From: Morinoia aosen
Taxonomy: Eukaryota > Arthropoda > Malacostraca > Amphipoda > Talitridae
Reading direction: 5' to 3'
DNA: 64,000 bases
NCBI GenBank assembly: GCA_030386875.1
Contig: CM059580.1
Coordinates: forward strand, 3,686,838-3,750,837
The notes beneath the pieces are model-generated. The model saw only the letters and a program-made list of their open reading frames with translations, ran no database searches and had not been told where the DNA came from. This document shows positions 1-64,000 of this stretch, one piece after another. How positions within the stretch are numbered: the stretch's first letter is position 1; the number at the start of each line of letters is the position of its first letter. The position numbers were made by a program, and so were the translations under genes.

Positions 1-153
1 AGATTGACTCAGCCACGTGTTGAACCACATCTACAAACACGAAACATTTTTAAGTTGCAATTCTGTACCGAGTACATCCATCTAATTTTCAATCCCAAAT
101 TCAATCTAATATTCCGAGTGCAACAATCTAATATTCCTTTCTTTCCTTTACAG
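1..153 (+). other. Presumed intron tail upstream of gene A's first visible exon
   Basis: This AT-rich stretch ends in a pyrimidine-rich tract and CAG at 151-153, which forms a convincing 3' splice site. No open frame through it joins the downstream coding frame convincingly. The 5' exons of gene A, including any start codon and signal peptide, must therefore lie outside the window. Confidence 0.6.
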
Positions 154-885
154 GAGACTACGCGACCTCAGAGACGACTAAACCAGTTCAGCCATCATCA
201 GACAACATCGAGAACGATTACGATTTGGGTACCCTATTCGGGAATGACCTGAAGGAAGGCGATTTCCCCAAGTTTTCCCCAACTGGTGAAGGATTCCCCA
301 ATAAGGACCATGAGGGCTACTCTGTAGATTCCCCCAGAGGGGACCAGAGTCCCACCGAAACCCAGGACCCCCTCGTGAACGAACTCCGCGATCTGACCAA
401 CGAAATCACCGAACAGAGGAACCCAAATGCTCCTTTCCACGAGCCTATCCCAGTCATCGACGGTGGTGACGTAAGCATCTCAAAGCATGTGGTCATCCAC
501 GAGACGACGGGAGTATCCAACGAACCTGCCGAAGAAGACAGTTACACTTCGTACTCCTTGTCCAGCGATGTTGTCCCATCCAAACCCTACCTTCTCGCTC
601 CCGCTTCCTACCCCCCTGCTAACTTCAAGCCCAGACCAGCCCTGTCTCAAAGTTACGGACCCCCTCCCAAATCTCATGGACCTTCTGCCAAATCGTACGG
701 ACCTCCAGCCCTAACTTATGGACCCCCAGCCCAATCTTATGGACCTCCAGCTCAATCTTATGGACCTCCTCCCGCACCCTTCAACCCGCAACCTTTTCCC
801 CTCTCCCATGACACCCCAGTTCTTCCAGTTGCCCCTCCCACGACAACCGTCAACCAGGTTATCGTTCCTACCGGCGAAGACTACG
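154..885 (+). CDS. Gene A, internal exon: acidic then YGPP-repeat low-complexity protein
   Basis: This is the first visible exon of a gene whose start lies outside the window. It begins after the CAG at 151-153 with two bases of a split codon and reads open for 243 codons to a GTAAG donor at 886. The first ~150 residues are polar and acidic, with many D, E, S, T and P. From about residue 163 there are five to six SYGPP-type repeats (YGPPPK, YGPPAL, YGPPAQ), followed by a proline-rich tail. Such Tyr/Pro repeats occur in insect cuticle, chorion and other extracellular structural proteins, so a structural role is inferred from composition only. No catalytic domain or named motif is visible. It leaves one base (G) for phase 1 joining to the exon at 1740. 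Confidence 0.75.
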
Positions 886-924
886 GTAAGTCTTGATGCG
901 GAATTCACTTTATCTCTAGTATTA

Positions 925-1345
925 AACTATAGTTGGTCTTGATACGAAACTTACTTTAGTATGAGGAGTGGGTCTGGTCAAAAACGTACGCTAACCTTTC
1001 AGTCATATAACCCAAGAGCAGTTTGTATTAATGCAATATAACTTGAAATGTTAAGTGCTGAGGGTTTAACTGAAGTTCAACATCTAACTCAAATTTAAAG
1101 TCAAAAGTTGTTGGTAATTGTATAAATACCAAACAATAACTTATTTCATAAAATACCTTTTTTAAAAGAATGGTTAATTTTATAATCGACATATCGATGG
1201 GTTGTATCGCAAGCTAAGTGTTAATCTGAAACTTGCTTTAGCTTCAGTATTTCGAACGGGTCTGGTCAAAAACGTACGATGACCTTTCAATAACTTAACC
1301 CCAGAGCGTTTTGGATTAATGCAATAAAACTTGATAAATATACCC
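925..1345 (+). repeat. Direct ~100-bp duplication flanking a MITE
   Basis: The blocks at about 925-1042 and 1225-1345 align along most of their length. Shared anchors are GGTCTGGTCAAAAACGTACG, ACCTTTCA and ATTAATGCAATA. The copies are diverged by an estimated 15-20%. The spacing of about 290 bp equals one block plus the intervening MITE. Confidence 0.65.
1043..1224 (+). mobile_element. TTAA-type MITE copy (piggyBac-like family)
   Basis: It contains the family hallmark GTTTAACTGAAGTTCAACAT after a GTTAAGTG end, an ATCGATGGGTTGTATCGCA segment near the right end, and finishes CTAAGTGTTAA. The same layout recurs at 43174-43402 and 59216-59445. The left end is degraded. TTAA ends are typical of piggyBac-type elements. 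The superfamily is an inference because no transposase is present. Confidence 0.6.
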
Positions 1346-1739
1346 TGAACATGTTGAACACGTTTTTTGTCTCAAGCTTCTCACTATTTAGAGGCACATG
1401 CCATATTTTTTAGAAATTTTGCAAAGTATTCAACATTTTTCTAAACATATTACATTTTTGGATCATACATGTAGATCTTGCATTTATTTTTCACAAGTAT
1501 GGTTCAGAATACCAGCTTGGTATTGGTAAAACCGCTATTGCTATGAAATTTCGATAGTTTAGTGTCTTCGGGATACGCTGTTCCATATAATACTTAAAAA
1601 AATTAAAAATCTGTGTGCATTTAAATAAGCTTGCAAATTTCCAGCGCTTTTCCATGTACTACCTTAAAATAAAAAATATTCCTTTATTAAAACTAGTTAG
1701 TACTTTTTCTTGTATTGAAACAAGTTTTCACATTTTCAG

Positions 1740-2428
1740 AAAACGTTCCCGGCTTCTTCTCTACCCTCACCGACACCGGATCCATCACCGAGGCAGGCAA
1801 GAACCACCTGAAGAAGAAATTCAAGCTGGCCAAGAAAGTGGTGAAGAAAGGCGCCAAGGTGGTCAAGGGAGCCCTATTGAAAGCTAAGCTTTTGGCCAAG
1901 AAAGCGCTGGCGAAGGACGCCAAGTTGAAGAAGAGCTTCAAGTCAAAGGAAGAAGAGAAAAAGAAGGGAGACGCAAAGAAGAAGGGAGACCAAGTCCAGC
2001 CCACCGCAACCCTTCACTTCCTCCCCGTCCAACTGCAGAGTCAAATCATTGCCCAGCCCCAGGTTGCATCTCTCATCCAGGAAGAGCCTATCAATTTCAA
2101 CAGCCCACCAGCCCCATCTGCTACATACGGTGTACCCCCATCGGCCCCCAGCGCTTCTTATGGACCTCCCCCATCAGGATCATATGGCCCACCACCTCCC
2201 CCAGCCAATTTACAAGGACCCTCTACAAATGAAGTACCCCATCCTATTGTGCCCCAGAGAGTCCCAGGATATACGCCTGTTCTCGTTCGACCTTCCATCG
2301 TGTCTCCCGTTGGCCAGGTTGTTCAAGGTATCCCTGTGATCGTCCAAGATGAAGGAAAGGCCAAGGACGATAAGAAGAAGGGCAAGGGACAAGAAGAAAG
2401 CAAGGACAAGAAGAAGAAGTTCTCTGCG
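1740..2428 (+). CDS. Gene A, internal exon: lysine-rich segment plus YGPP repeats
   Basis: It follows TTTTCAG and is completed by the G from 885, so the junction codon is GAA and the frame runs ENVPGFF onward. The exon has 229 further codons and ends exactly on a codon before GTAAGT at 2429. Residues ~20-80 are strongly basic, with KKxxxKK and alanine/leucine spacing (AKKVVKKGAKVVKG, KLLAKKALAKDAKL), an amphipathic helix-like block. YGVPP/YGPPP repeats follow, then a Val/Pro-rich part and a charged tail (KAKDDKKKGKG, KDKKKKFSA). Read-through into the intron would end at 2456-2458 after VSVEFWFFW. The composition suggests a structural or charged matrix protein. Function is unknown. Confidence 0.75.
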
Positions 2429-2793
2429 GTAAGTGTTGAGTTTTGGTTCTTTTGGTAAACATAGCGCTATAGATCTGTAAGAATTATTCCTTAATAGATA
2501 GGCTGAACTTTTTTAGAGCTTAAGTAGGTGATAGATGCGAAGAGTTCCTTGAAGTAAGAGTCCTAATGAGCCTCACATGGGATTAGTCCTTTTCAATTAT
2601 TCTCATTCTTTCGGACTGTAAAGTTTGAGGTTGATTTTCCTTCGCATAATCCGCTTACCCATTTATTGTCATATCCAAGTAATCGTTCAATCGTTCGAGT
2701 CGTTAGACCCATAAAAGGACTTCAAATATTTCTCTTTCTCTTTCACTTATGCACGTTCTTAAAACTTTGTTCACTAATGAGGTGTTTCAACAG
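2429..2793 (+). other. Gene A last intron
   Basis: It is bounded by GTAAGT (2429) and a TTTCAACAG acceptor (2791-2793), and splices in phase 0. I see no repeat or transposon in it. Confidence 0.6.
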
Positions 2794-3189
2794 GCCTTCA
2801 CTCAAATCAACGAGTACTTCGCGAGTGCGCAGAAGTCCTTCGATGAAACTCTCAGCAGGTTGAACCCTCTCAACTGGTTCGGTGCTTTCGACCCTGCCGT
2901 TCTGGCCAGTGCCCCGGAAGCTCAACCCATCGGATACAGCCCTGAACCCGTTGGAAACAACCCCGAGCCCGTCGGATACAGCCCCGAGCCCGTCGGATAC
3001 AACCCCGAACCAGTTAAGTACAACCCCGAACCAGTTGCGTTTCAACCTGCACCGGTAGCCTACGAAACCCAGTTTGTCCCATACGCCCCGGCCTACATTA
3101 CCCTCTCTGGCACGGAGACCCAGAAGAAAGCCAAGGAAGAGGAAACCGACAAGAAGAAGAAGTGGAAGAAGTTCTTCAGCTGGTTTTAA
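2794..3189 (+). CDS. Gene A, terminal exon: PEPV repeats and KKKK-aromatic tail
   Basis: This last exon has 131 codons and a TAA stop at 3187-3189. It starts in phase 0 after CAG at 2791-2793. An N-terminal part with a helical look (FTQINEYFASAQKSF) is followed by six tandem units of the type GYSPEPV / YNPEPV / FQPAPV (nt ~2935-3060), then a Tyr/Pro segment, an acidic/basic stretch (KKAKEEETDKKKK) and an aromatic end (WKKFFSWF). The ending resembles that of the preceding exon when the intron is retained, which hints at a modular duplication. I see no poly(A) signal AATAAA close behind the stop. The nearest I noticed is at about 5463, which is weak evidence. Confidence 0.75.
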   Translation, partial: AFTQINEYFASAQKSFDETLSRLNPLNWFGAFDPAVLASAPEAQPIGYSPEPVGNNPEPVGYSPEPVGYNPEPVKYNPEPVAFQPAPVAYETQFVPYAPAYITLSGTETQKKAKEEETDKKKKWKKFFSWF

Positions 3190-3431
3190 ATGTGTCTGAT
3201 TTCAGTTTTCAAGGAGACACACATGTTTGTGTATGTATTATTGGAGGGTACTACAAAGTAGAAGAACTCCTTGGAAATGTAGTCTGAAACCTCTTGATAG
3301 GATGCCAATATCCTATCAGTTGGGAAAAGTACTACCTCTAAGTGTTCTATGTTCAGGTGGGAAACCACTGTTTAGTTAGTTAGTATAGGGTGGAAGTCAT
3401 GGCGTGGGAGTGCCACTTTTGTTTAATATTT
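3190..3431 (+). other. Probable 3' UTR of gene A
   Basis: This non-coding sequence follows the TAA. No clear AATAAA is visible in it and I see no repeat. Its role as 3' UTR is inferred from position only. Confidence 0.35.
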
Positions 3432-3787
3432 AGATGGGATTACTGCCATTTCTTCTGATGGTATGATTCTGAATGGGAATTCAAGTAGGGATTCCTATCA
3501 TTTCCAGATGGGACTATTCCGAATCGGAATTTAAGCAGGGATTGCTATTATTTCCATATGGAAAGATACCAAACGGGAATTTTAGTAAGGATTGCTATTA
3601 TTTTCATATGGAAAGAAACAAAATGGGAATTTAAGTAAGGATACCTATTATTTCCATATGGAAAGACACCATGGGAATTTAAGTAAGGATTCCTATCATT
3701 TCCAGATGGGACTATTCCAGAAGGAAATTCAAGGATTGCTACCATTTCTTCAGATTGGAGAATTCCATACGGGAACGAGTTCAAGTA
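3432..3787. repeat. Minisatellite, unit about 58 bp, ~6 degenerate copies
   Basis: Units contain GGGAATTTAAGTAAGGATT followed by CTATTATTTCCATATGGAAAG or its CAGATGGGACTATTCC variant. Copies differ by substitutions and small indels. The ATTTCCATATGGAAA core is itself self-complementary. Confidence 0.8.
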
Positions 3788-4428
3788 ATTAGTACTTTAG
3801 TAAGAAGGACACATGTAAGTTTTCGCATTTGGATTACTGATGAATCGAGTCATTAAGTATTAGTTATTGCATCTACTTTAATGGAAGACAGTTGACCTTA
3901 CAGAAACATATGGGTCTCAACCCACGTGATATGTAAGGGCACCAAACTCAACTTAGAAGTTTAAGTTTAGATTGCTTTTGACTCGATTCGAAGCACTCGA
4001 CTATGACTCGTAGTGACATCCTTTGCTTATCACTCATCAATGAGGAATCTTGCAAGCCCCTCCTTCTTATTGTGAAGGAGTTGTGTGACTTGCTTTAGAT
4101 TTAGATTTTTAAATTGTTTAACCTAATTTTGTGAGACTTTCAAGCTGTGAGACTTGATTTAGATTTAGATTTTAGAATTGTGCAAATTGGCCTTTGTTTT
4201 GTAAGACTATCAGGATATGAGACTCGCTTTAGATTTACATTTAAACTTTCGAATGGAGTTACTTGAAAAATTGATCAAGTTGCGCGTGAGGTCATAGATT
4301 ACACCGCAGATTACTTGAACTCGTTCGCATTTTGATTAGAAAGTTAATGTTGATTCACTGTGTCTTTGTTTTGTGTGTACTGATGTATGTTTAATGGTGG
4401 AATAATTGTTAATTAAATAACTGTTAGG
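3788..4428. repeat. Mostly unique DNA with a three-copy ~65-bp repeat
   Basis: Between about 4085 and 4250 three diverged copies of a unit with GAGACTTGATTTAGATTTAG and ATT(G/T)TG are visible. The rest of the interval shows no gene or repeat that I can support. Confidence 0.5.
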
Positions 4429-4956
4429 GTGTGCCTTGCCCCTTCAGTTGGGTGTGTTTTGCCTCTTCAGTTGGGTGTGTTTTGCCCCTTCAGTTGGGTG
4501 TGTTTTGCCCCTTCAGTTGGGTGTGTTTTGCCTCTTCAGTTGGGTGTGTTTTGCCTCTTCAGTTGGGTGTGTTTGCCCCTTCAGTTGGGTGTGCTTTGCC
4601 CCTTCAGTTGGGTGTGTTTGCCCCTTCAGTTGGGTGTGTTTGCCCCTTCAGTTGGGTGTGTTTTGCCTCTTCAGTTGGGTGTGTTTTGCCTCTTCAGTTG
4701 GGTGTGTTTTGCCTCTTCAGTTGGGTGTGCTTTGCCCCTTCAGTTGGGTGTGTTTGCCCCTTCAGTTGGGTGTGTTTGCCCCTTCAGTTGGGTGTGTTTT
4801 GCCTCTTCAGTTGGGTGTGTTTTGCCTCTTCAGTTGGGTGTGTTTGCCCCTTCAGTTGGGTGTGTTTGCCCCTTCAGTTGGGTGTGTTTTGCCCCTTCAG
4901 TTGGGTGTGTTTTCCCCTTCAGTTGGGCGTGTTTGCTCCTTCAGTTGGGTTAGCTG
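4429..4956. repeat. Minisatellite, unit 22-23 bp, ~23 copies
   Basis: Units read CTTCAGTTGGGTGTGTTTTG plus C/TC variants. A one-base deletion (TTTTG to TTTG) creates the 22/23-bp alternation. Because the unit has no stop in any + frame, all three frames are open, so the translations are artefacts. Confidence 0.95.
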
Positions 4957-5582
4957 TAAACTATCAGTTGCAGCCTACACCTTTTCAGTTGGATTATGTG
5001 TTTCCAGTTGGGATGCCTTTTCAACACCTTTAAATAATTGATAAACTCAATTATTAATTTAGTATTGAAATAATTATTTATTACAGGCTGATCAGAACAC
5101 CGATCAAAAAATCGTCAAATTTAAAAAGTTGTTAAATTTTAGTTTGTAATGAACATGAATCTCATTTTAGATTTAGATCGAATTAACGTTCCAGCATATT
5201 TAAAGGAACCTAATTGTAACAGTTATTTGTTTATGTCTTTTCATTTTGTTATTATTGCTTAAGCCAAAGTTCCTTTAAAAAATGATAAAATAAAATTTTC
5301 TTGGTGTCTGCGATAAACGTTTGCTAGTGAAACTAGACTAGAATCTCAGTAATATTAATGATGGTAATGATAATAGTAATTGTAAAATAATAATAAATAG
5401 AACACGAGCTGCCATTTTATTCATAAATGTTCACTGTTGAAATTGTTACCTTTTTTCGCGTAAAATAAACTTAACTAATAATTCATTTTTTGTTTTTGTT
5501 GTTCTTTTCACCTAATAGAGATTATTCTGTGTGCCTGAGCGTGACTGCCAGAGTTGGTGACTATTGAAGATTAGATGACTAG
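4957..5582. other. Unique AT-rich spacer
   Basis: The first ~60 bases hold decayed copies of the preceding array (CAGTTGG motifs). The remainder is AT-rich with no supported gene. Confidence 0.5.
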
Positions 5583-5850
5583 CTAGTTTACGCCTCCTTA
5601 TCCTTCACAAAGGCAATCCAAAGAGAGGAAGAAGGAAGGCACCATTTAGTATGGAGTTGAGGGAACGCGGAATCTACGCACAAGGTGCACAGAAACAGTA
5701 AGCTAAGAAAGAAGTTCATGAAACAAGACAAAAGTAGAAGAAGAAAGCAATAGGTGCTGAAAAACAGGACAGCAGTCAACCGAAAAAAGATGGTCCGTAA
5801 CAAAACAAAAACCTATTCTATTTCTACACAAGGAAGGCCTACCTAACTCT
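5583..5850 (+). mobile_element. Element D, copy 1
   Basis: This is a dispersed element recognised by comparison inside the window. A variable 5' part (AGTTTA, GCCTCC, then GAGAGGAAGAAGGAAGGCAC) leads into a 180-bp core at 5664-5843. That core differs from the cores at 7499, 21414, 27727 and 41000 by at most one or two bases by eye. The core begins AACGCGGAATCTACGCAC and ends CACAAGGAAGGCCTACC. In this copy the CAGCTCGGGA end runs directly into the 23-bp array that follows. No transposase, tRNA-like head or poly(A) tail is visible, so the class is unknown. Confidence 0.8.
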
Positions 5851-5854
5851 CAGC

Positions 5855-6060
5855 TCGGGAATTATACTATTGAGAACATATGACTTATATTATTGAGAAC
5901 ATATGACTTATATTATTGAGAACATATGACTTATATTATTGAGAACATATGACTTATATTATTGAGAACATATGACTTATATTATTGAGAACATATGACT
6001 TATATTATTGAGAACATATGACTTATAGTATTCAGAAACTATGACTTATATTATTGAGAA
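5855..6060. repeat. Tandem array, unit 23 bp, ~8 copies
   Basis: Units contain TTATTGAGAACATATGACTT. It abuts the end of element D copy 1. The last two units are degenerate. Confidence 0.9.
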
Positions 6061-6114
6061 AAACATTACCCTATTATTGTATTTGAAACCAATTGAAATC
6101 TTCAGAGTAATCAT

Positions 6115-6245
6115 TGTAATAGCAGCCCAATTATGTACAAAATGACCGTACACCAGTGTAGAAACAGCCCAATTGCGTACACAATTACCGTACATCAATA
6201 TAACATCAGCCCAATTGCGTACACTATGACTGTACATGACGGTCA
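6115..6245. repeat. Tandem repeat, unit about 42 bp, 3 copies
   Basis: The motif AGCCCAATTGCGTACAC followed by GACCGTACA recurs three times with point changes. Confidence 0.8.
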
Positions 6246-6319
6246 CCACACACATATACACTATCCCTGTCCTGCATCCTACCAAAATTCGCCCACAAAA
6301 CAGAAGTTGAAGTAAGCAG

Positions 6320-6500
6320 AAAACTTACGCGGTTGCCCAGTGCGCGAGGCGCTGCGGTGGTGTGAGGGTGTGCGGCATGTCGCTCCGTGCTACATTGAAC
6401 CTTGAAAGTTGAAAGGACGTGAAGTTCGTTCCCTGTTTGGTTCTCAAGTGTTCACACTTGACCATAGAACCAGTGACGTCGTCAAGGATATATAGATTAT
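6320..6500 (-). promoter_or_regulatory. GC-richer block: possible promoter and first exon on the - strand
   Basis: This interval is far richer in G+C and CpG than its surroundings. On the minus strand an ATG (complement of 6377-6379) opens a short frame beginning MPHTLTPPQRLAHWAT, which runs into GCGTAAGT, a good splice donor, at about 6332. Upstream of that ATG lie a perfect 8-bp inverted repeat with a 2-bp gap at 6444-6461 (TCAAGTG and CACTTGA, the known NK-2 class homeodomain site) and GACGTCAC near 6475. No downstream exon was identified, so this is a hypothesis only. Confidence 0.25.
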
Positions 6501-6724
6501 TGGTGTTACTTTCATTTGTGTAAAATAGGTATATACGTTTTGTGAACTTATTACACCCACAGGTGTTCAGACGAAAATGCTGTTCATTACCTATGAACTT
6601 GACTCGTAGAATTCATAACTATTTAAGGTTTTCACAAAAAAATAGTTTATATGGTGTAAACATATGCATTGTGATAGCCGTGTAAATATTTAAACTAAAG
6701 TTACATAGATTGTAGTTTATATGC

Positions 6725-6805
6725 TAGTTTAAGTCTCCCTAACCGCTAAAAAAAGCGTTTCGAAGAGAGGAAGGAGGAAAGCACCATTTAGTATGGTTAA
6801 ACAAA
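6725..6805 (+). mobile_element. Element D, 5' fragment
   Basis: AGTTTAAGTCTCCCTAACCG through AAGCACCATTTAGTATGG matches the variable 5' part of element D. It stops before the core. Confidence 0.65.
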
Positions 6806-6953
6806 ATACTGATAAAAAGAAGTACAAATATATCCTACCGGTTAAAATATTTTAGTTTTCGGAAAACGTATAAATAAATGCTATGAAAAAAAATAGTGAT
6901 GTATTGAAGAAGAATGACTTGAAAACCAACCTCCACTTGCATTGATACCTTAT

Positions 6954-7079
6954 CAGTCTAACTTTTTCGCCGCCTGCATGCATGTTTTTCGCCGCCTGCA
7001 TGCATGTTTCTCGCCGCCCAAGTAATTAAGTCACTTAGGCGGCGAAAAACATGCATGCTCCGGCGAAAATGTTAGACTG
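6954..7079. mobile_element. Palindromic MITE, 126 bp
   Basis: The ends are CAGTCTAAC and GTTAGACTG. The arms carry TTTTTCGCCGCCTGCATG, repeated twice on the left, facing CATGCATGCTCCGGCGAAAA and GGCGGCGAAAAACATGCATG on the right around an AT-rich loop (AAGTAATTAAGTCACTTA). This long, nearly perfect hairpin is typical of a non-autonomous DNA transposon. I could not find a clear target site duplication. Confidence 0.7.
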
Positions 7080-7164
7080 GGTAAGCTAAAGGTTCTGTGG
7101 CAGCTGTTATGTTGAAAATATGTATAATGGGTTAAAATATATCGCATTATGTTTTATTTGGTTT

Positions 7165-7720
7165 TTGCCTTCCTAACCTGAACAAAAGAGAGGAAGGAGT
7201 AAGGCACCGTTTAGTGCGGAGTTAATACCCTATATCAACGAAATTTTCGGACTTTGAACGAAATGATACGGTAATTTCTATTATTTTATCATTGACAGAG
7301 CAAGTAAATCTGAACTTTTCATCGAAGCATTTAGAAAATACGAACGATGTTGAGTGATTTTTCAAAGTCGTTCAGAAAAAACGGTAGTCGATGTAGGATT
7401 AAAGGGAACGGGGAATCTATGCACGCGGTGTCCCTCCCAGCAAGTCAGGAAGGAACGGGGAATCTATGCACGCGGTGCCCCCCAGCAAGTCAGGAAGGAA
7501 CGCGGAATCTACGCACAAGGTGCACAGAAACAGTAAGCTAAGAAAGAAGTTCATGAAACAAGACAAAAGTAGAAGAAGAAAGCAATAGGTGCTGAAAAAC
7601 GGGACAGCAGTCAACCGAAAAAAGATGGTCCGTAACAAAACAAAAACCTATTCTATTTCTACACAAGGAAGGCCTACATAACTCTCAGCTCGGGACCTCA
7701 CATATTCCCCCAGGGAACGC
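7165..7720 (+). mobile_element. Element D, copy 2, interrupted and with VNTR
   Basis: The 5' part (7165-7224, GAGAGGAAGGAGTAAGGCAC) is separated from the rest by ~170 bp of other sequence (7225-7394). Then come two units of a 46-47-bp internal repeat (GGGAATCTATGCACGCGGTG, CAGCAAGTCAGGAAGG), the conserved core (7499-7677) and the 3' end CAGCTCGGGACCTCACAT followed by CCC..GGG near-palindromic sequence. Confidence 0.8.
7225..7394. repeat. Insert inside element D, related to 59870-60005
   Basis: The segment holds ATCTGAACTTTTCATCGAAGC and GAACGATGTTGAG. Related strings occur near 59822 and 59908-59975 in gene B's last visible intron, so this is a second dispersed repeat, apparently inserted into D. 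Confidence 0.45.
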
Positions 7721-7804
7721 TAATTCCCACAGATGCAACACGAGACCAGTGAACAGGGACCGCACAATGGCAGTACATAGTTGTTTCGCAATTACAATTC
7801 GCGG

Positions 7805-8160
7805 AAAGATTAATTTAAATAAGTTCAGTACATACAAACAACCAAAATTTGTTATTGCTGGTAATATCGATTTTATACATATGTGGGTGAATGGATTATA
7901 TGTATTATATATGTGTTATCTATCATAAATAACTTATATAACATATATTATGCATAATACATGATGTATATATATTATACGTGACTTAGATGATATATTT
8001 ATTATATATTTTATAATATTATACTTATTTATCTTTATATTACATTTATTAATGTTGGTAATATGCATAATATATATTTTATATATAATATAAATATTAT
8101 ATATCACATATTTCATATTAGTTGTATTATACACACAATTTTTATTATATATGGTACGTA
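7805..8160 (+). repeat. AT-rich dispersed repeat, copy 1
   Basis: It begins with AGTTCAGTACATACAAACAA and GGTAATATCG, followed by several hundred bases of TATAT-type sequence. The same start and layout occur at 13030-13340 in the same orientation. Confidence 0.65.
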
Positions 8161-8736
8161 CAATTCATTAATATTTTATTTTTTCCATTTAATGCAAGAG
8201 ATTTCCTCTGTTATTATCCTGAAAAAAAAATCTCGCTGATTTGCACTAAAAAAATACCAAAAAATTAAAAATACTAACTTTGTAGCTCTCATTTTTCCAG
8301 TTATTACTGATTTTAAATTTGTAAAATAAAATTTACAATTGATTTTACTGTTCACTTATATTATATCCTAGCCATTATTAAAAAAAAAAATTACATTAAT
8401 ATCACCATCCGTGACCGTACTACTGAAGCCGTGATATTAATTAATTATTATATTTTTATCAATATTAAGATATACATCAAAAATACATTTTTCAGTCACA
8501 AAAAAAGAAAAAATATTATTTCAGCAGAAAAATCGAATCACCCAAACTCACATTAGGGGCTACAAAGTTCTTGGCATACATGGTAGTATTCAAGAAACAA
8601 TTTTTGGAAAATTATAAACAATGAATTATTATATCCGATTAGACCCTCCCGAATATTTAAAATATTAGTTTCCATTATATTGAAATTTATCGTTAATATC
8701 ATCGGTTTATCACTGCGTCCAAATAATTTAAGTCAG
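8161..8736. other. AT-rich spacer
   Basis: It is AT-rich with homopolymer runs. I see no gene, array or transposon here. Confidence 0.5.
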
Positions 8737-11700
8737 AGTAATTACGTGGCAATTAGTGAATAATTACGTGGCAATTAGTGAATAATTACGTGGCAATTAG
8801 TGAATAATTACTTGGCAATTAGTGAATAAATACGTGGCAATTAGTGAATAATTAAGTGGCAATTAGTGAATAATTACGTGGCAATTAGTGAATAATTACG
8901 TGGCAATTAGTGAATAATTACGTGGCAATTAGTGAATAAATACGTGGCAATTAGTGAATAATTACGTGGCAATTAGTGAATAATTACGTGGCAATTAGGG
9001 AATAAATACGTGGCAATTAGGGAATAAATACGTGGCAATTAGTGAATAATTACGTGGCAATTAGTGAATAATTACGTGGCCATTAGTGAATAATTACGTG
9101 GCAATTAGTGAATAATTACGTGGCAATTAGTGAATAATTACGTGGCAATTAGTGAATAATTACGTGGCAATTAGTGAATAATTACGTGGCAATTAGTGAA
9201 TAATTACGTGGCCATTAGTGAATAATTACGTGGCAATTAGTGAATAATTACGTGGCAATTAGTGAATAATTACGTGGCAATTAGTGAATAATTACGTGGC
9301 AATTAGGGAATAAATACGTGGCAATTAGGGAATGAATACGTGGCAATTAGTGAATAATTACGTGGCAATTAGTGAATAAATACGTGGCAATTAGTGAATA
9401 AATACTTGGCAATTAGTGAATAATTACGTGGCCATTAGTGAATAATTACGTGGCAATAAGTGAATAAATACGTGGCAATTAGTGAATAATTACGTGGCAA
9501 TTAGTGAATAATTACGTGGCAATAAGTGAATAATTACGTGGCAATTAGGGAAGAAATACGTGGCAATTAGTGAATAATTACGTGGCAATTAGTGAATAAT
9601 TACGTGGCAATAAGTGAATAAATACGTGGCAATTAGTGAATAATTACGTGGCAATTAGTGAATAATTACGTGGCAATAAGTGAATAAATACGTGGCAATT
9701 AGTGAATAATTACGTGGCAATTAGTGAATAATTACGTGGCAATAAGTGAATAAATACGTGGCAATTAGTGAATAATTACGTGGCAATTAGTGAATAATTA
9801 CGTGGCAATTAGTGAATAATTACGTGGCAATTAGGGAATAAATACGTGGCAATTAGTGAATAATTACGTGGCAATTAGTGAATAATTACGTGGCAATTAG
9901 TGAATAATTACGTGGCAATTAGTGAATAATTACGTGGCCATTAGTGAATAATTACGTGGCAATTAGTGAATAATTACGTGGCCATTAGTGAATAATTACG
10001 TGGCAATTAGTGAATAATTACGTGGCAATAAGTGAATAAATACGTGGCAATTAGTGAATAATTACGTGGCAATTAGTGAATAATTACGTGGCAATAAGTG
10101 AATAAATACGTGGCAATTAGTGAATAATTACGTGGCAATTAGTGAATAATTACGTGGCAATTAGTGAATAATTACGTGGCAATTAGGGAATAATTACGTG
10201 GCTATTAGTGAATAATTACGTGGCAATTAGTGAATAATTACGTGGCAATTAGTGAATAATTACGTGGCAATTAGTGAATAATTACGTGGCAATTAGTGAA
10301 TAATTACGTGGCAATTAGTGAATAATTACGTGGCAATTAGTGAATAATTACGTGGCCATTAGTGAATAATTACGTGGCAATTAGTGAATAATTACGTGGC
10401 AATTAGTGAATAATTACGTGGCAATTAGTGAATAATTACGTGGCAATTAGGGAATAAATACGTGGCAATTAGGGAATGAATACGTGGCAATTAGTGAATA
10501 ATTACGTGGCAATTAGTGAATAAATACGTGGCAATTAGTGAATAAATACTTGGCAATTAGTGAATAATTACGTGGCAATTAGTGAATAATTACGTGGCAA
10601 TTAGTGAATAATTACGTGGCCATTAGTGAATAATTACGTGGCAATTAGTGAATAATTACGTGGCCATTAGTGAATAATTACGTGGCAATTAGTGAATAAT
10701 TACGTGGCAATAAGTGAATAATTACGTGGCAATTAGGGAAGAAATACGTGGCAATTAGTGAATAATTACGTGGCAATTAGTGAATAATTACGTGGCAATA
10801 AGTGAATAATTACGTGGCAATTAGGGAAGAAATACGTGGCAATTAGTGAATAATTACGTGGCAATTAGTGAATAATTACGTGGCAATAAGTGAATAAATA
10901 CGTGGCAATTAGTGAATAATTACGTGGCAATTAGTGAATAATTACGTGGCAATAAGTGAATAAATACGTGGCAATTAGTGAATAATTACGTGGCAATTAG
11001 TGAATAATTACGTGGCAATAAGTGAATAAATACGTGGCAATTAGTGAATAATTACGTGGCAATTAGTGAATAATTACGTGGCAATTAGTGAATAATTACG
11101 TGGCAATTAGGGAATAAATACGTGGCAATTAGTGAATAATTACGTGGCAATTAGTGAATAATTACGTGGCAATTAGTGAATAATTACGTGGCAATTAGTG
11201 AATAATTACGTGGCCATTAGTGAATAATTACGTGGCAATTAGTGAATAATTACGTGGCCATTAGTGAATAATTACGTGGCAATTAGTGAATAATTACGTG
11301 GCAATAAGTGAATAAATACGTGGCAATTAGTGAATAATTACGTGGCAATTAGTGAATAATTACGTGGCAATAAGTGAATAAATACGTGGCAATTAGTGAA
11401 TAATTACGTGGCAATTAGTGAATAATTACGTGGCAATTAGTGAATAATTACGTGGCAATTAGGGAATAAATACGTGGCAATTAGTGAATAATTACGTGGC
11501 AATTAGTGAATAATTACGTGGCAATTAGTGAATAATTACGTGGCAATTAGTGAATAATTACGTGGCCATTAGTGAATAATTACGTGGCAATAAGTGAATA
11601 ATTACGTGGCCATTAGTGAATAATTACGTGGCAATTAGTGAATAATTACGTGGCAATAAGTGAATAAATACGTGGCAATTAGTGAATAATTACGTGGCAA

Positions 11701-11806
11701 TTAGTGAATAATTACGTGGCAATAAGTGAATAAATACGTGGCAATTAGTGAATAATTACGTGGCTATTAGTGAATAATTACGTGGCAATTAGGGAAGAAA
11801 TACAGA
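8737..11806. repeat. 22-bp satellite, ~140 copies
   Basis: The unit contains AATTACGTGGCAATTAGTG. Recurrent variants (GGGAATAAATACG, GGCCATTAG, GGCAATAAGTG, GGGAAGAAATACG) are ordered, not random. For example, the variant GGGAATGAATACG lies at about 9323 and 10467, exactly 52 units apart, and nearby markers repeat likewise, so ~1.1-kb blocks were duplicated as higher-order repeats. Every unit contains TACGTGGC, a CACGTA-type core. Confidence 0.97.
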
Positions 11807-11811
11807 AATAT

Positions 11812-11838
11812 GACACCAGTGTGTGGTGTTCTGGTGTC
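11812..11838. other. Perfect 8-bp hairpin at the satellite edge
   Basis: GACACCAG (11812-11819) pairs with CTGGTGTC (11831-11838) across an 11-base loop. It sits right after the last 22-bp unit. Confidence 0.6.
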
Positions 11839-11939
11839 CAATTAGGGAGGGGGGATTTTTACATCTGTAATTAAATCATTCGTACATGTACCCCCTTCCT
11901 ACACTGAAACATTTAACATTTACCCAATTTGCACCGCAC

Positions 11940-12950
11940 AATATTATCCTTTTTTTCAATTTAAACCATTTACCCCGAAATTTTACCATTTTCCCCCAAT
12001 TTATACAATTTACCCCTGAATTTCACCATTTTTCCCCAACTTACACCATTTACCCCGAAATTTCACCATTTTCCCCCAATTTATACAATTTTCCCCGAAA
12101 TTTCACCATTTTTCCCCAATTTATACAATTTACCCCGAAATTTCACCATTTTCCCCCAATTTATACAATTTACGACGAAATTTCACCATTTTCCCCCAAT
12201 TGATACAAATTACCCCGAAATTTCACCATTTTTCCCCAATTTAAACAATTTACCCCGAAATTTCACCATTTTCCCCCAATTTATACAAATTACCCCGAAA
12301 TTTCACCATTTTCCCCCAATTTATACAAACTACCCCGAAATTTCACCATATTCCCCCAATTTATACAAATTATCCCGAAATTTCACCATTTTTCCCCAAT
12401 TTATACAAATTACCCCGAAATTTCACCATTTTTCCCCAATTTATACAATTTACCCCGAAATTTCACCATTTTTCCCCAATTTATACAAATTACCCCGGAA
12501 TTTCACCATTTTCCCCCAATTTATACAATTTACCCCGAAATTTCACCATTTTTCCCCAATTTATACAAATTACCCTGAAATTTCACCATTTTCCCCCAAT
12601 TTATACAATTTACCCCGAAATTTCACCATTTTTCCCCAATTTATACAAATTACCCCGAAATTTCACCATTTTCCCCCAATTTATACAATTTACCCCGAAA
12701 TTTCACCATTTTCCCCCAATTTATACAAATTACCCCGAAATTTCACCATTTTTCCCCAATTTATACAAATTACCCCGAAATTTCACCATTTTTCGCCAAT
12801 TTATACAAATTTCCCCGAAATTTCACCATTTTCCCCCAATTTATACAATTTACCCCGAAATTTCACCATTTTTCCCCAATTTATACAAATTACCCCGAAA
12901 TTTCACCATTTTTCCCCAATTTATACAATTTACCCCGAAATTTACCTTTT
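11940..12950. repeat. 40-bp satellite, ~25 copies
   Basis: The unit is TTTACCCCGAAATTTCACCA followed by TTTTTCCCCCAATTTATACA, with few variants. It decays gradually at the left end (11880-11980), while the right end is abrupt. Confidence 0.95.
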
Positions 12951-13029
12951 CCAAAAATTTATGTGTTTATCCAGAATCCAATGGTTCCAAGTGTAATTAA
13001 TTTCATTTATAAGTTTTAATTAGTTTCGA

Positions 13030-13340
13030 AGATTAGTTTGAAGAAATTCAGTACATACAAACAACATAATTTTATTACTATAGGTAATATCGTACATATA
13101 CATAGGTGTGAAAATGGATTATATATATATTGCATGAAATATGTATTATACGTAATTATAGATATACATATTATACTATAACATATATAGTATATTTATA
13201 TTTTACATATAACATATTTAATATATTACATGATATCTAACATATATATATATATTTTCATTGAATTATACACGCAATTTATATTATATACGGTATGCAC
13301 AATGTAAATATTGCATATTATATATATATATAATATAAAT
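13030..13340 (+). repeat. AT-rich dispersed repeat, copy 2
   Basis: ATTCAGTACATACAAACAAC and GGTAATATCGTACATATACA match the start of the 7805 copy, and the TATAT-rich body is similar. The two copies bracket the 22-bp and 40-bp satellites. Confidence 0.65.
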
Positions 13341-13524
13341 ATTAAATGTAACTTGTATATTATACAGTTGGACAATTATATATATTAAATATGATCAGGC
13401 TTTACACTACCGAACGAATGTTTTTATATTTATTATATCTTTTTATTCTTATTTTATAAAAACCAACAAACAAGCCAACTGGCAGACACATAAGTTCTTG
13501 AACTAACACACGATTGTGGTAGTG

Positions 13525-13795
13525 TACACAACACACACACACACATGCAAACACAAACATACAAAAACACACACACAAACACAAACATACAAAAAAACAC
13601 ACACGCACACCTTTACAAACAAAAACAACACACACGCATACACCAACACACACGCATACACCAACACACAAACATACAAAAAACACACACACAAACACAA
13701 ACATACAAAACAACACACACGCACACCTTTACAAACAAAAACACACAACCATGCACAGACACACAAGCACACAAACACACACACACACACACCAG
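13525..13795. repeat. CA-rich region with internal duplication
   Basis: It consists of AAACACACACACAAACACAA-type sequence. A block containing GCACACCTTTACAAACAAAA occurs twice, at about 13602 and 13722, so the region grew by duplicating ~120 bp. Confidence 0.8.
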
Positions 13796-13854
13796 CTGCA
13801 GACAGCAGGTGGCTACGCTTGATTGCAAAACTGGTCCGCCTACGCCAGGTGGTG
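13796..13854. other. Short unique junction between two arrays
   Basis: About 60 unique bases (GCTGCAGACAGCAGGTGG onward) separate the CA-rich block from the G-rich satellite. No gene is visible. Confidence 0.5.
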
Positions 13855-16800
13855 TGGGGGTGATGGTGTGGTGTGGGGGTGATGGTGTGGTGTGGGGGTG
13901 ATGGTGTGGTGTGGGGGTGATGGTGTGGTGTGGGGGTGATGGTGTGGTGTGGGGGTGATGGTGTGGTGTGGGGGTGATGGTGTGGTGTGGGGGTGATGGT
14001 GTGGTGTGGGGGTGATGGTGTGGTGTGGGGGTGATGGTGTGGTGTGGGGGTGATGGTGTGGTGTGGGGGTGATGGTGTGGTGTGGGGGTGATGGTGTGGT
14101 GTGGGGGTGATGGTGTGGTGTGGGGGGTGATGGTGTGGTGTGGGGGTGTGGTGTGGTGTGGGGGTGATGGTGTGGTGTGGGGGTGATGGTGTGGTGTGGG
14201 GGTGATGGTGTGGTGTGGGGGTGAGGGTTTGGTGTGGGGGGTGGTGGCGTGGTGTGGGGGTGATGGTGTGGTGTGGGGGTGATGGTGTGGTGTGGGGGTG
14301 ATGGTGTGGTGTGGGGGTGATGGTGTGGTGTGGGGGTGATGGTGTGGTGTGGGGGTGATGGTGTGGTGTGGGGGTGATGGTGTGGTGTGGGGGTGATGGT
14401 GTGGTGTGGGGGTGATGGTGTGGTGTGGGGGTGATGGTGTGGTGTGGGGGTGATGGTGTGGTGTGGGGGTGATGGTGTGGTGTGGGGGTGATGGTGTGGT
14501 GTGGGGGTGATGGTGTGGTGTGGGGGTGATGGTGTGGTGTGGGGGTGATGGTGTGGTGTGGGGGTGATGGTGTGGTGTGGGGGTGATGGTGTGGTGTGGG
14601 GGTGATGGTCTGGTGTGGGGGTGATGGTCTGGTGTGGGGGTGATGGTGTGCTGTGGGGGTGATGGTGTGGTGTGGGGGTGATGGTGTGGTGTGGGGGTGA
14701 TGGTGTGGTGTGGGGGTGATGGTGTGGTGTGGGGGTGACGGTGTGGTGGGGGGGTGACGGTGTGGTGTGGGGGTGATGGTGTGATGTGGGGGTGATGGTG
14801 TGATGTGGGGGTGATGGTGTGGTGTGGGGGTGATGGTGGTGTGGGGGGTGATGGTGGTGTGTGGGGTGATGGTGTGGTGTTTGGGTGATGGTGTGGTGTT
14901 TGGGTGATGGTGTGGTGTGGGGGTGATGGTGTGGTGTGGGGGTGATGGTGTGGTGTTGGGGTGATGGTGTGGTGTGGGGGTGATGGTGTGGTGTGGGGGT
15001 GATGGTGTGGTGTGGCGGTTATGGTGTGGTGTGGGGGTGATGGTGGTGTGGGGGTGATGGTGTGGTGTGGGGGTGATGGTGTGGTGTGGGGGTGATGGTG
15101 GTGGTGTGGGGGTGATGGTGTGGTGTGGGGGTGATGGTGTGGTGTGGGGGTGATGGTATGGTGTGGGGGTGATGTTGGTGTGGGGGTGATGGTGTGGTGT
15201 GGGGGTGATGGTGTGGTGTGGGGGTGATGGTGTGGTGTGGGGGTGATGGTGTGGTGTGGGGGTGATGGTGTGGTGTGGGGGTGATGGTGTGGTGTGGGGG
15301 TGATGGTGTGGTGTGGGGGTGATGGTGTGGTGTGGGGGTGATGGTGTGGTGTGGGGGTGATGGTGTGGTGTGGGGGTGATGGTGTGGTGTGGGGGTGATG
15401 GTGTGGTGTGGGGGTGATGGTGTGGTGTGGGGGTGATGGTGTGGTGTGGGGGTGATGGTGTGGTGTGGGGGTGATGGTGTGGTGTGGGGGTGATGGTGTG
15501 TTGAGGGGGTGATGGTGTGTTGTGGGGGTGATGGTGTATTGTGGGGGTGATGGTGTATTGTGGGGGGTGATGGTGTATTGTGGGGGTGATGGTGTGGTGT
15601 GGGGGTGATGGTGTGGTGTGGGGGGTGATGGTGTGGTGTCGGGGTGATGGTGTGGTGTGGGGGGTGATGGTGTGGTGTGGATGTGAGGGTGTGGTGTGGG
15701 TGATGGTGTGGTGTGGGGGTGATGGTGTGGTGTGGGGGTGATGGTGTGGTGTGGGGGGTGATGGTGTGGTGTGGGGGTGATGGTGTGGTGTGGGGGTGAT
15801 GGTGTGGTGTGGGGGTGATGGTGTGGTGTGGGGGTGATGGTGTGGTGTGGGGGTGATGGTGTGGTGTGGGGGTGATGGTGTGGTGTGGGGGTGATGGTGT
15901 GGTGTGGGGGTGATGGTGTGGGTGGTGGGGGTGATGGTGTGGTGGAGGGGGGGTGATGGTGTGGTGTGGGGGTGATGGTGTGGTGTAGGGGTGATGGTGT
16001 GGTGTGGGGTGATGGTGTGGTGTGGGGGTGATGGTGTGGTGTGGGGGTGATGGTGTGGTGTGGGGGTGATGGTGTGGTGTGGGGGTGATGGTGTGGTGTG
16101 GGGGGTGATGGTGTGGTGTGGGGTGATGGTGTGGTGTGGGGTGATGGTGTGGTGTGGGGGTGATGGTGTGGTGTGGGGGTGATGGTGGGGTGTGGGGGTG
16201 ATGGTGTGGTGTGGGGTGATGGTGTGGTGTGGGGTGATGGTGTGGGTGGGGGGGTGGGTGTGGTGTGGGGGGTGATGGTGTGGTGTGGGGGTGATGGTGT
16301 GGTGTGGGGGTGATGGTGTGGTGTGGGGGTGATGGTGTGGTGTGGGGGTGATGGGTGTGGGGTGGTGGGGTGATGTGTGTGTGGGGGTGATGGTGGTGTG
16401 GGGTGATGGTGGTGTGAGGGGTGATGGTGGTGTGGGGGTGATGGTGTGGTGTTGGGGTGATGGTGTGGTGTTGGGGTGATGGTGTGGTGTTGGGGTGATG
16501 GTGTGGTGTGGGGGTGATGGTGTGGTGTGGGGGTGATGGTGTGGTGTGGGGGTGATGGTGGTGTGGGGTGATGGTGGTGTGGGGTGTGGTGTGTGGGGTG
16601 ATGTGTGGTGTGGGGGTGATGGTGTGGTGTGGGGGTGATGGTGGTGTGGGGGTGATGGTGTGGTGGGGGTGATGGTGTGGTGTGGGGGTGATGGTGTGGT
16701 GTGGGGGTGATGGTGTGGTGTGGGGGTGATGGTGGTGTGGTGTGGGGGTGGGGGTGATGTTGGTGTGGGGGGGTGATGGTGTGGTGTGGGGGTGATGGTG

Positions 16801-18835
16801 GTTGTGGTGTGGGGGTGATGGTGTGGTGTGGGGGTGATGGTGTGATGTGGGGGTGATGGTGTGGTGTGCTGGTGATGGTGTGGTGTGGGGGGTGATGGTG
16901 GTCTGGGGGGTGATGGTGGTGTGGGGGTGATGGTGGTCTGGGGGTGATGGTGGTGTGGGGGTGATGGGGTGGTGTGGGGGGTGATGGTGTGGTGTGGGGG
17001 GTGATGGTGTGGTTTGGGGGTGATGGTGTTGTGTGGGGGGTGATGGTGTTGTGTGGGGGTGATGGTGTGGTGTGGGGGTGATGGTGTGGTGTGGGGGTGA
17101 TGGTGTGGTGGGGGGGGTGATGGTGTGGTGGGGGGGGTGATGGTGTGGTGGGGGGGGTGATGGTGTGGTGGGGGGTGATGGTGTGGTGGGGGGGGTGATG
17201 GTGTGGTGTGGGGGTGATGGTGTGGTGTGGGGGGTGATGGTGTGTGGTGTGGGGGGTGATGGTGTGGTGTGGGGGTGATGGTGTGGTTTGGGGGTGATGG
17301 TGTGGTGTTGGGGGTGATGGTGGTGTGGTGGTGGTGATGGTGTGGTGTGGTGGTGATGGTGTGGTGTGGTGGTGATGGTGTGGTGTGGGGGTGATGGTGG
17401 TGTGGGGTGATGGTGTTGTGGGGGTGATGGTGGTGTGGGGGTGATGGTGGTGTGGGGGTGATGGTGGTGTGGGGGGTGATGGTGGTGTGGGGGGTGATGG
17501 TGGTGTGGGGGGTGATGGTGGTGTGGGGGTGATGGTGGTGTGGGGGTGATGGTGGTGTGGGGGTGATGGTGGTGTTGGGGTGATGGTGGTGTGGTGGTGA
17601 TGGTGGTGATGGTGGTGTTGGGATGATGGTTGTGTGGTGGTGATGGTGGTGGGGGGGTGAGGGTGTGGTGTGGGGGTGATGGTGTGGTGTGGGGGTGATG
17701 GTGTGGTGTGGGGGTGATGGTGTGGTGTGGGGGTGATGGTGTGGTGTGGGGGTGATGGTGTGGTGTGGGGGTGATGGTGTGGTGTGGGGGTGATGATGTG
17801 GTGTGGGGGTGATGGTGTGGTGTGGGGGTGATGGTGGTGTGGGGGTGGTGGTGGTGTGGGGTGACGGTGGTGTGGGGGTGATGGTGGTGTGGGGGTGTTG
17901 GTGGTGTGGGGGTGATGGTGGTGTGTGGGTGATGGTGGTGTGGGGGTGTGATGGTGTGGGGGTGTGATGGTGGTGTGGGGGTGATGGTGGTGTGGGGGTG
18001 ATGGTAGTGTGGGGGTGATGGTAGTGTGGGGATGAGATGGTGGTGTGGGGGTGTGATGGTGGTGTGATGGTGGTGTGGGGGTGTGATGGTGGTGTGCGGG
18101 TGATGGTGGTGTTGGGGTGATGGTGGTGTGGGGGTGATGGTTGTTTGGGGGTGAGATGGTGGTGTGGGGGTGATGGTGGTGTGGGGGGTGATGGTAGTGT
18201 GGGGGTGAGATGGTGGTGTGCGGGTGATGGTGGTGTGGGGGTGATGGTGGTGTGGAGGTGTGATGGTGGTGTGGAGGTGTGATGGTGGTGTGGGGGTGTG
18301 ATGGTGGTGTGGAGGTGTGATGGTGGTGTGGGGGTGTGATGGTGGTGTGCGGGTGATGGTGGTGTTCGGGTGATGGTGGTGTGGGGGGTGATGGTGGTGT
18401 GGGGGTGATGGTGGTGTTCGGGTGATGGTGGTGTGCGGGTGATGGTGGTGTGGGGGTGATGGTGGTGTGGGGGTGATGGTGGTGTTCGGGTGATGGTGGT
18501 GTGCGGGTGATGGTGGTGTGGGGGGTGATGGTGGTGTTCGGGTGATGGTGGTGTGCGGGTGATGGTGGTGTGGGGGGTGTGATGGTGGTGTGCGGGTGAT
18601 GGTGGTGTTCGGGTGATGGTGGTGTGCGGGTGATGGTGGTGTGGGGGTGATGGTGGTGTGGGGGTGATTGTGGTGTGGGGGTGTGATGGTGGTGTGGGGG
18701 TGATGGTGGTGTGGGGGTGTGATGGTGATGTGGGGGTGATGGTGGTGTGGGGGGTGATGGTGGTGTGGGGGTGATGGTGGTGTGGGGGTGTGGTGGTGGA
18801 GTGGGGGTGATGGTGGTGAGGAGGTGATGAAGGTG
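13855..18835. repeat. G/T-rich satellite, 19-bp units changing to 16-bp units
   Basis: From 13855 to about 17380 the unit is GGGGGTGATGGTGTGGTGT (19 bp). From there to 18835 it is mainly GGGGGTGATGGTGGTG (16 bp), i.e. one 3-bp step shorter, with mixed units around 16380-17650. The strand bias is extreme, with G and T on the + strand. The reverse strand stays open for >1,800 codons (HHHPHTTPSPPHH type), explained by the stop-free unit and not by coding. Confidence 0.97.
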
Positions 18836-18879
18836 ATGTCGGCATTTTCACGTGGGCGAGGTGTGGGCGAAGCAAGTCG

Positions 18880-18881
<2 letters not shown>

Positions 18882-18946
<65 letters not shown>

Positions 18947-18957
18947 ACGTACGTACA
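18882..18957. repeat. (CA)n microsatellite followed by (CGTA)n
   Basis: About 30 CA dinucleotides and then CGTACGTACGTACATA. It follows the G/T satellite after ~45 unique bases. Confidence 0.97.
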
Positions 18958-19155
18958 TATCACATGCTTATATCACACTCTATAAACAAATAATTTACTT
19001 TTGGAGTTTCAAATTCATGGAGTATTCATTTCTGCTCTGTTTTCATTGTTTCAAATCAATGACTGGGTGTGCATTCGAATCACCATATTTTTATTGTTTT
19101 TATTGTAAAAAATAATGAATAGTTAAATAGGCAAAATATTATTTATGAATATAGG

Positions 19156-19196
<41 letters not shown>

Positions 19197-19789
19197 GCAG
19201 TATTAGTGTATTATAAATAAATAGAAATATATATTTATATTTTATATTTATTTATATATCTAAATTATCCAGATACGCTTTACAGTATATAAAGTATAAT
19301 TAGCGTAATAATAAATATCTTTTGGTACTAGGATAATAACCTGATTTAAATGTTAATAAATTCACAGACAGTGAATGAAGATAATTCAGTTCTGATTTTG
19401 TTATGGGTGGAAAAATTTAAAAAAAAAAATGTTCCGTGATATTAAAATGTGTTGTACCAGTATAAAATAAAGATAGTATCTGTAATTTTATAAATAATGG
19501 CATTAAAACCGTAATTTACGCCTGTCACTTTAATAAATGTTACAAAAGTTGATGGGTCGTCGTAATGTATTTCTAAAAAAAACAAGTTATAAGATTTTTC
19601 TAGAAATTTCCGTTCGAAAAAACTTCGAACTTATATCCATTACACTATATATGTTGCACTCATGTTTATGTTTGTCACGTAAAAGAACCTGCAGATTTTT
19701 TATTTTCGCGTAGAGGTTGTTGATTAAAACGCGTTGCTCCTGTTGTTGGTTGCGCAACGCTAGGTTTAGTCGCTAGAAAATGTACATTT
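18958..19789. other. AT-rich spacer with (TA)n
   Basis: A (TA)n tract lies at about 19160-19193. Otherwise this is AT-rich unique sequence with no supported gene. Confidence 0.6.
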
Positions 19790-20190
19790 AAAGGGAACTT
19801 TTATATATATGAATTTCCACTTAAACGGAAATCTTATATATACATTTATATATTTTCATTTATTGGAAAATTTTGTAGCTATTAATTTCTAGTCAGAGGA
19901 AATTTTTTCGACGATTTCCATTGACAAGCAAATTTATATATATAAATTTCCATTTTAAAGAAAATTTTCAGACGATTTCCACTTAGAAGGAAATCTTATA
20001 CACATAAATTTCCATATAAAGGGAAATTTATAAACTATTTCCATTTAGAGGGAAATTATATCTATATAAACTTTCATTTAAAAGGAAATTATATACATGT
20101 CAATTTCCATTCAAAGAGAAATTTTATATTTATGAATTTCCATTCATAAGGAAATTTTATACATATAAATATCACTTTAAATGGATATTT
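19790..20190. repeat. Tandem array of small hairpins
   Basis: About ten units of 35-55 bp each contain AATTTCCATTTAAAGGGAAA or close variants, i.e. ATTTCC facing GGAAAT across a short A/T loop, separated by TATATA-rich linkers. Single bases vary but the complementarity is often kept. Confidence 0.7.
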
Positions 20191-20344
20191 CAGACAACTT
20201 TGACCATATACATATATATACTCGGACCTAAAACTATGTAGTCAGAACACATATCTTCGTGTGTAATGCAACAAATGAAACTGGTGTATTTCAATCCAAA
20301 GTTATTGACATATAAGGTTGGATTGAGTTTTTTGTGGTTCATTC
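20191..20344. other. Unique spacer
   Basis: No gene or repeat is visible. Confidence 0.4.
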
Positions 20345-20675
20345 GGTATCAATTATCAGATGCTAATATTTATCTATTTATCACATACTAATATTTATCT
20401 ATTCATCAGATGCTAATATTTATCTATTTATCAGATGCTAATATTTATCATTTATCAGATGCTAATATTCATCTATTTCTCAGATGCTAATATTTATCTA
20501 GTTATCATATGCTAATATTTATCTAGTTATCAGATACTAATATTTATCTAGGTATCAGATGCTAATATTTATCTAGTTATCACATACTAATATTTATCTA
20601 TTCATCAGATGCTAATATTTATCTATTTGTCAGATATTAATATATATATATATATATTTATCAGATATTAATATA
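20345..20675. repeat. Tandem array, unit ~25-28 bp, ~12 copies, ending in (TA)n
   Basis: The unit is CAGATGCTAATATTTATCTA plus TTTAT/GTTAT. The last copies merge into a TA dinucleotide run at 20640-20660. Confidence 0.85.
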
Positions 20676-20754
20676 ATACACGGCCTGTCCAAAATGACGG
20701 GATTCGATATTTTTCCTAAATAAATCCTCCAAGTGTGGAAGATTAGATTAGAGT

Positions 20755-20925
20755 ATTAGTTAGTTTAAGCCTCCCTGTCCGCCACAAAGGCGATCCAGAG
20801 AGAGGAAAAAGGAAGGCACCATTTAGTATGGAGATAAAGGAACGCGGAATCTATGCACTAGGATCATAGAAACAGTAAGTAGAGAAAAAAGAATAGGAAA
20901 CATGATCGAAGTCGAAGATGTTGAA
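20755..20925 (+). mobile_element. Element D, diverged partial copy
   Basis: AGTTTAAGCCTCCCTGTCCG, AAGGCACCATTTAGTATGG and GGAACGCGGAATCTATGCAC match D. After that the core is much more diverged than in other copies (AGAAACAGTAAGTAGAGAAA) and fades out, so this is an older copy. Confidence 0.75.
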
Positions 20926-21357
20926 AACAAGCACAAATGTATAGATTCTGGTAGTAGCCGCTTTTAAAATATTTTTGCGATAATAATAATAATAAATAAA
21001 AATTTTTAATAAATATTGTTACAAAAATATCTCATACTAACGATCGTATCACAGATACGGTCATTACCATCAACAGGATTATGGTCGTCAATTTGAATTT
21101 AAGTTTTATATATCTTTTTCATTACAAACAACCCATAAAATTATAAAATAAATATGAAATATGATTTAATATTGGAATATAACATAATTTCATCCTATAA
21201 TAGGATAATTTAAAATTTTAGAAGCTTTGTATTATCGTATATAATTTTTAGTTGTATGGAAATATGTCGCTTATTTGTGACAAACTTTCTGAATTTTAGT
21301 GCGTTTGTTTTTTTAATTGATTTTATTTGACAATATTTGATCCCCTTAACCCCAATA
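20926..21357. other. AT-rich spacer
   Basis: It contains a short AATAAT run near 20985. No gene or array is supported. Confidence 0.5.
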
Positions 21358-21630
21358 GAAAAGTATTCCGTAGAGAGGAAGGAGGAAGGCACCATTTAGT
21401 ATGGAGTTGAGGGAACGCGGAATCTACGCACAAAGTGCACAGAAACAGTAAGCTAAGAAAGAAGTTCATGAAACAAGACAAAAGTAGAAGAAGAAAGCAA
21501 TAGGTGCTGAAAAACAGGACAGCAGTCAACCGAAAAAAGATGGTCCGTAACAAAACAAAAACCTATTCTATTTCTACACAAGGAAGGCCTACCAAAACTA
21601 CGACACGGGACCTTCAGGAGCACTAGTTCC
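21358..21630 (+). mobile_element. Element D, copy 3
   Basis: The conserved core is at 21414-21593 with one visible substitution (CAAAGTGCAC). There are no 46-bp VNTR units. The 3' end differs (CGACACGGGACCTTCAGGAG) but keeps the GGGACCT...TTCCC arrangement. Confidence 0.8.
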
Positions 21631-21929
21631 CTTCAATAGAATAATTGTATTCCTGCTGAATGGCTACGCATAAATATTTTTTAATTCATACGGGTGAAAA
21701 CTTCTTCAAATTTCCGAAAAATAATGAAAAATTATCATAATTTGATGTCGATTCGTTCCATCTTCCCCAGATTTGTAGCGCGATAATTTCAAATGCAAAA
21801 ATAACTCATGGGATGACACAAAATGTCGACCTGAAACGCGCTTTTAAGCATATATCACGCTTAATATTTCAATGTAATGATGCGTATAAACACTATGGCA
21901 AACAGTTAATGAAAATAACGAATTTTATG
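21631..21929. other. Unique spacer
   Basis: AT-rich, with no supported gene or repeat. Confidence 0.4.
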
Positions 21930-24605
21930 GTACCTTTTAAACTCTCAAAAATTCTTTTTCATATAACTCCTCAAACTAAAAAAATAAGTATAGTAACTCT
22001 TAACTCCACAAATTTCTTTATTATAGTACGCTCTAAACTCACAGAATTTATTTATTAAGAGCCGACCAAACTCCCTAAATTTAGTTTCTATAAAATTCCT
22101 CGAACTCAAAAAAAATTAGAGTAACCATTAAACTCGAAAATTTTCATTTTTATAGAGCCCCTCAAACTACAAAAATTTCTTTTTATATAACCCTTTAACT
22201 CCAAAAAAAATTTAACTCCAAAAAAAATTTATAGTACCCTTAACTCCAAAAACTTCTTTTTATAATACCCTTTAAAATCCCCCAAAAAATTATGGTACCC
22301 CTTAACTCCAAAAATTTCTTTTCATAATACCCTTTAAAATCCAAAAAAAATTATGGTACCCCTTAACTCCAAAAATTTCTTTTTATAATACCCTTTAAAA
22401 TCCCCCAAAAAATTATGGTACCCCTTAACTCCAAAAATTTATTTATATAATACCCTTTAAAATCCCCCAAAAATTATGGTACCCCTTAACTCCAAAAATT
22501 TCTTTTTATAATACCCTTTAAAATCCCCCAAAAAAATATGGTACCCCTTAACTCCAAAAATTTTTTTTTTAATACCCTTTAAAATCCCCAAAAAAATTAT
22601 GGTACCCCTTAACTCCAAAAATTTCTTTTTATAATACCCTTTAAAATCCCCCCAAAAATTATGGTACCCCTCAACTCCAAAAATTTCTTTTTATAATACC
22701 CTTTAAAATCCCCCCAAAAATTATGGTACCCCTTAACTCCAAAAATTTCTTTTTATAATACCCTTTAAAATCCCCCCAAAAATTATGGTACCCCATAACT
22801 CCAAAAATTTCTTTTTATAATACCCTTTAAAATCACCCAAAAAATTATGGTACCCCTTAACTCCAAAAATTTCTTTTTATAATACCCTTTAAAATCCCAA
22901 AAAAATTATGGTACCCCTTAACTCCAAAAATTTCTTTTCATAATACCCTTTAAAATCCCCCAAAAAATTATGGTACCCCATAACTCCAAAAATTTCTTTC
23001 TATAATACCCTTTAAAATCCCCCAAAAAATTATGGTACCCCATAACTCTAAAAATTTCTTTCTATAATACCCTTTAAAATCCCCCAAAAAATTATGGTAC
23101 CCCTTAACTCCAAAAATTTCTTTTTATAATACCCTTTAAAATCCCCCAAAAAATTATGGTACCCCTTAACTCCAAAAATTTATTTATATAATACCCTTTA
23201 AAATCCCCCAAAAATTTTGGTACCCCTTAACTCCAAAAATTTCATTTTATAATACCCTTTAAAATCCCCCAAAAAATTATGGTACCCCTTAACTCCAAAA
23301 ATTTCTTTTTATAATACCCTTTAAAATCCCCCAAAAAATTATGGTACCCCTTAACTCCAAAAATTTCTTTTTATAATACCCTTTAAAATCCCCCCAAAAA
23401 ATTATGGTACCCCTTAACTCCAAAAATTTATTTATATAATACCCTTTAAAATCCCCCAAAAAATTATGGTACCCCTTAACTCCAAAAATTTATTTATATA
23501 ATACCCTTTAAAATCCCCCCAAAATTATGGTACCCCTTAACTCCAAAAATTTTTTTTTATAATACCCTTTAAAATCCCCCCAAAAATTAGGGTACCCCTT
23601 AACTCCAAAAATTTATTTATATAATACCCTTTAAAATCCCCCAAAAATTATGGTACCCCTTAACTCCAAAAATTTCTTTTTATAATACCCTTTAAAATCC
23701 CCCAAAAAATTATGGTACCCCATAACTCCAAAAATTTCTTTTTATAATACCCTTTAAAATCCCCCAAAAATTATGGTACCCCTTAACTCCAAAAATTTCT
23801 TTCTATAATACCCTTTAAAATCCCCCAAAAATTATGGTACCCCTTAACTCCAAAAATTTCTTTTTATAATACCCTTTAAAATCCCCAAAAAAATTATGGT
23901 ACCCCATAACTCCAAAAATTTCTTTTTATAATACCCTTTAAAATCCCCCAAAAATTATGGTACCCCTTAACTCCAAAAATTTCTTTTTATAATGCCCTTT
24001 AAAATCCCCAAAAAAATTATGGTACCCCATAACTCCAAAAATTTCTTTTTATAATACCCTTTAAAATCCCCCAAAAATTATGGTACCCCTTAACTCCAAA
24101 AATTTCTTTTTATAATACCCTTTAAAATCCCCAAAAAAATTATGGTACCCCATAACTCCAAAAATTTCTTTTTATAATACCCTTTAAAATCCCCCAAAAA
24201 TTATGGTACCCCATAACTCCAAAAATTTCTTTTTATAATACCCTTTAAAATCCCCCAAAAAAATTATGGTACCCCATAACTCCAAAAATTTCTTTTCATA
24301 ATACCCTTTAAAATCCCCAAAAAAATTATGGTACCCCATAACTCCAAAAATTTCTTTTTATAATACCCTTTAAAATCCCCCAAAAATTATGGTACCCCAT
24401 AACTCCAAAAATTTCTTTTTATAATACCCTTTAAAATCCCCCAAAAATTATGGTACCCCTTAACTCCAAAAATTTCTTTTTATAATACCCTCTAAAATCC
24501 CCCAAAAAATTATGGTACCCCATAACTCCAAAAATTTCTTTTTATAATACCCTCTAAAATCCCCCAAAATTATGGTACCCCTTAACTCTAAAAATTTCTT
24601 TCCGA
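21930..24605. repeat. 60-bp satellite, ~40 copies
   Basis: The unit has TTATGGTACCCCTTAACTCC, AAAAATTTCTTTTTATAATA and CCCTTTAAAATCCCCCAAAA. Each unit contains GGTACC. The left edge (21930-22260) is strongly diverged, as expected for an ageing array edge, and the centre is homogeneous. Variants CCATAACT against CCTTAACT cluster in runs. Confidence 0.97.
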
Positions 24606-24859
24606 GAAAAACGATCAGTCAAAAATCACAGAAAACGTTTACTTGGGGACAAACTGTAGTATCAGCAAATCGAGATTTTTCATGCATAGGATTCATAGTT
24701 AACAATTGATTTTAAATCATTTTATCACCTAAAAAGTTAATTACATGAAATTAAAAATATAATCTAAATTCAAACTGAACGCAAAATAAAATTAATTAAT
24801 TTTTTTATAAATTAATTAACGAATAACTATTACACAAGACTGGGCGTTTTATGTGTTAT

Positions 24860-24903
<44 letters not shown>

Positions 24904-25530
24904 CAGATTAGCGAACTTTATATCACGAGTTCTTCATTTATTTGTATTATCGGCACATATATTTAAACTTATAACACATGGAAACTTTATAAGACATATA
25001 TAGCACGAGATTCACTATCGTTCTCTGAAAGTATGTTACCCCAAGTTATTTACCTAGTCTTTTGACCTAAGTTATTTACCTTAGCTATTTACCATAACTA
25101 TTTATCTAGTTATTTTCCCTAGCACACAATCCAGTACTCAACCATAGTTATTGATATTAAAATACCTATTTTTATCATAAGTCTCTTTGCAGTTACTTCA
25201 TAATAAGAATGTTTTCACAGATTTGCTCACTGCTGATTCAATAATTAATATTTATTTAAATTTCTATTAAATATTTAATAAAATAAAATAATTAATACTA
25301 CAATATTTTTTTTGTTCCTCCACAGATTAGACATAAGGTCCATTGTATGAAGAAAATTTTAAAAAACATCAAGTTGCGCTTTGAAAGTTAAAAAAAAGTT
25401 AAAGTTAAAGTTAAAAAGTTAAAAAAAACGCTACGTTGAACTTTTGTGTTGACTCTTTGGAAAAATCCGGATTTTCTTTTTTTCTATTTCTATGGCGTGT
25501 CTACATCGTCACATTTCAACGTACAGATAT
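24606..25530. other. AT-rich spacer with (TA)n and short AGTTAA repeats
   Basis: A (TA)n tract is at 24863-24897. A short run of AGTTATTTACC variants is at 25045-25115, and AAAGTTAAAGTTAAAG lies near 25390. No gene is supported. Confidence 0.55.
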
Positions 25531-27045
25531 ACGTAAAACATCTACGTCTACAGATCTACAAATCTACATCTACAGATCTACATATCTACCTCTACAGATC
25601 TTCATTTCTAGTTCTACAGATCTACATATCTAAATCTACATATCTACGTCTACAGATCTGCATATCTACGTCTACAGATCTGCATATCTACGTCTACAGA
25701 TCTGCATATCTACGTCTACAGATCTGCATATCTACGTCTACAAATCTACATATCTACGTCTACAGATCTGCATATCTACGTCGACACATCTGCATATCTA
25801 CCTCTACAGATCTGCATATCTACGTCTACAAATCTACATATCTACGTCTACAGATCTGCATATCTACGTCTACAAATCTACATATCTACGTCTACAGATC
25901 TGCATATCTACGTCTACAAATCTACATATCTACGTCTACAGATCTGCATATCTACGTCTACAGATCTGCATATCTACATCTACATATCTACGTCTACAGA
26001 TCTGCTTATCTACGTCGACATACCTGCATATCTACGTCTACAGATCTTCATTTCTAGTTCTACAGATCTACATATCTACATCTACATATCTACGTCTACA
26101 GATCTGCTTATCTACGTCGACATATCTGCATATCTACGTCTACAGATCTGCATATCTACGTCTACAGATCTGCATATCTACGTCTACAGATCGGCATATC
26201 TACGTCGACATATCTGCATATCTACGTCTACAGATCTGCAAATCTACGTCTACAGATCTGCATATCTACGTCTAAAGATCTGTATATCTACGTCTAAAGA
26301 TCTGTACATCTACGTCTAAAGATCTGCATATCTACGTCTACAAATCTACATATCTACGTCTACAGATCTGCATATCTACGTCTACAAATCTACATATCTA
26401 CGTCTACAGATCTGCATATCTACGTCTACAAATCTACATATCTACGTCGACATATCTGCATATCTACGTCTACAAATCTACATATCTACGTCTACAGATC
26501 TGCATATCTACGTCTTCAAATCTACATATCTACGTCTACAGATCTGCATATCTACGTCTACAAATCTACATATCTACGTCTACAGATCTGCATATCTACG
26601 TCTGCAAATCTACATATCTATTTCTACAGATCTGCATATCTACGTCTAAAAATCTACATATCTACGTCTACAGATCTGCATATCTACGTCTACAAATCTA
26701 CATATCTACGTCTACAGATCTGCATATCTACGTCTATAAATCTACATATCTACGTTTACAGATCTGCATATCTACGTCTGCAAATCTACATATCTACGTC
26801 TACAGATCTGCATATCTACGTCTACAAATCTACATATCTACGTCTATAGATCTGCATATCTACGTCTACAGATCTGCATATCTACGTCTAAAAATCTACA
26901 TATCTACGTATACAGATCTGCATGTCTACGTCTGCAAATCTACATATCTACGTCTACAGATCTGCATATCTACGTCTGCAGATCTACATATCTACGTCTA
27001 CAGACCTACATATCTACATCTACAGATCGACATATCTACGTTTGG
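25531..27045. repeat. 22-bp satellite (AGATCT type), ~68 copies
   Basis: The unit is ATCTACGTCTACAGATCTGC plus AT. Two alternating variants (CAGATCTGCAT and CAAATCTACAT) form 44-bp dimers through much of the array, for example 26340-26840. Confidence 0.95.
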
Positions 27046-27177
27046 ATGCACAAACCTACGTTAGCTTGTCTACTTCTACTGCCCATCTACTCTACAGGGT
27101 CGACATTACTACTTCTACTTCCCGTCATCTCCTGCCAAAGGTCTACTGTGCATCTACTTCTACTTTCACAATCCAAG

Positions 27178-27204
27178 ATGGCCGCCACACACTGCTGGAG
27201 CGAG
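27178..27204 (+). CDS. Candidate short initiator exon (low confidence)
   Basis: The sequence CCAAGATGGCCGCC has an ATG in a context one base off the TISU translation initiator (SAASATGGCGGC). It opens nine codons (MAATHCWSE) and then meets GAG|GTGAGT, a near-ideal donor in phase 0. Gene B's exon at 43496 also begins in phase 0, so this could be a first coding exon of gene B 16 kb upstream. That is inference only: the ORF is tiny, and similar CCAAGATGGC sequence at 41865 suggests that a repeat could carry it. Confidence 0.12.
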
Positions 27205-27244
27205 GTGAGTTTAGCATAGATGTGTTACTTAAAATGAAGGTGTT

Positions 27245-27352
27245 CCCATGAGAGAAAAGAGGAAGGCTCCATTTATATACTATGCAGCTGAGGGAGCGAG
27301 GAATCCATGCACGCGGTGTGTGGTCCCAACACAAACAGCAGGTTAGGAAGGA
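27245..27352 (+). mobile_element. Element D, diverged 5' half
   Basis: AGAGGAAGGCTCCATTTATA, GAGGAATCCATGCACGCGGT and AGCAGGTTAGGAAGGAT correspond to the 5' part and one VNTR unit of D. The core is missing. It lies directly upstream of copy 4. Confidence 0.6.
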
Positions 27353-27364
27353 TTAGATTATATG

Positions 27365-27960
27365 TTAGTTTAAGCCTCCCTAACTGTTACAAAAAAAGAG
27401 CGTATCGAAGAGTGGAAAGAGGAAGGCACCGTTTAGTATGGAGAAAAGGGAATGCGGAATCTATGCACGCGGTGTCCCCTCAGCAAGTCAGGAAGGAACG
27501 GGGAATCAATGCACGCGGTGTCTCCCCAGCAAGTCTGGAAGGAACGGGGAATCAATGCACGCGGTGTCTCCCCAGCAAGTCAGGAAGGAACGGGGAATCA
27601 ATGCACGCGGTGTCTCCCCAGCAAGTCAGGAAGGAACGGGGAATCAATGCACGCGGTGTCTCCCCAGCAAGTCAGGAAGGAACGGGGAATCTATGCACGC
27701 GGTGTCTCCCAAGCAAGTCAGGAAGGAACGCGGAATCTACGCACAAGGTGCACAGAAACAGTAAGCTAAGAAAGAAGTTCATGAAACAAGACAAAAGTAG
27801 AAGAAGAAAGCAATAGGTGCTGAAAAACAGGACAGCAGTCAACCGAAAAAAGATGGTCCGTAACAAAACAAAAACCTATTCTATTTCTACACAAGGAAGG
27901 CCTACCTCACCCTCAGCTCGGGACCTCACATATTCCCCTTGGGAGCAGCACTTCCCATAG
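27365..27960 (+). mobile_element. Element D, copy 4 with expanded VNTR
   Basis: This is the fullest copy. AGTTTAAGCCTCCCTAACTG starts the 5' part, then about six 46-bp VNTR units (27445-27726), the conserved core (27727-27906), and the end TCAGCTCGGGACCTCACAT followed by ATTCCCCTTGGGAGCAGCAC and TTCCCATAG. This terminal segment is the one that recurs, inverted, at 38538-38580. Confidence 0.85.
27445..27726 (+). repeat. 46-bp VNTR inside element D
   Basis: About six copies of a unit containing GGGAATCAATGCACGCGGTG and CCCAGCAAGTCAGGAAGG. The D copy at 7400 has two and the other D copies have none. Confidence 0.9.
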
Positions 27961-28228
27961 ATAAATAACAGCATCCCTATGATGCGAATAATACCCTAAA
28001 TAACAAATTTATTACCCTACACAACACATCAAGGATGGCTCACAAACATTTTTTACCCTAAAAGTTAACTAAATGTTACCCTAAAATATTCTCAAGCATC
28101 ACCCAAAATACAATTTTCCAACTTATAGACTACATTTAATAGCTTCAAAAAAATTAACCAACTTACAAAAATTCCTAATATATTTCAAGGCAATTTCAAC
28201 GCGCATAGAATAGTGATCTTCCGGACGT
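27961..28228 (+). repeat. AT-rich flank, left arm of an inverted duplication
   Basis: It contains TTTTTTACCCTAAAAG, GTTACCCTAAAATATTC, and near its end TTCAACGCGCATAGAA then GTGATCTTCCGGACGTGTAC. The reverse complement of 38140-38535 has the same motifs in the same order. Confidence 0.75.
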
Positions 28229-29296
28229 GTACGTCGCCTGTATGTTGTGTACGTCGCCTGTATGTTGTGTACGTCGCCTGTACGTTGTGTACGTCGCCTG
28301 TATGTTGTGTACGTCGCCTGTATGTTGTGTACGTCGCCTGTATGTTGTGTACGTCGCGTGTATGTTGTGTACGTCGCCTGTACGTTGTGTACGTCGCCTG
28401 TATGTTGTGTACGTCGCCTGTATGTTGTGTACGTCGCCTGTATGTTGTGTACGTCGCCTGTATGTTGTGTACGTCGCCTGTATGTTGTGTACGTCGCCTG
28501 TACGTTGTGTACGTCGCCTGTATGTTGTGTACGTCGCCTGTATGTTGTGTACGTCGCCTGTATGTTGTGTACATCGCCTGTATGTTGTGTACGTCGCGTG
28601 TACGTTGTGTACGTCGCGTGTACGTTGTGTACGTCGCGTGTACGTTGTGTACGTCGCCTGTACGTTGTGTACGTCGCCTGTACGTTGTGTACGTCGCCTG
28701 TACGTTGTGTACGTCGCCTGTACGTTGTATACGTCGCCTGAACGTTGTATACGTCGCGTGTACGTTGTGTACGTCGTGTGTACGTTGTGTACGTCGTGTG
28801 TACGTTGTGTACGTCGTGTGTACGTTATGTACGTCGTGTGTACGTTGTGTACGTCGTGTGTACGTTGTGTACGTCGCCTGTACGTTGTGTACGTCGTGTG
28901 TACGTTGTGTACGTCGCTTGTACAATGTGTAAGTCGCCTGTACATTGTGTACGTCGCCTGTACGTTGTGTACGTCGCCTGTACGTTGTGTACGTCGCCTG
29001 TACGTTGTGTACGTCGCCTGTACGTTGTATACGTCGCCTGTACGTTGTATACGTCGCGTGTACGTTGTGTACGTCGTGTGTACGTTGTGTACGTCGTGTG
29101 TACGTTGTGCACGTCGTGTGTACGTTATGTACGTCGTGTGTACGTTGTGTACGTCGTGTGTACGTTGTGTACGTCGCCTGTACGTTGTGTACGTCGTGTG
29201 TACGTTGTGTACGTCGCTTGTACAATGTGTACGTCGCCTGTACATTGTGTACGTCGCCTGTACGTTGTGTACGTCGCCTGTACGTTGTGTACGTCC
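28229..29296 (+). repeat. 20-bp satellite, left array (~53 copies)
   Basis: The unit is GTACGTCGCCTGTATGTTGT, drifting to GTACGTCGCGTGTACGTTGT and GTACGTCGTGTGTACGTTGT rightwards. From 28690 to 29290 a 300-bp higher-order block of 15 monomers is repeated. The marker GCTTGTACAATGTGT lies at about 28916 and 29216. All six frames are open because 20 bp is not a multiple of three and the unit lacks stops. Confidence 0.97.
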
Positions 29297-29720
29297 TTTT
29301 ATGAAGGTTTTTATCATAGTCAAAAAATACCTAATTATCAGTTTTTACCAAGCAAAAAGTCCAGAACATTAACTATCTTTCGTTCATAAATGCCTCAACC
29401 AGGAATTTTTCCACGAAAATACTTACAAATAAAATCCTAGCTGAAAATATAAGTAGCAGTTCGCAGGCATAATAAAACAAAAAAAAATAAAAAATTAAAA
29501 ATTACAAAGCGCTTCTGCCTGCAGGACGACTTCACTGAATAAATTTTATTTAATTTTGCTAAAAGTTCAACGAGACCGAAGCTATTCTATATAACTTATG
29601 CTTGAGGTTTAGTGTAACTCAAAGTTTAAGTCACATATATATTTAATTTACATATTTACTTAATCGATATATCAAATGTAGCTTGCAATTCCAATGGTCA
29701 GCGTCAACATCGCATCATCT
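29297..29720. other. Unique spacer
   Basis: Moderately AT-rich with no supported gene or array. Confidence 0.45.
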
Positions 29721-30222
29721 ACCCTCATATTCCCCTCATATTCCCCTCATATTCCCCTCATGATTACTCTCATATTCCCCTCATGCCTATTCTCATATTC
29801 CCCTCATGATTACCCTCAGATTTCCTTCATGAATACTCTCATATTCTCCTCGTGAATACTCTCATATTCCCCTCATGAAAACTCTTATATTCCCCTCATG
29901 AATACTCTTATATTTCCCTCATATTCCCCTCATGAATACTCTCATATTCCCCTCATATTCCCCTCATATTCCCCTCATGAATACTCTTATATTCCCCTCG
30001 TATTCCCCTCATGAATACTATAATATTCCCCTCATATTCCCCTCGTGAATACTCTCATATTCCCCTCATATTCCCCTCATGAATACTCTTATATTCCCCT
30101 CATATTCCCCTCATGAATACTCCCATATTCTCCTCATATTCCCCTCTTGAAAACTCTCATAGTCCCCTCATATTCCCCTCATGAAAACCCTCATATTTCC
30201 CTCATCATTACTCTCATATTAA
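29721..30222. repeat. Degenerate array of CATATTCCCCT units
   Basis: The units alternate between an 11-bp CATATTCCCCT and a 23-bp form with CATGAATACTCT inserted. About 30 short units are present. Confidence 0.85.
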
Positions 30223-30649
30223 TCAATCATCTAAACTATTAAATACAATTTACTAACAAGCATTAACGCAAACCCCAGTGGTTTTTCCTCATCGTTACCA
30301 TCCACTCAATTATTTGAAAAAGCAACAAATATTCGGATATCCCACGTCCCAAAAAACTTGTTCCAGTTTGGAGAAAATTTCGGCTTGCAAAAAGAAATTC
30401 CCTGAAACTTTCAGTGCTGCAGCGACGGCAGTGTTGCCACATAGAAAATTTCCCTGGAAGTACAGAATTTTCTTGGTTTCACATTCGTTCTTTCTTATTT
30501 AAACACCTAAACTTCTTCTTTAACACGGTATTCGTATATAAATAAGTAAAATACTTATAAACACAGTATATAACACAAAATAGGAACGTACTATCATTTT
30601 TACTTTAAATGATAGAAGAAACGTTAAAAAAATATTATTCTTAAAAACC
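30223..30649. other. Unique sequence, no supported gene
   Basis: A 74-codon open frame exists (30278-30502), but it has no splice or homology support that I can see. Confidence 0.4.
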
Positions 30650-30960
30650 AGAATTTGGAACACGGGCAACCACAAAAGTCAGTGCAACTCTGGCCGTCGT
30701 GGGAGAGGTCACGCGCGTCTCTTCAAGTGCATCCGTTCCAGTAACTCTCGAATTAACGCAAAAATACTACAAAAAACTTTACATTCCCATTCACGAAGTG
30801 AAGTAAAATTTAAGAACGGTAATATATTTATTGCAAAGTGAATTTAGAAGTGAGGTGTGACACATAAGGTGGGTGTTTGGACCGTGTGCGTGCGTTGCGT
30901 GTGCGTTTATTAGCACTCACACACACGTACATGACCGTTCTGAGTGTCGATGTAGTGCAA
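30650..30960 (+). promoter_or_regulatory. CpG-containing block, possible promoter/5' UTR
   Basis: It stands out from AT-rich surroundings with GGCCGTCGTGGGAGAGGTCA, CGCGCGTCTC and a TCAAGTG site (30723). TCAGT and TCCAGT initiator-like motifs are present, as is a run of GTGAAG/AAGTGA typical of arthropod leaders, and AAG|GTGGGT could serve as a donor. It could be the 5' end of gene B, 12.5 kb upstream of its first recognised exon. No transcript evidence is available. Confidence 0.2.
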
Positions 30961-31299
30961 GGATGTTTACCGTGTGTACACATGTGTACTTATCCGTTGT
31001 GTACACATGAAGTTTGTGGATTGTATTAAAAATACAGATGTTTTATGATATATTCTTCATATTTTAGACGAATATTATGGGAGGAAAGTGCATTGATTTG
31101 TTGATATTTTGGATAACATTAATAATATCGTACATATTTACCGGATATTAATGTGGCTTTTAATACCATTGCGAACATTCGATTTCATTGATGTTGATGT
31201 TATGTTGATATAAGTGTTAATAATTTATTATCAATTACTTTCATAGATGTTATAATTATAGCTATTAGAATATTGACAAGTGGGGAAGTGGATGTGTGT
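30961..31299. other. Unique spacer
   Basis: AT-rich. A local GTGTACACATG motif repeats twice (30975-31010). No gene is supported. Confidence 0.4.
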
Positions 31300-31417
31300 A
31301 GTTACACACATAAACACACGCACACACTCGACACAGAACTACACATCAAGAAATATAAAGGCGCCAATACAACACAAAAAACAACAATACACAATACGCC
31401 CAACCCACAATACACAC

Positions 31418-34400
31418 CAAAACACACAACAAAACACAGAACACAACACACAGCACACAATACACAACAACACAACACCAACACACAGCACACAATACAC
31501 AACACACACAACACAACATTAACACACAGCACACAATACACAACAACACAACACCAACACACAGCACACAATACACAATACACAACATTAACACAGCACA
31601 CAATACACAACAACACACACAACACAACATTAACACACAGCACACAATACACAACAACATACACAACACCAACACACAGCACACAATACACAACAACACA
31701 ACACCAACACACAGTACACAATACACAACAACACACACAACACAACATTAACACACAGCACACAATACACAACAACACACACAACACAACATTAACACAC
31801 AGCACACAATACACAACAACACAACACCAACACACAGCACACAATACACAACAACACACAAAACACAACACCAACACACAGCACACAATACACAACAACA
31901 CAACACCAACACACAGCACACAATACACAACAACACCCACAACACCAACACACAGCACACAATACACAACACACACAACACCAACACACAGCACACAATA
32001 CACAACACACACAACACCAACACACAGCACACAATACACAACAACACCCACAACACAACACCAACACACAGCACACAATACACAACAACACAACACCAAC
32101 ACACACCACACAATACACAACAACACAACACCAACACACAGCACACAATAGACAACAACACAACACCAACACACAGCACACAATACACAACAACACAACA
32201 CCAACACACAGCACACAATACACAACAACACAACACCAACACACACCACACAATACACAACAACACAACACCAACACACAGCACACAATACACAACACAA
32301 CATCAACACACAGCACACAATACACAACAACACAACACCAACACACAGCACACAATACACAACAACACAACACCAACACACAGCACACAATACACAACAA
32401 CACAACACCAACACACACCACACAATACACAACAACACAACACCAACACACACCACACAATACACAACAACACAACACCAATACACACCACACAATACAC
32501 AACACAACACCAACACACAGCACACAATACACAACAACACAACACCAACACACAGCACACAATACACAACAACACAACACCAACACACACCACACAACAA
32601 CACAACACCAACACACACCACACAATACACAACAACACAACACCAACACACACCACACAATACACAACAACACAACACCAACACACACCACACAATACAC
32701 AACACAACATTAACACACAGCACACAATACACAACAACACACACAACGCAACATTAACACACAGCACACAATACACAACAACACAACACCAACACACAGC
32801 ACACAATACACAACAACACACACAACACAACACCAACACACAGCACACAATACACAACAACACAACACCAACACACAGCACACAATACACAACAACATAC
32901 ACAACAACACAACACCAACACACAGCACACAATACACAACAACACAACACCAACACACAGCACACAATACACAACAACACAACACCAACACACAGCACAC
33001 AATACACAACAACATACACAACACCAACACACAGCACACAATACACAACAACACAACACCAACACACAGCCCACAATACACAACACAACACCAACACAGC
33101 CCACAATACACAACAACATACACAACACAACACCAACACACAGCCCACAATACACAACAACATACACAACACAACACCAACACACAGCCCACAATACACA
33201 ACGACACACACACAACACAACACCAACACACAGCCCACAATACACAACGACACACACACAACACAACACCAACACACAGCACACAATACACAACAACATA
33301 CACAATTCAACACCAACACACAGCACACAATACACAACAACACAACACCAACACACAGCCCACAATACACAACGACACACACACAACACAACACCAACAC
33401 ACAGCACACAATACACAACAACGCAACACCAACACACAGCCCACAATACACAACGACACACACACACAACACAACACCAACACACAGCCCACAATACACA
33501 ACAACACACACAACACAACACCAACACACAGCACACAATACACAACACAACACCAACACACAGCACACAATACACAACAACACAACACCTACACACAGCA
33601 CACAATACACAACAACACACACAACACAACACCAACACAGAGCACACAATACACAACAACACAACACTAACACACAGCCCACAATACACAACATACACGA
33701 CAACACAACACCAGCACACAGCACACAATACACAACAACATACACAACACCAACACACAGCACACAATACACAACAACACAACACCTACACACAGCCCAC
33801 AATACACAACAACATATACACAACACAACACCAACACACAGCCCACAATACACAACGACACACACACAACACAACACCAACACACAGCCCACAATACACA
33901 ACGACACACACACAACACAACACCAACACACAGCACACAATACACAACAACGCAACACCAACACACAGCCCACAATACACAACGACACACACACAACACA
34001 ACACCAACACACAGCACACAATACACAACACAACACCAACACACAGCCCACAATACACAACGACACACACACACAACACAACACCAACACACAGCACACA
34101 ATACACAACAACACACACAACACCAACACACAGCACACAATACACAACAACACACACAACACAACACCAACACACAGCACACAATACACAACAACACACA
34201 CAACACAACACCAACACACAGCACACAATACACAACAACACACACAACACAACACCAACACACAGCACACAATACACAACAACACACACAACACCAACAC
34301 ACAGCACACAATACACAACACACACAACACAACACCAACACACAGCACACAAAACACAACACACACAACACAACACCAACACACAGCACACAATACACAC

Positions 34401-35633
34401 AACACAACACCAACACACAGCACACAACACAACACCAACACACAGCACAAAATACACAACAACACACAGCACACAATACACAACAACACACACAACACAA
34501 CACCAACACACAGCACACAATACACAACAACACCAACACACAGCACACAATACACAACAACACACACAACACCAACACACAGCACACAATACACACAACA
34601 CAACACCAACACACAGCACACAACACAACACCAACACACAGCACAAAATACACAACACACAGCACACAATACACAACAACACACACAACACAACATTAAC
34701 ACACAGCACACAATACACAACAACACACACAACACAACACCAACACACAGCACACAATACACAACAACACCAACACACAGCACACAATACACAACAACAC
34801 ACACAACACAACACCAACACACAGCACACAATACACAACAACACACACAACACAACACCAACACACAGCACACAATACACAACAACACACACAACACAAC
34901 ACCAACACACAGCACACAATACACAACAACACCAACACACAGCACACAATACACAACAACACACACAACACCAACACACAGCACACAATACACAACAACA
35001 CACACAACACAACACACAACAACACACAGCACACAACACACAACAACACACAGAACACAATACACAACACACACAACACAACACAACACCAACACACAGC
35101 ACACAACACACAACAACACACACAACACAACACCAACACACAGCACACAACACACACAACACAACACCAACACACAGCACACAATACACAACAACACAAC
35201 ACAACACCAACACACACAACACAACACCAACACACAGCACACAATACACAACACAACACCAACACACAGCACACAACACACAACAACACACACAACACAA
35301 CACCAACACACAGCACACAACACACACAACACAACACCAACACACAGCACACAATACACAACAACACAACACAACACCAACACACACAACACAACACCAA
35401 CACACAGCACACAATACACAACACAACACCAACACACAGCACACAACACACAACAACACACACAACACAACACCAACACACAGCACACAACACACACAAC
35501 ACAACACCAACACACAGCACACAATACACAACAACACAACACAACACCAACACACACAACACAACACCAAAACACAATACACAACAACACACACAACACA
35601 ACACCAACACACAGAACACAAAACACGCCACTA
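31418..35633. repeat. CA-rich satellite, unit ~33 bp, 4.2 kb
   Basis: Units are built from ACAACACCAACACACAGCAC and ACAATACACAACA, with many length variants (extra CACACA, GACACACACA or CAACAT). G appears essentially only in the CAGC marker. The right end shows clear 170-bp higher-order blocks (markers at about 35191, 35361, 35531). The reverse strand is stop-free (CVLCAVCWCCVV type), which is an artefact. Confidence 0.96.
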
Positions 35634-35762
35634 CAGCACAAAAAGTTCCTATATTATTGATGTGAAATAAAATGTATGATGATCAACAAAATTAAACAAA
35701 CTTGCATTTCACTACCAATAGTATTATGAGCATCATATTGGTGCCATATACGAGTATATAGA

Positions 35763-35910
35763 AATGTTGACTTTGATGGATTGATGGTGACTTTGATGGA
35801 TTGATGGTGACTTTGATGGATTGATGTTGACTTTGATGGATTGATGGTGACTTTGATGGATTGATGGTAACGCTGATGGATTGATGGTGACGTTGATGGA
35901 TTGATGGATG
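35763..35910. repeat. 22-bp repeat, ~7 copies
   Basis: The unit is TTGATGGTGACTTTGATGGA. It lies immediately left of the second 20-bp satellite and ends in GATGGATGG. Confidence 0.9.
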
Positions 35911-38140
35911 GCGACGTACACAACGTACAGGTGACGTACACAACGTACACGCGACGTACACAACGTACACGCGACGTACACAACGTACACGCGACGTACA
36001 CAACGTACACGCGACGTACACAAAGTACACGCGACGAACACAACGTACACGCGACGTACACAACGTACACGCGACGTACACAACGTACACGCGACGTACA
36101 CAACGTACACGCGACGTACACAACGTACACACGACGTACACAACGTACACACGACGTACACAACGTACACGCGACGTACACAACGTACACGCGACGTACA
36201 CAACGTACACGCGACGTACACAACGTACACGCGACGTACACAACGTACACGCGACGTACACAACGTACACGCGACGTACACAACGTACACGCGACGTACA
36301 CAACGTACACGCGACGTACACAACGTACACGCGACGTACACAACGTACACGCGACGTACACAACGTACACGCGACGTACACAACGTACACGCGACGTACA
36401 TAACGTACACGCGACGTACACAACGTACACGCGACGTACACAACGTACACGCGACGTACACAACGTACACGCGACGTACACAACGTACACGCGACGTACA
36501 CAACGTACACGCGACGTACACAACGTACACGCGACGTACACAACGTACACGCGACGTACACAACGTACACGCGACGTACACAACGTACACGCGACGTACA
36601 CAACGTACACGCGACGTACACAACGTACACGCGACGTACACAACGTACACGCGACGTACACAACGTACACGCGACGTACACAACGTACACGCGACGTACA
36701 CAACGTACACGCGACGTACACAACGCACACGCGACGTACACAACGCACACGCGACGTACACAACGCACACGCGACGTACACAACGCACACGCGACGTACA
36801 CAACGTACACGCGACGTACACAACGTAAACGCGACGTACACAACGTACACGCGACGTACACAACGTACACGCGACGTACACAACGTACACGCGACGTACA
36901 CAACGTACACGCGACGTACACAACGTACACGCGACGTACACAACGTACACGCGACGTACACAACGTACACGCGACGTACACAACGTACACGCGACGTACA
37001 CAACGTACACGCGACGTACACAACGTACACACGACGTACACAACGTACACGCGACGTACACAACGTACACGCGACGTACACAACGTTCACGCGACGTACA
37101 CAACGTTCACGCGACGTACACAACGTTCACGCGACGTACACAACGTACACGCGACGTACACAACGTACACGCGACGTACACAACGTACACGCGACGTACA
37201 CAACGTACACGCGACGCACACAACGTACACGCGACGTACACACCGGACACGCGACGTACACAACGTACACGCGACGTACACAACGTACACGCGACGTACA
37301 CAACGTACACAACGTACACGCGACGTACACAACGTACACACGACGTACACAACGTACACGCGACGTACACAACGTACACGCGACGTACACAACGTACACG
37401 CGACGTACACAACGTACACGCGACGTACACAACGTACACGCGACGTACACAACGTACACGCGACGTACACAACGTACACGCGACGTACACAACGTACACG
37501 CGACGTACACAACGTACACGCGACGTACACAACGTACACGCGACGTGCACAACGTACACGCGACGTGCACAACGTACACGCGACGTACACAACGTACACG
37601 CGACGTACACAACGTACACGTGACGTACACAACGTACACGCGACGTACACAACGTACACGCGACGTACACAAGGTACACGCGACGTACACAACGTTCACG
37701 CGACGTACACAACGTTCACGCGACGTACACAACGTACACGCGACGTACACAACGTACACGCGACGTACACAACGTACACGCGACGTACACAACGTACACG
37801 CGACGTACACAACGTACACGCGACGTACACAACGTACACGCGACGTACACACCGGACACGCGACGTACACAACGTACACGCGACGTACACAACGTACACG
37901 CGACGTACACAACGTACACAACGTACACGCGACGTACACAACGTACACGCGACGTACACAACGTACACGCGACGTACACAACGTACACACGACGTACACA
38001 ACGTACACGCGACGTACACAACGTACACGCGACGTACACAACGTACACGCGACGTACACAACGTACACGCGACGTACACAACGTACACGCGACGTACACA
38101 ACGTACACGCGACGTACACAACGTACACGCGACGTACATG
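35911..38140 (-). repeat. 20-bp satellite, right array (~111 copies), inverted
   Basis: The unit on the + strand is GCGACGTACACAACGTACAC, the reverse complement of the 28.2-kb array's unit. It is very homogeneous. Rare markers (CACCGGACACG at 37242 and 37851, and a 9-bp partial unit at about 37302 and 37911) show that a 609-bp block (30 units plus 9 bp) was duplicated in tandem near the right end. Confidence 0.97.
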
Positions 38141-38537
38141 TCCCGAAGATTACTACTTTATGTGCGTTGAAGTTACCTTAAATTATTTTACTAATTTTGT
38201 ATAATATTTGAGTTCGTTTATTAATTTTTAGAGTTATAAATTCCAGTCTAATTAGTACTTTTGAAATAAATATTCAAGTGACACATGAAGATATTTTAGG
38301 GTAATATTTAGAAAATATTTAGGGTAAAAAATATTAGCGAGCTACCGTAATATTTGTGGGGTAAAATATTCGGATATTTAGAATATTATGCACCTATGAT
38401 AAATTAGATCATCTTAGGGTAATATTTAGGGAATCTTTAGGGTAAAAAATATTAGTGAGCTAAAACCCAATTTATTTGTGTAAAATATTTGGATATTTAG
38501 GGTAGTTCACTCCCCAGAAGGATGAATTTTTCTTTTT
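38141..38537 (-). repeat. AT-rich flank, right arm of an inverted duplication
   Basis: Its reverse complement parallels 27961-28228: TTCAACGCACATAAAG, ATTACCCTAAAATATC and TTTTTTACCCTAAA. It is longer than the left arm because a ~112-bp block with TTAGGGTAAAAAATATTAG occurs twice (about 38290-38395 and 38408-38510). Confidence 0.75.
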
Positions 38538-40040
38538 ATGGGAAGTAGCGCTCCCAGGGGGAAGATGTGAGGTCCCAGGGAAATAAACGATCCCAGGGGG
38601 AAGATGTGAGGTCCCAGGGAAATAAACGATCCCAGGGGGAAGATGTGAGGTCCCAGGGAAATAAACGATCCTAGGGGAAAGATGTGAGGTCCCAGGGAAA
38701 TAAACCATCCCAGGTGAAAGATGTGAGGTCCCAGGGAAATAAACGATCCCAGGTGAAAGATGTGAGGTCCCAGGGAAATAAACGATCCCAGGGGAAAGAT
38801 GTGAGGTCCCAGGGAAATAAACGATCCCAGGTGAAAGATGTGAGGTCCCAGGGAAATAAACCATCCCAGGTGAAAGATGTGAGGTCCCAGGGAAATAAAC
38901 GATCCCAGGGGGAAGATGTGAGGTCCCAGGGAAATAAACCATCCCAGGTGAAAGATGTGAGGTCCCAGGGAAATAAACCATCCCAGGTGAAAGATGTGAG
39001 GTCCCAGGGAAATAAACGATCCCAGGTGAAAGATGTGAGGTCCCAGGGAAATAAACCATCCCAGGTGAAAGATGTGAGGTCCAAGGGAAATAAACCATCC
39101 CAGGTGAAAGATGTGAGGTCCCAGGGAAATAAACGATCCCAGGGGGAAGATGTGAGGTCCCAGGGAAATAAACCATCCCAGGTGAAAGATGTGAGGTCCC
39201 AGGGAAATAAACGATCCCAGGTGAAAGATGTGAGGTCCCAGGGAAATAAACGATCCCAGGGGGAAGATGTGAGGTCCCAGGGAAATAAACCATACCAGGT
39301 GAAAGATGTGAGGTCCCAGGGAAATAAACGATCCCAGGTGAAAGATGTGAGGTCCCAGGGAAATAAACGATCCCAGGTGAAAGATGTGAGGTCCAAGGGA
39401 AATAAACCATCCCAGGTGAAAGATGTGAGGTCCCAGGGAAATAAACGATCCCAGGGGGAAGATGTGAGGTCCCAGGGAAATAAACCATCCCAGGTGAAAG
39501 ATGTGAGGTCCCAGGGAAATAAACGATCCCAGGGGGAAGATGTGAGGTCCCAGGGAAATAAACCATCCCAGGTGAAAGATGTGAGGTCCCAGGGAAATAA
39601 ACGATCCCAGGTGAAAGATGTGAGGTCCCAGGGAAATAAACCATCCCAGGTGAAAGATGTGAGGTCCCAGGGAAATAAACGATCCCAGGTGAAAGATGTG
39701 AGGTCCCAGGGAAATAAACGATCCCAGGGGGAAGATGTGAGGTCCCAGGGAAATAAACCATCCCAGGTGAAAGATGTGAGGTCCCAGGGAAATAAACCAT
39801 CCCAGGTGAAAGATGTGAGGTCCCAGGGAAATAAACCATCCCAGGTGAAAGATGTGAGGTCCCAGGGAAATAAACGATCCCAGGGGGAAGATGTGAGGTC
39901 CCAGGGAAATAAACGATCCCAGGTGAAAGATGTGAGGTCCCAGGGAAATAAACCATCCCAGGTGAAAGATGTGAGGTCCCAGGGAAATAAACGATCCCAG
40001 GGGGAAGATGTGAGGTCCCAGGGAAATAAACGATCCAATA
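38538..40040 (-). repeat. 39-bp satellite derived from the end of element D (~38 copies)
   Basis: The unit holds GATGTGAGGTCCCAGGGAAA and TAAACGATCCCAGGTGAAA. Its left edge (TATGGGAAGT, GCTCCCAGGGGGAAGATGTG, AGGTCCC) aligns at roughly 38 of 43 positions with the reverse complement of the D end at 27918-27960. Early left units have the GGGGGAAG form, most like D. The length is a multiple of three, so several frames are open (FPGTSHLSPG type) without being genes. Confidence 0.93.
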
Positions 40041-40525
40041 AAACCCAATTTAAAAAAACCCGCGATAATCTAAGCAAAAAAACGTGAGAAATGCTAATAA
40101 AAAGTCATTAATTCCGGCAAAAAATAACGGCAATAATTCAATGAAAGAAGAAGCAAAACATCATAAGGCTGTAAGTCCATAGAAAGCAAAATAAGGCAAT
40201 AATTCTAGAAAAAAAGTAATAATTCAACATGAAACAAAATATTTCCAGAAAAAAACGATAATTCAACAAAAAGGAGACAATATTTCCAGAAATCTTTTCA
40301 AGAAAATGAATATTTTTCGGAAAAAAAAATAATTGAACAAAAGAAGCAACAACTCAACAAAAAGTCACCAATTGCACAGAAGCAGAGCACGGCACAAACC
40401 AGAACAAATAAATAAATACAAATTTTCTATGGAATTGGCGCAAGAAAATCCCGGCCGCTGCTGCGACCGTTGCCGCAGTAACGGTTTGGGGGCAGAAAAT
40501 AGCGGACTTTGTGCCTGGAGTAGGC
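40041..40525. repeat. A-rich degenerate repeat and unique DNA
   Basis: AATAATTCAACAAAAAG- and ATTTCCAGAAAAA-like motifs recur irregularly to about 40380. After that there is a short GC-richer piece (CCGGCCGCTGCTGCGACCG). No gene is supported. Confidence 0.4.
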
Positions 40526-40850
40526 CGTGGTGGTGGTGTTATTGGTGGTGTGGTGTTGTTGTGGGTGGTGTTGTTGGTGGTGTGGTGGTGTTGGTGTGGT
40601 GGTGTGGTGTTGTGGGTGGTGTGGTGTTATTGGTGGTGTGGTGTTGTTGTGGTGGTGTTGTTGGTGGTGTGGTGGTGTTGGTGTGGTGGTGTTGGTGTGG
40701 TGGTGTGGTGTTGTGGGTGGTGTGGTGTTATTGGTGGTGTGGTGTTGTTGGTGGTGTGGTGTTGTGGGTGTGGTGTTGGTGGTGTGGTGTTGTGGGTGGT
40801 GTGGTGGTATTGTGGGTGGTGTGGTGGTGTAGGTGGGGGTGTTATTGATG
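40526..40850. repeat. G/T-rich repeat of GGTGGTGTGGTGTTGT units
   Basis: An irregular array of GTGTTGTTGGTGGTGTGGTG. A ~95-bp block containing GGTGTTATTGGTGGTGTGGT occurs twice (about 40620 and 40720). Confidence 0.88.
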
Positions 40851-40927
40851 GAGGTGCCGTGATTTCAACAGGCATGGAACAGTGAAATAGAGAAGAAACT
40901 TTATTAGATAAAATCAAATATAAGTCG

Positions 40928-41222
40928 AAGCCTCCCTAGTCGCAAAATACGTTTCGAAGAGAGGAAGGAGGAAGGCACCATTCAGTATGGAGTTGAGGGA
41001 ACGCGGAATCTACGCACAAGGTGCACAGAAACAGTAAGCTAAGAAAGAAGTTCATGAAACAAGACAAAAGTAGAAGAAGAAAGCAATAGGTGCTGAAAAA
41101 CAGGACAGCAGTCAACCGAAAAAAGATGGTCCGTAACAAAACAAAAACCTATTCTATTTCTACACAAGGAAGGCCTACCTCACCCTCAGCTCGGGACCTC
41201 ACATGTGTCCCTGGGGGGCCAC
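40928..41222 (+). mobile_element. Element D, copy 5
   Basis: GAAGCCTCCCTAGTCG starts the 5' part. The conserved core is at 41000-41179, with no VNTR units. The end is CAGCTCGGGACCTCACAT then GTGTCCCTGGGGGGCCACAC. Confidence 0.82.
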
Positions 41223-41469
41223 ACTTCTCACAGAGGCCAAATGGATTAGAAAAAATGTATAAATTGTTCAGAAAATAGCATTGTCACTAACTTCAAGTGT
41301 CTTTATATTTCGAAATGAACATCTTAATAATCAAATAAAACAAAAAAAAACATATGCCGCATAAATCCCCATATCTCTTCACTAAATGAACACACTCACT
41401 ACTGTTTTATACGTTTATTCAGTTATTTCAATAAATATTGTGTTTTTTTATACAAAGCACTTCAGTTAA
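41223..41469. other. Unique spacer
   Basis: AT-rich, with no supported gene. Confidence 0.4.
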
Positions 41470-41675
41470 ACCATTCTATCACAGTTCCCCACTCTACCCA
41501 GGTGTTCTCCCCGTTGGGAAAAGGGAGAACTCAGCCACAATTCCCCACTCTACCCAGGTGTTCTCCCCGTTGGGAAAAGGGAGAACTCAGCCACAATTCC
41601 CCACTCTACCCAGGTGTTCTCCCCGTTGGGAAAAGGGAGAACTCAGCCACAATTCCCCACTCTACCCAGGTGTCG
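41470..41675. repeat. 54-bp repeat, ~4 copies
   Basis: The unit contains CCACTCTACCCAGGTGTTCT, CCCCGTTGGGAAAAGGGAGA and ACTCAGCCACAATTC. It is nearly perfect. Confidence 0.95.
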
Positions 41676-42463
41676 GAAATGGGTACCGGCTTGACCGGGG
41701 GTAACCGTCATGGCGTCCTGGTGTTAGTTATGAGGCATTTGATATACCATTGTACAAGGTGATATGTTTCAAGCTAGATTAGTTGGAATAAAGCATCATT
41801 TAACAGTTTTCGCTGGAGTCGGACATGCCTGCTAAATAGAAACACGCTGTGTGGCTGCCCCAGTGACCAAGATGGCTGCCGCTCAGCCATCTGGCGGGCC
41901 GAACTTGAAGTCAACTGGCGTGGGCGCAAAAGCCATGTGGCATACCAGACTGGTTTGTATGCCAATAAGAGGGATGCCATCCCAAGCAATGCCATTTACA
42001 GAAACCACATGGCTTGGTTTCACATTTCCATCGAATCCAAAAACCCAAACCAAATTAAATAATTTAAAACCACACATGCCAGATGCTACTTTAAATCCTA
42101 AAGCAAAAAAACAACACTTATTCGACTATAATTCTAAAACTTCAACCAAACTTTGAAAAATCCCACTTAGAAGACTATAATTCCAAAACCAAGTGAAAAA
42201 AAGACAGAAAACAATAGTTCCAAAACTAAACCTAAAAATCCTACTCATTCTGAAATTTAAACCAAACACATAACCCAATAATAACATTTCACAAACTGAA
42301 TACAAATACCCTCCCTCTCTACCCCCCTCTTCCATCCCCCACCCTCCCCCCTCCCCCCCGACCGTGGAGCACAACCCTGTTGGAAGAGACCACGTGGCCG
42401 ACACCCCAAGTGTTGGTCACACATAGTTTCTGCGACCTCTGGGGCGGGGCTGTGACCTCCCCA
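41676..42463. other. Unclassified region with GC-richer core
   Basis: At 41865-42000 a GC-richer core starts with CCAAGATGGCTGCCGC and holds an open frame to 42156 (MAAAQPSGGPNLKS onward). It has no recognisable family. It may be a decayed repeat. The rest is A-rich with a C-rich tract near 42310-42360. Confidence 0.3.
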
Positions 42464-43112
42464 GGGGGAGCTGTTGGAGTGGTGGGGAAGTTATGATAGT
42501 GGTGAAGGAGTTTTGATAGTGGTGGGGGAGTTTTGATAGTGGTGGGGGAGTTTTGATAGTGGTGGGGGAGTTTTGATAGTGGTGGGGGAGTTTTGATAGT
42601 GGTGGGGGAGTTGTGAGAGTGGTGGGGGAGTTGTGAGAGTGGTGGGGGAGTTGTGAGAGGGGTGGGGGAGTTGTGAGAGTGGTGGGGGAGTTGTGAGAGT
42701 GGTGGGGGAGTTGTGAGAGTGGTGGGGGAGTTGTGAGAGTGGTGGGGGAGTTGTGAGAGGGGTGGGGGAGTTGTGAGAGTGGTGGGGGAGTTGTGAGAGT
42801 GGTGGGGGAGTTGTGAGAGTGGTGGGGGAGTTGTGAGAGTGGTGGGGGAGTTGTGAGAGTGGTGGGGGAGTTGTGAGAGTGGTGGGGGAGTTGTGAGAGT
42901 GGTGGGGGAGTTCTGAGAGTGGTGGGGGAGTTGTGAGAGGGGTGGGGGAGTTGTGAGAGTGGTGGGGGAGTTGTGAGAGTGGTGGGGGAGTTGTGAGAGT
43001 GGTGGGGGAGTTGTGAGAGTGGTGGGGGAGTTGTGAGAGTGGTGGGGGAGTTGTGAGTGGTGGGGGAGTTGTGATAGTGGTGGGGGAGTTGTGATAGTGG
43101 TGGGGGGGTTGT
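42464..43112. repeat. 20-bp satellite (GGTGGGGGAGTTGTGAGAGT), ~32 copies
   Basis: The left five units have TTTTGATAGT instead of TTGTGAGAGT, so the array has two monomer types. It is strongly G-rich on the + strand. Confidence 0.96.
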
Positions 43113-43173
43113 GGGAGGGAGAGGGCTGTCGTTTTTTGGCTTCGCCAGAATTGTTGTTCTCAAAAAATGATTC

Positions 43174-43402
43174 TTAACACGTTAAGTGTGGCACGTTAAA
43201 CTGAAGTTCGATAACCACACTCAAATTCAAAGTCATTAGTTGTAAGAAATTTTGAAAATAGCAAACATGAACTGGATCATGCCTTCATTTAGCTTTCATT
43301 TAGTGTTGATAAAAAACCGAGTCAGGACTGTAGGTCGGTCAGCAGCATTATGAAAACCACCTAAGTGACCACCGGTGGTTCACGCAGCACTTAACGTGTT
43401 AA
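43174..43402 (+). mobile_element. TTAA-type MITE with perfect 15-bp TIR
   Basis: The left end TTAACACGTTAAGTG and right end CACTTAACGTGTTAA are perfectly complementary. Internal hallmarks are AACTGAAGTTCGATAAC, GGTCGGTCAGCAGCAT and CCACCGGTGGTTCACG. It lies just upstream of gene B's first recognised exon. Confidence 0.8.
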
Positions 43403-43495
43403 TAATCAAATAATCTTATTTTAATAATCTTTCTACTCTAATCTAATAATTTTTGTCTATGGCCACTAATAAAAATAAATTATTCCTCCCCGCAG

Positions 43496-46400
43496 GAGAA
43501 ATTGCAGCGATACCTGCAAGGCTCATCCCTAAGACCGCATTTCGCAAAGCTACCTTCCTCGGACTGGAGCTCTAACTTCAGCATCAAAAGCCCAAGAGAA
43601 AGTTTGTCGTCAACTTCAACAAACCAACAAAAACTGCAAACTTTGAATTTATCCTTCGCCGCTGCTAATTATCGCATCCAAAAAAACGCGCGGACTCAAT
43701 TTAACCAATTCCACACCGATTCCAGTAGTTTTCATTCCGGTATCTCGGATGCGTATATTCCCAGTTCTGATCCCCTGAACGGTAACCTACACAAGGCAAG
43801 AAAGTCAGCTTTAAATCAAGGAGATACTACAGAATATCCGTCCTTCTGCAGTCCCCGTGAAAGTCTTGCTTCTTTTAACAATAAAAATAAATCTAATTTT
43901 GAATTAGTAAGCAAAAACTGCACTTCGTTTCAAAATAAAGAGCAGAATCTCAAACGTCACCTGGTTTTCGGAGACAACTTAACGAGCGAAAAAGAATCGA
44001 AATCGAAAGAAAAAGCTTTCTCTCACGGTTCTCTACACACTCCATCCTTTGGTTGCCCTAGCAACGTCGAATTTCCACTTTACCCATCAAAAACCGGAGG
44101 AAAATCTCAACAACCTTACCAAGATAGAAGTGAAACAGACTTTTCGCCTATCCGGGCTAAGAAATTCAACTCAGAAGCCGAGGAATTTACCCGAGAAGTT
44201 GAAAGCAAAACTGGGGTTGACACCACTTCGATTTGGGCAAAGAAACCTTCTGGTGAAACTCGCATCCACGATATTTTAAAACTTTTTGGAGAATCTACGC
44301 CTCGCAGACTCAGTAAAAGCCTAGGAGAATTCGATCCCAATAATTCACTCACAGGAGACCAGGAATTTGGCAAAGCAATTCGCAAGCGAAAACCTAACAC
44401 TGAGGTCGACCTTGAATCTAATCTGACCAGTCCAAGAGTGAGGGACAAAGTCAAGAAATTCGAAGCATACGATAGCTTTCGCCCTCGACAAATTACCACA
44501 AAACTCAAAAATCCCACCCCGAAAGTTGACCATCCTGCTCAAAAGTTGTTCGGAAGGAAGCTGTCCATCACCAACATCGAAGAATTCAAACAAGAAAACT
44601 TCAGTGATTCTCAAACTTCTGCAAAAAGTTTCTCGTCTCCGACGGTCTACAAACCTCTTCAATCCAGCAACCACCTTGAAAACGATTTCCAACGCATTTA
44701 TGAAGACTACGAACCCTACTTTTTTGCCGATCGTGCAAGTAGCGCTGACAAAACTGAAGGATCGTCTGATTTCTTGACTCCTAGATCCCAAGTTTCGTCA
44801 CCCTTCGGCAAATTCAGTCCTCGGCAATTTCTATCTCCGATTCCAAAAGAGCATCCGAATAAACAAATTGACACGCGAAACAGTCATTCGAAAGTCACAG
44901 TCGAAAAGTTCAGAGCCAGGCCAGACAGACAGTCGTCTTCCGAAAGCACAGAGTGCATTATCAGTGACAGGGAAAGTTTGACAGACACTGGGGAAGTGAA
45001 TCTCAAAACTGTCATTCACATCACCAAAAAAAGAAGCAAATCTACTCCCGAGATCGAGAAGAAATACGATTCTATTTCGTCTGCTTTCCTAAAACGAGAG
45101 AACCCAAGGCATTCTTTGGAAAATTTTCAAACATCCCGGCTGGCTGAACCATCTGCTCCTGGAAGAATTAAAGTATCAATCAGAACGAATCAGAAGCCTG
45201 GAGATGTTGAGCCGAACAACTCCCGTATGTTCGTTAAGCAAAGTGATGCATACAGCCGGTCAACGAGAGCCAGTGCATTCAATGTGAGAGAAACCATTGA
45301 AAAAAGAGCAATTGAACAAGAACGATACGAGCGGAAACTCCGGAGGAAAAAACTACGAGAACAGTTGAGAACCGCATCCGAAAATAGAGAAAGGTTGAGT
45401 TCCACAGAATCCGAGGCATCATCGGTGTACGTCAGCTGCAGCTCGGTCAGGTCGAAATCACTGAGCTCTCTGGACCAAGATGCAGAAGAAAACAGATGCG
45501 AGAGTCCTCTAATTAAAGTTCAGTCAAACCCAACCCTGGAGACGGAAAAGCAGAAAATCAGCGATTACTTGTACTGCAGCAACTTAACGGACACCTCGTC
45601 ATGCCTCAGTTCAAGACTTGTCGCTAATGCTATGTCGCCGGCCTGTGTCAGTCCTGCCCCCAGTAACTCTTCAAATCGTTCACGAAGAGCCCAATACAAC
45701 GCTGTGAAAAATAAAGACGTAGAAGATACTTCGAATTCGCCGTTCGCCAAACAAGGATACAGAGCGAGGTCCTTGGAAGAAAGGTCTCTAACTGATTCAG
45801 AAAAATGGCGTATAAAACAGGATGAAATTTATGAGCCAGAGCAAGCGACAGGTTTTGAAAAAGGGAAGAAATCCTCAAGCTACACATTCTCAATCCCAGG
45901 AGGCGAGAGGGAGAAGGCTATCAATCGCTTTGCCCGAGAACGAAGAAGTTTGAAGTCCAACCAATTCTTGGAGGACGAGTCTTTGGAAAAAGACTCTTCG
46001 GTAGCGTCAGTCGAGCCGGAGTGGATCCGAAGGGCAAGGAAGAAATTGGAATCTCTAAACTTGCCGCTGTGCTCGACTACTGAAGTAGGGTCGGTGTCCT
46101 CTCACTTGACCGAATCTTCATCTGCTTGGAGTAGAGGAGGACTAGACGCTTTAGACGACCTCCGACAAGAAACTTCTAGAATCAGCGTGGTCTTGGCAGA
46201 GGAGGCGCAAGCAAGAGTTCAGAAAGATTTACGTCTCATCAGTCAACAGAGCAATATGCTGGAATACGAAAAAGCAAGTGCACCCGGGAAGAGCCAGTTG
46301 GCCATAGCAGATCGTCCGAACAGGGTTTCGTTCGGAGACCAACCGGAGAACAACAGCCACGAGAATGGGACCAACGTCAAGTGGACCACCTCCCAGTTGC

Positions 46401-47027
46401 CTCAGGCCCCTAGAGAAGAAGTTAGGTTCGGTGATCTAAAGAGAGACTGGGGCGGTGTCCAAAATAACTCTAAAACCACTTCCTCGGGCAAGACCAAGGA
46501 AATGAGGTTTGGAGAAGTCCAGGTAACTGACATCCCGAACTGTAAAAACGATGGATCGACCAACGAAAGGCGTCGATCTTCATCGTCATATAAGGAATCA
46601 ACTACCAAGAAATTACTGCCCAACTCGAATCTCCCGATGACACTTTTTGGAGATTCCCCAAATGATAACATTTCTTCATCGGCCTCCAGCGAGCCTAAAT
46701 CAAGCTCAAAATTCGAGTCCATCTCCGGTCCAGATCCAACAACGATGTCTGCTGAGCAGCTCAACCAGAACGTGGAAGAATACGACTTCCCCATCCCAAC
46801 GGGGACAGAAGATACGGAAGAACTCATGCGGTTCCTCGAAGAAAGTATAAAGAAAGCGGAAGAAGTGCCGGAGTTTGTTTCATCAGATGACTACGCAACG
46901 AAAACCAAGCCGAAGAGCATTTTGAAGAGACGGTCCAGTGAAAACGTAGCTTCTGGGGCACAGAAGGAAGAAGAGAGACTCAAGTGGGAGAGGCGGAAAA
47001 GTTCGCCAGCGGGATGGACTGAGCCAG
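43496..47027 (+). CDS. Gene B, exon 1 of those visible: disordered Ser/Lys/Glu-rich protein
   Basis: It follows a TATTCCTCCCCGCAG acceptor (43493-43495), enters in phase 0 (EKLQRYLQGSS) and stays open for 1,177 codons to CAG|GTGAGT at 47028. No folded domain is recognisable. The sequence is Ser/Lys/Glu/Arg-rich with many SPR and SxxSP motifs. Around residue 605 there is a basic, coiled-coil-like stretch (EQERYERKLRRKKLREQL), and at about 841 EWIRRARKKLESLNL. Four related short motifs with FGD or FGE (RVSFGDQ, VRFGDLK, MRFGEVQ, LFGDSP) lie at about residues 942-1050. RVSF fits the RVxF docking motif of protein phosphatase 1. KSILKRRSSEN and RRKSSP near the end look like basophilic kinase sites. 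A cytoskeletal or scaffold role is possible but unproven. Upstream exons are not identified. Confidence 0.85.
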
Positions 47028-47109
47028 GTGAGTTGTGAGCACTACGGAGGAGAACGGAGTGGGAACTAGTTTCTGCGTGCTGACAGAGGCTTGCTGATGA
47101 GGGCTAGGT

Positions 47110-47535
47110 TAGGTTACGTTTGGATGGTCTGCCTTTGGATGGTGTACCTTCGAATGACCTACCTTCGAATGACCTACCTTCGAATGACCTACCTTCGAAT
47201 GACCTACCTTCGAATGACCTACCTTCGAATGACCTACCTTCGAATGACCTACGTACGAATGACCTACCTTTGGATGACCTACCTTTGGATGACCTACCTT
47301 TGGATGACCTACCTTTGGATGGTCAACCTTTGAATGGTCAACCTTTGGATGGTCTACCTTTGAAGGTTCAACCTTTGGATGGTCTACCTTTGGATGGTTT
47401 ACCTTTGGATGGTCTACCTTTGGATGGTCAACCTTTGAATGGTCTACCTTTAGATGGTCAACCTTCTAATGACTTACCTTGTAAAATTGGTCAAAAGTAA
47501 TCGACGAATGAGGGTCCACCTATCTGAACGCTCTA
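47110..47535 (+). pseudogene. Broken intronic copy of a gene B exon 2 segment with 15-bp repeats
   Basis: Some 25 units of 15 bp (GACCTACCTTCGAAT, GGTCTACCTTTGGAT) encode PSNDL/PLDGL repeats and run into GTAAAATTGGTCAAAAG, then a stop. Exon 2 at 53078-53320 has the same organisation: PSDGL repeats and then CGTAAAATCGGCCAAAAGGA. Similarity continues past the stop: TCGACGAATGAGGGTCCACC here against TCGGCGATTGAGGTTCCACC in the exon. The intronic copy lacks a splice context and carries stops, so I call it a partial exon duplication that has decayed. Confidence 0.7.
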
Positions 47536-47734
47536 CTGGGACGCCTATGATATACAGTCGAACCTTAAGGATGTGTATAGCGCGGAAAACAAATCAGGTA
47601 TAACGAAATTGGCCCGAGTTTAATGGTGACAGTTCCTTTAGACCGCCCATTTATTCCAAAGCCTTCGACGCACAGTCGAACCTACATATACAAGTCGACG
47701 TATTTCAATTCAAAAATATAAACTCCAGTTACAA

Positions 47735-47783
47735 GTGTAACTGGTGTTTTTTGAAACAATTTAAAAATAAACACCAGTTACAC
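47735..47783. other. Intronic hairpin with perfect 15-bp stem
   Basis: GTGTAACTGGTGTTT (47735-47749) is the exact complement of AAACACCAGTTACAC (47769-47783), with a 19-base loop. A second overlapping inverted pair (CCAGTTACA/TGTAACTGG) lies at 47725-47744. Confidence 0.7.
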
Positions 47784-48107
47784 CAGTTATCAAGCATCGC
47801 GATGTTCGAACAGACTTATTTTTACCAGTGTAGTAGATTGGATTTCAGGCCACATGCCTATTTTTGAGATCAATTGTACAATACACTCGACTAGGAAAAC
47901 ATTTAATTTTCCTTTCCTATACACACCTCCAAATATTTATGTGTTTATCAGTGATCAATAGATAATTATGGAATAGAACTGTAACCATCGCTGGAAATCG
48001 TGGTCCAAGTTAAAACTTACCGAGGGGCTAATGTTCTTCTGGAATACTTATCTCGGCATAAAGGTTTACCATTCAACATCTATTTGAGTGCTTCTACGCG
48101 TCTACCT
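47784..48107. other. Unique intronic sequence
   Basis: No repeat or exon is supported. Confidence 0.4.
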
Positions 48108-50970
48108 CTACCTCTGTCTGTATCCATCCCTGTCTACATCCATCCCTGTCTGCATCCATCCCTGTCTACTTCCATCCCTGTCTACACCCATCCCTGTCTA
48201 CACCCATCCCTGTCTACACCCATCCCAGTCTACACCCATCCCAGTCTACACCCATCCCTGTCTACACCCATCCCTGTCAACACCCATCCCTGTCTACATC
48301 CATCCCTGTCTACATATATCTCTGTCTACATCCATCCCTGTCTACATCCATCCCTGTCTACATCCATCCCTGTCTACATCCTTCCCTGTCTACACCCATC
48401 CCTGTCTACACCCATCCCTGTCTACATCCATGCCTGACTACATCCATCCCTGTCTACACCCATCCCTGTCAACACCCATCCCTGTCTACACCTATCCCTG
48501 TCTACATCCATCCCTGTCTACATCCATCCCTGTCTACACCCATCCCTGTCTACACCCATCCCAGTCTACACCCATCCCTGTCTACACCCATCCCTGTCAA
48601 CACCCATCCCTGTCTACATCCATCCCTGTCTACATATATCTCTGTCTACATCCATCCCTGTCTACATCCATCCCTGTCTACATCCATCCCTGTCTACATC
48701 CTTCCCTGTCTACACCCATCCCTGTCTACACCCATCCCTGTCTACATCCATGCCTGACTACATCCATCCCTGTCTACACCCATCCCTGTCAACACCCATC
48801 CCTGTCTACACCTATCCCTGTCTACATCCATCCCTGTCTACATCCATCCCTGTCTACACCCATCCCTGTCTACATCCATCCCTGTCTACACCCATCCCTG
48901 TCTACACCCATCCCTGTCTACATCCATCCCTGACTACATCCATCCCTGTCTACATCCATCCCTGTCTACACCCATCCCTGTCTACATCCATCCCTGTCTA
49001 CACCCATCCCTGTCTACACCCATCCCTGTATACACCCATCCCTGTCTACATCCATCCCTGTCTACATCCATCCCTGTCTACATCCATCCCTGTCTACATA
49101 TATCTCTGTCTACATCCATCCCTGTCTACATCCATCCCTGTCTACATCCATCCCTGTCTACATCCATCCCTGTCTACATCCATCCCTGTCTACATCCATC
49201 CCTGTCTACATCCATCCCTGTCTACATCCATCCCTGTCAACATCCATCCCTGTCTACATCCACCCCTGTCTACATCCTTCCCTGTCTACACCCATCCCTG
49301 TCTACATCCATGCCTGACTACATCCATCCCTGTCTACACCCATCCCTGTCAACACCCATCCCTGTCTACACCTATCCCTGTCTACATCCATCCCTGTCTA
49401 CATCCATCCCTGTCTACACCCATCCCTGTCTACATCCATCCCTGTCTACACCCATCCCTGTCTACACCCATCCCTGTCTACATCCATGCCTGACTACATC
49501 CATCCCTGTCTACATCCATCCCTGTCTACACCCATCCCTGTCTACATCCATCCTTGTCTACATCCATGCCTGACTACATCCATCCCTGTCTACATCCATC
49601 CCTGTCTACATCCATGCCTGACTACATCCATCCCTGTCTACATCCATCCCTGTCTACATCCATCTCTGTCTACACCCATCCCTGTCTACATCCATCCCTG
49701 TCTACACCCATCCCTGTCTACATCCATGCCTGTCTACATCCATCCCTGTCTACATCCATCCCTGTCTACACCCATCCCTGTCTACACCCATCCCTGTCTA
49801 CATCCATGCCTGTCTACATCCATCCCTGTCTACACCCATCCCTGTCTACATCCATCCCTGTCTACATCCATCCCTGTCTACATCCATCCCTGTCTACATC
49901 CATCCCTGTCTACATCCATCCCTGTCTACATCCATCCCTGTCTATATCCATCCCTGTCTACATCCATCCCTGTCTACACCCATCCCTGTCTACATCCATC
50001 CCTGTCTACACCCATCCCTGTCTACACCCATGCCTGTCTACATCCATCCCTGTCTACATCCATCCCTGTCTACACCCATCCCTGTCTACACCCATCCCTG
50101 TCTACATCCATGCCTGTCTACATCCATCCCTGTCTACATCCATCCCTGTCTATATCCATCCCTGTCTACATCCATCCCTGTCTACACCCATCCCTGTCTA
50201 CACCCATCCCTGTCTACACCCATCCCTGTCTACATCCATCCCTGTCTACATCCATCCCTGTCTACATCCATCCCTGTCTACATCCATCCCTGTCTATATC
50301 CATCCCTGTCTACATCCATCCCTGTCTACACCCATCCCTGTCTACATCCATCCCTGTCTACACCCATCCCTGTCTACACCCATCCCTGTCTACATCCATG
50401 CCTGTCTACATCCATCCCTGTCTACATCCATCCCTGTCTACACCCATCCCTGTCTACACCCATCCCTGTCTACATCCATGCCTGTCTACATCCATCCCTG
50501 TCTACATCCATCCCTGTCTACACCCATCCCTGTCTACATCCATCCCTGTCTACATCCATCCCTGTCTACATCCATCCCTGTCTACATCCATGCCTGACTA
50601 CATCCATCCCTGTCTACATCCATCCCTGTCTACACCCATCCCTGTCTACACCCATCCCTGTCTACATCCATGCCTGTCTACATCCATCCCTGTCTACATC
50701 CATCCCTGTCTACACCCATCCCTGTCTACATCCATCCCTGTCTACATCCATCCCTGTCTACATCCATCCCTGTCTACATCCATCCCTGTCTACATCCATC
50801 CCTGTCTACATCCATCCCTGTCTACATCCATCCCTGTCTACATCCATCCCTGTCTACATCCATCCCTGTCTACATCCATCCCTGTCTACATCCATCCCTG
50901 TCTACATCCATCCCTGTCTACATCCATCCCTGTCTACATCCATCCCTGTCTACACCCATCCCTGTCTACC
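48108..50970. repeat. 16-bp satellite (CATCCCTGTCTACATC), ~180 copies
   Basis: Variants with ACACC for ACATC, CATGCCTGACTAC and ACATATATCTCTG occur in order. The marker TACATATATC lies at about 48311 and 48631 (320 bp, 20 units), giving a higher-order repeat at the left. The three + frames all spell SLSTPIPVYIHPCLHP-type peptides, because 48 bp is 16 codons without stops. Confidence 0.97.
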
Positions 50971-51114
50971 TCTACCCACCACCCACACTCACCAGCCACC
51001 GGCCCAGAGCCAGCTGCGGCAGAGGTCACAGGTGGCACAGAGGTGCCAGCTGGACAGCATTCCTGCGCCATCTGGCGCCGGTGTAATGTCGCTCCCTTCC
51101 ATTGCCCCATTATT
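50971..51114. other. GC-rich junction with near-palindromic GCGCCATCTGGCGCC
   Basis: It is unique, GC-rich sequence between two arrays. The motif at 51065-51079 reads GGCGCCAGATGGCGC on the minus strand, similar to the AGATGGCGC type of insulator-protein site. A related GCCATCTGGCG lies at about 41886. Confidence 0.3.
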
Positions 51115-51672
51115 CCATTTATACTTCCTCGTTCCATTAGGTTCTATTGGATTGTAGTTCTATTTATTATTCCTCATACGATTAGCTCCGTATTCCATTG
51201 GCTTATTGTCCCATTAGTCTATTATTCCATTTGTATTCCTCGTTCCATTAGCTCCTTATTCCATTGGCTTGTTGTCCATTAGTCTATTATTCCATTTGTA
51301 TTCCTCGTTCCATTAGCTCCGTATTCCATTGGCTTGTTGTCCCATTAGTCTATTATTCCACTTGTATTCCTCGTTCCATTAGCTCCTTATTCCATTGGCT
51401 TGTTGTCCCATTAGTCTATTATTCCACTTGTATTCCTCGTTCCATTAGCTCCGTATTCCATTGGCTTGTTGTCCCATTGGTCTATTATTCCACTTGTATT
51501 CCTCGTTCCATTAGCTCCGTATTCCATTGGCTTGTTGTCCCATTGGTCTATTATTCCACTTGTATTCCTCGTTCCATTAGCTCCGTATTCCATTGGCTTG
51601 TTGTCCCATTAGTCTATTATTCCACTTGTATTCCTCGTTCCATTAGCTCATTATTCCATTGGCTTGTTCCCT
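51115..51672. repeat. 66-bp repeat, ~8 copies
   Basis: The unit has CGTTCCATTAGCTCCGTATT, CCATTGGCTTGTTGTCCCAT and TATTATTCCACTTGTATTCC. The length is a multiple of three, so one frame stays open over 148 codons without other support. Confidence 0.93.
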
Positions 51673-52229
51673 TGAATTTTTTAGTCTTCCTTCAGATTAT
51701 CATTCCATAAATTCCATTGTTCATTACTTCAATCCCTTTTTGTATTATTTCATTAGTATATTATTGCTTTGTTCCATTAACATGTTATTGTGTTGTTCCA
51801 TTAGCTTCTCATTTCATTAGTTTTTGTTTAGCTAACTCTTTTGCTTATTGTTCATTGTTTTTCAGTTTGTCGTCCCCTGGCTCTTATTGTTGTCATTTTA
51901 ACACTTTGTCTCCGAAGCTGTACACACTTGTAAGCGTACCACTATGTAAATTATACATTTACGTACCGGAATATACAAATCACATTTCAACTGTTTTGTT
52001 ACCTTTTCCGAAAAAAAAAATCACTTTAAAAGGTAATATATTATGGTTCAAGTGCATTCTTTATACTCCTTCAAAAGGTGTAAAATGCATTGGAGCAGAA
52101 AAGCCGATTTTTCAAAACGACTTCTAGCCAAACCAAACTGACCGTAGCAACCGCACAACCGGAGTCGAAGCTTTAAAAATCTTCTGCCAGTTTATATTTT
52201 TTATTACCTCCCCTGGAAATGTGATTCAT
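51673..52229. other. Intronic sequence, AT-rich
   Basis: Decayed TTCCATTAG-type units extend to about 51830. After that the sequence is unique with no exon supported. Confidence 0.45.
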
Positions 52230-52810
52230 TTAAAGGTTGAATTACTGCTATTGACGTGAATTACTGTTTAACGACAACGAATTGTCATTTACTTGCAACT
52301 ACTGTTTCCTACTAATACGAACTGTAACTGTCTTACTGCCACGAACTGCTATTTTACTAGCATGAACTGCTGTTTACCACCACGAACTTACATTTAATAA
52401 CGTTAACTACCATTTACTACCACGAACTGTTTTACTATTGTGAACTACTCTTTAATGCCTCGAACTGCCGTCCAATAACACAAACTACTATTTACCGTTA
52501 CGAACTGCCAATCAATAACGCAAGTTACTGCTTGCTGCCACGAACTGCCGTCCAATAACACAAACTACTATTTACTGCCACGAACTGCCATTCAATAACG
52601 CAAACTACTATTATTTACTGCCAAGTACTGCCATTCAATAACGCAAACTACTATTTACTGCCATTTACCAACACGACCTGTTGTTTACTAGCACGAACTG
52701 CTTTTTACCATCACGCATTGCTGTTTACAAACACGACCTATTGTTTACCAACACGACCCGTTGTTTACTGGCACGAACTACCACTTACTAACACGAACTG
52801 CCATTTGCAG
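52230..52810 (+). repeat. Degenerate ~40-bp repeats leading into the splice acceptor
   Basis: Units like TTTACTGCCACGAACTGCCA and TTCAATAACGCAAACTACTA recur about 14 times. The last one reads CACGAACTGCCATTTGCAG, in which CAG is the exon 2 acceptor, so the splice site lies inside the array's last unit. Confidence 0.75.
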
Positions 52811-55800
52811 GTACTACTGACTTGCCGGAAATGACTAAAGAAGGCACTAACCCCAGCGCCCTTGATCACCCAACCTCAACCCCTACGACCTCGACGAACC
52901 CCACTGACCAAACGGAAGTCGTCGACCTTAAAAACACTGAAGTTACCCACAGGGTCATCAAAAACCCCAAAATCTCCTTTGACCTCAATGTGTCGCCTCA
53001 ACCTCGAGGTATTAAAGCTGAAGTCAAGGCTTGTGATGTAGAAAATTCATCAGAAGACTCCGATGTCCTTTCACGTCTACCTTCAGATGGTCTACCTTCG
53101 GATGGTCTACTTCCGGATGATCTATCTCCGGATGGCCTACTTTCGGATAGTATACCTTCGGATGATCCAACTTCGGAGGGTCTACTTTTGGATGGTGTAG
53201 CTTCAAATGACCTACCTTCGGATGGTCTACTTTTGGATGATCTACATCCGGATGATCAACCACGTAAAATCGGCCAAAAGGAATCGGCGATTGAGGTTCC
53301 ACCCATCGATCAAATAGAACACGACGTTAATTTCAAACAAACCACAAAAGAGCCGCATGAGCAACAAATCATTTATAAAGGTCCACAAACAGGATGCCCT
53401 TCAAATTCCAGCCCAGTTACGTCTGAACTGATGTCACAAGTTTCAGTAGAGTCCGATGAAGGATTGGCCCAAGCAGATCCTCCCGTGATCGGGGTCTCTT
53501 TCGATGAATTCGACCCTTCGAAATGTGTGGTCCATAAGCCAGTTTTCAAAGACTATGAAACTCGAAAATTTCCTGGAAAGTCTTCGTCTACCAAACCCAA
53601 AATTGATGTACAGGATACGGCATCGAGGATGTGTGAATCTGACGATTCCAGGACGTCAACGCCACAAAACGTCAACGATACGCAGCCGATCAACAGCTAT
53701 TCGATGCAACAAAACCATTTCAGTGCATCCAAACAAGTTAGCAGTCTCGGAAAATCAAATGTTTCTTTCGCAGTGGTACCTTCGACCGTTATCAAAACAA
53801 CCAACCAAAGCCATTCCAGCGCATCCAAACAGGCTTGCGCCTCGGGAAATGCAAATGTTCCTTTCACGGTAGAACCTTCTGTTGTCAAAAAGCCAGAAGT
53901 GAGACTCGTGCGCCGAAACAGCAACGACATCAGACTTGCAAGAATAAAACTCAAGAAACTGCAATCCTGCGAGTCTTTGTTGAACATCGTCAGCTGCGAG
54001 GCTAGGTCAAAATCAGACCAAAGTCTGCACCCTACAGGTAAAAATGATTCAACAAATCGTAGGGAAATTCTATGCTCTGATAAAACACCAAATCCTGAAA
54101 ACGATTCGCAAAGAACGAAGGGAGATTACCCTGATAGTTCACAACGCTCTATTGAATCCTCAGGTACTCACGTTAACAAAACAGCGCGAGTGCATCACAG
54201 AGCTTCGAAAACTCATTCATCTCCAAGTTATCGTCAGTCTAAATCAGTCAGTTTCCACAAGTTGCTAAACAAGTTTCAGAGTACCCCAAGCGTGGAAACG
54301 AGAAGTCGAAGCTTTCGGTCTTCTTTGCCTTCACATAGAGGCCAAAATAAAAGTGTATCGCAAAAGAAATTTGAAAAGCGTGCAGCTGAAGATGGTTGTG
54401 TAGCAGAAAAGAACGAGGAAATTCAACAAGCTTCAACCGACAATGCAGACGAACTGGACAAAGAAGATGAACAACTGGAGTTAATTGACGAAGGTGCCAC
54501 TACGGTGGATGAAAATGCTTCCCATGAAAACTCATTGGAGAATCAAGCGAACGCTAATTCAAGCACTGAAACTAGTGAAAAAGAACATTGCAAAAGTGCG
54601 CATGTAAGCTTGTCTTCCAGTAACGAATCTACGAGCTCCAAAGAAACCATCAGCTATGAGCGAGTGTACCCTTGTATTGACCAGACTCCTAGCGCAGATC
54701 CCGAGTCTGTTTTACGCGGGAAAGTCGCCAAAATGAAGAAAACTTTCCAGTCCAACATTTCTAGAAGCTTATTGTCCGACCAACCAAGTGTGAAGCTTGA
54801 AGAATTTGCAACGGAAACGAAAGAGGAAGTTAAAAATGTTTTGGATTCCGACCCAAACCACATGAAACCTCTGAGTGAAATCGGGGCCGACGTTCAAAAA
54901 ATCCTAACGTCTCGAAGCTTGAGCGATCCAATTGGGCATTTCGAGTCGGTGACTTCCGAAAGAAAGTTTCCTAGCTCTCTTTCGCCCAGCATCCAGAGGG
55001 TGATCAGTCATCAGGCTCCGGTTGTTCAAAACGTCGTGAAAGGTGGCATGAACATCACACAGTTCTCAAGATCCACAAGTGCAGACGATTCAAATTTGAG
55101 AAAAGAGTCACCCGAAAGTCCTCTTCACGGATCCGGTAAGAAGGCGGTCTCCAAACTCGTTCTGCAAAGGATCAAAGACTTTGATGGTGGTAACGTCGGA
55201 GAAACTTCTTCAAAGCCTTTGCCGATTTACAAGTCTTTCTCAGCCTCTTTCTTGTCGAACAGTGGGCAAAGGCCCACTGGAAGAATTCTTCAGCCAAAAA
55301 TCGTCCACAACTTGATCATACAGTCGAATTCTATCAATAGCCATAAGGTAAGAGGCGCCAGCGTAGCATCTGACAGGGACGTGGAAGTTTACATTCAAGA
55401 AAACGCGTCCCTGCCATATCTTCCTGTGCGCGTACATATCAACGAAGGAGAAACTGACAACCACTCCGTCTTGAATTCGACAAAAGGAGAAACTGAAAAT
55501 CATACCGTCTTGAATTCGACAAAAGGAGCAGCTGAAAATCACACCGTCTTGAATTCGACAAAAGGAGAAACTGAAAACCACGCCGTCTTGAATTCGACAA
55601 AAGGAGAAACTGAAAACCACGCCGTCTTGAATTTGACAAAAGAAGAAACTGAAAACCACTCCGTCTTGAATTTGACAGCAGATACAGCGGCCAAACTTAA
55701 AGAAGAAACGGAACCCTTAAAATTAAAAACAGCTTCTGATGGTACGCCCAAAGAAACACAGCCGGTCGAGAGCTTACTTTCAGAAGCCACACAAGACGAA

Positions 55801-57886
55801 CAAACTGAACGACTCGAGGACTTTGAAAACGTTAGCGAAGCAGAAGACAGCAGGGCTTCACCGGAAAAGAATGCTACAAAAGAAAAAAATCAACCGTGGC
55901 AACAGTACGTGGACCAGGCAACCGACAACGAGGTAGAAAAATCATCTGCAGCATTTTTTCGGCTGGAATTCAAAGAAACCTATCCTGATGATCCAAATGA
56001 GCAGCACTCTAATAAAGCACGAGGAATTTTGCCAGAGTTTGATACTCAGGAAAGCTCAGAAGCCTTCAGCGTGCCCACAGAGGTCAATGTTTACGGACCA
56101 ACAAACGAGTCCGATACCAGAAAGTCAGAAGTTAATGACGATATGAATCAAAACGAAGTAAATGAAAGTGACAGTGAACCGTTTGAAGGAAAAGAACCCG
56201 AGCTGCAGAAGGGTTGTGAGTCCGATGAAGATGAGGATGAAGGTTCGTTTTTTCATTGCATCAATCAAGCCGACAGTGGAATAGTCGTTGATTTTAATGA
56301 TTTCAGCGTTGAAAGCAGTATATCAACGAACGGACATCAAAACACGAGCGATGATTCTTGTTCAGGGGATACAGAAAACTGCACTGATTTCAACGCTGGG
56401 GAATCGGACGGTTCATTGTTTAAAATACGAAAAGAAAAGGACATTAACAACCCAAATATTCCGCTCCAACCTAACTCAAAATCGGTCATAGACAGCCCAG
56501 AACCCAACAACAATATGACAACTACGAACGGACAAAGCGACAAAGAATGTTCTGTTAAATTTCATTCAGGACCTGACAATAGGACTACCACGATACAGAT
56601 TTCACTGATGTACGAACCGGCATCAGAAATGGGTTTAGAAAGCATCGTCATGCCTTCTAAAGGTACGATAGTTGATTTCAGTGGCAAAAGCGTATCGTAC
56701 GTCGACGTTTTTGGCAGCGATTCACCATCGTCTATCACAGATACGGAGTGTCATGCGCCACCGAGGGTTGTAGAAACCTATGCCTCAAGTGTTGATAGCG
56801 GTTCGACCGAAGAAACAGCCCCAAAATCATCAGAAAACTCAACCTTGTTGACAATTTCAGATTCGTCAACGTCCTTCTCAACGGGTAGTTCACTATCCCA
56901 TGCCACAAGGGTTAACTCAAGCCACGAAAGTTCGAATAACCGTTCCGACGTTAACGAAGAAATCCAAGTGAACGTTCATGTGGACGAAACGCAGAGAACC
57001 GACTCAGAGGAAGTGACGATTGCGCCGGAAAATGAAATAACGCTCAACAATGCAATAATTCCTCCAGAAACAATATATCTGGAAGATGGGACAATTGATA
57101 ATACGTTTTCACTTTCAAACTTCGATGAAACCTCTGTGGATCAAATCAATCAGAAATGTGCCACCCTACAACCGGAAAACAAAGCAGAAACTGAAAGTTC
57201 CTCGCAAGAAAGAGGAACTGCCTGTGACGTGTTCATTGTAGAAGGCGAGTCTTTGAGTACTGTTACAGACAACGGAAGTTTATTCACCGCAGCTCCGCAA
57301 GACGATTTTGAAATGATCGATAGACCTCCTCCCATTCCCACCAAAATCTCGTCCCTTTTACCGAAAGACGACAAACCGCCTCCTCTACCGCTCAAAAAAG
57401 TACGACAACTGCACAAAGAGGCTGACGTACGAAAACTTCACAAAGAGGAGTCTGACGTTCGACAACCAAACAAAGCGAAGTGTGACGTACGAAAACTGCA
57501 CAAAGAGGCGGCTGACGTACGACAACTGCACAAAGAGGCTGACGTACGAAAACTTCACAAAGAGGAGTCTGACGTTCGACAACCAAACAAAGCGAAGTGT
57601 GACGTACGAAAACTGCACAAAGAGGAGGCTGACGTACGACAACTGCACAAAGAGGAGGCTGACGTACGACAACCGATCAAAGTGGAGACTGACGCACGAC
57701 AACTCGTACGACAACTGCACAAAGAGGAGGCTGACGTACGACAACTGCACAAAGAGGAGGCTGACGAACGACAACTGCACAAAGAGGAGGCTGACGTACG
57801 ACATGGACAGACCCCACCCCCCTCGCCGCCTAAACCTAACCTTGCCGACGACGAACTAACTAATATTGTGTGGCAGTTCCAGCCTG
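52811..57886 (+). CDS. Gene B, exon 2: disordered protein with three coding minisatellites
   Basis: This 5,076-base exon joins exon 1 in phase 1 (Gly) and is open for ~1,692 codons to CCTG|GTAAGT at 57887. Three in-frame repeats are visible: a 5-residue PSDGL type (residues ~89-148), a 13-residue type with ETENHxVLNSTKG (~877-955, six copies) and an 11-residue type with ADVRQLHKEE (~1530-1665, about 12 copies). RSLSDP at about residue 700 fits the 14-3-3 mode 1 pattern RSxSxP. RPPPIPTK and KPPPLPLKK (~1504-1530) and PPPSPPKP near the end fit SH3-ligand patterns. The rest is acidic, Ser/Thr-rich and probably unstructured. A scaffold or cytoskeletal adaptor is plausible but no named family is recognised. 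Confidence 0.85.
53078..53260 (+). repeat. Coding minisatellite, 15-bp unit (PSDGL)
   Basis: About 12 units such as CTACCTTCGGATGGT, imperfect but always in frame. It is related to the intronic array at 47110. Confidence 0.85.
55441..55677 (+). repeat. Coding minisatellite, 39-bp unit (13 residues), 6 copies
   Basis: Units encode GETENHxVLNSTK with changes S/T/A at one position and later S-to-L in NST. Some units carry NST, which would be an N-glycosylation sequon only if the protein were secreted, and nothing suggests that. Confidence 0.9.
57395..57805 (+). repeat. Coding minisatellite, 33-bp unit (11 residues), ~12 copies
   Basis: Units encode DVRQLHKEEA and variants RKLHKEES and RQPNKAKC. 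A block of units (RKLHKEES, RQPNKAKC, RKLHKE) appears twice, ~126 bp apart, so a higher-order duplication occurred inside the exon. One short unit (RQLVRQLHKE) marks an in-frame slip. Confidence 0.9.
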
Positions 57887-57906
57887 GTAAGTATGTACGG
57901 TCCATG

Positions 57907-58785
57907 CTAGCACGCTGACTGCGAGGGGTTAAAGTGAAGTTCAACGATCATCTTAAATTTAATGTCAATTATAACTGATAATTTTGAAAAGAGCAAACAT
58001 TATCTGAGTTGGGTATATGTTGAGGATTTTTCAGTCCTCGATTTTCCACTTTAAGGTGCCTAAACATAGTTCATTAGATCGAAATAAACAAGTTTTTTCC
58101 ATGGACTTTCCGTCGTAAATGACTATTTTACGAGTTATAGCGGTAAATTAGTTACCGCAACTCAAGTGTTTGAAGCGGGAAGTAATTCATCGAGCGCATC
58201 ATATGGTAACACTACAATGGACGCTCGCTTCCGACGCGCTCAAATGGTCAAGCCCGTTCCAGCCATCTAAGACAAAAATTAACATACCGCTATAATTCGT
58301 TATTTTTGGGAGATAATTTCTATTGTGTTATTAACCAAAAGATCCTAGAAATGGATTCAGGCACTGAAAGCTCCGCGGGGTGAGCTAATAATAAATTACG
58401 AAGTATTCAAACGTACTCCAATAGCTCAATCGCGCAAAAAATAAAACCTACCGCGTTAACTCGTAAAATACTCATTTGACGCAAAAAGTGTATGGAATAA
58501 AAGTTGTTTATTTCGATGTTATTACCATGATTCAAGCAAAAAAAATTCGAAAATAGATGAGTAGCTGTTTATTCGAGCGCATTTGTCATCAAATACGAAA
58601 CTAAACTTACCGCTATAACTCGTAAAATACTCATTTACGACGGAAAGTGCATAGAACAAAAGTTGTTTATTTACATCTAATTAACTATGATTAGGCACCG
58701 AAATGTAGAAAATCGAAGACTGACAAATCCTCAACATTTACCCTGAGTTGTGCTAAACTTGAATAAACTTCTACAGCAATTGGTT
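57907..58785 (+). mobile_element. TTAA-type MITE split by a nested foldback element
   Basis: The left part (57907-58011) has GCACGCTGACTGCGAG, GTGAAGTTCAACGATCA and GAAAAGAGCAAACATTA as in the family. The right part resumes at 58743. The CTGAGTTG at both borders of the insert is the duplicated target. Confidence 0.65.
58012..58742. mobile_element. Foldback MITE, 731 bp, ~130-bp TIRs, 8-bp TSD
   Basis: CTGAGTTG occurs at 58004-58011 and 58743-58750. The element begins GGTATATGTTGAGGATTT and ends with the complement (AAATCCTCAACATTTACC). The inverted arms extend ~130 bp, up to TTTTACGAGTTATAGCGGTA on the left facing TACCGCTATAACTCGTAAAA on the right. Two additional partial arm copies lie inside (CGTTAACTCGTAAAATACTC, CCGCTATAATTCG). 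No coding capacity is seen. An 8-bp TSD fits hAT-type or Merlin-type transposition, while long arms recall MULE/foldback elements. Class undecided. Confidence 0.85.
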
Positions 58786-58986
58786 GAACTGAAGTTCAAT
58801 ATTCATATCAAATTCAAGGTCAATTGTAGCTAGGAATTTTGAAAATGAACATTAACTTAACTTGCCTTCATTAAACTTTGATTTAGTACTCATGAAAATT
58901 GATTTTGACTATTCGTCGGTCAGCAGCATTTTGAAAATCCTCTCCGTGTACCACCGGTGTCACACGATGCGATCTAAGTGTTAAAA
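58786..58986 (+). mobile_element. TTAA-type MITE copy
   Basis: AACTGAAGTTCAATATTCAT, GTCGGTCAGCAGCATTTTGA and CCACCGGTGTCACAC lead to CTAAGTGTTAA. The left end is blurred by the neighbouring copy. Confidence 0.65.
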
Positions 58987-59095
58987 CCGCGACTGGCTAA
59001 CGATGCTTTAACATATCGGTGCAATCATCATTGATCTCTATTTATAAAACTTACAAAAGGAAAAAAAAATTCGGACAAATGTTTTGATTTCCATT

Positions 59096-59215
59096 GAACA
59101 CGTTGACTGCGATGTGACCCACCGGTGGTACACGGAGGGGATTTTCACAATGCAGCTGACTGACCAGTAGTCACTGACTCAATTTTCATAAACACTTAAA
59201 GGCACGAAAACTAAA
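59096..59215 (-). mobile_element. TTAA-type MITE, partial and inverted
   Basis: GAACACGTTGACTGCGATGT, CCACCGGTGGTACACGGA and CAGCTGACTGACC match, in reverse order, the right end of the family. Confidence 0.55.
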
Positions 59216-59445
59216 TTAACACGTTAACTGCGATAGGTTAAACAGAAGTTCAATATTCAAATAAAATTTAAAGTCAAAAGTGATAACCAAATCTGTAAAT
59301 ATCAAACATTAACCGGGCCTGTTAAATACCATTACTTTAGAAAGGTTGTTAGAATTTTTCAAAACGACCCATCGATGGGTCGTTTCGCAGCAGGAAAAAC
59401 CTAACCACGACCCACCGGTGGGTCGTATCGCAGTCAATGTGTTAA
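59216..59445 (+). mobile_element. TTAA-type MITE, complete
   Basis: The left end TTAACACGTTAACTGCGAT pairs with the right end ATCGCAGTCAATGTGTTAA at 17 of 19 positions. It contains two palindromes, CCCATCGATGGG and CCCACCGGTGGG, each followed by TCGT..CGCAG. Length 230 bp, as for the copy at 43174. Confidence 0.8.
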
Positions 59446-59474
59446 GGCTTGATCTATTAACAGTAATGTTCGTT

Positions 59475-59560
59475 ATTTTAAAAAGTGTTTTCTAAAATTA
59501 ACTTTAACTTGAATTGAATTTTGAAGTTCAGCTTAACCTATAGCAGTCAACGTGTTAATA
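59475..59560 (-). mobile_element. TTAA-type MITE end fragment, inverted
   Basis: TTGAAGTTCAGCTTAACCTA then AGCAGTCAACGTGTTAA is the reverse complement of the family's left end. Confidence 0.6.
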
Positions 59561-60194
59561 ACTAAAGTTAATAACTAAAGAGCCTCCATAATGGTTGCTG
59601 TTATGCTTCACTAAATTCTCCGTCCAAAATGTAACGTTTCTTTATTTATTTTCAAAAGAATGATTCTGTTTCTGCAAGCGATGGCTCAATTAAGGGGACC
59701 GTCTACGCTCGGATTTTTTACTTAGACCGTCTCCTCAACCCAGTAACGGCTAAATTGTTCTATTTTATTAGGAAATATTATAATTTTCACTAAATAATTA
59801 TATTATCATTCATGAAACCGTGTAAGGTTTGAACTTTTCATCAAAGCATTTATAATTCTTTACTTTGTAAGGATTTCCCTTATATAATTATATTATCATA
59901 ATATTATCTGTAAGGTGTGACATTTTCATCAAAGCATTGATAATATAGGAACGATGTGAGAAATTTCTTAATATTCTTCAAAAATGACGTTGGTCATTAA
60001 AGGGTTAACTTGCAATTTTGGTGGGGCATAAAGAGTAATATTTTTAATTAGAGCACAGAAGATTTCAGTTTGTTCCTGCAAGCGATTGCTGAGCAATCCA
60101 TGATTTCCGTGGGACACGAAGAGTAAAATTTTAATTTTAACAACGCAAAACTTCTTTTTTTCCATTGAAGAAAAAGTATCTGAATCCGATTGTA

Positions 60195-60225
<31 letters not shown>

Positions 60226-60547
60226 TTGAAATTTATCGTTTGACTTGAACTTTTTTTTTTTTTTTTTTAAATTCGATGGTCGACATAACCCACCAAGCAC
60301 AAGTTAAGCCTTCACTAAGCGAGTTTTGTGATAGGATAACCGCTACTTTTTACTAAAATATGATAATCAAAATGAAACTAATCTTTTAACTCCCGCATAA
60401 CTATTAATTTGTTCTGCGAAAACACTGACAACCGTAAAACTATGTAATTATACTGCAGACAAACTGACAAACTAAGTTGAAAACAGTATTTCTCGTTCTC
60501 ATTTTAAAAGCGGAACACTGAGTATTAACTTGCAATTTTTCCGGCAG

Positions 60548-63500
60548 ATATCGAGAGTCTCCCGAAAAGCCGCAGATCCCCTAGCCCAGCCCGTGTAAAC
60601 TTCGAGCTTAGTGGGGAAGATTCTTCCGACCCCAAAACAACAAACCAAAAGCACCAATTCTTCATTCCGGGACCATCGTCCACTACAGCAACGAGAAACC
60701 AAGCGGCCGATTCCGGAAACGAGAACGAAGCAAGAAAAGCGCCAGTTCCTCTTCCACGAACTTCAATTCAAAAATCCACGATATACGGTGCTAAAGAAGC
60801 AGAAAATAATACCACAGGAGGGCAAATTTTTCGAGAAAATAAGCCCGTCACATCAACGTTGGATGTGGAAACGCCAAAATTTGAGCCCATTTTGTCACCG
60901 AGATTCGTTTCCAAGATATCTGCGGAGCTGGAGATGAAACCCTCTCCCCGGAAGATATTCACGTTCAAAGACGATCAGGAAAACGAACAAAGCGACGGAA
61001 ACTCCGATGACGAACGAGTGGAAGGTCAAAATTGTGTTCCGATCAGTGAACGAAGGCTGTTGAAGCCGAAGTCCCTTTTCGGTAAACTCGCAAATTCTAC
61101 CAACGAAGATCGGAGCTCTCGGGTAGAACTGCTGAGAAGTCAAATAACACAAAACTTTACAGAAAAAAACGACGTTTTCTCCAACAAACACCGACAGCTC
61201 GCCTCTTCCTACAAAAATGAGAACGAAGCCACAGAACTAACAAGTAAAGAGAAAAGCTTGAGCCTGGAAAGCCGAAAGGCGTTTTCGGAAGGCCAGGAAG
61301 GTAATGGCTTCAACTCCAAAGAATTTCTTCACACCAGAAGAAGTTTGCGAGAATCCACACGACTCCGAAACGAAGAGGAATTGTTGAAAATAAAATCAGG
61401 GAAACAAGCGTTGATAAAACTTTACGATTTACCAGACGGTAATTCCACGAGTAGCTCAGGAAGGAAAGCGAGCTCTACGGAAACTTCCCGCACCGTGTAT
61501 TACAGAGACGGACCCAACCCTTCTCTTCAAGAATGGGAGAGAATCCAACGAAAGAACCTCGACGAAGAAGAGAACAATCGTCTCAATAGAAGCATGTCTG
61601 CCAAACCAGTGGCGTCTATGATAAAAGATATAGTCAAGTTTCCAGCAGGTGGCCTGAAGTCCATTTTTGCAAGCAAAAAGACAGATATTATGGGCACCGT
61701 GGATGGAGCAGACGATATCGTCTTCACAAGGATTCCTTCAGGCGGCAACACAGAACTGGACGGAATGAAGTCACCCAACATGGTGAAGAGCATCCAGCAG
61801 AAGGAAGGCGAAAGTAACAGAGTATCTGAAGAGTCCCTATACGCAGACGTGCGTTCTAACTTGAATTCTTCGAAAGCCAACGAAACACACGCACCAAATA
61901 ATCCCGTGTACGTGAAAACCAAAAGCGACCGTTTCGAAACTGAGCTCTTGTTTAAAGAGCACGGCTTTATCAAGCCGTCGACAGTGAAACTAATCAGCAT
62001 CGAGAGGTCCAAAGATATCGCGAGATCGAAAGTTTCCCCTCGACAACGAAACAGAAGTCCCAAGTGGACCCACACCAGCGAGGCAACTGAAACCCACGAA
62101 CAAAAGTCCCACTCTTCGAGTAGTCTTTTGAAGAAAAGCCCAACCATCGCGAAATCGAGTCTGGACTCATCTCCAGACTACTACCGAGCCCAAAAATACT
62201 CGGCGTTGAGGCGATCTCTGAGAGAAACTACGCCTGAGAAACTTGACTCGAGCATCGTCAACTCGAACTCGGCCTCGAGTTTAGCAGATCTCGAGCGCAA
62301 GTATCGGTTCCAAGAAGCCTCAGCGGTTTTCAAGAAAGAGAAACCCGCTAAAACTGACGCGTGGAATGAAGAAAAGATCCCCTTGTACACGAGCTCATGG
62401 AAGTTTCTGTCCCCCAGTAAACTTGGTAAAAACGAAGAAAGAGATTACTTGAAGGACTTACCGAGTTATTTGGATCGTAGAACCCCTCCCGTACGACTCA
62501 CCCAAATCATAGGTGAAACTCCTTCACAATCGACATCGTGTAACACGACCCCACTTGTATCCCCTCGAAGTGCTGTGGACGACCCAACCTACACTGGGAA
62601 AACCCAGAGGTTTGGTAAGCCTCAAGAAGAAACTACAGTTGAAGATCCCACTCCTGCACCTCCGCCACGGAAATCGAGGTTTGTGTTGGACCAACAATCC
62701 AAACACTCGTCGTACTTAGAAAACTACGAAACGCAGACCAAGAAAACCGAAACTGATCGAAATGAACTGCCTCCAGTTGCACCAAAAAGGAAATCTTTCC
62801 ACTTTGGAATGGAGCTAGACGGCGCCAAAGAAGAATCGAAGGAGACGCCTGTATCAGCCGATGACACAAACGTGTTACGCTCGAGGAAAGGATCCCAAAA
62901 TATCTCCAGGCACAGAAGTTACTCTCATACCCGAGATTCGTCGCTGTACAACAATGACGTATCAGAAAATGAACGTATCTACTCACACTCCAAGGCCCAA
63001 CAACACACTCGAGAGCCTGACTACACCCACATCGACCCCATAGCTTCTTCGGGCATCATGATTCCTCGGCGGGAACGGTCGAGACCAACGGACAGGTCTA
63101 AGGCTGCCTACCGGCACATATCTGCCGATCGATACATGGGGATTCCAGACCGAAGTCGCGCCAGGGATTCGCACCAGCAAGAAAAACAGCACAGACCTAA
63201 AGAAGGGGAACGACGGGTCAAAGTAACCACCTACAAATGGGGCGAGAAGTTAGTGAAGGAAACAACGGAGAAGTTCCGAACTCCGTCGAAAGATGGCGTT
63301 GACTTGAACAGACAAAGGTACCGGGAAGATGAGGACCTCTTCGGTGTGTCCAAAAGCGACCATTTGGAGCGGCATAGACGTTCGATGCGCCGTCGTAACT
63401 ACGATGAACGCAGAGCTGAGTTACAGAAGCGGTCCCGGTCTGAGGGTCGTCCACGATGGAACTCGACTGAAAAGGATCCACCGGATCGAGATGGCAGGTC

Positions 63501-63987
63501 CAGACGCGAGAAAACTGAAAAAGATCCATCGGATAGCAGGCCGAGGAGAGAGAAATTGGATCGTGATCTCAAGTACGGGAAGCGTGAAGAGGCGCAGCAC
63601 AAAACATTCCAATCCAAAACGGATAGTCGGGAAGAATCCAAAAACCACAAATCAAAGAAGCACGAAGCTTCAAGAAGTGAAGGGACGACCGAAACTGAGA
63701 ACCAACACTACTCGAAACGAAGCAACAAGTCCGAAAAACAATCACCAAAGGATCCCAAGCCTAATCATCATCACCAGAACGAAAGAATTGATGAACAAAG
63801 GGAAAAATTGAAGAACTGCAGCAGTGGGGATCGTAGGAAGAAGGCCGAAGGAAGATCAGTCGACCAGCCTACCAAGTCGACGTCTTCGAGACCAAAATCC
63901 GAAAAGGAGAGCAGAAGAAAAGAGGTCTCCAGTGGGGTTCGGACGGACCAAAAACGTCAGGACAAAACCGAAGTGAGTCCAAATTGA
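60548..63987 (+). CDS. Gene B, exon 3 of those visible: basic, Arg/Lys/Ser/Glu-rich part
   Basis: It starts after CCGGCAG (60545-60547), joins exon 2 in phase 1 (Asp, then IESLPKSRRSPSP) and reads open for 1,145 codons to TGA at 63985. A good donor-like GTGAGT follows codon GAA at 63973, in phase 0, so the exon may instead end at 63972 and the protein continue outside the window. Proline motifs TPAPPPRKSRF and LPPVAPKRKSF (nt ~62650-62790) fit SH3 ligands. SLRE motifs with conserved spacing (RRSLREST, RRSLRETT) occur twice. The last ~250 residues are very rich in R, K, E, D and S (RSRREKTEKDPSD, SRPRREKLDRD). No folded domain or family is recognised. Confidence 0.8.
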
Positions 63988-64000
63988 ACCGCATCGATGC

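Follow-up and report, generated by a model that had tools for sequence, protein, structure and literature searches.

The 39-bp satellite at positions 38552 to 40036 of the stretch of DNA analysed here (the window: 64,000 nucleotides, positions 3686838 to 3750837 of contig C25) is, in our assessment, quite likely to be a private, retroposon-derived satellite that grew, by the steps set out below, from a join between the head of a dispersed element, D, and non-D sequence. Satellites born from retroposons are already known, and this array is a further case, with the anatomy of the SINE-derived satellites (sSats) of squamate reptiles. Because one D family shows a single duplication, arrays flanked by D and arrays with a D remnant, the order of events becomes testable. 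The regional form of the D core on contig C25, described further below, is a stronger lead than the satellite itself. An initial annotation had proposed that the satellite was born from an end of D, and this interpretation is partly supported: its outline was right, and the end of D involved, the chimeric nature of the unit and the order of events have been corrected.

Genome searches covered the 1.99-Gb assembly of 29 contigs. The array is placed 3.73 Mb from the start of the 55.1-Mb contig C25, a single locus being too little to speak for or against a preference for chromosome ends.

Element D

Alignment of 12 of 20 fetched loci showed that D is an element of about 360 bp that starts at a fixed point (CCCCTCAGGGGGATACAATTATTGTATCTATGGG...) and finishes in TCTAA-like repeats; this simple-repeat 3′ tail, (TCTAA)n, is present at the right end of most of the aligned loci. 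A 30-base pattern for the head, allowing up to 3 mismatches, gave 11,302 + 11,543 = 22,845 matches in the genome and none for the reversed control, and so D copies share this terminus genome-wide, as an origin of the satellite from it presupposes.

Target-site duplications were examined at 19 of the 20 loci (L018 was left out), of which three without a recognisable right end were dropped, leaving 16. A flank-to-flank match score of at least 14 was found for 9 of these 16 D loci vs 14 of 240 mismatched pairs; seven D loci exceeded the best of the 240 mismatched pairs, and none of 2000 partner permutations reached the observed total. Loci L015 and L016, neither of which has a duplication, look like copies of one locus, and both were kept. 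No Rfam match was obtained with one D copy and no tRNA in seven loci, searches that a decayed head could escape. Judged by its sequence, D is a dispersed SINE-like retroposon without a recognised Pol III head. Its sense strand is the strand of the satellite, and the founding piece is therefore the 5′ head of D; the initial annotation had taken it for the 3′ end, which the target-site duplications and the tail contradict.

The array and its D edge

Array detection, unit typing and a genome junction search placed 38 whole units followed by TCC at 38552 to 40036 on the forward strand, in agreement with the approximately 38 units estimated initially. The unit is chimeric: 25 nt come from the D head (38552 to 38576 in the first unit), and 14 nt are non-D (AGGGAAATAAACGA). 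The 25 D bases are an exact T variant of the D head, as found in L009 and L017. The 14 nt do not resemble the continuation of D (p 0.987), and as for their source, the right flank was no better than chance (305 of 500 shuffles reached its score); 8-base matches of the same quality exist in D and in the left flank. A 31-base pattern spanning the junction, searched in the whole assembly with up to 3 mismatches, gave 37 matches, all 37 inside this array, and the 39-bp unit was thus found at no other place. The unit opens with TCC, a trinucleotide that also follows immediately on the last unit. An 8-mer common to both halves of the unit, TCCCAGGG, is the sole basis of the idea that the unit arose by internal duplication (5 of 2000 shuffles reached its score). 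Open frames running through the array were dismissed as genes, since they follow from a unit of 39 bp, or 13 codons; a Pfam search with five long reading frames of the window gave no match at E 0.01.

At the left edge of the array lies the 5′ head of D, about D positions 3 to 68, at 38512 to 38576 (forward strand), as defined by alignments to D and the continuity of the flank. Positions 38538 to 38576 align with the reverse complement of 27920 to 27958 with 36 identities in 40 columns, 2 mismatches and two one-base gaps, for a score of 56 as compared with a shuffle maximum of 25 (n=500). The homology claimed by the initial annotation as a match at 38 of 43 positions thus stands in gapped form; taken without gaps, the coordinates given there yield 13 of 43. 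Against the 362-base majority sequence of D, 38525 to 38576 match D 17-68 at 88.5% (E 1.2e-13), and a laxer alignment pairs 38512 to 38551 with D 3-43 (score 30, reached by none of 300 shuffles; maximum 26).

Flanks and the inverted duplication

The left flank of the array occurs at 38139 to 38511 on the forward strand (copy 2 of an inverted duplication, identified by genome search) and at 27988 to 28226 on the reverse strand (copy 1, by genome search and alignment). The latter was the one other match in the genome to 38139-38537, in inverted orientation, and the flank thus exists in two copies. Homology to copy 1 runs unbroken from the flank across the start of D into the head (38411 to 38576 against about 28087 to 27920) and stops at GGTCCC. 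The terminus of D therefore sits exactly where the inverted duplication predicts it, as had been proposed.

In copy 1, alignment to D showed the head and core of D (D 10-261) at 27725 to 27977 on the reverse strand. A 46-bp tandem array was detected in the 3′ part of this copy (27449 to 27744, reverse strand), and D 243-358 continues at 27467 to 27351. The flank is followed in both copies by a 20-bp array, at 28227 to 29295 (reverse strand; a 92% inverted match to 35933-37001) and at 35911 to 38138 (forward strand; array detection and inverted match), on the inner side of which no further homology between the inverted copies was found.

On the other side of the 39-bp array, the right flank (40037 to 40520, forward strand; genome search and alignment) is without D body and has weak matches to contig C21 in part. 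No D body was found in the 201 bases to the right of the array (114 and 214 of 300 shuffles reached the score on the two strands), which bears out the statement that the rest of D is missing there. The weak relatives, at C21:115.01 Mb, are of positions 40172 to 40363 (bases 136 to 327 of the right flank), a segment that includes a 40-bp repeat at 40198 to 40292.

Order and states of the units

The whole units fall into 8 types with few variable sites, and hence ordered states were used to test the position of the founder. The order of the units is AAABCCDECFECEGCFCCFHCGCFCFCECCFEECAECA, in which the first 25 bases of types A and F are identical to D, types B and D carry G10A, and types C, E, G and H carry G8T together with G10A. 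Unit typing and shuffling of the unit order showed that the three founder-type (A) units at 38552 to 38668 (forward strand), whose D part is identical to D, stand together at the left edge (P 0.0011), and that both one-step units lie within the first seven (P 0.03). Founder-like units are thus found at the D-like left edge, where the initial annotation had expected them. The order is not a clean gradient, because the D-identical head state is present in 11 of the 38 units throughout the array, including the last. No higher-order structure was found in the unit order (largest z 1.6).

Tandem growth from D elsewhere in the genome

Satellite growth from D recurs in this genome, from the head or from the body. 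A tandem pattern of a 13-mer from the head (T variant) gave 91 + 3 matches in the genome, vs 4 + 0 for the reversed control, at eight loci: on C12, C17, C20 and C22, and four on C25 (285 kb, 1.98 Mb, 2.17 Mb and the 39-bp array). The bases preceding the head 13-mer match D at the 39-bp array (0 of 1000 shuffles), at C25:285 kb (p 0.002) and at the pair at C25:1.98 and 2.17 Mb (p 0.001). The corresponding values were 0.07 for C22, 0.23 for C20, 0.26 for C17 and 1.0 for C12; at the C12, C20 and C22 loci a D origin is not demonstrable beyond the 13-mer used in the search, and the C17 locus (52.7 Mb) is D by context only, with D 32-68 followed by D 54-231 and D 238-362, the last two about 1 kb apart. 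The G variant of the head characteristic of a young subfamily, GATGTGAGGGCCC, gave 0 tandem matches in the genome. The suggestion that the array at C25:285 kb keeps the outer head of D was not supported, its edge being no better than chance (84 of 300 shuffles reached the score).

A tandem pattern of a 13-mer from the D body gave 10 + 43 matches (control 0) at 19 places, with two clusters on C9 counted apart. Seven of the 19, namely four fetched loci, C17:45.44 Mb and the two C9 clusters, were checked, and all proved to be in D. This body control rules out the head as a special hotspot. None of the 19 places is in C25:0-8.85 Mb, a count that is uninformative because the regional core there differs at one base of the 13-mer.

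The array at C17:45.44 Mb, with 20.3 copies of a 23-bp unit, is preceded by D 30-164 and followed by D 136-322, and its period equals the spacing of TTTTTC repeats in D. The array at C9:86.39 Mb has a 37-bp unit and lies some 45 kb short of the end of the contig. D 72-161 borders it upstream, no 3′ part of D adjoins it downstream, and a separate complete D copy follows after about 1.15 kb; these results come from separate readings of the two edges, which did not extend through the array. A division of the C9 unit into 22 D and 15 foreign bases was dropped, as some of the "foreign" bases occur in D context at the edge; the 22 were kept. Within C9:86362876-86396431, the 37-bp D-body array occurs at two places with the same downstream flank and D copy; this sharing points to a probable joint duplication of array and flank close to the end of the contig. 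The stages seen among D copies extend from a single duplication up to arrays of 2 kb or more.

Proposed origin of the array

The origin that we favor begins with a D element beside the 20-bp array, in a segment that would have been copied in inverted orientation, or broken later. One copy would have been left with the first approximately 68 bases of D joined to unrelated sequence. The flank-D boundary common to both copies and the absence of D body at the array are what is observed of this truncation; which break produced it is something that we infer. A 39-bp stretch across the D/non-D join would then have been duplicated in tandem, possibly guided by TCC, whose presence at the start of the unit and after the last unit would fit a duplication guided by a 3-base match. 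Unequal exchange or slippage would have extended the array to 38 units, and G10A and then G8T would have spread through it; these states are observed in the units, and their order and the process of spreading are as we would reconstruct them. No function need be invoked for the origin of the array.

A rival account, which we consider rather unlikely and yet the most serious of those weighed, is that a complete D was duplicated, that the array grew within it and that the D body was deleted later. Arrays with D on both sides do exist, at C17:45.44 Mb and C17:52.7 Mb, but the present unit holds 14 nt unlike D, and non-D sequence sharing the TCC follows immediately on the array, which suggests that the join is older than the amplification.

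We consider it improbable that the D head beside the array arrived independently of the insertion in copy 1, through a later insertion or as a captured fragment. D heads abound in the genome (22,845), and that of the founder is closer to the family majority than is the head of copy 1; however, the alignment with copy 1 passes from flank to D at the same place, and the flank has only one other match. Because the flank-D boundary is common with copy 1 and the flank exists only twice, the insertion of D most likely preceded the inverted duplication, to go by the alignments. The original suggestion that D was lost from this place or never present is thereby narrowed: the body is indeed absent, and the choice between the two tends towards a former presence.

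An assembly artefact in a repeat-rich place might be feared where tandem arrays make up 51% of the window; this we hold to be very improbable, as the units differ (8 types) and the genome holds one other match to the left flank and none to the near right flank. The reverse direction, in which the retroposon family took its head from the satellite, can practically be discarded, since nothing was found in its favor and 22,845 head matches genome-wide vs one array locus contradict it.

A regional D core on contig C25

Five D copies in the window keep the whole core, of about 180 bp, and are near-identical over D 101-250. All are on the reverse strand: copy 1, already described, and the copies with the regional core at 5568 to 5859 (which adjoins a 23-bp array at D 66), 7405 to 7738 (with a 45-bp array in its 3′ part), 21369 to 21596 and 40903 to 41204, identified by alignment to D with core searches or array detection. 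Over D 69-250, for example, the copies at 27 and 41 kb are identical in 184 of 184 columns. Agreement among the five copies is far lower in the first 68 bases than in the core. A partial copy from D 182, at 20742 to 20918 (reverse strand; alignment to D), is not of the regional type (121 identities and 27 mismatches against the 41-kb copy), nor is L009 at C25:2.41 Mb.

When a 202-base query from copy 1 was used, the best 40 of 3483 candidates, the query itself included, were all on C25 between 2.5 and 8.8 Mb at 99-100%. A 71-base piece of the core had 68 exact matches in the genome, all within C25:59,066-8,852,619 (control 0); with up to 3 mismatches there were 151 matches, and among the 100 listed, all were on C25 below 8.86 Mb. 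In a single control, the same region of an ordinary C17 copy of D (40 scored of 6046 candidates), the best 39 other matches were at 86-89% and on 17 contigs.

Eleven C25 copies, the five of the window and six picked from the 68 among the best matches of the 202-base query, had a mean pairwise identity of 0.99-1.00 over D 85-250, a value that is partly by construction as all carry the exact 71-mer. The ends are free of this effect, with identities of 0.31 (D 1-30), 0.57 (D 31-68), 0.53 (D 301-330) and 0.43 (D 331-362); three copies that contain 46-bp repeats depress the 3′ figures, and truncation instead of decay may account for some of the starts. Over D 81-261, at least 10 of the 11 copies agree, and 25 sites there, two of them insertions, differ from the majority D sequence; the longest open frame in this core has 51 codons. 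The 68 exact core copies form 21 orientation runs vs 33.9 expected (P 0.0009), and these runs perhaps follow the orientation of genes. The longest run, of 18 copies in minus orientation, lies between 3.69 and 4.90 Mb.

Identical cores with different ends argue for non-allelic gene conversion rather than recent insertion, and our reading is that regional conversion of this kind, possibly with selection, would have produced the regional core. Purifying selection on an old regional subfamily, alone or together with conversion, is a possible alternative. More tentatively, and with some doubt on our part, the first 8.85 Mb of C25 may be a domain of exceptional non-allelic exchange, or one in which selection spreads a single core by such exchange. 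In such a domain, old dispersed insertions of D would have had their core of about 180 bp overwritten over megabase distances, with the ends left different, and the cause of regional concerted evolution would be directly testable. The same exchange activity may breed satellites there: four of the eight head-tandem loci fall within this stretch, which makes up 0.44% of the genome (the count takes no account of how many D heads are present there, and becomes three origins if the two loci with an identical 41-bp repeat are counted as one), and half of the window consists of tandem arrays. This part of C25 could represent a young segment that is linked to sex or subject to some other special regulation.

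Comparison with known systems

In the portions drawn on here, the account of squamate sSats (Vassetzky et al. 2023, PMC10702118) describes units that are fragments of a short retroposon, in some cases extended by bases of unknown origin; in most arrays a longer terminal unit matches the SINE up to its terminus, and most primary duplications stay single instances. The 39-bp array is alike in having a retroposon-piece unit (25 of 39 nt from the D head), extra non-element bases and a longer terminal unit reaching towards the terminus of the element (D 17-68; D 3-43), and its 38 units compare with the at least 4 middle units by which sSats are defined. Unlike the sSats so described, it derives from an element without a recognised Pol III head, has a unit of 39 bp, is found at one locus only and stands at one end of a private inverted duplication. 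Minisatellites and satellites derived from transposable elements are attributed more generally, in the parts of PMC9659126 and PMC12628747 used here, to tandem growth of part of an element, for which break repair and unequal exchange have been proposed; in comparison with the cases given there, several stages can here be compared within one family and one genome.

For the regional core, the closest likeness is to the ISX elements on the neo-X chromosome of Drosophila miranda, reported in the sections consulted of PMC4384637 to undergo non-allelic gene conversion; gene conversion among transposable elements is also treated in PMC8230782, likewise used in part. As far as the former describes them, ISX elements share with the D core the combination of many dispersed copies, one chromosome and one converted haplotype, and the D core differs in being about 180 bp long, spread over 8.85 Mb of one contig and known here from sequence alone. 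A limited literature search found no title on the 39-bp array or on family D, and absence from print is not claimed.

Other arrays in the window

Tandem arrays cover 50.9% of the window vs 13.3% of the 20 fetched loci, which were chosen for their D heads rather than at random and include one, L009 (35%), in the same region of C25. The right edge of a 56-bp array at 41480 to 41673 (forward strand) runs into sequence in common with locus L073 (score 147 vs a maximum of 23 in 200 shuffles). This shared sequence, for which no tRNA or Rfam family was found, is possibly a second retroposon, going by a stretch in it that resembles a Pol III B box. Repeats of 45 or 46 bp occur in the 3′ part of the D copies at 27449 to 27744 and 7405 to 7523, and a similar repeat is present in L048 and L088. 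At 5859 to 6060, a D copy starting at D 66, near the position at which D stops in the satellite (68), meets the 23-bp array.
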